A DNA stretch of 35,461 nucleotides, taken from assembly GCA_021770655.1 (NCBI GenBank), contig JAETQO010000015.1:1-35461 (forward strand), in the 5' to 3' direction. This document shows positions 1 through 35,461 of the stretch, piece after piece. This DNA comes from Ruminococcus sp. GTDB taxonomy: Bacteria > Bacillota > Clostridia > Oscillospirales > Ruminococcaceae. The translations under genes and the position numbers were made by a program. How positions within the stretch are numbered: the stretch's first letter is position 1; each line of letters starts with the position of its first letter. A model generated the notes under the pieces. The model saw only the letters and a program-made list of their open reading frames with translations. It made no database searches and was not told where the DNA came from.

Positions 1-21
1 CCGGTGGACTGTTTTGAAAGA

Positions 22-79
22 GGGGAAGCCCTGCGAAAATTATTGCTCAACTTGTTCGCAATAATTCGAGGGCTTCCCC
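22..79. repeat. long interrupted hairpin at window edge
   Basis: An 11-bp arm (GGGGAAGCCCT at 22-32) pairs with 69-79, and an inner 9-bp arm (AATTATTGC at 38-46) pairs with 58-66. A small internal loop separates the two stems. Only a weak T-rich tail follows on either strand, so it may be a terminator for a gene left of the window or a palindromic intergenic repeat. The arms are seen directly; the function is inferred. Confidence 0.55.
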
Positions 80-116
80 TTGTTTACCATCAAAATTAGG
101 TTTATCGACAAACTGA

Positions 117-152
117 GACAGTTCTCGCATAATTGTGAGAACTGTCTTTTTT
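117..152 (+). terminator. rho-independent terminator
   Basis: A perfect 10-bp stem (GACAGTTCTC at 117-126 with 137-146) and a 10-nt loop are followed by six T residues at 147-152. The T-run is on the plus strand, so it probably ends a plus-strand gene lying to the left of the window. It also separates that gene from the convergent minus-strand permease gene ending at 201. Confidence 0.8.
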
Positions 153-200
153 ATAGTTATAAAATTTTTATTTTTTATCTTAAATCGTTCAATTTAGACG

Positions 201-1055
201 TCATTTAATAATCATATTTATTATAAGACCTGCGGCAACGCCGAAGAAATAAAGGATACCCATTATTGCAAAATTTTCCTTGTAGTGCTTATTGGTTCTG
301 AAAAGTACCAGAAGTCCCACGCCCGCACCGGTGCAAAGTCCTGCGATCAGCGAGCCGAAACTTACGATCCCTTCGATATAAAGCTGAGTAAGCACTACGG
401 AGGCCGCACAGTTCGGAACAAATCCGATAATTCCCGCAATAAACGGCTGGATCGCACTGTCGGTCATAAGCAGGCTTTTTACCGTTTCCTCTCCTGCAAG
501 TTCCATAAAACAGCCGAGAATAAGATTTACAGCAAAAATGAAAAGGATTATGCTCACCGTGTGATGAAGAGCGGAATGAATGATTCCGTGATGTTCACAG
601 TCACAATGCTCGCAGATTTCCTTGAAAGGTTCTTCGTTCTGCTTTTTGCCCAAAAGCTTGATGACAATATCCACAGCAAGTCCTGCAATAATACCGATAA
701 CTGCCTTGATGAGAATAAGCGCCCAAAGCTTGCCCGCAAATTTTGGATTTGCAATTATCATGGGTATAGCCTCGTCGCTTGTGGAAAGATAAACCGCAAC
801 AAGCGTGCCCATAGATATAAGCCTGCCGGAGTATAGGTTGGAAGCCACGACAGAGAAACCGCATTGAGGCACGGCGCCTAAAAGACTGCCGCCTACCGCA
901 CCGAAAGGCCCCATTTTCTGCAAAGCCTTGCCAAGCTTGTTCGCTGAGCGGTGTTCGATATATTCAATTAACAGATAAACGCCGAACAGAAACGGCAGTA
1001 TTTTCAGGCTGTCAATGAGGGCGTCAATTAAAACGTCGGTTAAGATCTCAAGCAT
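201..1055 (-). CDS. putative heavy-metal/manganese exporter-like permease (ArsP_2-type, 10TM)
   Basis: This 284-residue polytopic membrane protein resembles the family annotated as putative 10TM heavy-metal exporter or putative manganese transporter. It shows an internal duplication: the motif GAVPQCGFSVV near residues 60-70 is echoed by GFVPNCAASVV near 211-221, each followed by a helix and a small-residue-rich segment. That is typical of inverted-repeat carriers. Between the halves is a predicted cytosolic loop rich in metal ligands (C148, H150, C151, C153, H155, H156, H160). The ATG at 1055 is chosen over a longer frame because GGAG lies just upstream and the extra upstream residues would cover the promoter and leader. 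The gene is divergent from the hydrogenase and has its own sigma-A promoter. The transported ion cannot be told from sequence. Confidence 0.75.
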   Translation of the reverse strand: MLEILTDVLIDALIDSLKILPFLFGVYLLIEYIEHRSANKLGKALQKMGPFGAVGGSLLGAVPQCGFSVVASNLYSGRLISMGTLVAVYLSTSDEAIPMIIANPKFAGKLWALILIKAVIGIIAGLAVDIVIKLLGKKQNEEPFKEICEHCDCEHHGIIHSALHHTVSIILFIFAVNLILGCFMELAGEETVKSLLMTDSAIQPFIAGIIGFVPNCAASVVLTQLYIEGIVSFGSLIAGLCTGAGVGLLVLFRTNKHYKENFAIMGILYFFGVAAGLIINMIIK

Positions 1056-1134
1056 TATATCATTCTCCAATAAATTCCGATTAAAGGTAACATATTTTGC
1101 CGCCGCACAGAAAAACAATGCGGCATTAACCTTT

Positions 1135-1163
1135 ATTATACTATATATAATAAATCTAGTCAA
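1135..1163 (-). promoter_or_regulatory. sigma-A promoter of the metal permease gene
   Basis: Read on the minus strand: TTGACT (1158-1163), a 17-nt spacer, then TATAAT (1135-1140). The expected leader of about 70 nt contains a small hairpin (GCCGCA/TGCGGC arms within about 1101-1124), which could be a regulatory leader or just structure. Confidence 0.75.
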
Positions 1164-1248
1164 GTTTTTTTGAAACGAATTAAAAACATACGGCTTTTGA
1201 ACGAGTAAAAAAATTATAAACAGGCAAAAGATATTTGATGAAATGTAA

Positions 1249-1282
1249 TCTGTTCTCCCCGCCGAACGGCGGGGAGAACAGA
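1249..1282. repeat. near-perfect 34-bp GC-rich palindrome
   Basis: A 16-nt arm (TCTGTTCTCCCCGCCG at 1249-1264) is perfectly complementary to 1267-1282, with only two bases between. It lies between two divergent genes and has no T-run on either side, so it is not an ordinary terminator. It could be a binding site, a palindromic intergenic repeat or an insulator. Confidence 0.7.
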
Positions 1283-1330
1283 CTTGACCTATATAACCTA
1301 AAGTACGATTTAATCATTTGTTTTTAATTC

Positions 1331-1410
1331 ATTCGCAATTTTGCAACTTGAGCAAAAACCGTGATTAAAAACCAAAAAAGACTTGACAAATTGCGAATTT
1401 ATAGTACAAT
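1331..1410 (+). promoter_or_regulatory. hydrogenase promoter with flanking inverted operator-like repeats
   Basis: A sigma-A promoter reads TTGACA (1383-1388), 16-nt spacer, TACAAT (1405-1410). An 11-nt sequence ATTCGCAATTT at 1331-1341 recurs as its exact reverse complement at 1388-1398, inside the spacer. Two inverted sites 46 nt apart, one overlapping the promoter, suggest repression by looping or cooperative binding. Clostridial hydrogenases are often redox-regulated by Rex, but this is not a textbook Rex site, so the regulator is unknown. Confidence 0.65.
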
Positions 1411-1456
1411 ATAAATGTATGATATTTTTTTAACAAACATTTTCGGAGGTAAGGAT

Positions 1457-2995
1457 ATGAAAATGAGAGGTATATACTCTTCGGTTACGGACATCAGACG
1501 TAAGGTGTTTACCGAGGTGGCAAGACTTGCATACGAAGAGGGCAACTATGCGGAGAAAATCACTGAGCTGCCCTATAAGATAGTGCCGGGAAAAACAGCG
1601 GTGTACAGAGAGTCTATCTTTCTTGAGAGAGCGATCGTTGAGGAAAGACTCAGACTTGCTATCGGTCTGCCGCTAAGATCTATCGAGGAGCATGAGGCGG
1701 TTTCCGACGGCATCGAGGAAAGCGCTATTGCGGAAAAATACTATGACCCACCGCTGGTAAATATTATTAAATTTGCCTGCAACGGCTGTCCCGAAACTCA
1801 CTACCACGTTACGGACTGTTGTCAAGGCTGTCTTGCTCACCCCTGTCAAGAGGTCTGCCCAAAGGGCGCTATCACTATCAAGCACGGCAAATCGGTGATC
1901 GACCAGTCAAAATGTATAAAATGCGGCAGATGTCAAAATGTCTGCCCTTATAACGCTATCAATAAAATGGAAAGGCCCTGCGCCAGAGCCTGCGGCATGG
2001 ACGCTATCGGTTCGGACGAAGAGGGAAAAGCTAAGATAGATTACGATAAGTGCGTTTCCTGCGGAATGTGCCTTGTAAACTGTCCTTTCGGCGCGATCGT
2101 TGATAAAGGACAAATTTTCCAGCTTATTACTGCTATAAAGAAAAAGAAAAAGGTTATCGCAATAGTAGCGCCTGCCTTTGTAGGACAGTTCGGACCTAAG
2201 GCAAGCCCCGAAAAGATTACTGCGGCTATGAAAAAGCTTGGCTTTGCCGATGTGGTGGAAGTTGCTATCGGCGCAGACCTTTGCTCAATCGAAGAGGCGA
2301 AGGACTTTATGAGAGAAGTGCCGAATTATCAGCCGTTTATGGCTACGTCCTGCTGTCCTGCATGGTCGGTAATGGCGAAAAAGCTGTTCCCTGATCTTGC
2401 GCCTTACATATCCATGGCGCTGACGCCTATGGTGCTGACGGCAAGAATGCTCAAAAAGGATAATCCCGACGCCTGCATTGCCTTTATCGGACCATGCGCC
2501 GCTAAAAAACTGGAGGCCTCGAGAAGAACCATAAGAAGTGATGTTGACTTCGTTCTTACCTTTGAGGAGCTTATGGGAATGTTTAACGCCAAGGGCGTGA
2601 CCTTTAACGACATCACCGATGACGAAAAGGTCGATCTCTGCGAGGGTACGGGCGACGGACGAGGCTTTGCAGTTAGCGGAGGAGTTGCCAAAGCTGTGGC
2701 GGACGTTATCCACAGACTTGACCCCGAACGCGAAGTAAAGGTCGTTTCAGCTCAGGGCTTAAAGGAATGCCGCAAGCTCCTCACGCTTGCAAAGGCAGGA
2801 AAATACGACGGTTATCTGCTTGAAGGAATGGCTTGTCCCGGCGGCTGTGTTGCCGGAGCGGGTACGCTTCAGGCTGTGGAGAAAAGCACGGCTCTTGTAA
2901 ACAAGTATGTTAAGGACGCTCCTGTTCAGAACTCTCTGGATTCAAAGTATGAGATAAATCTTGATTTTATCACCGAACAAAACGGCGGCAACTGA
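1457..2995 (+). CDS. hydA: monomeric [FeFe]-hydrogenase (group B-like) with ferredoxin domain
   Basis: This 512-residue enzyme would catalyse reversible proton reduction to H2, taking electrons from reduced ferredoxin in the cytosol. Two 4Fe-4S ferredoxin motifs are visible (C153/C156/C159/C163 and C199/C202/C205/C209). Ahead of them is a Cys-rich N-terminal stretch (C108, C111, C121, C122, C125, C130, C134). The H-cluster signatures follow: L1 TSCCPAW at 297-303, L2 GPCAAKKLE near 345-353, and L3 EGMACPGGC at 456-464. L2 lacks the Met of the group A form MPCxxK, which with the Cys-rich N-terminus points to the group B type. The ATG at 1457 is preferred to an in-frame ATG at 1415 because GGAGG lies 7 nt before it. 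No subunit or maturase gene is adjacent. A terminator follows. Confidence 0.93.
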   Translation: MKMRGIYSSVTDIRRKVFTEVARLAYEEGNYAEKITELPYKIVPGKTAVYRESIFLERAIVEERLRLAIGLPLRSIEEHEAVSDGIEESAIAEKYYDPPLVNIIKFACNGCPETHYHVTDCCQGCLAHPCQEVCPKGAITIKHGKSVIDQSKCIKCGRCQNVCPYNAINKMERPCARACGMDAIGSDEEGKAKIDYDKCVSCGMCLVNCPFGAIVDKGQIFQLITAIKKKKKVIAIVAPAFVGQFGPKASPEKITAAMKKLGFADVVEVAIGADLCSIEEAKDFMREVPNYQPFMATSCCPAWSVMAKKLFPDLAPYISMALTPMVLTARMLKKDNPDACIAFIGPCAAKKLEASRRTIRSDVDFVLTFEELMGMFNAKGVTFNDITDDEKVDLCEGTGDGRGFAVSGGVAKAVADVIHRLDPEREVKVVSAQGLKECRKLLTLAKAGKYDGYLLEGMACPGGCVAGAGTLQAVEKSTALVNKYVKDAPVQNSLDSKYEINLDFITEQNGGN

Positions 2996-3019
2996 TATTA
3001 AGACTGCGCCTTTGCGCAA

Positions 3020-3095
3020 ATCTGTAATATTAAGTTTGCTTAACATTACAGATCTTCCCGCAGACGGAACTTCCCGTTTGCGGGATCTTTTTTTT
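3020..3095 (+). terminator. hydrogenase transcription terminator with preceding hairpin
   Basis: The terminator hairpin spans 3057-3084 (CCCGCA and ACGG paired with CCGT and TGCGGG) and is followed by eight T residues at 3088-3095. Just before it is a second stem, ATCTGTAAT (3020-3028) with ATTACAGAT (3045-3053), extended by TTAAG/CTTAA. The pair is a strong stop after the hydrogenase gene. Confidence 0.85.
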
Positions 3096-3101
3096 AATTA
3101 T

Positions 3102-3151
3102 TTAGCACTCGATATTTTGATATGCTAGCGCTCTAGATATGAGAGTGCTAA
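3102..3151 (+). promoter_or_regulatory. CIRCE-type HrcA operator with an extra half-site
   Basis: The HrcA site CIRCE is TTAGCACTC-N9-GAGTGCTAA. Here CTAGCGCTC (3125-3133, 7 of 9 matches) is followed by 9 nt and a perfect GAGTGCTAA (3143-3151). A perfect left half TTAGCACTC sits further upstream at 3102-3110. This predicts heat-shock induction of the downstream Hsp20 gene, 157 nt away. No convincing promoter hexamers were found around the site. Confidence 0.75.
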
Positions 3152-3308
3152 TTTTCAGAATGCAGTCACTGTTTTTTCACACAATGAACATAATCAAGCG
3201 ATATTATATAGACAATGAAAGGAAATGATACCAATGGAACAGAAAAAGGAATAAAGCAATCAAGGGTAAATAAAATAGATATGAAAGCATTTTTAAGGAG
3301 GAATCATT

Positions 3309-3734
3309 ATGTATGGACTTACACCGTTTGAGAGAAAGAGCTATGATCTGTTCAACGCGTTTCACGATTTTGAGAAAGACTTTTTCGGAGAAACCACAGC
3401 GCTTCGGAGCTTCAAGACAGACATTAAAGACGAAGGCGACAGATATGTAATGGAGGCTGAGCTTCCGGGCTTTGACAAGGAGGATATCAAGCTTGACATT
3501 TCCGGTGACAATCTTATCCTGTCGGCTGAACACAAAGCGGAAGACAATGAAAAGGACGGAAACGGCAATTACATCCGCCGTGAGAGGAGCTACGGTTCAT
3601 ACCGCAGAAGTTTTGATATCACGGGCATTGACGCAGACGGCATCGAGGCTGAATACAAGAACGGTATTCTTTATCTGAATCTGCCGAAAATGCAGAAAAC
3701 CGCTCCCGCCTCAAGAAGACTTGAAATCAAATAA
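3309..3734 (+). CDS. hsp20: Hsp20/alpha-crystallin small heat-shock protein
   Basis: This 141-residue protein is an ATP-independent holdase chaperone that binds unfolding proteins in the cytosol. The alpha-crystallin domain runs from about residue 35 to 130. It includes the family motif ELPGFDKEDIKLDI and the C-terminal GILYLNLPK, which corresponds to the GxLxxxxPK signature. The length is normal for bacterial Hsp20. The start is set by AGGAGG at 3296-3301. The long leader (from about 3152) has AT-rich sequence and a possible six-codon mini-ORF at 3234-3254 with a weak ribosome site, which may be chance. An upstream CIRCE-type site suggests HrcA control, whereas several clostridial Hsp18/20 genes are under CtsR instead. 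Confidence 0.95.
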   Translation: MYGLTPFERKSYDLFNAFHDFEKDFFGETTALRSFKTDIKDEGDRYVMEAELPGFDKEDIKLDISGDNLILSAEHKAEDNEKDGNGNYIRRERSYGSYRRSFDITGIDADGIEAEYKNGILYLNLPKMQKTAPASRRLEIK

Positions 3735-3745
3735 ATGAGTTCTTA

Positions 3746-3781
3746 TCGCCGCAGAGGTCAAGACTTCTGCGGCGATTTTTT
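3746..3781 (+). terminator. hsp20 terminator
   Basis: Stem TCGCCGCAGA (3746-3755) pairs with TCTGCGGCGA (3766-3775), extended inward by GGTC/GACT pairing with a wobble, and is followed by a run of six T residues. Confidence 0.9.
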
Positions 3782-3838
3782 GCTTTGACGCAGTCCATTC
3801 CCCGGAGTGAGCTGTTAAATTGTTGTGGGTTAGTCGAA

Positions 3839-3874
3839 CGCCGGCCTTTGCCAACAAATCCTCACTTTTCATTC
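3839..3874 (+). repeat. family B short repeat, copy 1
   Basis: This 36-nt stretch (starts CGCCGGCCTTTGCC, ends TTTTCATTC) aligns over its full length with 3948-3982 (starts CGCCGCCCTTGTC, ends CCTCATTC). The two copies are direct repeats flanking the DUF368 terminator. Related sequence recurs near 17.8 and 18.2 kb. No coding capacity is seen. Confidence 0.6.
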
Positions 3875-3914
3875 AAAAAATATATAGGGGAACGATGTCC
3901 GCACCGTCCCCCTA
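3875..3914 (-). terminator. terminator of the DUF368 operon
   Basis: On the minus strand, stem TAGGGG (3909-3914) pairs with CCCCTA (3885-3890), with additional ACG/CGT pairing. It is followed by TATATTTTTT, from the A-run at 3875-3880. This fits termination of the minus-strand gene ending at 3970. Confidence 0.75.
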
Positions 3915-3947
3915 TTTCCGCAGTCCGTCCTGCTAATATCAACAAAG

Positions 3948-3982
3948 CGCCGCCCTTGTCAACAATTCCTCATTCCTCATTC
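3948..3982 (+). repeat. family B short repeat, copy 2, overlapping a gene end
   Basis: The CTCATTCCTCATTC end of this copy forms the last codons (K-N-E-E) and the TGA stop of the minus-strand DUF368 gene. Read on the minus strand, the repeat is GAATGAGGAATGAGGAATTG. The repeat therefore overlaps the coding end rather than lying only in the spacer. Confidence 0.65.
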
Positions 3983-4881
3983 TTAACAATTTCTTTTTCT
4001 GCCTTAGCAAGCTGTTTTTTGTCGAATATACTTTTGGCGACCTGAATACCGAATACTATTGCCGCACCGATAAGGAAGAAAACAATGCTGAAAGTGTCAA
4101 ATGTCATAGCCGCCTTTGGTTCTTTGAGGGTAGTAGGGCCTACAACAATTGCGTAAAGAGAGCCGATCATCATTCCGATAACGCAGTAGATAGTCTGGCT
4201 TCTGAAATTCATCAAGGCCTTTTTGATAAATCTCAGCGTTACAAATACACCGACGATTATTCCCAGTCCCAGTATTATTATCAGAGGCAGATTTGAAAAA
4301 TCAAAGTGAAGTATCTCCTTGATAGAAGAAATAACAGGCATATAGAGTCCGAAGGTGAGAAGTATGGTAGAGCCTGAAATTCCGGGAAGAACCATAGCCG
4401 AGATAGCGCACATTCCTGCCGCAAAAATAAACAGCGCAGTGGGAACGGTGATGTTTGAAACGTCGGCGCCTCCTCCCGAGGGATTTACAAGAGCGATACC
4501 CACAACAATTGCTATTCCGATGACGGCCCATATTATGTTCTTGTATTTTCCTTTTATGCTCTCCTTTTCTTCTATTATCATTACAGGTATAGCAAGCGTG
4601 ATAAAGCCCATGAAAAGAGAGCTTACCTTGTAGATTCCGCTTTCAAAAACATTGGCAAGAACGCTTACCGCAAGCCCCATTCCGATTACCCAGCCGACGC
4701 CAAGCTTGATAATAAAAAATAAAGCGGTCTTTCTTTTTTCATTGTCTTTGCCGAACAGGTTGTTCAGCGAGTTGATGAATTCGTCGTAAAATCCCAGCAG
4801 GAAAGCGATAGTTCCTCCCGAAACTCCCGGAACACTGTCTGCAAGAGCCATGCAAAATCCTCTGATAGCGTTTATTATCAT
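3970..4881 (-). CDS. popT: DUF368 / PopT-type polyprenyl-phosphate translocase
   Basis: This 303-residue integral membrane protein of the DUF368 family has members shown to help return undecaprenyl phosphate across the cytoplasmic membrane for reuse in cell-wall synthesis. Family hallmarks are an N-terminal ADSVPGVSGGTIAFLLGFY segment (residues 14-32) and a second PGISGSTILLTFGLY segment in the middle, both re-entrant-loop-like. About eight hydrophobic segments follow each other. A GGAG ribosome site precedes the ATG at 4881, which overlaps the upstream stop by four bases (ATGA), so the two genes are translationally coupled. The last four residues are encoded by a family B repeat, so the native C-terminus may have been altered. 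The family call is firm; the transport role is taken from studied homologues. Confidence 0.88.
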   Translation of the reverse strand: MIINAIRGFCMALADSVPGVSGGTIAFLLGFYDEFINSLNNLFGKDNEKRKTALFFIIKLGVGWVIGMGLAVSVLANVFESGIYKVSSLFMGFITLAIPVMIIEEKESIKGKYKNIIWAVIGIAIVVGIALVNPSGGGADVSNITVPTALFIFAAGMCAISAMVLPGISGSTILLTFGLYMPVISSIKEILHFDFSNLPLIIILGLGIIVGVFVTLRFIKKALMNFRSQTIYCVIGMMIGSLYAIVVGPTTLKEPKAAMTFDTFSIVFFLIGAAIVFGIQVAKSIFDKKQLAKAEKEIVKNEE

Positions 4882-5708
4882 GTCATTTCTCCTTCTTTTT
4901 CTTTGTAAGCGTTTACCACAAGCTTCATAAGCTTTTTTAAATTTTCCTCTTGACGGCAGTCATCAGTCTCTCCGGCGGCACGGATCACCGCCTGTCTGGC
5001 GTATTCTGTTCTGCCGGTCTTGAGATAGCACAATCCGAGATACAGATCGCAGTCACAGAGCAGAGAAACGTCCCTTCCGCTTTCGCCTTTTGCCGTATTA
5101 AAATATCCCTCAGCCTTGGCGTAGCGTCCGTTGGCATATTCCAGCACACCCAGAGTATGAAGAATATGACCGTGACGCCTCATTGTAAGCGACCTGTCAA
5201 AATAATGACGGGAAGAGCGGTATATTTCGTTTGCCACCTTGACGTCGCCCTCCATAAGCTTTCCGTAAAGCAGTATATTGAAGTAATTACTCTGTCCCGC
5301 CGCCGAAAGCTTATCGAAAGATATTTTCTCCAGAGTGCCGTAACATTCGTCGTACCGTTCCCCGGAAAGATACGCCGATGCCAGCGACAAAAGACCCTCG
5401 TCTGATATTCCTTTCCGTCCCGAAAGTGTCTTTGTGAGCTGTTCATAATAGCTGTCCGAAGTGCCGAGCTTTTCATAAAGCCTGTCAAGTCTGCGTATTT
5501 TAGCAATGGAAAGCGAGGCAGATATGATGTTTGCCGCACCGCCGACAAGAAATAACAGACATGAGGCTTTCAGAAAGAAATCAAGACATATGGGAGCGCC
5601 GTATTTACAGCCGGTAAAGAGCCAGTAAAGACACATTATGATATATCCGCCTGCAAGCGCCGCCGCACCGGTCATTCCCACTGCTTTCAGCACACCGTAT
5701 TTCTGCAA
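4878..5708 (-). CDS. membrane-anchored TPR-like protein of unknown function
   Basis: I do not recognise a named family. The 276-residue product has two hydrophobic helices near the N-terminus (about residues 8-30 and 42-65). The rest is a mostly helical soluble region with tetratricopeptide-like features from about residue 100 to 265, for example LGVLEYANGRYAKAEGYF and LGLCYLKTGRTEYARQAV. Such repeats usually bind partner proteins. The start is a TTG at 5706-5708, about 8 nt after AGGGG, and no good in-frame ATG lies nearby. It is the first gene of a coupled pair with the DUF368 translocase, which hints at a scaffold or regulatory role in lipid-carrier recycling. That role is inference. Confidence 0.75.
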   Translation of the reverse strand: MQKYGVLKAVGMTGAAALAGGYIIMCLYWLFTGCKYGAPICLDFFLKASCLLFLVGGAANIISASLSIAKIRRLDRLYEKLGTSDSYYEQLTKTLSGRKGISDEGLLSLASAYLSGERYDECYGTLEKISFDKLSAAGQSNYFNILLYGKLMEGDVKVANEIYRSSRHYFDRSLTMRRHGHILHTLGVLEYANGRYAKAEGYFNTAKGESGRDVSLLCDCDLYLGLCYLKTGRTEYARQAVIRAAGETDDCRQEENLKKLMKLVVNAYKEKEGEMT

Positions 5709-5770
5709 TCCCTCAGCCCCTTTCGGCTCAGAAAGCGCCGCAGATCTTTATGTTTCCGCGGCGTAGCTTT

Positions 5771-5799
5771 ATAATAGCATATTATCTGAGATCTGTAAA
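5771..5799 (-). promoter_or_regulatory. promoter of the TPR-DUF368 operon
   Basis: Minus strand: TTTACA (5794-5799), 17-nt spacer, TATTAT (5771-5776). The leader contains a GC-rich inverted repeat (CGCCGC/GCGGCG, about 5733-5762). Confidence 0.6.
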
Positions 5800-5847
5800 T
5801 AAAATCTGCGTAAAATCAAGGTAAAACTGTTTTGGCAATACCGCCGC

Positions 5848-6948
5848 CTACTGCATATCCTTGTTTCTGTTTTTCAGCAGTTTCTGCCTTTTGTGTTCGT
5901 GTATTCCCATAACTATCTTTTCGCAAAGATCAACTACCTTTTTCATAAAAGGCTTGAATACATAGAAAAACTCGCCCTCATAGGTTACGACCTCACCATT
6001 GAAACCCTTCTTGAATTTATACACACCGTAGTTCGGATTGGTTTCATCATTGTAGAACGGGATACCCTGAAAATCGTAAATGTAGTTGTTTCCCTCCAGC
6101 GCCCAGTTTATCATCGTCCACTGCATAAGATAGTTCGGATAAAGATTGCGGTGATGATTTGCAGACGCGCCGTATACATAGCAGGTCTTGCCTGCATACT
6201 GAGTGGTAACTGCGCCGGACAGCGGTATCTGCTTGCCGTCCTCGTCCACATAGCACATAAAAAGTCTGCAATGCTCAGGACCGAGACCGTTTATCATCTT
6301 AACAAAGTATTCTTTTGAGCGGATAGAGAAACCGTCTCTGATACCCGTTGCCTGCATGAGCGGATAGAAATCGTCAAGAGCTTCAGTTCCGCACGCCTTG
6401 CAGTAAACGCCCTTTCTTCCTGCCTTTCTTATGCGGTTCCTCCAGTCGGGCTTGAATGTAGCCATGACCTCGTCCGGTGTCTTTCCCTCGATATTTCTGA
6501 GCATATAGTTGTTTCTCGCCTGAATGGTGGTCAATTCCGCCGCCTTGTGGATATGCTTGAATCCCATGGATTCGATAAGCTTAGTGCAGTCCTCGTCCTT
6601 TTCTTCAAAGCAGGGATCCCACATAAACTGATAGCACTTATATTTTTTAGCCAGCGCTTTTACCCCCTCGAAAAGGTCTTTCATGACCTCCTTGTCCGAC
6701 CAGTCGCAGACAGGACCGTGAGGAGCGTAAAGAAATGTACAGCCGAATATCGGTATTTTTTTGATTATGATAAGGCAGGTGCCTCTTATACTGCCGTCCT
6801 TATCTCTGGAGATAACAGCGTCCCAGCCCCAGTTGTCCTTGACATTGGGCCACTTGAGCGACTGCATAAAGTTGCCGTACTTGCTTGTGCTTGCAAAGCG
6901 TTCGTACTCTTCCAGCAGTTTTTCATCAGATTTGTTTATTATTTCCAT
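5848..6948 (-). CDS. FemA/FemB/FemX-family aminoacyltransferase
   Basis: This 366-residue protein belongs to the FemABX group of tRNA-dependent enzymes that add amino acids to lipid II or cross-bridges in peptidoglycan synthesis at the inner membrane face. Typical features are a twin GNAT-like fold with the segment FLYAPHGPVCDW near residue 70-82, the positively charged FKPDWRNRIRKAGRKGV in the middle, and the C-terminal YDFQGIPFYNDETNPNYGVY followed by KFKKGFNGE, matching the family's hallmark YKFKxGF region. The serine/threonine-binding coiled-coil arm of FemA is not obvious, which favours a FemX-like or simple bridge enzyme. The start is supported by AAAGGA 11 nt upstream. It has its own promoter and is transcribed toward the DUF368 pair, another cell-wall function. 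The amino acid added is not predictable. Confidence 0.88.
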   Translation of the reverse strand: MEIINKSDEKLLEEYERFASTSKYGNFMQSLKWPNVKDNWGWDAVISRDKDGSIRGTCLIIIKKIPIFGCTFLYAPHGPVCDWSDKEVMKDLFEGVKALAKKYKCYQFMWDPCFEEKDEDCTKLIESMGFKHIHKAAELTTIQARNNYMLRNIEGKTPDEVMATFKPDWRNRIRKAGRKGVYCKACGTEALDDFYPLMQATGIRDGFSIRSKEYFVKMINGLGPEHCRLFMCYVDEDGKQIPLSGAVTTQYAGKTCYVYGASANHHRNLYPNYLMQWTMINWALEGNNYIYDFQGIPFYNDETNPNYGVYKFKKGFNGEVVTYEGEFFYVFKPFMKKVVDLCEKIVMGIHEHKRQKLLKNRNKDMQ

Positions 6949-6994
6949 TATTATGTATATCCTTTCTGTTTCGATAGAATAACCTATTCAATTA

Positions 6995-7023
6995 ATTATA
7001 TAACATATCGTATCAAAAATCAA
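6995..7023 (-). promoter_or_regulatory. promoter of the FemABX-family gene
   Basis: Minus strand: TTGATT (7018-7023), 17-nt spacer, TATAAT (6995-7000). A family A repeat begins only 17 nt upstream of the -35 box, at 7041. Confidence 0.75.
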
Positions 7024-7040
7024 TAAGTATTATATAAATT

Positions 7041-7361
7041 TTTTTAATTCGGGTCGATAGGTACTTCAAGGAGTTACGACTCCGCCCGAAGACCTCGTTT
7101 GTGTAGTCTTTTCCATAGCATTAAACCGTACATAGTCCGTTTGGTGTTTTTTAATTCGGGGTGCAAGGTACTTCAAGGAGTTACAACTCAGCCCGAAGAC
7201 CTCGTTCGCATGGTTTTTTCCATAGCATTAAACCGTACATAGTCCGTTTGGTGTTTTTTAATTCGGGGTGCAAGGTACTTCAAGGAGTTACAACTCAGCC
7301 CGAAGACCTCGCTCGCATGATTTTTTCCATAGCATTAAACCGTACATAGTCCGTTTGGTTG
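7041..7361 (+). repeat. family A repeat: three tandem 107-bp units
   Basis: Units begin with TTTTTAATTC at 7041, 7148 and 7255, an exact 107-bp period. Each carries the T-rich head, GGTACTTCAAGGAGTTAC, a CCGAAGACCTCG block and CATAGCATTAAACCGTACAT, and ends in CCGTTTGG. Units 2 and 3 are almost identical; unit 1 differs in several places. The ACTCCGCCC to ACTCAGCCC change disrupts only the base of a small hairpin. From 7362 to 7528 is a centre with its own inverted arms (AAACTGTACTTTG at 7387-7399 with 7489-7501, and a GGTGGTTTTT/AAAAACCACC pair). No gene is seen here. Confidence 0.9.
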
Positions 7362-7528
7362 TTCTTAGCGACTTTGTTGAAAAATTAAACTGTACTTTGT
7401 AAGATTGGTGGTTTTTTCTACGTTGGTTCAAGGCATGAAAAAATTGTAGGGGCTGTTACAAAAAAGTTGTGGAGAACAACCCAACAGACAAAGTACAGTT
7501 TTGTCTTGCAACAACGTAGCGAAAAACC

Positions 7529-7652
7529 ACCAAACGGACTATGTGCGGTTTAATGCTATGGAGAGGTTAATGCAAACGAGGTCTTCGGGCTGAGTCGTGA
7601 CTTCCAGAAGTACCCTGCGACCCGAATTAAAAAGAGCGACCCGAATTAAAAA
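7529..7652 (-). repeat. family A repeat, inverted full unit plus partial head
   Basis: A full unit in reverse orientation (7529-7632, CCAAACGGACTATG to CCCGAATTAAAAA) is followed by an extra 18-20-bp head (GCGACCCGAATTAAAAAA). It forms the right arm of a large inverted structure with 7041-7361. Confidence 0.88.
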
Positions 7653-7682
7653 AAGCGGTTGGAGCAAGTTACCAACCGCTTT
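7652..7682 (-). terminator. terminator whose U-tract is supplied by the repeat head
   Basis: Stem AAAGCGGTTGG (7652-7662) pairs with 7672-7682. On the minus strand it runs directly into TTTTTTTAATTCGGG, the head of a family A repeat. It would end transcripts leaving the CAP-domain gene (stop at 7837) after they cross one repeat unit. Confidence 0.7.
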
Positions 7683-7726
7683 ATAATATTGAGTTTTTAA
7701 ACAATGTTTCAGAAAAGCGCAAATAT

Positions 7727-7844
7727 AGACTAAGTGCGGTTTAATGCTATGGAGAGGTTAATGCAAACGAGGTCTTCGGGCTGAGTCGTAACTCCTTGAA
7801 GTACCCTGCGACCCGAATTAAAAAGAGAGACACGAATTAAAAAG
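7727..7844 (-). repeat. family A repeat, inverted unit running into a gene end
   Basis: A full reverse unit spans 7727-7824 and is followed by a degenerate second head (CACGAATTAAAAAG). The TTA of that head is the stop codon of the CAP-domain gene (7837-7839), so the repeat reaches into the reading frame. Confidence 0.85.
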
Positions 7845-10173
7845 AAGTGACTGTCTTGACATCAGACCATGCGCCGTAGTATTTTACGTTTTTCACAGTG
7901 GTGTAGCTTCTTACTCTCACCCAGTATTTCTTGTTGCCCGACAGCTTTGAAACCGTCTTGGTATCAGCGGTGTTTTTTGTGACGGTCACAGTTTTAGCGC
8001 CGGAGAATGCGGAGTTTGTCGCATATTGTAATTCGTATCCCGTTGCAGAGCCTTTCTTTACCCAGTCGGCATAGAACGCCTTTGATTTTGCCGTAAGCTT
8101 CTGGATCGTCTGCTTTGCGGGATTGATATTGAAGGTCTTGGTAACAGTTCCCGTGTATCCGCCTTTTCCTGTGATCTTGACCGTCGCCTTGCCGATGTTC
8201 TTGTTGTTTGAATATGAAACTGTGTAATCGGTGCCGTTTTTCAAGACCTTGCCGTTGTATTTGACTGTGACGCTCTGTGTAATCGCCTTGCCCGTATACG
8301 CCTTTGTGGTCACGCCCGAAACATTCGACGCCGAAAGCGTGTATTTCTGCGTAGTTACCGACTTGCTGTCCGACCATGCTCCGTAATATGTCTTTCCGCC
8401 TGAAACGGTGTAGGAGCGTACTCTTACATAGTATTTCTTTCCTGCGGAAAGCCCGCTGATAGTGCAGGTATCAGGCTTGTTGGCGGTAAGCTTTTTGGTT
8501 TTTGCACCTGAGAAGTTTGAATTTACCGAATACTGGATTTCATATCCCGTCGCCGAGCCTTTCTGCGCCCAGTCTGCATAGAATCCGGCTGTGCGTGCAC
8601 TAAGCTTCTGTATTGTCTGCTTGGCAGGATTTATAACAAAGGTAACTTTTTTGCTTCCCGTGTAGTTGCCCTTGCCCTTAACAGTGACCGTCGCAGTGCC
8701 GACATTCTTGTTGGCGGAATAAGCTACGGTATAGTCCGTGCCGTTTTTCAGTACGGTTTTTCCGTTAGTGACCTTGACGGTAGGTTTCTTTGCATTGCCG
8801 TCATATGTATATTTGGTGGAAGAAAGCGAAACCGAGCAGTTTGAAACAGAAACTCCGGCGGACCCGATCTTAAAAGTCTTAGTCACTGTGCCCGAATAAT
8901 TTCCCTTGCCGACAATAGTGACCTTGCCCGTTCCTACGGCAGTGTTGTTGCTGTAGCTTACGGTATAGTCAACGCCTTTTACAAGAGTCATACCGTTATA
9001 GGTTATGCTTACGTCCGGAGTTTTTGCTTTACCGTCGTAGGTATACGAGGTTTTGCTGAGAGTAGGTGAAAGCTCGGAAACAGACTTTGGAGCGATCTTG
9101 TAATCGACCTTCTTCTCGCCGCTGTAGTTACCGATTCCTGTTATTACCGCCCATGCGCTGCCGGCATCTATCGAATTATAGTAACGTACGCTGTAGTCGG
9201 TGAAGTTTTTCAGTACCGTATCTCCGATCTTGACTTCCATATCGGGGAATATCCATTCTCCCGTGTATGTGTAAGCGCCTTTCAACGTTACCTTTGCCGT
9301 GTTTATAGCGTCCTCAGCCGTAACGGTGATTTTCTTTGTAACAGCGGTGGAGGCATCTCCGTTTATGTAAGCCGTTACCGTAGCTGTTCCTGCTGAAACT
9401 CCCTTGACGGTTCCGTCCGATGAAACGGTAAGAACGTTTGGATCAGATGTAGAATAAGTTACCGATGAGGGATTTACAAATGAACTCTGATCCAATTTCG
9501 TGTTTTGACAAGCGTATTTAAGCCTTGACGTACTGCCAAGCTTGATAGCCGCCGCACCGTAGATATATGGGTCAAAGTTGCTGAGGCTTGAATTGATCGC
9601 CGCAGTTTTCGTTGTTGTTGACGGATAGCCCGAAGAAGATGCCGACGGGTTTGCGGCGGTAGAGCCGAAGTTCTGCACCCAATACATACAGCCGTTTACC
9701 TTGACGCAGCCGATTCCGATACTTTTAAATCCTGAGTTCAGTATATTTGCCTTGTGTCCTGCCGATTTCAGCCAGGCACTCATTACATTTTCCGGCGAGC
9801 TTTGACCTGCGGCGATATTTTCCGCGTGCATTTTATTGCAGGCGGTAAAGCAATCAGTGCCGTCGGGTCTTATATGATTATAATAAAATGTGATTTCCGC
9901 CGCTCTCTGCATAGCGCAGTCAAGCAGGTCTTTATCCATAGTCAAAGCGGAAAGACCGTTAGCGGCTCTTTCCTTATTAACAAGAGCCAGCACTTCAAAG
10001 GCTTCCTTATAGTAAGCTTCATAATCGATTTTCAGACTTACGTTTGAAGATGACGTGTCTGCGGCGGCAACAGAAATTACAGTATTGCCGTTCGCGCCCA
10101 AAGCCTCAAGCGGAGTTACGGCGCAGGAAAATATAAGCGAAAGCGACATAATTCCGGCAACAAATTTCTTCAT
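7837..10173 (-). CDS. secreted CAP-domain protein with Big_2, Ig-like repeats and Fn3-like modules
   Basis: This 778-residue extracellular protein begins with a signal peptide (about 1-27, MKKFVAG start and a hydrophobic core). A CAP/SCP domain spans about 52-172, with H100 in YNHIRPDGT, the AENIAAG motif at 117-123 and SAGHKANIL at 137-145. A Big_2-like domain follows (about 210-285). Then come at least four Ig-like repeats of the YDGxxKxPxV...LKNGTDYTVxYSxN...GKGNYTG type (about 295-360, 370-437, 447-514, 618-684) and two Fn3-like modules (about 516-608 and 686-778). The Ig plus Fn3 pair at 440-608 resembles 611-778, with long shared stretches, indicating a recent internal duplication. No LPxTG or dockerin is seen. 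A clear AAAGGAG precedes the ATG. The role is unknown: adhesion or envelope interaction is plausible. The stop codon lies in a repeat, so the original C-terminus is uncertain. Confidence 0.9.
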   Translation of the reverse strand: MKKFVAGIMSLSLIFSCAVTPLEALGANGNTVISVAAADTSSSNVSLKIDYEAYYKEAFEVLALVNKERAANGLSALTMDKDLLDCAMQRAAEITFYYNHIRPDGTDCFTACNKMHAENIAAGQSSPENVMSAWLKSAGHKANILNSGFKSIGIGCVKVNGCMYWVQNFGSTAANPSASSSGYPSTTTKTAAINSSLSNFDPYIYGAAAIKLGSTSRLKYACQNTKLDQSSFVNPSSVTYSTSDPNVLTVSSDGTVKGVSAGTATVTAYINGDASTAVTKKITVTAEDAINTAKVTLKGAYTYTGEWIFPDMEVKIGDTVLKNFTDYSVRYYNSIDAGSAWAVITGIGNYSGEKKVDYKIAPKSVSELSPTLSKTSYTYDGKAKTPDVSITYNGMTLVKGVDYTVSYSNNTAVGTGKVTIVGKGNYSGTVTKTFKIGSAGVSVSNCSVSLSSTKYTYDGNAKKPTVKVTNGKTVLKNGTDYTVAYSANKNVGTATVTVKGKGNYTGSKKVTFVINPAKQTIQKLSARTAGFYADWAQKGSATGYEIQYSVNSNFSGAKTKKLTANKPDTCTISGLSAGKKYYVRVRSYTVSGGKTYYGAWSDSKSVTTQKYTLSASNVSGVTTKAYTGKAITQSVTVKYNGKVLKNGTDYTVSYSNNKNIGKATVKITGKGGYTGTVTKTFNINPAKQTIQKLTAKSKAFYADWVKKGSATGYELQYATNSAFSGAKTVTVTKNTADTKTVSKLSGNKKYWVRVRSYTTVKNVKYYGAWSDVKTVTSF

Positions 10174-10231
10174 AAATTATGCTCCTTTCGTGCGGGAAGA
10201 GAGCCTTTCCGCACAGTTTCTTATCAATTCA

Positions 10232-10317
10232 ATACCGCATAAGACCACTACGCGATATTATGCGGTATAATTTTTCCGTACATATTTTATTATAGCGCAA
10301 AGCCTTTATCATTTCAA
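10232..10317 (-). promoter_or_regulatory. promoter and leader hairpin of the CAP-domain gene
   Basis: Minus strand: TTGAAA (10312-10317), 17-nt spacer, TATAAT (10289-10294). The leader holds a perfect 11-bp inverted repeat, ATACCGCATAA at 10232-10242 with 10258-10268. It could be an RNA hairpin or an operator in the 5' untranslated region. Confidence 0.7.
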
Positions 10318-10381
10318 GCAAATTAAACGATTTTCAGCATATTGCCAAATAAATACTTGTGCAATATGTTTAATCTGTCTA

Positions 10382-10545
10382 TTTTTTAATTCGGGTCGCT
10401 CTTTTTAATTCGGGGTGCTCTTTTTAATTCGGGGTGCTCTTTTTAATTCGGGGTGCAAGGTAGTGCAAGGATTTACTGCCCCGCCCGAGGATAGGTCTTG
10501 CATGGTCTTTTACATAGCATTAAACCGTACTTAGTTGTGCTGGTG
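10382..10545 (+). repeat. family A repeat with four tandem heads
   Basis: Four consecutive TTTTTAATTCGGG(G/T) heads spaced about 19 bp apart (starting near 10383, 10402, 10421 and 10440) lead into one diverged full unit ending near CATAGCATTAAACCGTAC. It occupies the region upstream of the CAP-gene promoter. The stretch 10546-10597 shows no gene. Confidence 0.85.
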
Positions 10546-10597
10546 TTCTTCTTTTACATTGAAACGGAAATAAATCCACACAATGTATATTAAGAGC

Positions 10598-10804
10598 ACC
10601 CAACGCACTTTGTACGGTTTAATGCTATGGAAAAGCCTCTGCAAGCGGGGTCTTCGGGCGGAGTCATCACTCCTTGAAGTACCTTGCGACCCGAATTAAG
10701 AAAAGAGGGCTGAGTCGTAACTCCTTGAAGTACTTTGCGACCCGAATTAAGAAAAGAGGGCTGAGTCGTTACTCCTTGAAGTGCCTATCGACCCGACTTA
10801 AAAA
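10598..10804 (-). repeat. family A repeat, inverted, with three 51-bp partial units
   Basis: A reverse unit is followed by tandem 51-bp partial copies, with GGGC starts at 10656, 10707 and 10758. The end TTTTTTAAGTCGGGTCG (minus strand, up to 10804) matches the left end of this intergenic region (10382) as a terminal inverted repeat with one mismatch. The last partial copy encodes the C-terminus of the VanZ-like gene. Confidence 0.88.
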
Positions 10805-11254
10805 ATAAACCGCTATCAGCGTACCGAATACCGCTCCGCTAAAATCGATGAAAACATCTCTTATCTGTCCCGATCTTCCCGATACGAAAAGCTGATGGAA
10901 CTCGTCTGTACAGGCGTATAAAAGCCCGAACAGGGAAGCGCACACTGCTCTTAGCTTTGTTCTGCCGATTTTCCACAATGCTGAAAACGCCAGCGCTCCC
11001 AATATTGCATACTCCGTAAAGTGCGCAAGCTTCCTTATTATAAAGGTTGCGGTGTCGTGGTATTTTAATTGCGCCGCAGGGTCCATGCTTTCATATGCCG
11101 GATTTATAAACCGTACTATGAATTCAAACAGGGCGTTGCTCTGTGCGTTCGATTCGTCGCTGTTGTTGGCTGAAAACAGAAATATTACAGCGCACCATAT
11201 CAACAGTGCGGCAATTCTAATAACGTGATTTTTCTTGACCGAGATTTTTTTCAA
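10769..11254 (-). CDS. VanZ-family membrane protein
   Basis: This 161-residue membrane protein has the VanZ-like pattern: FSANNSDES after the first helix, KLAHFTEYAILGAL in the middle, and DEFHQLFVSGRSGQIRDVFID before the last helix. The family is named after a teicoplanin-resistance protein, but most members have no known reaction. The start is a TTG at 11252-11254, inside the end of the cca gene (38-bp overlap), with GAGGAG 13 nt upstream, so it is expressed with cca. The final ten residues (LSRVDRHFKE) and the stop codon are encoded by a family A repeat. The natural C-terminus has thus been replaced or extended. No resistance role should be assumed. Confidence 0.85.
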   Translation of the reverse strand: MKKISVKKNHVIRIAALLIWCAVIFLFSANNSDESNAQSNALFEFIVRFINPAYESMDPAAQLKYHDTATFIIRKLAHFTEYAILGALAFSALWKIGRTKLRAVCASLFGLLYACTDEFHQLFVSGRSGQIRDVFIDFSGAVFGTLIAVYFLSRVDRHFKE

Positions 11255-12566
11255 TGTATATTTTCAGCTCCTCTTTTTCGTTGGCGGCTTTTTCCTCCAG
11301 AACTCCGTTAAGCGCAAATTCCAGCGCAAGTCCTATATCCTTGCCTTTATAGCCCATTGCTGTCACATCGTTTCCGTTTATAGCCAGATCGTGAAGTCCT
11401 ATACATTCCTGCGATTCTTTTATATCGATTGCAAGCCGACCTATCTCGTCCAGCTCCGCAAGCTTTTCCTGCCGTTTGTAGTCCGACTGGGCGTAGGTAT
11501 CGGCTCTTCGGACCTCCAGATAGTCCATGACAAAATCGAAATCATGCTGCGCTATAAATCTCCGCACGGATTTTCTTGTTGCGGGTATCCTGTTGTCATG
11601 CTCCCATATAAGGTCATAGATACGTCCGGAAGAAGAGTTGTCGATCTTCAGCCGTCTGAGTATCTCTTTGGCTTTTTCCGCTCCCGCAAACTGGTGCTTT
11701 TTAAAGTGGGATATACCCTTATCGTCCACCTTGTGCATATCGGGCTTTGCAATGTCGTGCAAAAGCATTGTGAGACGCATCACCCAGTCGGGACGGACGT
11801 TTTCAACGCTCAGGCAGATATGTCCGTAAACGTCGAGAAAGTGGTGAGGGTTATTCTGTTTAAAGCCGAAGCAGGGTATCAGTTCGGGAATAGCTACGGC
11901 GATGACGTCACGATAATCAGAAAGCACTCTGCGGACGTCCTTTCCGCACAGCAATTTTTTCAGTTCTTCTGCGATGCGCTCGGCAGAGATGCTTTTTAAA
12001 AGCTCTCTCTGCTTTAATATTGCCGCCGAGGTTTTTTCCTCGATGCGAAATCCTAAGCATGATGAAAACCGTATGCCGCGCAAAATTCGCAGAGCGTCTT
12101 CGTCAAAGCGTTTTTCCGCCTCGCCCACGCAGCGCAGTACGCCGTTTTTCAGATCCTCTCTGCCGCCGAACAGATCAACAAGCCCTTCTTCGGGAGAATA
12201 AGCAAGTGCGTTCACAGTGAAATCACGCCGTTTCAGGTCCTCCTCAAGAGAGGTCTCGAATTTTACCTGAGCAGGCTTGCGGTGGGAAATATACTCGCCG
12301 TCACTGCGGTAGCAGGTAATCTCCACAGGATTTTTTTCTATTATCACCGTAAGGGTTCCGTGTTTAAGACCGGTGGCAAAAGTTCTGAAATTCTTGAAAA
12401 GCTCTGTCATCTTCTCAGGAGGACAATCGGTGCAGACGTCGTAATCGTGAGGCTTTTTCCCAAGCAGGCTGTCTCTCACACAGCCGCCTACAATATAGCC
12501 CTCAAAGCCGCCCTGCCGCAGGATATTAAGCGCAGTACGAGCATATGAAGGAATAAAAATTTCCAT
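11217..12566 (-). CDS. cca: CCA tRNA nucleotidyltransferase with HD domain
   Basis: This 449-residue class II enzyme adds or repairs the 3' CCA end of tRNAs from CTP and ATP. The head contains YIVGGCVRDSLLG and the metal-binding HDYDVCTD. RRDFTVNALAY and the DEDALRILRGIRF motif that shapes the nucleotide pocket follow. An HD-type domain (MLLHDIAKP, with H in HFKKHQFAGAEKA) lies in the C-terminal half, as in many Firmicute versions. The ATG at 12566 is preferred to a GTG three codons upstream because AAAGGGG is then 8 nt away. The gene starts only about 100 nt from the divergent lnt ATG. VanZ-like follows in the same transcript. Confidence 0.95.
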   Translation of the reverse strand: MEIFIPSYARTALNILRQGGFEGYIVGGCVRDSLLGKKPHDYDVCTDCPPEKMTELFKNFRTFATGLKHGTLTVIIEKNPVEITCYRSDGEYISHRKPAQVKFETSLEEDLKRRDFTVNALAYSPEEGLVDLFGGREDLKNGVLRCVGEAEKRFDEDALRILRGIRFSSCLGFRIEEKTSAAILKQRELLKSISAERIAEELKKLLCGKDVRRVLSDYRDVIAVAIPELIPCFGFKQNNPHHFLDVYGHICLSVENVRPDWVMRLTMLLHDIAKPDMHKVDDKGISHFKKHQFAGAEKAKEILRRLKIDNSSSGRIYDLIWEHDNRIPATRKSVRRFIAQHDFDFVMDYLEVRRADTYAQSDYKRQEKLAELDEIGRLAIDIKESQECIGLHDLAINGNDVTAMGYKGKDIGLALEFALNGVLEEKAANEKEELKIYIEKNLGQEKSRY

Positions 12567-12667
12567 TTGTAACACCCCTTTGCGGTTTGGTCTATATAAT
12601 TATGAGCCTTTTTGCGCGCAAAATCTGTCGTAATGATTTTTATGATTTTTTCGGTTATACTAATTTT

Positions 12668-14098
12668 ATGAAACTTGATCGCTTTATTATAAATCAGCGC
12701 ACAGCCCTTTGCGCATTGCTTGCGTTTTCCGGTGCGTTCTGCGGATTTCTGCAATCCAGCATTAATTTGCCGGCGGCGGCTTTTTTTGTCTTTGCACCGA
12801 TGCTTTACGCTTTGACCGAGGCTTGTTCGGCGAAAAACTTTTTAGTGCGGTATGCCTGCTTTTTTCTGCCCTATTATCTTATACAGCTTTCTTTTCTGCT
12901 TACGGTCTGGAAGCTTGAGCCGCTGCCGAAATGGGCGGCGGTGCCGCTTGCGGTACTCGCCTGTCTTGCCTTGACACTTTGGGAAAGCGGGCTGATGCTT
13001 GCGGCGGTATGTCTTTTTATTCCTTTTCGCCGCCGCATAGACGACGGAATATTAAGAACCTTTATACTCAGCTTTCTTATCTGTACAGGGGAGTGGCTGC
13101 AGGAGGCTGTTCCTTTTTTAGCGTTTCCGTGGTCGGGGGTCTGGCTTACCGTCACCGACTCGCCGCTGCTGCTCAGGTCTGCGGCGGCGGGAAACTGTCG
13201 GCTTACCTCGTTTATCATTCTTGCCGCTAACGGACTGCTTGCACAGTGTATTTTCAGCCGAAAGAAAATCCCCGCCCTGCTTGCTCTTGCAGCCTTACAG
13301 ATCTCAAACATTTCCTGCTGTGCATATTCGCTGAAAAAAACTGAAAGCCTTATCAGTACAGACGGAGAAAGCTTGACGGTCATGTGCGCTCAGGACAGCG
13401 TTCAGGGTGAAGAAAAATCCAAGCGCAAGGCGTTTGATTCCGCCGTGTCCTACCTGAATATTTTAAACGACGGCTGGAAGTGGGGAACTGATCTTGTGCT
13501 TTTGCCTGAAACCGCCGTGCCTGCGGATTTTGACGACGAGCTTACCGAGTTCAGACTGCTGTCGGATTTTGCAAGATCAAAAGGCTGTACGGTAGTTACA
13601 GGCTCGTTCTTCCTTGACGGCGGCAAGGACTACAACGCTCTCCTTGCCTTTACTCCCGACGGTGAAGTCACCGCGCCCTACCTGAAACAGGTGCTTGTTC
13701 CCTTCGGTGAGAAGATACCGCTGGCTTCGCTCTGGGGAGCGCACACTATGTGCGAATGTAACGATCCTGCATATACCAAGCCTCTTGAAACAGGTGAGAA
13801 CACTGTCGGTGCGGTCATATGCGTGGAATCGGTTTTCTCTGACCTTGTAAAGGCGCAGACCCGACAGGGCGCGCAGTTTCTTTGCGTTTCCACAAACGAT
13901 TCATGGTTCGGCAAAAGCTCCGCCAGAGAACAGCATTACAGGCACTGCATAATGCGCGCCGTAGAAAATAACTGCTATCTTCTCCGTGCAGGAAACTGCG
14001 GAATATCCGCCGTGATTTCGCCTACGGGCGAGCAGCTGTCCGCAAAAACGGACAGTTGTAAAGGCGTTGTGTGCGGAGAGATAAAGCTGTCGGAATAA
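12668..14098 (+). CDS. lnt: apolipoprotein N-acyltransferase
   Basis: This 476-residue membrane enzyme would transfer an acyl chain to the N-terminal Cys of lipoproteins. Several hydrophobic helices occupy the first half. A carbon-nitrogen hydrolase domain follows with the triad E281 (LLPETAVP), K340 (YLKQVLVPFGE) and C385 (VICVESVF), matching E267, K335 and C387 of the E. coli enzyme. The ATG at 12668 is preferred because the first transmembrane helix follows soon after. Upstream in-frame starts at 12587 (TTG) and 12602 (ATG) would add an unsupported extension. No ribosome site precedes any of them. TATACT (12656-12661) sits 7 nt before the ATG, so a leaderless message is possible. It is convergent with the GH36 gene, with 28 bp between and no visible terminator. 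Confidence 0.88.
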   Translation: MKLDRFIINQRTALCALLAFSGAFCGFLQSSINLPAAAFFVFAPMLYALTEACSAKNFLVRYACFFLPYYLIQLSFLLTVWKLEPLPKWAAVPLAVLACLALTLWESGLMLAAVCLFIPFRRRIDDGILRTFILSFLICTGEWLQEAVPFLAFPWSGVWLTVTDSPLLLRSAAAGNCRLTSFIILAANGLLAQCIFSRKKIPALLALAALQISNISCCAYSLKKTESLISTDGESLTVMCAQDSVQGEEKSKRKAFDSAVSYLNILNDGWKWGTDLVLLPETAVPADFDDELTEFRLLSDFARSKGCTVVTGSFFLDGGKDYNALLAFTPDGEVTAPYLKQVLVPFGEKIPLASLWGAHTMCECNDPAYTKPLETGENTVGAVICVESVFSDLVKAQTRQGAQFLCVSTNDSWFGKSSAREQHYRHCIMRAVENNCYLLRAGNCGISAVISPTGEQLSAKTDSCKGVVCGEIKLSE

Positions 14099-14126
14099 AA
14101 ATAAATTCAAAAAACGGATATGTTTC

Positions 14127-16247
14127 TTATTCGCCAATCTCCGTCAATCTGAACAATCTCGCCGTATACGGCTTGTCAAATTTTACGTTCAAAGTTCCTT
14201 TCTCCTTGGAAAAAGCGAACTGGTACTCGTTGAAGCTCGGGTAAATGCACTCGGACTTTACGTTTCTGCCCTTGAAAAATTCCACAGGCAGAATGCAGGT
14301 CTTGTCATTGCCCTCTCTGCGCCAAACCGCAAGATAAGCTCTGCCGTCAAGCCGCAGTCCCAGAGAAGTCCATTCGTCCGAGAACTTTGAAGTGCCGAGG
14401 CTCCAGAAAGGAACAGCCTCCTTGATGTCGCCGCGTATCGTTTTGTAAACGCTTATCGCCTCTTTCACAAGAGCCTTGCGCTCCTCCTCAATATAGCCCA
14501 GATGTCCGCTCTGGTGTATTCTCAGGAGCATAGCGTTCACCATGTTGAACACCACTTCCTCCTTGTCGCCGGAGATCATGGGATAAGACCATATCGCCGA
14601 CTGTTCGGGACAGAGTGCGGCAGGAGAGTTCGCCGCGATGGTGCAGTATTTTCTGTAATCGTCCTGATCCGAGGTGGACTGGATAGAGTATCTTGACAGC
14701 ATTGCGTAGTCCATTCTCAGTCCGCCGCTGGAGCAGTTTTCTATGATAAGGTCGGGGTGACGGGCGAATACTCCGTCGATCCATTCAAGATAGGCTCTTT
14801 CGTGACCGAGAAGTCCGTCGCCGAAGCTGTCGCAGTTCTGCTCCGTGCCAATGCCCGGCTCGATATTGTAGTCCATCTTTATGTATCCTACGCCGTATTC
14901 TGAAACTATCCTGTCAATGACCTCGTCTGCGTGGGCTCTGACCTTTGGATTTCTGAAATCCAGCTGATAGCGGCTTCGGTCGAAAACTCTTTTTCCGTGA
15001 CGGGTGAAAAACCACGAATCGTCGCACTTTTCCTCCACCATAGGACACTTTATTCCCATGACCTCTATTTCAAGCCACACGCCCGGTATCATGCCCTTTT
15101 TTCGGATATAGTCGGCGACCTCTTTTACTCCGTTCGGAAAACGCTTTCGGCTTTCCTTCCATTCTCCGACCCAGTCCCACCAGAACCCGTCGGCGTACCA
15201 GCCTGCGTCAATGCAGAAGTATTCACAGCCTGCTTCGGCGGCGGCGTCAACAAGGGGAAATTCCTTTTCCGCCGTGGGGTCGCCCCAAAGGCAGTTCATA
15301 TAGTCGTTGAATATTACCGCGAGCCGCTGATTGTCTCTGTTTTTTCGGCGTATTTTTCTGCGGTAGCGGGTAAGCTCGCCCATAGCCGTGTCAAATCCGC
15401 CGCATACCGAGCCGACGGCGCATTTTACGCTCTCAAAGCTTTCTCCCGGAGCAAGGTTTTTCGACCAGTGGGATTCTATTTCCGACGGACCTGAAAGCTG
15501 TAGGTACAAATGTCCCTCTTCGTCGGATATCTCCCAGTGCCATGAGCCGTTATGCTCGATCTGCCAGAAAAGAGTCGAGCCGACCTCGGTGTTTTCCAGA
15601 ACTCCCATAGGGATATACTCCTTAGCCGACCAGTTGCCCACATTGGTGACGCCCATTACCTTAGAGGAGTGCTGATAATCCAGCGGCTGAGCCATTCCCA
15701 GTCCTACCTGTTCAAGGGTATAGCTCTGCCACTGCAGTTCTCTCTGCCATGAATTGTGGCAGACGGAGATCTTCAGCTTGTCGTCCTGAGAGAGTATACC
15801 CTCCTTTTCAATGCCCGTAAGCGCAAAGGAGGATACATACTCCAGAGTCTGCACCTGAGAGCCTTTGTTTGTGACCGTCGTCCAACAGCGGACGACGGAG
15901 ATACCTGTGTAGAACTGAAAATGGGAGATTGCCTCAAGTCCTGTTTCTTCGTCGAACGTGGTTATTTCAAGCTTTCTTCCGATGTTGTTGTTTTTGTCGG
16001 AAAAATCCTTGAACTTCATTCTGTAGCCGGGAGCGGTGACGATATATTTGTTGCCGTGACGTTCTCCCGCTCGGTCAATTCCGCTTACCTGCAATTCCAC
16101 AAGCTTGAAACCTGTTGTGCCTGTACGGGAAGTAAGCGTCTTTTCATCGAAGGGCAGTGCGGAGAAGTGCAGTAATCTTGCTTCGTTGTCGTCGTTTATT
16201 TCAAACACGAAGTATATTCCGTTTTCATAGATGTTTATTCGTTTCAT
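14127..16247 (-). CDS. GH36 alpha-galactosidase
   Basis: This 706-residue enzyme is probably cytosolic (no signal peptide) and would hydrolyse terminal alpha-galactosyl units of raffinose-type oligosaccharides. The length is near that of homotetrameric bacterial GH36 enzymes (about 720-740). An N-terminal beta-sandwich domain (about 1-300) precedes the (beta/alpha)8 barrel. The barrel has NDYMNCLWGDPT (324-335), the nucleophile D459 in YIKMDYN and the probable acid/base D527 in SIQSTSDQDD. ENCSSGGLRMD (503-513) is another family motif. The more usual KWDxN is KMDYN here. AAAGGAC precedes the ATG. It lies 53 bp after coaBC on the same strand without a clear promoter, so read-through is possible. 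No galactoside transporter is adjacent. Confidence 0.92.
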   Translation of the reverse strand: MKRINIYENGIYFVFEINDDNEARLLHFSALPFDEKTLTSRTGTTGFKLVELQVSGIDRAGERHGNKYIVTAPGYRMKFKDFSDKNNNIGRKLEITTFDEETGLEAISHFQFYTGISVVRCWTTVTNKGSQVQTLEYVSSFALTGIEKEGILSQDDKLKISVCHNSWQRELQWQSYTLEQVGLGMAQPLDYQHSSKVMGVTNVGNWSAKEYIPMGVLENTEVGSTLFWQIEHNGSWHWEISDEEGHLYLQLSGPSEIESHWSKNLAPGESFESVKCAVGSVCGGFDTAMGELTRYRRKIRRKNRDNQRLAVIFNDYMNCLWGDPTAEKEFPLVDAAAEAGCEYFCIDAGWYADGFWWDWVGEWKESRKRFPNGVKEVADYIRKKGMIPGVWLEIEVMGIKCPMVEEKCDDSWFFTRHGKRVFDRSRYQLDFRNPKVRAHADEVIDRIVSEYGVGYIKMDYNIEPGIGTEQNCDSFGDGLLGHERAYLEWIDGVFARHPDLIIENCSSGGLRMDYAMLSRYSIQSTSDQDDYRKYCTIAANSPAALCPEQSAIWSYPMISGDKEEVVFNMVNAMLLRIHQSGHLGYIEEERKALVKEAISVYKTIRGDIKEAVPFWSLGTSKFSDEWTSLGLRLDGRAYLAVWRREGNDKTCILPVEFFKGRNVKSECIYPSFNEYQFAFSKEKGTLNVKFDKPYTARLFRLTEIGE

Positions 16248-16300
16248 CTGGCGATGTCCTTTCGGGTTTATGTGTACAAAAAAATGTATAGTTGTTTTGC

Positions 16301-17491
16301 TTACAGCATGGAGATAAGCTTGTCAAGTATTCTGTGCGCCGCCTGCTCCTTTGTCATAAGCGGAAGCTCTTCCGCACCGCCCTCGGTGATAAGGGTGATA
16401 ACGTTGGTGTCCGATTTAAAGCCTGCGCCTGCGGTTCTGAGAGAGTTTGCGCATATCATATCGCAGTTTTTGTCCGTAAGCTTTTTGGCAGAGTTTTTTA
16501 TAACGTCGTCGGTCTCCATGGAAAAGCCGCAGAGGAGCTGATTGTTTTTCTTATGCTCGCCCAGATATTTCAGAATATCCTTAGTGCGTTTAAGTTCGAT
16601 GTTCATATCGCCGTCGGATTTTTTCACCTTGCTGTCAAAGGTTTTGGCAGGGGTGTAGTCTGCGACAGCCGCCGCCTTTATGATAATGTCCTGGCTGTCG
16701 GCATTTTCCGTTACCGCTTTGAACATTTCTTCTGCGGAGCGTACGTTTATCACCTTGACGAACTCGGGCGGTTCGACCTCCGTTTTTGCGGCAACGAGTG
16801 TGACCTCCGCACCTCTGAGCATTGCGGCTCTTGCAACGGCACAGCCCATTTTTCCGCTGGAGTGGTTTGTGATATATCTTACGGGATCGATAGCCTCGAC
16901 AGTTGCGCCTGCGGTAACGAGTACCTTCTTACCGGACAGGTCCTTTTCAAAGGCTATTTCCTTTAAAATATATTCAAGCAGGAGCTTTTCCTCGGGCATT
17001 CTTCCGTCGCCCTCATCGCCGTTGGCAAGCATACCTCTGGCAGGTTTTACTATCTCGTAGCCGTAGCCTTCAAGCTTTTTCAGGTTATCCTGAACTATAG
17101 GATTATGATACATATTATGGTTCATAGCAGGGGAGATGATTTTTTTGCAGGGGCAGGCTATGACCGTTGTGGTGAGCATATCGTCGGCAATTCCGCCGGC
17201 TATTTTTCCTATGACATTAGCGGAGGCGGGAGCGATCATCACGACATCGGCTTGTTTTGCAAGTGCGACGTGTTCAACGCTGTACTGAAAATTTCTGTCA
17301 AAGGTATCGATAAGGCATTTATTGCCTGTGAGGGATTCAAAGGTGATAGGATTTATAAACTGTTCGGCGTTTTTGGTCATAAGCACCTGAACGTTACAGC
17401 CGAGTTTTTTGAGCATTCTTGCGAGGTTAGGGATTTTATATGCGGCGATACTTCCTGTAACGCCAAGCACTGCGGTTTTGCCTGTAAGCAT
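16301..17491 (-). CDS. coaBC: bifunctional CoaBC (PPC decarboxylase / PPC synthetase)
   Basis: This 396-residue coenzyme A biosynthesis enzyme joins 4'-phosphopantothenate to cysteine (CoaB, CTP-dependent) and then decarboxylates the product to 4'-phosphopantetheine (CoaC, FMN-dependent). The N-terminal flavoprotein has GVTGSIAAYK, the catalytic His in SVEHVALAK, the PASAN motif and GRMPE. The C-terminal half has VTAGATVEAIDPVRYITNHS and SSGKMG, the CoaB signature. The ATG at 17491 is used rather than an upstream frame because GGAGG lies 8 nt before it and the promoter covers the upstream sequence. The fused arrangement is the usual one in bacteria. Confidence 0.96.
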   Translation of the reverse strand: MLTGKTAVLGVTGSIAAYKIPNLARMLKKLGCNVQVLMTKNAEQFINPITFESLTGNKCLIDTFDRNFQYSVEHVALAKQADVVMIAPASANVIGKIAGGIADDMLTTTVIACPCKKIISPAMNHNMYHNPIVQDNLKKLEGYGYEIVKPARGMLANGDEGDGRMPEEKLLLEYILKEIAFEKDLSGKKVLVTAGATVEAIDPVRYITNHSSGKMGCAVARAAMLRGAEVTLVAAKTEVEPPEFVKVINVRSAEEMFKAVTENADSQDIIIKAAAVADYTPAKTFDSKVKKSDGDMNIELKRTKDILKYLGEHKKNNQLLCGFSMETDDVIKNSAKKLTDKNCDMICANSLRTAGAGFKSDTNVITLITEGGAEELPLMTKEQAAHRILDKLISML

Positions 17492-17532
17492 AGTAAAGAC
17501 CTCCGTTCGTAATAGTAGTACATAATACAAAT

Positions 17533-17561
17533 AGTATACCACAAACTTATTCAAATTGCAA
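17533..17561 (-). promoter_or_regulatory. coaBC promoter
   Basis: Minus strand: TTGCAA (17556-17561), 17-nt spacer, TATACT (17533-17538). A family A repeat begins only four bases upstream of the -35 box. Confidence 0.7.
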
Positions 17562-17564
17562 TTT

Positions 17565-17722
17565 CTTTTTAATTCGGGTCGATAGGTACTTCTGGGAGTA
17601 ACTACTCCGCCCTCTTTTCTTAATTCGGGTCGATAGGTACTTCAAGGAGTGACGACTCAGCCCGAAGACCTCGCTTGCATTAACTTCTCCATAGCATTAA
17701 ACCGCACATAGTCCGTTTGGTG
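17565..17722 (+). repeat. family A repeat, 51-bp partial plus full unit
   Basis: The head at 17566 is repeated after 51 bp (AATTC at 17571 and 17622). The second copy is a full unit ending at CCGTTTGG. The first copy keeps the hairpin stem GGAGT/ACTCC with loop AACT. Downstream to about 17800, the TGGTGGTTTTCTACAATG and AATTGTAAGGGCTGG stretches resemble the centre of the 7.4-kb element. This suggests a truncated element lacking its opposite end. Confidence 0.85.
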
Positions 17723-17812
17723 GTTTTCTACAATGTTATTTCAAGGCTCAAATGAATTGTAAGGGCTGGCGTACTCGACAGCCCTCCCTGTAGTCTCTCA
17801 ACAACGTTTCAT

Positions 17813-17895
17813 CTTTGTCAACAATTCCTCATTTCTCACTCCTCATTCTACAAACGGACTATTGTAGAATGAAGAATAAGAAATTGTTTACAAAG
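17813..17895. repeat. family B repeat pair in inverted orientation
   Basis: The left arm at 17813-17853 (CTTTGTCAACAATTCCTCAT...ATTCTACAA) is imperfectly inverted at 17862-17895 (TTGTAGAATG...TTTACAAAG), with an 8-nt loop. Together they can form a long imperfect hairpin. From 17896 to 18065 I see no gene, only a small inverted repeat (GTGAATTT/AAATTCAC with TTGGC/GCCAA). Confidence 0.7.
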
Positions 17896-18065
17896 TCGGT
17901 ACATTGTGCGGTGGAATAAAATGAATCGTGAATTTGGCAAACGCCAATTCTATTGCTCTTAAATTCACATAGACGGTTGTAGCCAATCCAGAGAAAAAAT
18001 CACCACTATTAATTAGAAACTATTAAAAAGACGCTTTTGAAAGTACATCATTAGATGATCCGAAT

Positions 18066-18098
18066 AAAAAGGCAGGACAGCAAATCAACTGTCCTGCC
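18066..18098 (-). terminator. glgP terminator (possibly bidirectional)
   Basis: A perfect 10-bp stem GGCAGGACAG (18071-18080) with 18089-18098 is followed on the minus strand by TTTTT (18066-18070). On the plus strand AATATTTTTT follows, so it may work both ways. It lies about 90 bp past the glgP stop codon. Confidence 0.85.
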
Positions 18099-18167
18099 AA
18101 TATTTTTTATGCGAAGTAGCAATGAACAAGGAAGTAAAAGCAAACATCAAAATGTTCTAAGCAAATA

Positions 18168-18190
18168 AATTCCTCATTCCTCACTCCTCA
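18168..18190 (+). repeat. family B repeat abutting the glgP stop codon
   Basis: AATTCCTCATTCCTCACTCC and three further bases end exactly where the glgP stop TAA (18191-18193) begins. On the minus strand the repeat therefore starts directly after the stop. The DUF368 gene end shows the same placement. Confidence 0.65.
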
Positions 18191-20602
18191 TTACTTAGTG
18201 AGTCCCCAGATGTCCTTTGCGTATTCTTCTACGGAACGGTCTGCGGAGAAAATGCCAGCGCCTGCAATGTTTGCAAGGCTCATCTTCTGCCACTTGAGCT
18301 TATCTCTGTAGCACTCTGAAGCGTACTTCTGAGCCGCCTGATAGGAGTCGAAGTCCTTGAGAGCCATGTATGGGTCTGAGTTTTTCAGACTGTTGGCGAT
18401 CTCGTTGAACTGCTGTCCGTTGATGCCGTACTGAAGAGTGTCTATTGCCTGCTTTACTGTCGCGTTGGAGTTGTAAATGTCAATAGGCTTGTAGCTTGCC
18501 TTGCAGGCGTTTACTTCGTCAACGTTCATACCGAAGATAATGATGTTGTCGTCGCCGACCTGCTCGTGAATCTCGACATTTGCACCGTCCATTGTGCCGA
18601 GGGTAACTGCGCCGTTTATCATAAGCTTCATGTTACCTGTTCCCGATGCCTCTGTTCCGGCAAGAGAAATCTGCTCGGAAATATCTGCGGCAGGCATAAG
18701 AAGCTCGGACAGCGAAACGTTATAGTCCTCAAGGAAAATTACGCTGAGCTTATCTTTAAGCTTATTGTCCTTTTTAAGCTCTTCGGAAATGTTCCAGATA
18801 AGCTTGATTATCTGCTTTGCCATATAATATCCCGGAGCCGCCTTTGCCGCAAAAATATAGGTTTTCGGCGTGAAATCGGCGTTAGGGTTCGCTTTCAGAT
18901 AATTGTACTGTGCAATGATATTCAAAGCGTTAAGCTGCTGTCTTTTGTATTCGTGAAGTCTTTTTACCTGAACGTCAAAAATGGAATCGGTGTTCAATGT
19001 TACGCCGTACTGGTTCTTTACATACTTTGCAAAGTTCTTCTTGTTTGCAAGCTTTATAGACGCAAGCTTTTCGAGAACTTCCGCATCGTCCTTGAATACG
19101 GAAAGCTTTGAAAGCTCTGCGGCGTTTTTCAGGAATCCGTCGCCGATCTTCTCGCGGAGAAGCTTGGTAAGTCCTTCGTTGGACTGATAGAGCCATCTTC
19201 TGTAAGCGATACCGTTTGTAACGTTCTTGAACTTTGTTGGGGTATCAAGATACTCGTCCTTGAAAGTCTCTTTCTTGATGATCTCGGAATGTATTTTTGC
19301 AACGCCGTTTACGCTGTGGCAGGTATGGACGCAGAGGGTAGCCATTTTGACTTTGTTGTTTTCAACGATGGACATATGGGAAACCTTGGCTTCGTCTTTG
19401 TAACGCTCCCAAAGATCTTTGCAGTAACGCTCGTTGATCTCGATGATGATGGAGAAAATTCTCGGACATACGCTCTTGAGCAGGTTGCAGTCCCATTTCT
19501 CCAGAGCCTCGGGCATTACGGTGTGGTTTGTATATGCAAAAGTATTTGTTACGATATGCCATGCCTTATCCCATGAATAGCCGCAGTCGTCGAGAAGGAT
19601 TCTCATAAGCTCAGGGATAGCGAGGGTCGGGTGAGTATCGTTGATGTGGATAGCAACCTTTTCATGGAGGTTGTCAAGAGTGCCGTAAACGCTCATATGC
19701 TGATTTACGATGTCGCCGACAGACGCAGCGCAGAGGAAATACTGCTGTCTGAGTCTGAGGGATTTACCCTCGGCGTGGTTATCGTTAGGATAGAGCACCT
19801 TTGTGATAGCCTGTGAGATGATGTTTCTGCCGAGAGCCTTCTGATAGTCGCCCTTATTGAACATCGACATATCGAAAGACGCTGTTTCAGCTTTCCAGAG
19901 TCTGAGCTTGGAAACTGCTTCGCTGTCATAGCCGGAAACGAACAGGTCGTAAGGAACAGCCATAACGGAAGTGTAATTTTCATGTGTAACGCAATGATAC
20001 TGGTTATCCCAATACTCCTTCAGCTCGCCGTCGAAGCGGACCTCGACTGCTTTTGAAGGAACGGGAACGAGCCATACGGAACCGCCCGGAAGCCAGTTAT
20101 CCGGAAGCTCGGTCTGCCAGCCGTCTTCAAGTTTCTGCTTGAAGATACCGTACTCGTAGCAGATAGAATATCCTGTTGCATGGTAGCCGTCGGCGGCAAG
20201 AGCGTCGAGGTAGCAGGCGGCAAGACGTCCCAGACCGCCGTTTCCGAGACCTGCATCAGGCTCGCACTCATAGATACCGTTTATTGAAATACCGAAATCT
20301 TTCAGTACAGAGGTTGCCTGACTTACCATTTCCAGATTATAGAGAGAGGTCTTAAGACTTCTGCCCATAAGAAATTCCATGGAGAGATAATATATTTTCT
20401 TTTTTCCCTCCGACTGGGTTTTAACGGTGAATTTTCTTCTCTTTGCTTTCAGAATGCCGACCACGATCTTTGACAGAGCCTCATAGACCTGCTGATCCGA
20501 AGCCTCTTCGGGAGTCGTCTGAAAGTCGTTGTGAAGAACGTCGAGAAATTTCTCTTTTAGTTCCGCCTTGGAAATTGTTTTTTCTACAGCGTTTTTTGAC
20601 AT
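18191..20602 (-). CDS. glgP: glycogen/starch/maltodextrin phosphorylase
   Basis: This 803-residue GT35 enzyme degrades alpha-1,4-glucans with phosphate to glucose-1-phosphate, using pyridoxal phosphate. The N-terminal region has YYLSMEFLMGRSL and GLGNGGLGRLAACYLD. The PLP-binding K659 sits in EASGTGNMKLM. HINDTHPTLAIPELMR and VKRLHEYKRQQLN are also typical. The length fits bacterial GlgP/MalP. AGGAGG precedes the ATG by 8 nt. Two promoters lie upstream, the distal one carrying a LacI-type operator like those at the sugar ABC operon. It is probably part of an alpha-glucan utilisation regulon. Glycogen versus imported maltodextrin as main substrate cannot be told. Confidence 0.97.
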   Translation of the reverse strand: MSKNAVEKTISKAELKEKFLDVLHNDFQTTPEEASDQQVYEALSKIVVGILKAKRRKFTVKTQSEGKKKIYYLSMEFLMGRSLKTSLYNLEMVSQATSVLKDFGISINGIYECEPDAGLGNGGLGRLAACYLDALAADGYHATGYSICYEYGIFKQKLEDGWQTELPDNWLPGGSVWLVPVPSKAVEVRFDGELKEYWDNQYHCVTHENYTSVMAVPYDLFVSGYDSEAVSKLRLWKAETASFDMSMFNKGDYQKALGRNIISQAITKVLYPNDNHAEGKSLRLRQQYFLCAASVGDIVNQHMSVYGTLDNLHEKVAIHINDTHPTLAIPELMRILLDDCGYSWDKAWHIVTNTFAYTNHTVMPEALEKWDCNLLKSVCPRIFSIIIEINERYCKDLWERYKDEAKVSHMSIVENNKVKMATLCVHTCHSVNGVAKIHSEIIKKETFKDEYLDTPTKFKNVTNGIAYRRWLYQSNEGLTKLLREKIGDGFLKNAAELSKLSVFKDDAEVLEKLASIKLANKKNFAKYVKNQYGVTLNTDSIFDVQVKRLHEYKRQQLNALNIIAQYNYLKANPNADFTPKTYIFAAKAAPGYYMAKQIIKLIWNISEELKKDNKLKDKLSVIFLEDYNVSLSELLMPAADISEQISLAGTEASGTGNMKLMINGAVTLGTMDGANVEIHEQVGDDNIIIFGMNVDEVNACKASYKPIDIYNSNATVKQAIDTLQYGINGQQFNEIANSLKNSDPYMALKDFDSYQAAQKYASECYRDKLKWQKMSLANIAGAGIFSADRSVEEYAKDIWGLTK

Positions 20603-20690
20603 ATACTTTACCTCCTACATACTTTTAAGCTGAGTGCAGACGCACTTCGCACCTTTATTTACGCTATCGGCGCAAATCAATCCAAATAAA

Positions 20691-20719
20691 ATTATATCAT
20701 ATTCCGACTTATTTTGCAA
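20691..20719 (-). promoter_or_regulatory. glgP proximal promoter
   Basis: Minus strand: TTGCAA (20714-20719), 17-nt spacer, TATAAT (20691-20696). It lies 88 nt upstream of the glgP ATG. Confidence 0.75.
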
Positions 20720-20781
20720 GGATAAAAAGCGGAATTAGAAATAATTTTAAATATTTGACAAGAAGATAGTTTATAGAAACG

Positions 20782-20833
20782 AAAACGTTTTAATATCAAA
20801 CTATATTATATGGTATTGTTGCATAATTGTCAA
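20782..20833 (-). promoter_or_regulatory. glgP distal consensus promoter with LacI-type operator
   Basis: Minus strand: a perfect TTGACA (20828-20833), 17-nt spacer, TATAAT (20805-20810). The palindrome AAAACGTTTT (20782-20791) follows, about 13 nt past the -10 box, where a bound repressor would block initiation. The flank read on the minus strand, ATTAAAACGTTTTCG, closely matches ATTAAACGTTTTCG at 33188-33201. Wider inverted arms (ATAGTTT/AAACTAT) surround the operator. Confidence 0.78.
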
Positions 20834-21008
20834 GGCGTTTAATTGTACAAAATGCTGATTTTGGAACATTTAACAGCAAAGAGGGGGCGGAAAGCGGGGA
20901 TTTTTTATATTATCACAAGAATAAATCTGCGATTTATGAACGGAGGATATTACACTTTCGGGTGCGGCGGTTTTGTTGTTTAAGGCGTGGTTAGTTTCGG
21001 TCGCTTTA

Positions 21009-21110
21009 TGCACAGTATGCACAATAATTTGTGCGCTTTTTTGTGCAGCTATATGATAAATGATTTAATTTGACAACATTTCAGTAATTGTTGCATTTTT
21101 TATGCAACAA
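21009..21110 (+). promoter_or_regulatory. operator-rich region upstream of the phage cassette
   Basis: Two TGCACA sites (21009-21014, 21018-21023) are followed by two inverted counterparts (TGTGC at 21030-21034, TTGTGCA at 21041-21047). Further on, TTGTTGCAT (21088-21096) is perfectly inverted at 21102-21110 with a 5-nt loop. TTGACA at 21070-21075 has no good -10 box at 16-18 nt. The rest of the gap 20834-21204 shows no gene. A phage-type repressor or activator is suggested but not identified. Confidence 0.5.
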
Positions 21111-21204
21111 AATGGGGATTTTTCGGGATAAGTGAGAGGCGGCTGTGCGGACTGAGGTCGGCAGGCGGCTGAGAAAAAATTAATGAATACCGGGAGGTAA
21201 CGTT

Positions 21205-21660
21205 ATGGTCGGTACTAAGAAGCTGTTTGCGAGGTTTTTCTTTCATCTGAGGAACGCGCGTGAGGCGGCGGTAAGGGTGGGAAGTCCGCCGGACTGCGCA
21301 GAGGCTGAGGGTGCGGCGCTTTTACACGACAAATGGGTCGGCGAGGAGATCAAAAAGCTGGAGGAGAGCGACTCTCAGGGGACGGCTTACGCTAAGTCGG
21401 GTTTGACGAGGCTTGCTTTCGGGGCGGTGAACGACGCGGTAAGGCTGGCATTTGACGAAGAGATAACGTCGGAGGAGATAATGAAGCTGGATCTTTACAA
21501 CGTGAGCGAGATAAAGCGGCCAAAGGGCGGCGGGCTGGAGATAAAATTCTTCGACAGGCAGAGGGCTTTGGAAAAGCTGGTGGAGCTTGATCCGCAGTTC
21601 GGCGAGGAGTCGGAGGCGCAGAGGCTTGTGGACGCTATTTACGGACGGGGAGGCAGATAA
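21205..21660 (+). CDS. phage terminase small subunit (probable)
   Basis: This 151-residue protein lies immediately before the large terminase subunit, where the small DNA-recognition subunit is normally encoded. Its middle part (GLTRLAFGAVNDAVRLAFDEEITSEEI) and the following EIKRPKGGGLEIKFFDRQRALEKL resemble clostridial terminase small subunits, which end with a region that binds the large subunit. A textbook helix-turn-helix is not obvious at the N-terminus, which is unusually basic and aromatic (KKLFARFFFH). GGGAGG 7 nt upstream supports the ATG. The role is to select DNA for packaging. The call rests on position and on the C-terminal resemblance. Confidence 0.75.
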   Translation: MVGTKKLFARFFFHLRNAREAAVRVGSPPDCAEAEGAALLHDKWVGEEIKKLEESDSQGTAYAKSGLTRLAFGAVNDAVRLAFDEEITSEEIMKLDLYNVSEIKRPKGGGLEIKFFDRQRALEKLVELDPQFGEESEAQRLVDAIYGRGGR

Positions 21661-21662
21661 AA

Positions 21663-22907
21663 TTGAATACTTACAAAACGTCTGCCAATCAGCAGTTCGT
21701 TTTTCGATGGTGGGCCGAGCCTGCGCTTGGGGATTACGATGGGATAATCTGCGACGGGGCGGTCAGATCCGGAAAAACCTTTTGTTTATCGGCGTCGTTT
21801 GTGACATGGGCAATGACCAATTTTGACGGCCAGCTTTTCGGACTGTGCGGCAAGAGCATAATTTCGCTCAAGAGAAATATTCTGCCGTCGCTGAGAAAAT
21901 TTATGTCGGCTTTGAAAATGAAGGTTTCGGAGGTTTCGTCGAGAAACTACATGGACGTGACCTTTGGCAGGCACACGAACAGGTTCTGCTATTTCGGCGG
22001 CCGTGACGAGGGGTCGCAGAGTTTCATTCAGGGCGTGACCCTTGCGGGAGTGCTGATGGACGAGGCGGCTCTGATGCCGAGGAGTTTTCTGGAGCAGGCT
22101 GTGGCAAGGTGTTCCGTGGCGGGTTCGAAGCTTTGGTTCTGCTGTAATCCGGACAATCCGTTTCACTGGTTCAAGAAAGAATGGATAGACAGGGCGGAGG
22201 AAAAGCGGCTTTTATACAGGCACTTTTCTTTGGAGGACAATCCGTCGCTGAGCAGGGAGGTCATCGAGAGATACCACAGGCTTTACACGGGAACGTTTTA
22301 CGAACGGTTCGTGCTTGGAAAATGGACGGCGGCGGAGGGGCTTGTTTATTCTATGTTCGATTACGGCAGGGACACCTTCGAGGGCGGCATTGACTGCGAG
22401 AGGTATGTTATAAGCTGTGATTACGGAACGGTAAATCCGTCAAGCTTCGGGCTTTGGGGTTTGAGAGACGGAGTATGGTACAGGCTTGAGGAATATTATT
22501 ACGACTCGCGGAAAGAGGGCTTGCAGAGGACGGACGAGGAGCATTATGCGGCTCTGGAGGCGCTTGCGGGAGGACGGGTCATAGACAGGGTGGTATGCGA
22601 TCCGTCGGCGGCCTCGTTTATCGAGTGCATAAGGAGGCACGGCAGGTTTGCGGTAACTGCGGCGAAAAACGACGTCATTTTCGGTATACGGCTGGTATCG
22701 GACGGGATAAAGGGCGGTAGGATAAAGATAAGCCGACGGTGTACGGACACGCTGAGGGAATTAAGCTTATACCGCTGGGACGAAAAGGCGGGAAAGGACG
22801 CACCGATAAAGGAGAACGATCACGCTATGGACGATATGCGGTACTTTGCCGCGGAATGTCTGGGCGGAGGCGGCGAGGAATTCTTTGTTGCCGCCGTGGA
22901 GCATTAG
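21663..22907 (+). CDS. phage terminase large subunit (PBSX-type)
   Basis: This 414-residue DNA-packaging motor combines an ATPase and a nuclease. Walker A is GAVRSGKT near residues 32-39 and Walker B is VLMDEAAL near 125-132. The coupling-type segment FCCNPDNPFHWFK follows. The nuclease domain shows the acidic residues expected of an RNase H fold: ISCDYGTVNPSS, VVCDPSAASFIE and DHAMDDMRY. All key residues appear present. The start is a TTG at 21663, two bases after the previous stop, with GGGGAGG 9 nt upstream, so it is translationally coupled. Arg codons are dominated by AGG, unlike the neighbouring host genes. Confidence 0.93.
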   Translation: MNTYKTSANQQFVFRWWAEPALGDYDGIICDGAVRSGKTFCLSASFVTWAMTNFDGQLFGLCGKSIISLKRNILPSLRKFMSALKMKVSEVSSRNYMDVTFGRHTNRFCYFGGRDEGSQSFIQGVTLAGVLMDEAALMPRSFLEQAVARCSVAGSKLWFCCNPDNPFHWFKKEWIDRAEEKRLLYRHFSLEDNPSLSREVIERYHRLYTGTFYERFVLGKWTAAEGLVYSMFDYGRDTFEGGIDCERYVISCDYGTVNPSSFGLWGLRDGVWYRLEEYYYDSRKEGLQRTDEEHYAALEALAGGRVIDRVVCDPSAASFIECIRRHGRFAVTAAKNDVIFGIRLVSDGIKGGRIKISRRCTDTLRELSLYRWDEKAGKDAPIKENDHAMDDMRYFAAECLGGGGEEFFVAAVEH

Positions 22908-22930
22908 TATTTTTATGAAAGGAGAAGAAC

Positions 22931-24082
22931 ATGGGTTTATTCAGAAAAAAGACTGCGGTTTCGGAAACGGGGGCGGTAAGTAAGCTGAGAGACGGGGGAT
23001 TTCAGTTCAGGCTTGCGCCCGACGGGGAGATCTTTCAGCAGGAGCTTTATGATTCGTTGAGGGCGAGAGTTCCGATAATCGACGCTTGCTTTGGTAAGAT
23101 AATCAGACTTACGGGAGGTTTTAAGGTTATTGCAGGTAACGAGAGGGCGCAGAGAGAACTGGAGGATTTTTGCAGAGATGTGTCTGTGGGAGTTTCGGGA
23201 AAGTCGCTTTTTACCTTTGCGGATATGTATCTCGATTCACTGCTTACATACGGAAAGGCTGTCGGCAGGATATATGCGGATCAAAGGACGGGAAGGATAA
23301 AGGGGCTTTATGTGGGGGACGCTTCGCTTTACAGAATAAGAGAGGGAAAGAACGGTCTTGACAAGCGAGTGTTTTATGTAAGCGGCGGCAGGGAGGTAAG
23401 GATAACCTCGCCGGAAAAATTGCTTTACACGGCGCTTAATCCCAGTCCGAAACACCCGGACGGAGTTTCTATTCTCAGGGGATTGCCTGCGCTGAGCGAC
23501 ATTCTTATGAGGATATACGAATGTATCGGACAGAATTTTGACAGGGTCGGAAACGTAAGGTACGCTGTGACCTACCGTCCCGAGGGGGAGAACGACAGGG
23601 CGAGAGCCAAGGAGCGTGCGGAGCAGATCGCTCAGGAATGGAGCAAGGGCATGAGAGCGGCGAGAAACGGCGTGGTGCAGGATTTTGTTGCGGTGGGCGA
23701 TGTGGACATCAAGGTGATCGGTGCGGACAATCAGCTTATTGAAACGGAGATTCCTGTAAGACAGCTGCTTGAACAGCTTGTGGCTAAGCTTTCCATACCA
23801 CCGTTTCTGCTGGGGCTTAACTGGTCCACTACCGAGAGAATGTCGGCGCAGCAGGCGGATATGCTGACAAGCGAGCTGGAATATTACCGCAGACTTCTGA
23901 CCCCTGTGCTGGAGGAGATATGCGGGGTGTTTTTAAGGCTGAACGGTTACTCCTGCGGTGCGGCGGTGGAATGGGACAACATCAATCTTCAGGACGAGGA
24001 GGCGTTGGCTAAGTCAAGACTTTACAACGCTCAGGCTGAGGAGATCGAGGACAGGTTGAAAAATCAGAGTGAGTTGAAGTAA
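22931..24082 (+). CDS. phage portal protein
   Basis: This 383-residue protein should form the dodecameric ring through which DNA enters and leaves the capsid and which docks terminase. Features of the HK97/SPP1-like portal family are the early ARVPIIDACFGKIIR segment, a central wing region, and KLSIPPFLLGLNWSTTERM followed by the long helix ADMLTSELEYYRRLLTPVLE. The length is slightly short but within the family range. AAAGGAG precedes the ATG. It follows terL directly, the normal order in tailed phages. Confidence 0.9.
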   Translation: MGLFRKKTAVSETGAVSKLRDGGFQFRLAPDGEIFQQELYDSLRARVPIIDACFGKIIRLTGGFKVIAGNERAQRELEDFCRDVSVGVSGKSLFTFADMYLDSLLTYGKAVGRIYADQRTGRIKGLYVGDASLYRIREGKNGLDKRVFYVSGGREVRITSPEKLLYTALNPSPKHPDGVSILRGLPALSDILMRIYECIGQNFDRVGNVRYAVTYRPEGENDRARAKERAEQIAQEWSKGMRAARNGVVQDFVAVGDVDIKVIGADNQLIETEIPVRQLLEQLVAKLSIPPFLLGLNWSTTERMSAQQADMLTSELEYYRRLLTPVLEEICGVFLRLNGYSCGAAVEWDNINLQDEEALAKSRLYNAQAEEIEDRLKNQSELK

Positions 24083-24096
24083 GAAGGAGGATTTTT

Positions 24097-24936
24097 ATGA
24101 GTGAAAAGGTTTCGGGCGAAGAGCTGGAGCTGATAAACGGTTATGCAAGAGAGCCGCTGGAAAGCGAACAGGTTTTTGTTTTTTCTGTTATCCTATGCGA
24201 CAATGAGATCGACAGGGACGGGGAGAAGTTCAGCTCCCGGACGCTTGAGGGACTGGCGGAGCTTTTTAAGGGGCGGACAGGCATTTTTGACCATGATCCC
24301 AAGAGCGAAAAGCAGTCGGCAAGGATATACGACGCATGGGTGGAGACTGTTCCCGAAAAGCTGACGGCGGACGGGGAGGTCTACCGCAGGCTCAGGGCGA
24401 AGGCTTACATGGTAAGGACCGGATCAAACGAGGACCTTATCAAGGAGATACAGGGAGGTATCAAGAAGGAGGTTTCTGTAAGCTGCAGCGTAAAGAGAAA
24501 GCTTTGCTCTGTTTGCGGAGCTGACCGGTATGAGGTCGAATGCGGTCACGAAAAGGGCAGGGAATACGGCGGAAAGCTTTGTTTCCATATTCTTGACGAG
24601 CCGACGGACGCTTACGAATGGTCCTTTGTGGCGGTGCCGGCGCAGGTGAACGCAGGAGTTACCAAGAGGTTTTCCTCCGCCGAAAGCAAGTCCGCTTTTT
24701 TGGACAGCTATGAAGATGTTGCGCTGGCGAGGGAACAGCTCAGGGGCGACGTTTTAAGGCTAAGCTATTTCTGCAAGCCGTACATGACGGCAAAGGCGGT
24801 AGGGGATATGGCGGACATGATGAGTCTGAGAGAGCTTATCGATTTCAAGAAAAAGCTGGAGAAGCAGGCTTGCGACAACGAGGAGGTCTATATCGCCGAG
24901 GAGCAGAGTTTTCTGACGGGAGATTACAAGGTATGA
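24097..24936 (+). CDS. S78-type prohead protease / scaffold-like protein with zinc-finger insertion
   Basis: This 279-residue protein matches the HK97-type prohead protease pattern. It has a candidate catalytic His at H66 (FDHDPKS), Ser in KEVSVSCSV (127-129) and an acidic residue near DAYEWSFVAVPAQ (171-183). Between them is a Cys/His cluster (C137, C140, C149, H151, C162, H164) that looks like a small zinc site; similar versions exist in clostridial phages. The C-terminal 90 residues are helical and charged and may act as an internal scaffold. The role is capsid maturation. The ribosome site is AAGGAGG. The following start-stop element at 24966 lies between it and the capsid gene. Confidence 0.82.
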   Translation: MSEKVSGEELELINGYAREPLESEQVFVFSVILCDNEIDRDGEKFSSRTLEGLAELFKGRTGIFDHDPKSEKQSARIYDAWVETVPEKLTADGEVYRRLRAKAYMVRTGSNEDLIKEIQGGIKKEVSVSCSVKRKLCSVCGADRYEVECGHEKGREYGGKLCFHILDEPTDAYEWSFVAVPAQVNAGVTKRFSSAESKSAFLDSYEDVALAREQLRGDVLRLSYFCKPYMTAKAVGDMADMMSLRELIDFKKKLEKQACDNEEVYIAEEQSFLTGDYKV

Positions 24937-24958
24937 CCGATCGGGTCTGAAAGGGGGT

Positions 24959-24971
24959 GGAGGTAATGTAG
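24959..24971 (+). promoter_or_regulatory. strong ribosome site followed by a start-stop codon pair
   Basis: GGAGG (24959-24963) is followed two bases later by ATG (24966-24968) and immediately by TAG (24969-24971). Nothing is coded. The next 140 nt before the capsid ATG hold no convincing gene, only an in-frame extension of the capsid frame beginning with TTG at 24989. It could be a ribosome-stalling control element or a relic of a lost small gene. Confidence 0.5.
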
Positions 24972-25111
24972 GAGAAAAGGGACAGGCCTTGGTGCAAAAG
25001 CTAATAAATGCGTTTTTCACGGCTGAAAGTTCGGAGGCTGTCTTGCAGGAAATATTCACACGGACGTTTTTTAGGCAAACTGAATTTTATTTTGAAAAGG
25101 AGAATTTATTT

Positions 25112-26089
25112 ATGTACAACACAATCAAACTTGAAAAGGGACTTTATTCAATTACGGGAAAAACTTTTACTCAGGCGCTTGCGGAGCTTGATCCGGACGT
25201 TAATTACGAAAACACGGAGCTTAAAGGGCTTGACGCTTTTGAAAGACAGCTCAAGCGTTTTGACATAAAGGTCAAGGGCGCAAATTCCGACAGGGTGGAA
25301 AAGTTTTTCCTTTCCACGGAATCGGCTGTGCTGTTTCCCGAATATGTGAGAAGAACCATTAAACAGGGCATGGACGAAAACTCTATTATGGGCAAGGTAG
25401 CGGCGGCGGTCACTTATACTGACGGCATTGATTTCAGAGGTCTGACTGTCACCAAGAGCGGTTCTTCCGACGTTGTGAAGGAGGCCGCAACTATGCCTGT
25501 GACAAGCGTAAGGCTTTCATCGGCAAACAAGACGCTCACCAAATTTGCAAGACGTCTTAGCTGTTCCTATGAATCTATCAGAAAGCAGAGACTTGAAGCT
25601 TTCGGTGTGATACTTAAAAATCTCGGAGCGGCTATAAGCAGGGACGTCAACGGACTTGCTATGAGCGAGATAACTACGGGTCTTACTCCTATGAGCATTG
25701 CAGGCAGTAACATTGCTTACTCCGATCTTGCGGCGTTCTGGGCTTCAATGAGCGATCACAACATGACCACTATGGTATGCTCTCCTGCGGTAATGGCGAA
25801 GATACTTGCGCTGTCTGAGATGAAATACTGCGTGGGCGACTATATGGCGGGCGGTACAGTACAGACTCCTTACGGGGTGACGCTTGTGAAGTGTCCTCAG
25901 CTCACCGGCGACATTGCTGTGGGCATAGATCAGAGCTGTGCTGTTGAAATGGTGCTTGGCACGGACATTGTGGTAGATTTCGATCAGCTTATTTCTACTC
26001 AGTGCAATGAGATATCCTGCTCGATCATGGTAGGCTTTTCCGTACTTACCAACGGAGCGGTAAAGACTTTGAAGACATCGGCGACTTAA
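25112..26089 (+). CDS. phage major capsid protein
   Basis: This 325-residue protein is the probable HK97-fold shell protein, judged by its place after protease and portal, its length and its family-like segments (an N-arm, VLFPEYVRRTIKQGMDENS, the E-loop-like region and the C-terminal TDIVVDFDQLISTQCNEISC). The ATG at 25112 follows AAAGGAG by 9 nt and is preferred to an upstream TTG at 24989 in the same frame. Its Arg codons (AGA, CGT) and smoother composition look more host-like than those of the neighbours, as expected for a highly expressed protein. No truncation or frameshift is present. Confidence 0.85.
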   Translation: MYNTIKLEKGLYSITGKTFTQALAELDPDVNYENTELKGLDAFERQLKRFDIKVKGANSDRVEKFFLSTESAVLFPEYVRRTIKQGMDENSIMGKVAAAVTYTDGIDFRGLTVTKSGSSDVVKEAATMPVTSVRLSSANKTLTKFARRLSCSYESIRKQRLEAFGVILKNLGAAISRDVNGLAMSEITTGLTPMSIAGSNIAYSDLAAFWASMSDHNMTTMVCSPAVMAKILALSEMKYCVGDYMAGGTVQTPYGVTLVKCPQLTGDIAVGIDQSCAVEMVLGTDIVVDFDQLISTQCNEISCSIMVGFSVLTNGAVKTLKTSAT

Positions 26090-26148
26090 TTTTTTTCCGG
26101 GGTATTTTACGGGACAGGGGCGGGTTTTATATTTAAGGAGGGGATAAT

Positions 26149-26529
26149 TTGGCGGTTCTGAATTATGAGAATATCAAGGCCGAATTTCTGAGACTTGCCG
26201 GAATTACGGCGGTCGGAGACAGTGAACAGCTTGTAAAGGCGGCGGTAAACGGATTTGAGGAAGAGCTTGACGCCGAGAGGACTGAGACTGCGGACGACAA
26301 GGCAATATGCGAATTTGCGGCTGCCGCCGAGGCGTTCTACAGATTTGTTTGTCTGAAAGCGGCGGGAGACAAGGTAATATGCACGGCGGACGGCAGGGCT
26401 GTGGAGAAATATGACGAGGACGGACGTATAAAAGCGGCAAAGGCTTTGCGTGATGCGGCTATGGCACGGGCGGAGAGGTTTACTGCGGAAAAGGGTTTTG
26501 AGTTTCGTACAAGCGAAGGATCGGTATAA
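26149..26529 (+). CDS. phage head-tail connector-like protein
   Basis: This 126-residue, mostly helical, acidic protein follows the capsid gene. The position, size and helical pattern (YENIKAEFLRLAGI..., then long helices ending in AAKALRDAAMARAERF) fit the gp6/gp15-type adaptor that sits under the portal. No decisive motif is visible, so the call rests mainly on gene order. It starts with TTG at 26149, preceded by AAGGAGGG. Small composition bias (Ala, Glu) should be kept in mind when searching. Confidence 0.6.
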   Translation: MAVLNYENIKAEFLRLAGITAVGDSEQLVKAAVNGFEEELDAERTETADDKAICEFAAAAEAFYRFVCLKAAGDKVICTADGRAVEKYDEDGRIKAAKALRDAAMARAERFTAEKGFEFRTSEGSV

Positions 26530-26544
26530 GAGAGGAGAGGTTTT

Positions 26545-26970
26545 ATGACGGATATTTCGCAGGTAAAGCAGATAGTGAGCGGCAGACTTACGGCGGCGGG
26601 ATTTCTGCCGCTGGGGGAATATTCGGCGGCGGACAGTCTTTTACACAAGGACGAGGATATCGGATTTTTCGGTATCAGGGAATACAGGACTGAGGACGAG
26701 GCGATGAGTCACGACGGAAGCAAGCTTTTTACGGAGATAAGCTGTTTGGTGGAGATAAGGCTTATGGGAAAGGCGGGCGGTTTTTCCGATTACGATGAGT
26801 TTATCGGGCTTTGCGACGGATTCTTTTTTGCTTTGGCAAAGGAGGACGGTATGATCGTGAACAGCGCAAAGCTTGGAGGAACGGTACAGTCTTTGCCGCT
26901 GAGGAGACTGGAGAGGACTATAGAGCTGAGGGTAAGGATATGTCTTGAGGAGGAATGCGGGAATGAATAA
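26545..26970 (+). CDS. phage neck / tail-completion-like protein
   Basis: The 141-residue product is of mixed alpha/beta character with strands such as KLFTEISCLVEIRL and RTIELRVRICLEEE. That pattern is common in tail-terminator or neck proteins of tailed phages. I do not recognise a specific family. It follows the connector-like gene by 15 bp with GGAGAGG upstream of the ATG. Its stop overlaps the next start by 8 bp (ATGAATAA), showing an intact, translationally coupled junction. Confidence 0.55.
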   Translation: MTDISQVKQIVSGRLTAAGFLPLGEYSAADSLLHKDEDIGFFGIREYRTEDEAMSHDGSKLFTEISCLVEIRLMGKAGGFSDYDEFIGLCDGFFFALAKEDGMIVNSAKLGGTVQSLPLRRLERTIELRVRICLEEECGNE

Positions 26971-27310
26971 TCCTGAAAAGATAAAGCTAAGGCTGGCGGA
27001 ACATACTTTTTACATGGACGGCTACGAACGAAGCGGCGGATATTTACAGGCGGAGACCAAGGCTGTCGGAGGGATATACAGGACGGTTTCGGGGAAGAAA
27101 GCGTCTAAGCTTGTATTCAGAGGAAAGATAAGTCCGTCGGACAAGCGTTACGCCTGGGGGATTCTGAATGCGTCGGCGGGGCAGATACTGAACTTTACGG
27201 CCGGGGACACGGCTTTCAGCGGATATGTGCTGACTGATCTTGCTATGGAATTTACGCCCGGGAAGATACTGGGGGACATTAAGATAGAGCTGAGGGAGGC
27301 GGCGCTGTGA
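26963..27310 (+). CDS. gpU-like tail protein (tentative)
   Basis: The 115-residue product has beta-rich segments ASKLVFRGKISPSDK, ILNFTAGDTAFSGYV and GDIKIELREAA, with the last segment as a beta strand. The layout recalls the P2 gpU tail-completion family, and the gene is followed by a gpD-like gene as in P2. This is a shape and order argument, not a motif match. The ATG at 26963 is preferred to a TTG at 26945 because GAGGAGG lies 9 nt upstream of the ATG. It overlaps the next gene by four bases. Confidence 0.45.
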   Translation: MNNPEKIKLRLAEHTFYMDGYERSGGYLQAETKAVGGIYRTVSGKKASKLVFRGKISPSDKRYAWGILNASAGQILNFTAGDTAFSGYVLTDLAMEFTPGKILGDIKIELREAAL

Positions 27311-28224
27311 GCGGAGAGGCTTTTATACGGCTGGAGAAAAGCGGCGGTGGGTATGCGGACTGCGGCAGGATAATTTCGGCGGTTTTCTCAAAGGACCTTT
27401 ACTCGCCCTACAGCCAGCTCAGGGGGAGCGTGATGCTTGAAAGCCGGATCGGTTTTTCAGACATCAGGAGAGTTGCGTTTTACGTTGGGGGAAAGCGTGT
27501 GCATTACGGACTGCCTGATCTTTTACGCACGAGGGTGTGCGGAGGCAGGGTGATAATGAACGTTGTAAGCAGGGGGATAACGCTGCTGCTGGGCCAGAAC
27601 GAGCCTGAACCGGGAATATGGTCGCAGGTGAGCCTGACGGAGATAATGGATAGATACAGTCCGCTTTCGGAGATAGGGTTTGAGAGCGGAACAAAGACTG
27701 TGAACTATGTGAATATCAATGAGCGGTCTACGCTATGGGAGGCGCTGGGGGTATACGGCGTTAAGGCTTACGGGCACAGAGCGTACATAGGCGGGGACAG
27801 TCTGGTAAGGGTAACTTTTGAGGACGCTGTGGCGGCGCTTGGCGGAAAAGTAATAATCGACTACGGGAATCAGCTTGACACAAGTCTTATGCTTTCAAAG
27901 CTATATATGAAGAATGTTAACGGAGAGTACGGGTACAGCTATGAGGACGACAGGGTACAGCCTTTCGGTATTGTAAGAGAGAAATATTATAATCTTGACA
28001 GGCAATGGCTCAATGATGTGACTGCCGGGCTGAAGGACAGAGTGGATTTTGCGGACAGGGAATATCTTACCAATTATCTTACCTATGTCGGTTACGGCGG
28101 CGAGGACGTGGGCGACATTATTTCGGCGGTCGGGTACGGCTGTAACGGAGGAAGGATATGCAGGCTTGAGATAACGGCGGACAATGCCGGGGTAAGGACC
28201 AAGGTTTCAGCTGAGGCGGTATGA
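27307..28224 (+). CDS. phage tail hub / late-control gpD-like protein
   Basis: The 305-residue product shows features of the gpD/XkdQ-type hub family: an early VMLESRIGFSDIRRVAFYVGG stretch, a middle SLTEIMDRYSPLSEIGF, and YVNINERSTLWEALGVYGV, matching the SxWdxlxxyakk-like region of late-control proteins. It would sit at the tip of a phage tail, yet no other tail gene is in the cassette. It starts at GTG 27307, overlapping the previous stop (GTGA), with GGGAGG nearby. A terminator follows immediately. Confidence 0.6.
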   Translation: MSGEAFIRLEKSGGGYADCGRIISAVFSKDLYSPYSQLRGSVMLESRIGFSDIRRVAFYVGGKRVHYGLPDLLRTRVCGGRVIMNVVSRGITLLLGQNEPEPGIWSQVSLTEIMDRYSPLSEIGFESGTKTVNYVNINERSTLWEALGVYGVKAYGHRAYIGGDSLVRVTFEDAVAALGGKVIIDYGNQLDTSLMLSKLYMKNVNGEYGYSYEDDRVQPFGIVREKYYNLDRQWLNDVTAGLKDRVDFADREYLTNYLTYVGYGGEDVGDIISAVGYGCNGGRICRLEITADNAGVRTKVSAEAV

Positions 28225-28228
28225 TCGG

Positions 28229-28270
28229 CAAAATAAAAGCACGCAGACAAAAATCTGCGTGCTTATGATT
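28229..28270. terminator. bidirectional terminator between phage cassette and sugar operon
   Basis: A perfect 11-bp stem AAGCACGCAGA (28237-28247) with 28254-28264 is flanked by AAAATAAAA on the left and ATGATTTTTATT on the right. It can end transcription of the phage cassette (plus) and of the ABC operon (minus). Confidence 0.85.
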
Positions 28271-28298
28271 TTTATTGTTCTATTTTTTGTTTTCGGGC

Positions 28299-29180
28299 TT
28301 ATCCCTTAACGCTTCCCAGTGCAACGCCTCTGATAATGAACTTAGAAAGACAGAGGTAAACAACAACTACAGGGAGGATCGCAATTACGATATACAAGCT
28401 GAACATGCCCACATCTTTTTCCTGCGGTCCTGCATAACGCATTGCGTTAAGTACCAGAGGAATGGTGTATTTGCTCTTGGACTCAAGTATAAGTCTTGGC
28501 ATAAAGTAGTTGTTCCAGTTTGTAACGAACGTAAAGATGATCTGAACGGCGAATGCCGGTTTCAGGATCGGTGTTACGATTTTGTTAAAGGTCTTGAATT
28601 CGCCGCAACCGTCGATTCTTGCCGCTTCTACGATTTCAAGAGGCAGGGCAGATGCCATATACTGCTTCATGAAGTAGTATGTAGCAGGTGCTGCGATCGC
28701 AGGAACGATAAGAGGAACATATGTATCTGTGAGCCCCAGTTTGCTCATGAACTGATAGAAACCGATTGCAGACGCCTGAGTCGGAACCATCATTACTATA
28801 AGAATGAAGGTATCGGCAAATTTTCTCAGCTTGAAGTGGTATACATGGATAGCATATGCTGTCAAAGCGGAGAAGTAAACGCTGAGCAAAGACGTACAGC
28901 CTGAAATGAACAGCGAGTTAGCGAGAGAACGCCATACGCTTCCGTAAGCAACGGCCGTTGTGCCTTTGAAAAGGTTCTTGAAATTCGTGATGAGGAAATG
29001 ATCCGGTACCCATCTGATGCCCGGCTGAGATCTGCCTCGCGTTGCATTGATGATCAACAGATAAAACGGGAACAAAGATACAATTACAAGAAGAATAAGG
29101 ACGGTGTAAGCCACTATTCTTTTTATCATCAAGGAAGTGTTGCTGGATTTTGCACCTACAACATCAGTATTCATTGGCAT
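28299..29180 (-). CDS. carbohydrate ABC transporter permease (MalG-type)
   Basis: This 293-residue inner-membrane permease has six predicted helices. The EAA loop that contacts the ATPase is present as EIVEAARIDGCGEFKTFNKIV followed by TPILKP. The C-terminus ends with the short FIIRGVALGSVKG tail typical of MalG-like subunits. It starts with ATG at 29180 after GGGGG and lies six bases after the partner permease. With the binding protein it would import an oligosaccharide. No ATPase is in the operon, so a shared MsmX/UgpC-type ATPase encoded elsewhere is expected. Confidence 0.94.
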   Translation of the reverse strand: MPMNTDVVGAKSSNTSLMIKRIVAYTVLILLVIVSLFPFYLLIINATRGRSQPGIRWVPDHFLITNFKNLFKGTTAVAYGSVWRSLANSLFISGCTSLLSVYFSALTAYAIHVYHFKLRKFADTFILIVMMVPTQASAIGFYQFMSKLGLTDTYVPLIVPAIAAPATYYFMKQYMASALPLEIVEAARIDGCGEFKTFNKIVTPILKPAFAVQIIFTFVTNWNNYFMPRLILESKSKYTIPLVLNAMRYAGPQEKDVGMFSLYIVIAILPVVVVYLCLSKFIIRGVALGSVKG

Positions 29181-29186
29181 TATCCG

Positions 29187-30116
29187 TTACCCCCTTTTCT
29201 TCTTTTTCTTCTTTCCGTCTTTATCGGCGGAAGCAAACATAAGAAGCATTCCAACGACAGCGGAAATTGCGAAGATGATTACGCAGAGCGCGGACGCTTT
29301 TCCGATATTACCCTGCTTGTTAGACTGGATGATCATAACCACGGTCATAAGCTTTCTGTTCGGAGTACCCATATCCTTTGTGAGGAGAGCAGGTACGTCG
29401 TACATCTGCAAGCCGCCTATCATAGACGTTACGAGAACGAAAGACATGATCGGCTTGATGAGCGGGATCGTGATTTTCCAGAAGGTTTGATTTGATGTTG
29501 CGCCGTCGATCTGAGCCGACTCATAAAGTGAGGGGTCAACGCCCATGATCGCCGCCATAAGAAGTATAGTAGTATTACCATACCAAAGAATGAAGTTAAT
29601 CAGTCCGACTATTCCTCTTGAACCCCATGCGCTTTCAAGCAGCGGGATCTTGATAATATCGTAGATCGCGCCGCCTCTGCTGAACAAGCTGTAGAACAGG
29701 AATGCAAAAGCAGATGCCATGATAACGTTAGGAAGATAGATTACAGCCTTGAAGAAGCCCTGTGCTTTGATCTTCAGACGAAGGTCGGTGAACCATACTG
29801 CAAGGATAAGAGATACGGCAATCTGAGGGATAAATCCTACAAGCCACATAATTATGGTGTTCCAGAATGCCTGGAGAAGGTCGCTTCCGGAGCTGAAAAT
29901 TGCAGAATAATTTTTGAGTCCGCAGAATTCAGGCGTAACTTCGACAGCCTGTCTTGTCCAGCCGCCGCCTACGGCGCCCTGATCCTTTACATAGTCCATA
30001 AAGCTGTAATAAAAGGTTTGGAACAGAGGATATAGCGAGAAGATAATATAAACTACAAAGAACGGGATAAGGAAAATATATCCCCACTTGGCATAGCTTA
30101 TGCTTTTTCTCTTCAT
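29187..30116 (-). CDS. carbohydrate ABC transporter permease (MalF-type)
   Basis: This 309-residue permease has six helices. The EAA loop is YESAQIDGATSNQTFWKIT followed by IPLIKP. The N-terminus has the basic stretch typical of MalF-like subunits (KRKSISYAKWG), and the C-terminus is unusually lysine-rich (KDGKKKKKKRG). The ATG at 30116 is preceded by AAAGGAA. It partners with the MalG-type permease downstream. The insert between the first two helices is moderate, as in Firmicute sugar permeases, not large as in E. coli MalF. Confidence 0.94.
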   Translation of the reverse strand: MKRKSISYAKWGYIFLIPFFVVYIIFSLYPLFQTFYYSFMDYVKDQGAVGGGWTRQAVEVTPEFCGLKNYSAIFSSGSDLLQAFWNTIIMWLVGFIPQIAVSLILAVWFTDLRLKIKAQGFFKAVIYLPNVIMASAFAFLFYSLFSRGGAIYDIIKIPLLESAWGSRGIVGLINFILWYGNTTILLMAAIMGVDPSLYESAQIDGATSNQTFWKITIPLIKPIMSFVLVTSMIGGLQMYDVPALLTKDMGTPNRKLMTVVMIIQSNKQGNIGKASALCVIIFAISAVVGMLLMFASADKDGKKKKKKRG

Positions 30117-30145
30117 ATAAGTACCTATTCCTTTCTAATTAATAA

Positions 30146-30170
30146 TAGGGGGGGATCGCTCCGCCCCCTA
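30146..30170 (-). other. intercistronic hairpin between binding protein and permease genes
   Basis: Stem TAGGGGG (minus strand 30164-30170) pairs with 30146-30152. There is no proper T-run after it. Such hairpins between a sugar-binding protein gene and its permease genes commonly stabilise the upstream message, allowing excess binding protein. Confidence 0.6.
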
Positions 30171-30200
30171 TATTAAGTTAAATGCTTGATTGTAATGTAA

Positions 30201-31715
30201 TTAGAAATCGCACTCAAGGTTGCCGTAGAGGTCTGTGATGTTCTTCTTGAAGTTCTCAAGAGCCTCTTCATAAGAACCAACGTTTCCGAGGAAGTAGTCC
30301 TTCATAGCACCCTGGAATTTCTCGTTACAGCCCTGGTCATAAGCGGAAAGCTTGTTGGAAAGGTCGATCTTATCAGCAGCTGCTGTAAGAAGCGAGAGGT
30401 GATCCTGTCCGCCGAGGAATGGGTTGCTGTAGCCGCCGTCGATAAGCTCCTTGATAGCAGCCTTGTTGTTTGTGTAGTCCTGCTCACCGTCTGTGATAGC
30501 CTTAGCTACGTCCTTATTGCAGGTCATAACTCTCATAATGTCGGCAACGATATCCTGGTTGTCGGAGTCGATAGCTCCGCAGATCCATGTACCGCCCCAA
30601 TAATAAGCCTGAGGACCTTCGGTAGCTCTCCAACGACCGTAACCGCCGTTGCCTTCAACTGCATTGGAGTTATCAGCCTTGATAGCCTCGTCTACAGTGT
30701 TAGGAAGAAGGGTGAAAGGAATGCCCCATGTTGAGAAGAAGTAGCCGAATACTCCGCCGTCGATCTTCTGTCCTGCTACCCAAGCTTCGTCCCAAAGGGA
30801 TGTCTTGTTGTTATAGCCCTTATCTGTGTAATCCTTAGTCTGGTCAACCCATGCCTTGATCTGTGGGTCAACAGTGATCTTGCCGTCTGTTACCCAAGGT
30901 GAAGACATATTGTTGGAATAGCATCTGTAAGCATCGTCGAAACCGGAAACCATGAAGTAACCTTTTTCTTTCATCTTAGCAGCTGTCTCTGTGAATGTAT
31001 CCCAGTCCTTAACATACTCCTGAACCTCTGCAGGATCGTCTGTTCCCAGAACTTCCTTAGCGATATCAGCGTTGTACATGAACAGACCAGGTGTTGCCTG
31101 CCATGAAAGACCCTTCAGCTCGCCTGTGTTAGTGTCTGTAGCAACGTCCTTTGTGTACTGATACATTTCAGACATATCGTCCTCTGTGATTCCGATATCC
31201 TGAACGGAGAGTGCAACGTCACCGTTTGCATACTTCAGAGCGTAGTCTGCTTCCATAAGGAACATATCTACCTTCTCTGTGCTGTCCTGCTGAGCCTTAA
31301 GAGCATCGTCAAGCTTTGTCTGATAAGCGTTGCCTTCGTTCTCGATCTGTACCCAGTTAAGAGTTACGCCGTTAATGGACTTAACTTCCTTAGAACCGTC
31401 CTCAAGCTCGTTGTACTCAAGCTCCATAGATGTGCCCTGTGGATAGTACTTGTCAAGTCTGGACTTGAACTCTGTGTTCCAGCAGTAGATTGTAAGAGTG
31501 TTCTTGGACTCGTCGGAAGAATCTACACCGTGAAGTTCAGCTGTGTTGATTCTGTCCTTGTTGTCGCTTATGCCCGTACCGTTGCCTGCCTTAGACTCTG
31601 ATCCGCTTTTTCCGTCGGAAGTTGAAGATGAATCTGTGCTTCCGCAAGCTGTGAACATTGAAGCTGCGAGACAGAGGCTCAAAGAACCTGCAAGTACCTT
31701 CTTAAGATTTGCCAT
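30201..31715 (-). CDS. sugar-binding lipoprotein of ABC transporter (family 1 extracellular SBP)
   Basis: This 504-residue lipoprotein is anchored outside the membrane and should bind an oligosaccharide. The N-terminus is a lipoprotein signal with lipobox ASMFTAC, the lipidated Cys lying near residue 24. A Ser/Gly/Asp/Lys-rich linker follows (about 25-60). The periplasmic-binding fold carries features of the group, such as TLTIYCWNTEF, GLSWQATPGLFMYN and the aromatic patch YYWGGTWICGA, which could stack against sugar rings. The ATG at 31715 is chosen over an upstream one because AAGGAGG lies 9 nt away. The sugar is not determined; glgP co-regulation suggests an alpha-glucan. Confidence 0.93.
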   Translation of the reverse strand: MANLKKVLAGSLSLCLAASMFTACGSTDSSSTSDGKSGSESKAGNGTGISDNKDRINTAELHGVDSSDESKNTLTIYCWNTEFKSRLDKYYPQGTSMELEYNELEDGSKEVKSINGVTLNWVQIENEGNAYQTKLDDALKAQQDSTEKVDMFLMEADYALKYANGDVALSVQDIGITEDDMSEMYQYTKDVATDTNTGELKGLSWQATPGLFMYNADIAKEVLGTDDPAEVQEYVKDWDTFTETAAKMKEKGYFMVSGFDDAYRCYSNNMSSPWVTDGKITVDPQIKAWVDQTKDYTDKGYNNKTSLWDEAWVAGQKIDGGVFGYFFSTWGIPFTLLPNTVDEAIKADNSNAVEGNGGYGRWRATEGPQAYYWGGTWICGAIDSDNQDIVADIMRVMTCNKDVAKAITDGEQDYTNNKAAIKELIDGGYSNPFLGGQDHLSLLTAAADKIDLSNKLSAYDQGCNEKFQGAMKDYFLGNVGSYEEALENFKKNITDLYGNLECDF

Positions 31716-31756
31716 AATAATTTTCCTCCTTAAAAATCGCATTACTATTTGATTGT

Positions 31757-31770
31757 CCGCGTTTTCGCGG
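31757..31770. other. small GC-rich hairpin between lacI and binding-protein genes
   Basis: CCGCG (31757-31761) pairs with CGCGG (31766-31770) around a TTTT loop. No -10/-35 pair was found in the 71-bp gap, so the binding-protein gene is probably transcribed from the lacI promoter. The stem may tune expression of the two. Confidence 0.5.
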
Positions 31771-31786
31771 TTAATTAATGCCGTTG

Positions 31787-32797
31787 CTAATTGATGTCTT
31801 TGACTGAGCCGCCCTCGAGCAGCTTTCCGTCAACTGTGATGACCTCTTTGAAAGTGGTCTGTGGGCTTTCGATAAGCGATACAAGCTGTTTTGCAGCCGT
31901 TACGCCGATCTGCTCGGTATCCTGAAGATAAGTTGTTAACTTCGGGGAAAGGAGCTGTGAATAAGCAATTCCGTCGTAACCGACCACCGAGATGTCTTCG
32001 GGAACGGAAAGGCCCATGTCTTTGATCGCATTGAAACCGCCCATTGCCGAATAATCATCCGGCATGAATATACAGGTCGGTCGTTCGTTCCTGCTCAGAA
32101 GAGATTTGGTAAGCTCATAAGTCATATCCGGATTATGATACTCGCCGTTTATTATCCAATCGGGATTCACTTCAATGTTTCTGTTCATGCAGGCTTTATA
32201 GAATCCTGCAAGACGTCTTTCGGCGACAGCCGATTTGTTTCCCTGGATATAAGCGATATTTTTATGTCCCATTTTTGTGACATAACCGATAAGCTCTTCC
32301 ATACCCTTTTCGTTGTTTGACATGATCGCCGTTCTGCAGTCGAAAATGTGATCGATGGTAACCACCGGAATATCGCCGTTGATCATTTCATACACGTCCT
32401 GAGACGTAAAATCGGTGCAGGCGATTATCACGCCGTCCACGTTACGGTATTTACAATGCTCATAGGTAGACATTTTCTGCCTTCCCACATCTCTGTTAAT
32501 AAAGGTAATGTCATACCCGGACGTTTCAGCGGTAGTTTTAAAGCTGTCAAGCACTTTGGCGAAGAATTCGTGAGTAAGACCGCTTCCGGCTTCGTCAAGG
32601 TACATGACGCCGAGGTTATATGTACGGTTGGTCTTTAGCGCTCTCGCCTGTGAATTCGGGAAGTAGCCCATTTCCTTTGCGGCTTTCAAAAGCCGCTCTT
32701 TTGTGGCTGCGCTTACGTCCTTATGACCGTTGAGCGCTTTACTTACCGTGGCGACCGAGACGCCGCATCGAACGGAAATGTCTTTTAACGAAACCAA
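31787..32797 (-). CDS. LacI-family transcriptional regulator
   Basis: This 336-residue repressor has an N-terminal helix-turn-helix (residues 4-25: LKDISVRCGVSVATVSKALNG), a hinge region PNSQARALKTNR and a sugar-binding core related to periplasmic-binding proteins (about 60-330). Core motifs include GVIIACTDF, PVVTIDH, GHKNIAYIQGN and ISVVGYDGI. The length is normal. It starts at a TTG (32795-32797) with a modest GGCGGA site, suggesting low expression. It heads the sugar operon and is preceded by several AAACGTTT palindromes, which fit LacI-type operators with a central CG, so auto-regulation is likely. The effector sugar is unknown. Confidence 0.95.
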   Translation of the reverse strand: MVSLKDISVRCGVSVATVSKALNGHKDVSAATKERLLKAAKEMGYFPNSQARALKTNRTYNLGVMYLDEAGSGLTHEFFAKVLDSFKTTAETSGYDITFINRDVGRQKMSTYEHCKYRNVDGVIIACTDFTSQDVYEMINGDIPVVTIDHIFDCRTAIMSNNEKGMEELIGYVTKMGHKNIAYIQGNKSAVAERRLAGFYKACMNRNIEVNPDWIINGEYHNPDMTYELTKSLLSRNERPTCIFMPDDYSAMGGFNAIKDMGLSVPEDISVVGYDGIAYSQLLSPKLTTYLQDTEQIGVTAAKQLVSLIESPQTTFKEVITVDGKLLEGGSVKDIN

Positions 32798-32824
32798 TGA
32801 TATTTCCGCCTTTCACTTGATTTT

Positions 32825-32911
32825 AAACGTTTACGCCGATCATTCCTTGTGAAAGGACATTTCAAACGTTTCCGTTAATTAAAATATACAATATTATCTC
32901 GTAAATTTCAA
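32825..32911 (-). promoter_or_regulatory. lacI-sugar operon promoter with two LacI-type operators
   Basis: Minus strand: TTGAAA (32906-32911), 17-nt spacer, TATATT (32883-32888). Operators AAACGTTT lie at 32864-32871, just past the -10 box, and at 32825-32832 in the leader. Binding there would block transcription of the regulator and the transporter. Confidence 0.75.
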
Positions 32912-33190
32912 GACTTTTTTCGCATTTTTATGCTTGTTGTAATAAATTATGGAGGGTTTAACAGATTTTCAACTTTCTTTTTGTGCATTTTAACCACTCT
33001 TCAGGCTTGTTTGTAATCAAAATGTTACTGACAATGAAAATTTCACGTTTTAAAGCCGTGAATTTTTCTCTGAGTTTTGCTTTGACAAATTTCCGGTCGG
33101 CTTGCTATGTATAAATTGTCCATAATTCCTGTTAAAATTTTGACAAATGTTATATGAAAAAACAATAACCCAGATGCAAACGGATTCATT

Positions 33191-33343
33191 AAACGTTTTC
33201 GATTGGTTTTTATTAATAGAACGGGCAGTAGTTACGGATATTGTTAAAAATGTTTCATATTTTTTAAAACTTGATTTTCTTTACACATTTTAATGTTCAA
33301 AACGTTTATGTAATCTCTGTGAAGTGTGGTTCTTCAAACGTTT
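33191..33343. promoter_or_regulatory. three distal LacI-type operators
   Basis: AAACGTTT occurs at 33191-33198, 33300-33307 and 33336-33343, with flanks such as TAAACGTTTTCG and CAAACGTTTACGCCG, like those at the promoter. The gap 32912-33565 contains no gene I would call, only AT-rich sequence and these sites. They may be auxiliary operators for looping or mark an additional, unrecognised promoter. Confidence 0.65.
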
Positions 33344-33565
33344 ACGCCGGTTAACTGCAAAAAACATTTGTGCAAAATCACAGTTCCGAGAAATTATGTA
33401 ATTTTGAAAAGCGCGTAAAAGCGTTGTCGAATCATTTTCGACGGAAAAAATCTGTGTTTCATAAATTATATGTTCCGAAGAGCGTCGATATGCAAAAAGG
33501 GAGGAGGTCAATTCCGTCACTTTTTCATATTTAAGCTGACCCGCACACAACCGAGCGGCTGTATT

Positions 33566-35014
33566 TTATTCCTTTTCTTTTTTATCGGTTTGTTTTTCAT
33601 TCGATTTATTATCTGTCTGGGACTTTTGCGGTTCTTCAATGTGTTCAAACACGGTGACTGAGGAAATATCAAGGCGCTGTTCCAGCAGTCTGGTTACAGT
33701 TTCAAGCTGTGAGGAAGTAAGAGCTTTGGTTTCATAGAGTATTATCGCTACGCCTGTTACCGAGGAATTTGTGCCGGAGATATGACTGTTGATCCTGCCT
33801 CCGGCAACTCCGGTTATCTGGGGGTAAATAATAGAAAGCTCCTCTGAGATCCCGCTAACGTCTATATCGTAGGACTGGAAAGCGGCGATCTGGTCTTTCA
33901 GCTTTTCGTTTTCGCTTTTCAGTTCTTCATTTTCCTTTTCGGCGAGGACCTGAGCGACATTATTCTGGGATTCCTCATCTGCCGCGCTTTTTTTCAGCAT
34001 TTGCTCGACCTCGTCGGCCGTAACGCCTTTTTCAACCTCGGTCTGGGTGATTATCAGGTCGTAGCCGCTGAGTCCGTAGGATTCCATATTATTCTGCAGG
34101 GTTTCGGTGACGCTGTTTTCAATCTTTTTTCCGAGGAGGGCGACTTCAACTACTTTGTTGTCGGTATCTATATTTTTCTGAACTATCTGAGTGCCTTTGA
34201 AATTGAATTCCTCGGCAATGAATTTTTCTGCATTATTTGTCTGTACGGTATTGTTCACGATGTTATATGCGAGATAGATACTGGGAAGCATTGTGACTAC
34301 TGCGATAGCGGCGATCCTGCGGTGTATTTTTCTGAGGGATTTAGGTTCGATGTTGTTGCCGTGTGGCAGGCGGAGAAGCTTTAATACGACGATAGCGGCT
34401 AGGCAGATAAAGAAACTGTTTATAAAAAACAGATACATTGCGCCGCCGAAATAGTCGAGTCTGCGGCGTGCCAGTCCGTAGCCTGCCGTACAGAGGGGAG
34501 GCATAAGGGCGGTAGCGATCGCCACGCCCGGGATAACGTTGCTTTTTTCTTTACGGGTTTGACCGATTATGCCTGCAAGTCCGCCGAACAGGGCGATGAG
34601 GACGTCCCATGCTGTAGGGGTGGTACGGGCGAGAAGTTCGGAGGACGCAGTGGTAATGGGAGAGATCGTGAAATAGACGGTTGATGTGATAAGGCAGATT
34701 ATAACCTGTATACCGAGGCGTACGGCGGCGCTTTTTGAGAGTTTCAGATCGTTTGTGGCGATACCGTAGCCTATAGCGGTGATGCCGCCCATAAGGGGCG
34801 ATATGAGCATAGCGCCGATTATAACGGCAGTAGAGTTCATATTCAGTCCTATGGACGCAATGAGTATTGCCAGCATAAGAATACACATATTAGTACCCTG
34901 AAGCTTAGCGCCGGCGGTTATTGTGTTATGTATTTCCTGCGGATCAGCCATATCCCATCGCAGGCTGAACATATTACGCAGGACTCGTAAAAATTTACCG
35001 TTAATGATTTGCAA
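33566..35014 (-). CDS. DUF389 membrane protein
   Basis: The 482-residue protein has a DUF389 hydrophobic domain in its first half, with segments SIGLNMNSTAVIIGAMLISP, PLMGGITAIGYG, FGGLAGIIGQTRKEKSNVIPG and GVAIATALMPPLCTAGYGLA. About six transmembrane helices are expected. After residue 215 is a soluble tail with a coiled coil (about 340-370, rich in E, K and N) and a beta-alpha unit ending in RLLEQRLDISSVTVFEH. The biochemical role of the family is not established. The start is TTG at 35012-35014 with GGAGG 9-10 nt upstream, and it has its own promoter. The charged C-terminus (KSQTDNKSNEKQ...) is low-complexity. Confidence 0.85.
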   Translation of the reverse strand: MQIINGKFLRVLRNMFSLRWDMADPQEIHNTITAGAKLQGTNMCILMLAILIASIGLNMNSTAVIIGAMLISPLMGGITAIGYGIATNDLKLSKSAAVRLGIQVIICLITSTVYFTISPITTASSELLARTTPTAWDVLIALFGGLAGIIGQTRKEKSNVIPGVAIATALMPPLCTAGYGLARRRLDYFGGAMYLFFINSFFICLAAIVVLKLLRLPHGNNIEPKSLRKIHRRIAAIAVVTMLPSIYLAYNIVNNTVQTNNAEKFIAEEFNFKGTQIVQKNIDTDNKVVEVALLGKKIENSVTETLQNNMESYGLSGYDLIITQTEVEKGVTADEVEQMLKKSAADEESQNNVAQVLAEKENEELKSENEKLKDQIAAFQSYDIDVSGISEELSIIYPQITGVAGGRINSHISGTNSSVTGVAIILYETKALTSSQLETVTRLLEQRLDISSVTVFEHIEEPQKSQTDNKSNEKQTDKKEKE

Positions 35015-35138
35015 AAACGTTCGCCTCCGTGACGGCTGATGTTGATTCCTACCTATTTAAATATAATATACTGTATGGTTTGCATGAGAACATCTGCCGG
35101 AAATCAATTAAATTTTTTGCGTTTAAAAAACTGATTAA

Positions 35139-35167
35139 AGTATATCACTTTGAGTGCGAATTGTCAA
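35139..35167 (-). promoter_or_regulatory. DUF389 gene promoter
   Basis: Minus strand: TTGACA (35162-35167), 17-nt spacer, TATACT (35139-35144). The leader is about 120 nt. It is divergent from the tRNA promoter 44 nt away. Confidence 0.75.
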
Positions 35168-35211
35168 ACTATGGGGAGGAAAATCAAAATAAAAAAGCTG
35201 TATAAAAGGGG

Positions 35212-35240
35212 TTGACAAGCGGTGGAATTTGGTGTATAAT
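35212..35240 (+). promoter_or_regulatory. tRNA-Thr consensus promoter
   Basis: A perfect TTGACA (35212-35217), 17-nt spacer, TATAAT (35235-35240). It places the tRNA start about 30 nt downstream, suited to high stable-RNA expression. Confidence 0.9.
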
Positions 35241-35272
35241 ATATTAGCTTGATAATTTTTAATTTAATATAT

Positions 35273-35348
35273 GCTGATATGGCTCAGTTGGTAGAGCAGC
35301 TCATTCGTAATGAGCAGGTCGTCGGTTCGAGTCCGACTATCAGCTCCA
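35273..35348 (+). tRNA. tRNA-Thr (anticodon CGU)
   Basis: A 76-nt cloverleaf: acceptor GCTGATA pairs with TATCAGC, D-arm GCTC/GAGC, anticodon stem GCTCA/TGAGC with loop TTCGTAA (anticodon CGU, reads ACG), and T-arm GTCGG-TTCGAGT-CCGAC. Discriminator T and an encoded CCA complete the 3' end. Confidence 0.97.
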
Positions 35349-35379
35349 TATTGGTGGAACAAAAAAGATGCACCACCCG

Positions 35380-35405
35380 AAAAGCCCGTAATTACGGGCT
35401 TTTTT
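35380..35405 (+). terminator. tRNA-Thr terminator
   Basis: The palindrome AAAGCCCGTAATTACGGGCT is followed by a T-run. A further GGTGG/CCACC pair lies just upstream (about 35353-35378). Confidence 0.85.
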
Positions 35406-35461
35406 CATGCTCTGAGAGCGAGATTTTCAAGTGTAAAACCGTAGATGCTTTTCAGTTAAAA

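Follow-up and report, generated by a model that had tools for sequence, protein, structure and literature searches.

Detailed knowledge of gene transfer agents (GTAs) comes mostly from Alphaproteobacteria. RcGTA-type agents are inherited vertically under purifying selection, and recipients of the Rhodobacter agent rely on competence proteins for uptake. RcGTA itself is encoded by a longer cluster with a siphovirus-like tail, unlike the cassette described here. Capsid-forming PICIs carry head and packaging genes and no tail, together with an integrase and regulators, and are mobile between strains. According to the accessible sections of a recent study, RcGTA and other alphaproteobacterial GTAs possess phage-derived head and packaging genes and do not replicate autonomously (Borodovich et al. 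2026, Nat Commun, PMC12946183); phage-derived head and packaging genes are also found in the present cassette.

The same sections describe tail-less 40-nm particles from Faecalibacterium that contain approximately 9 kb of DNA and are built mostly from the products of an operon encoding both terminase subunits (terS, terL), the portal, a scaffold protein, and the capsid (FpGTA). GTA-like packaging of 4.6 kb is described for R. callidus, and these sections name no genes for it. FpGTA operons were sought in four named MAGs, none of them Ruminococcus; the search for FpGTA homologues covered 16 reference genomes together with the clustered proteins of all scaffolds, with none reported for Ruminococcus in the text available (PMC12946183). 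Our literature search found no description of a Ruminococcus cassette, the sole relevant paper being this partly accessible study. Earlier work on DNA transfer in Ruminococcus concerns vesicles (Klieve 2005, via a review).

Here, we analyzed a 35,461-nucleotide stretch of a Ruminococcus sp. genome (hereafter, the window) that carries a nine-gene cassette, for which a GTA-like system in the manner of FpGTA appears to be the best reading. The FpGTA host is placed in the same bacterial family by PMC12946183, and in both systems, judging from the published description, a compact operon combines the terminase genes terS and terL with genes for the portal, a scaffold, the capsid, and part of a tail. 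The window order of terS, terL, portal, scaffold/protease, and capsid is compatible with the order in which these genes are listed in the accessible text; the FpGTA capsid and portal accessions are two numbers apart, which would fit a portal-x-capsid order. FpGTA operon I spans 10.5 kb with ten genes, whereas the Ruminococcus cassette spans 7.0 kb with nine, and FpGTA particles without visible tails were shown, whereas the Ruminococcus cassette is known from its genes alone (PMC12946183).

An intact nine-gene cassette lies among host genes

The cassette extends from 21205 to 28224 as an operon on the plus strand, flanked by host genes (Table 1). The first-pass annotation had described nine tightly packed, unbroken genes, and all nine ORFs are indeed present and intact. 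Intergenic gaps measure 2-59 bp, with 175 bp upstream of the capsid start as the sole exception, and ORFs overlap at 26963/26970 and 27307/27310. A purine-rich, ribosome-binding-like stretch precedes each of the nine ORFs. For the capsid gene, the ATG at 25112 is more likely the start than that of the longest ORF (24989), judging from the gene caller and the ribosome-binding site.

Table 1. Features of the cassette in 5'-to-3' order. The hhalign figure for c7 is for unfused members only; another c7 profile set included fused members.
Feature	Position	Strand	Evidence
c1 terS, terminase small subunit	21205..21660	+	PF03592 (Terminase_2) 1.2e-9; phrog_2606 4.1e-8
c2 terL, terminase large subunit, TTG start	21663..22907	+	phrog_2 2.8e-47; PF03237 (Terminase_6N) 3.7e-14
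c3 portal protein	22931..24082	+	phrog_30703 7.5e-150
c4 prohead protease-like	24097..24936	+	phrog_16951 1.7e-95 (family without functional annotation); XkdF-like Peptidase_S78_2 0.039, sub-threshold
c5 major capsid protein	25112..26089	+	phrog_3922 7.6e-69; PF25209 6.5e-14
c6 head-tail connector	26149..26529	+	hhalign to post-capsid gene of sheath-bearing clusters, 99.8%, E 4.8e-29
c7 connector, tail-terminator position	26545..26970	+	hhalign to gene directly before sheath gene, 96.7%, E 4.5e-10
c8 tube-fold ring protein, 5' of hub	26963..27310	+	predicted fold; hhalign to pre-hub gene of sheath-bearing clusters, 76.7%, E 2.1e-5
c9 baseplate hub, Mu gp44 / gpD type	27307..28224	+	predicted fold, pLDDT 95.4
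Hairpin, candidate terminator for cassette and facing transporter operon	28237..28264		terminator-like on both strands

The terminase subunits, portal, capsid, neck-like proteins, and gpD-like protein proposed in the first-pass annotation all held up, and for its prohead protease only the sub-threshold match was obtained. The terL Walker A motif GxxRSGK[TS] occurs in 217 of 220 homologues, and a DE pair and four acidic residues, which we take to be Walker B and the nuclease site according to known motifs, show a conservation of 1.00 (alignment n=167). No Pfam or PHROG match was returned for c6 to c9. The best PDB matches of the c8 model (pLDDT 92.6) are contractile baseplate chains (8fqc, 5.7e-6; 9g8s, 7.8e-6; 8v3w, 1.1e-5), presumably tube-starting chains, and the GTA neck 6toa is a weak fold match to c8 only (4.3e-4). 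The c9 model matches 3d37 (6.6e-17) and 1wru (8.5e-16), and a c9 homologue in a sheath-bearing cluster of another genus (L202) matches the baseplate hub family phrog_177 (2.4e-8).

A Pfam scan of the 18 other called genes in the window gave matches for 17, all host-type; the remaining one is a transporter solute-binding protein by position, and neither a recombinase nor a phage gene was found among the 18. Tyrosine integrases, the only type searched genome-wide, gave seven matches, none on the cassette contig. Integration and replication genes are also absent from the cassette itself, its nine ORFs being structural, packaging, or connector-homologous, and no integrase, replication, tail, or lysis module or broken piece of one was found near it. 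The earlier description of a cassette set among host genes and devoid of integration genes was thus confirmed. Scans for regulatory signals recovered 12 LexA-type (SOS) boxes versus 14.4 expected, which is nothing above chance, and 10 promoters versus 7.3 expected, leaving the cassette without a clear promoter. The hairpin downstream of c9 is a consensus match only, six such hairpins being found in the region versus 6.9 expected.

The cassette follows the host lineage and is under purifying selection

Portal homologues were found in 26 of 29 genomes of the genus, including 20 of 20 good ones, with a single match apiece. Across the family, 127 of 297 genomes and 63 of 126 genera gave a match, single everywhere except in one genome (G035), and 17 further genomes from five other families of the same order had one match each. 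A stop interrupts the portal frame in 9 of 128 matches. Because half of the family's genera have no match, the cassette can be lost or never was there in these lineages. A 16S probe intended to detect Faecalibacterium hit none of the 297 family genomes, which is uninformative.

The first-pass annotation had suggested looking for the block in related genomes, and an intact homologue is present in most relatives, at the same locus or elsewhere, which exceeds what chance would give, with a chromosomal neighbour of the cassette common to 14 of 24 relatives. Among 221 distinct portal places, nine separate genes occur at 79 and a c7-c8 fusion at 15, many of the others being cut by contig ends or belonging to other classes. 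In five genomes of 0.7-0.9 Mb, terL and portal are retained and are no longer adjacent.

The cassette is inherited vertically with the host lineage, as judged from gene trees. Genus labels change 27 times for 28 genera in both the portal and capsid trees and 23 times for 24 genera in the hub tree, which is the minimum in each case, and the terL tree lies one step over it (27 changes for 27 genera, minimum 26). Quartet agreement of the cassette gene trees with host coaBC ranged from 0.83 to 0.97, and Mantel r against coaBC distances was 0.73-0.75 for c1, c5, and c6 and 0.90 for terL and portal. A glgP tree was also considered as a host yardstick and dropped, being noisy, limited to nine genomes, and in low quartet agreement with coaBC (0.36).

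The cassette is also maintained by purifying selection. Median dN/dS per gene was 0.09-0.17 (7-9 pairs), with single values reaching 0.35, and 0.085 for host neighbours (37 gene pairs). These low ratios, which the first-pass annotation had named as a check, agree with its suggestion of domestication, as do the single copy in all good genus genomes, the host-following trees, and the shared chromosomal neighbour.

Fuller clusters in other genera point to a reduced tail

Sheath-bearing clusters were found in other genera of the family (e.g., L202 and L205). They contain homologues of terS, terL, portal, c4, capsid, c6, the terminator-position gene, the pre-hub gene, and the hub in conserved order, and additionally encode a sheath, a tube, chaperone-like and spike-like proteins, a sheath initiator, Baseplate_J, and gpI. 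Each of these genomes has one portal, and host genes stand at the visible cluster ends. By eye, a few gene tables of these clusters contained no integrase, and none of the genes in the tables viewed had the size of a tape measure. A complete prophage in other strains, which the first-pass annotation had held up as a counter-indication, was not found; the fuller versions are single-copy clusters among host genes in other genera.

Compared with these clusters, the Ruminococcus cassette has no genes for a sheath, a tube, a spike, or a baseplate wedge. The search for a contractile baseplate elsewhere used the Baseplate_J model (PF04865), which detects the protein of a fuller cluster at 5.6e-41; it gave no match in this genome and, among the 29 genomes of the genus, two matches in one (G028). 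An assembly artefact hiding a tail was considered and rejected, as the same compact block is bounded by host genes in many independent contigs. The compact form makes up one side of a single tree branch, and since the trees are unrooted, loss of the tail rather than its gain is argued from the homology of c7 to c9 to tail parts. At 15 distinct places c7 is fused to c8, so the tail seems to be reduced to one ring plus hub.

A second locus carries fibre and lysis genes in some relatives

Eight genus genomes carry a second locus with a fibre gene, mostly accompanied by a holin and a GH25 lysozyme, which adjoins spoVT and secG-rnr where found. In this genome, two probes revealed no fibre, holin, or lysin: holin model PF05105 had no match in G000, and neither G000 nor G001 gave one for the c10 profile. 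Across the genus, PF05105 has a patchy distribution (11/29), with some copies inside prophages, and c10 has no convincing family match. In the tree of the second-locus lysozyme, 0 of 5 quartets agree with coaBC and 3 of 5 with portal. Next to the locus in two genomes (G017 and G028), the reading frame of a serine recombinase continues into spoVT. According to the available text of PMC12946183, FpGTA is likewise accompanied in some strains by another operon, which encodes fibre and receptor-binding proteins, a holin, and an endolysin; FpGTA II includes a baseplate gene, unlike the Ruminococcus second locus.

Discussion

We consider the block, with a probability of about two in three, to derive from a contractile-tailed phage, to have been domesticated and passed on vertically, and to act today as a GTA-like DNA-packaging system. 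Observed here, and underlying this reading, are the intact genes, terminase motifs, single copy, host-following trees, purifying selection, and missing tail genes. The GTA analogy drawn in the first-pass annotation fits these data. Since the cassette is handed down through the generations as any chromosomal gene is, the bacteria probably use it for packaging their own DNA and passing it on. Several observations count against the GTA-like reading: the two probes detected no fibre, holin, or lysin in this genome, half of the family's genera gave no match, some portal frames contain a stop, SOS-type boxes do not exceed chance, the trees of c1, c5, and c6 track coaBC distances less tightly than those of terL and portal, and the second locus has a lysozyme tree at odds with coaBC and, in G017 and G028, a recombinase frame next to it.

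The lack of genes for an integrase, replication, a tail, and lysis, together with the patchy presence across the family, would also suit a decaying prophage remnant. This explanation is very improbable given the single copy in every good genus genome, and it is contradicted by the low dN/dS medians and host-like gene trees, as well as by the 79 nine-gene and 15 fused arrangements among the distinct portal places. A capsid-forming phage-inducible island borrowing tails, the other analogy raised in the first-pass annotation, would similarly combine its own head and packaging genes with the absence of a tail. We regard it as hardly tenable, given that the integrase and mobility of such islands are matched neither by the window, which has no recombinase on a contig free of tyrosine integrases, nor by the trees, which hold genera together and indicate vertical inheritance; the neighbour common to relatives and the cassette's own hub also speak against it.

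Two further explanations concern what the product does. The cassette could form DNA-filled or empty particles that deliver no DNA, such as a PBSX-like killing particle or a vehicle for DNA export or destruction at lysis. The hub fold is common to contractile injection machines, this genome has no detected fibre or receptor-binding gene, and delivery is left open in the accessible sections of the Faecalibacterium paper (PMC12946183). However, a killing particle needs the sheath, tube, and baseplate wedge, exactly the parts missing in this clade, and the packaging genes are retained under purifying selection, so that non-delivering particles seem unlikely. Vertical inheritance and selection alone do not reveal the role of a product, and the capsid set might also have been co-opted for a role in the cell that has nothing to do with DNA transfer, e.g., to build a compartment or a body for storage under stress. 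That proposal appears quite improbable, as the terL ATPase/nuclease motifs and the portal-connector-hub chain are conserved and would be superfluous in a DNA-free compartment.

If the block is a GTA-like system, the terminase would load host DNA into the capsid in short headfuls. Connectors c6 and c7, a single ring of the tube-fold protein c8, and hub c9 would then close the portal, giving a tail of near-zero length. Particles may be released through cell lysis, with fibre and lysis genes supplied by the second locus in the eight genus genomes that have it, this one not included. Recipients could then import the particle DNA through their own competence proteins; a ComEC-type domain (PF03772) is present in 29 of 29 genus genomes.

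A more detailed scenario is tentative and, in our judgment, falls just short of an even bet. It proposes a GTA lineage that predates the genera of the family, one clade of which shed the whole contractile tail and capped the neck with a single tube-fold ring and hub, c7 and c8 sometimes forming one chain. The system would be split over two loci, the second of which, where found, is a short operon next to spoVT and secG-rnr that encodes fibre, holin, and lysozyme. Parts of the system would persist as scattered genes even in the 0.7-0.9 Mb genomes, and it would be the source of the missing genes for GTA-like packaging in Ruminococcus.

If about half of the genera sampled in this major gut family do carry a vertically inherited system of this kind, capsid-borne gene exchange would be a normal trait of these bacteria, and candidate genes would be at hand for the 4.6-kb DNA packaging of R. 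callidus. The cassette would also show the extent to which a phage tail can shrink with the head machinery still under selection.

Anatomy of the cassette

The draft genome of the window (2.66 Mb, 92 contigs) belongs to Ruminococcus in the broad sense. As the first-pass annotation had described, the block is filled by nine unbroken, tightly packed genes, all intact ORFs on the forward strand (see table). The block is flanked by glycogen phosphorylase (glgP) on one side and, on the other, by a sugar-transporter operon oriented towards the block. Of the other 18 genes called in the window, 17 are host-type and one has no Pfam match. Among the matches listed, R. bicirculans 80/3 is the nearest named relative of the block (77% identity for the portal, 95% for glgP).

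Pfam and PHROG assigned the first five genes to the small terminase (terS), large terminase (terL), portal, a protease-like protein and capsid, and gave no match for c6 to c9. Profile comparison matched c6 to the connector after the capsid, and c7 to the gene immediately 5' of the sheath, in the fuller, sheath-bearing clusters of other genera of the family. Models built from sequences of the window and its relatives predict a tube fold for c8 (pLDDT 92.6), its nearest structures being contractile baseplate chains, and a Mu gp44-type baseplate hub for c9 (pLDDT 95.4). Capsid and protease-like genes stand in reversed order relative to the window at loci L052, L074 and L077 and in the R. flavefaciens group.

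Coordinates of the cassette and of related features in other genomes
Feature	Record	Position	Strand
Nine-gene cassette (c1 to c9)	JAETQO010000015.1	21205-28224	+
Serine recombinase frame continuing into the SpoVT C-terminal domain	L335 (G017)	8140-10308	
Same kind of recombinase frame, adjoining a c10 domain match	L336 (G028)	2163-4376	
Similar recombinase frame, entered by the contig start	L328 (G020)	404-1486	
Cluster ending after the terminator-position gene, without hub, within a chromosome piece	L314	18100-24158	

Packaging genes and a probable reduction of the tail

Across an alignment of 167 large terminases, a DE pair and four acidic residues, the latter taken for the nuclease site, were conserved at 1.00, and the Walker A motif was intact in 217 of 220 terL sequences. 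DNA packaging by the cassette is probably live. Five genomes of 0.7-0.9 Mb (G095, G186, G304, G114 and G200) have kept both terL and portal, not adjacent to each other and intact apart from a stop in the G200 portal; in G304 some 2 kb separates the two genes, which point in opposite directions. In the scattered clusters (L206, L208, L254 and L255 in G095 and G186; L207, L209, L256 and L257 in G114 and G200), the portal stands by itself at one place and terL at another, accompanied in G095 by terS, connector, tube, hub and baseplate genes.

A longer form of the cluster occurs in other genera of the family, where these genes enclose those of a contractile tail (sheath, tube, spike-like gene, sheath initiator, Baseplate_J and gpI). 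With unclassable rows not counted, a single branch separated the compact form from the rest on the portal, capsid, hub and terL trees, with a support of 100 on the first three and 79 on the last. On the non-compact side, the sheath, or both sheath and tube, is absent from genera g37, g83, g119, g4 and g14 and from one of the four genomes of g52, and sheath labels changed five to seven times on the portal, terL and capsid trees and twice on the hub tree. Among the sheath-bearing clusters inspected by gene table, none showed a gene of tape-measure size (L202, L205, L143 and L151 have none from tube to hub). A single gene combines c7 in its first half with c8 in its second at 15 distinct places, represented by 18 loci because three were fetched twice. 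Since c7 stands for the head-side end of a tail and c8 for the baseplate-side end, such a fusion is sensible only if nothing lies between them, and the tail of the cassette would thus be reduced to a single ring (c8) plus the hub (c9).

Vertical inheritance under purifying selection

Quartets of the nine gene trees agreed with those of the host gene coaBC at 83-97%, against a random expectation of 33%, with Mantel r values of 0.73-0.90 (20-22 genomes per gene). Family trees were built from fetched loci after dropping genes shorter than 300 aa, loci without a called portal and the genus loci of G011, G027 and G028. The portal tree (107 rows) showed 27 genus label changes for 28 genera with at least two rows, the minimum, with both FastTree and IQ-TREE; the capsid (102 rows) and hub (95 rows) trees were also at the minimum, and the terL tree (101 rows) was one above it. 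Median dN/dS values for c1 to c9, from nine close pairs of which 7-9 were usable per gene, were 0.16, 0.10 (terL), 0.09, 0.12, 0.09 (capsid), 0.12, 0.17, 0.15 and 0.09, and that of 37 neighbouring host gene pairs was 0.085. Host-like trees together with low dN/dS are expected of a domesticated element and not of a mobile or decaying one, which supports the domestication that the first-pass annotation had raised as a possibility.

Distribution and chromosomal place

A search of related genomes found the portal, at the same or other loci, in 26 of 29 genus genomes with a single match each (a fragment in G016), and in all 20 with a completeness of at least 90% and a contamination of at most 5%. 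Family-wide, it occurred in 127 of 297 genomes, which represent 63 of 126 genera, once per genome save for two pieces on two contigs in G035; nine of 128 family matches contained a stop. In the order sample, 21 of 197 genomes matched, 17 of them from five other families. R. flavefaciens YAD2003, ATCC 19208, Y1 and FD-1 carry the compact block. Among fetched genus loci, 14 of 24 retain the upstream glgP, the downstream transporter operon or both (both in eight); the other ten show neither neighbour within the stretch fetched, some being cut by contig ends. Several host genes separate glgP from the block in R. bicirculans; these genes (DUF368, FemAB-like and hydrogenase in L028 and L162) lie elsewhere in the window, indicating local rearrangement.

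A portal relative is encoded at 206 candidate places in genome_contigs, the best 80 of which are labelled Ruminococcus, Oscillospiraceae, Clostridia or Clostridiales, except for one Alistipes and one Clostridium. IMG/VR returned 54 matching contigs, all short (at most 16.8 kb), and the phage collection six records; among the four of these inspected, none was a true phage with a close copy. Microcystis phage MACPNOA1 showed only 28% identity, and three human faecal records labelled 'Bacteriophage sp.' (L314, L315 and L317; MT835508, MT835769 and MT835952) resemble pieces of bacterial chromosome, with a ribosomal protein operon aboard L314 and host-type neighbours, judged by eye, in L315 and L317. 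Either gene-transfer-agent packaging or contamination could put chromosomal DNA into faecal virus preparations.

A tenth gene and a second locus

In one genus subclade, a tenth cassette gene, c10 (about 105 aa), lies 3' of the hub (L165-L167, L169-L172 and L176). It had no family match; its profile matches 21 of 29 genus genomes, within the cassette, in ordinary prophages (e.g., L331 and L332) or alone (L341 and L342). The c10 domain is also found inside fibre-like proteins (369-413 aa) from eight genomes; a ninth, G028, has the domain too, but the gene caller missed the gene. These fibre genes belong to a fibre-holin-GH25 locus that neighbours spoVT and secG-rnr in a genus subclade (L328-L330, L333-L335, L337 and L339). 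In the six loci that reach far enough, the fibre is followed by a gene of 151-176 aa and then by a holin and a GH25 lysozyme, with secG beyond the lysozyme in five. The holin is of PF05105 type in three of these loci and of a different family in two, and no holin was called in the sixth. An intact spoVT adjoins the fibre gene in six of eight genomes. In our reading, the recombinase frames found there (see table) come from an independent element that entered spoVT, a gene that looks like a target for insertion of a mobile element; even so, a recombinase lies adjacent to the second locus in those genomes.

Quartets of the fibre tree (seven genomes) agreed 35/35 with portal and 31/35 with coaBC, and those of the lysozyme tree (five genomes) 3/5 and 0/5, respectively. 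Fibre dN/dS was 0.10-0.27 (five pairs) and lysozyme dN/dS 0.06-0.13 (three pairs), with some dS values saturated. In the genome of the window itself, two probes (holin PF05105 and the c10 profile) did not find the locus. Because the c10 domain is common to both, their histories match and the locus resembles the second operon of the Faecalibacterium agent FpGTA, we infer that it may serve the cassette.

Relation to known gene transfer agents

The 10.5-kb operon of FpGTA includes terS, terL, portal, scaffold and capsid, and some strains have another that encodes baseplate, fibre, holin and endolysin; its 40-nm particles show no visible tails and carry roughly 9 kb of DNA (Borodovich et al. 2026, PMC12946183). 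The same work reports that Ruminococcus callidus shows GTA-like packaging of 4.6 kb; the sections available do not name the genes, and R. callidus was outside the MAGs searched for operons (PMC12946183). It shares its named genus with R. flavefaciens, strains of which carry the compact block. At 7.0 kb, the cassette would not fit a particle packaging 4.6 kb. Since its anatomy and evolution match, the cassette is classed as gene-transfer-agent-like; the two functional hallmarks of such elements, random packaging and transfer, are putative for it.
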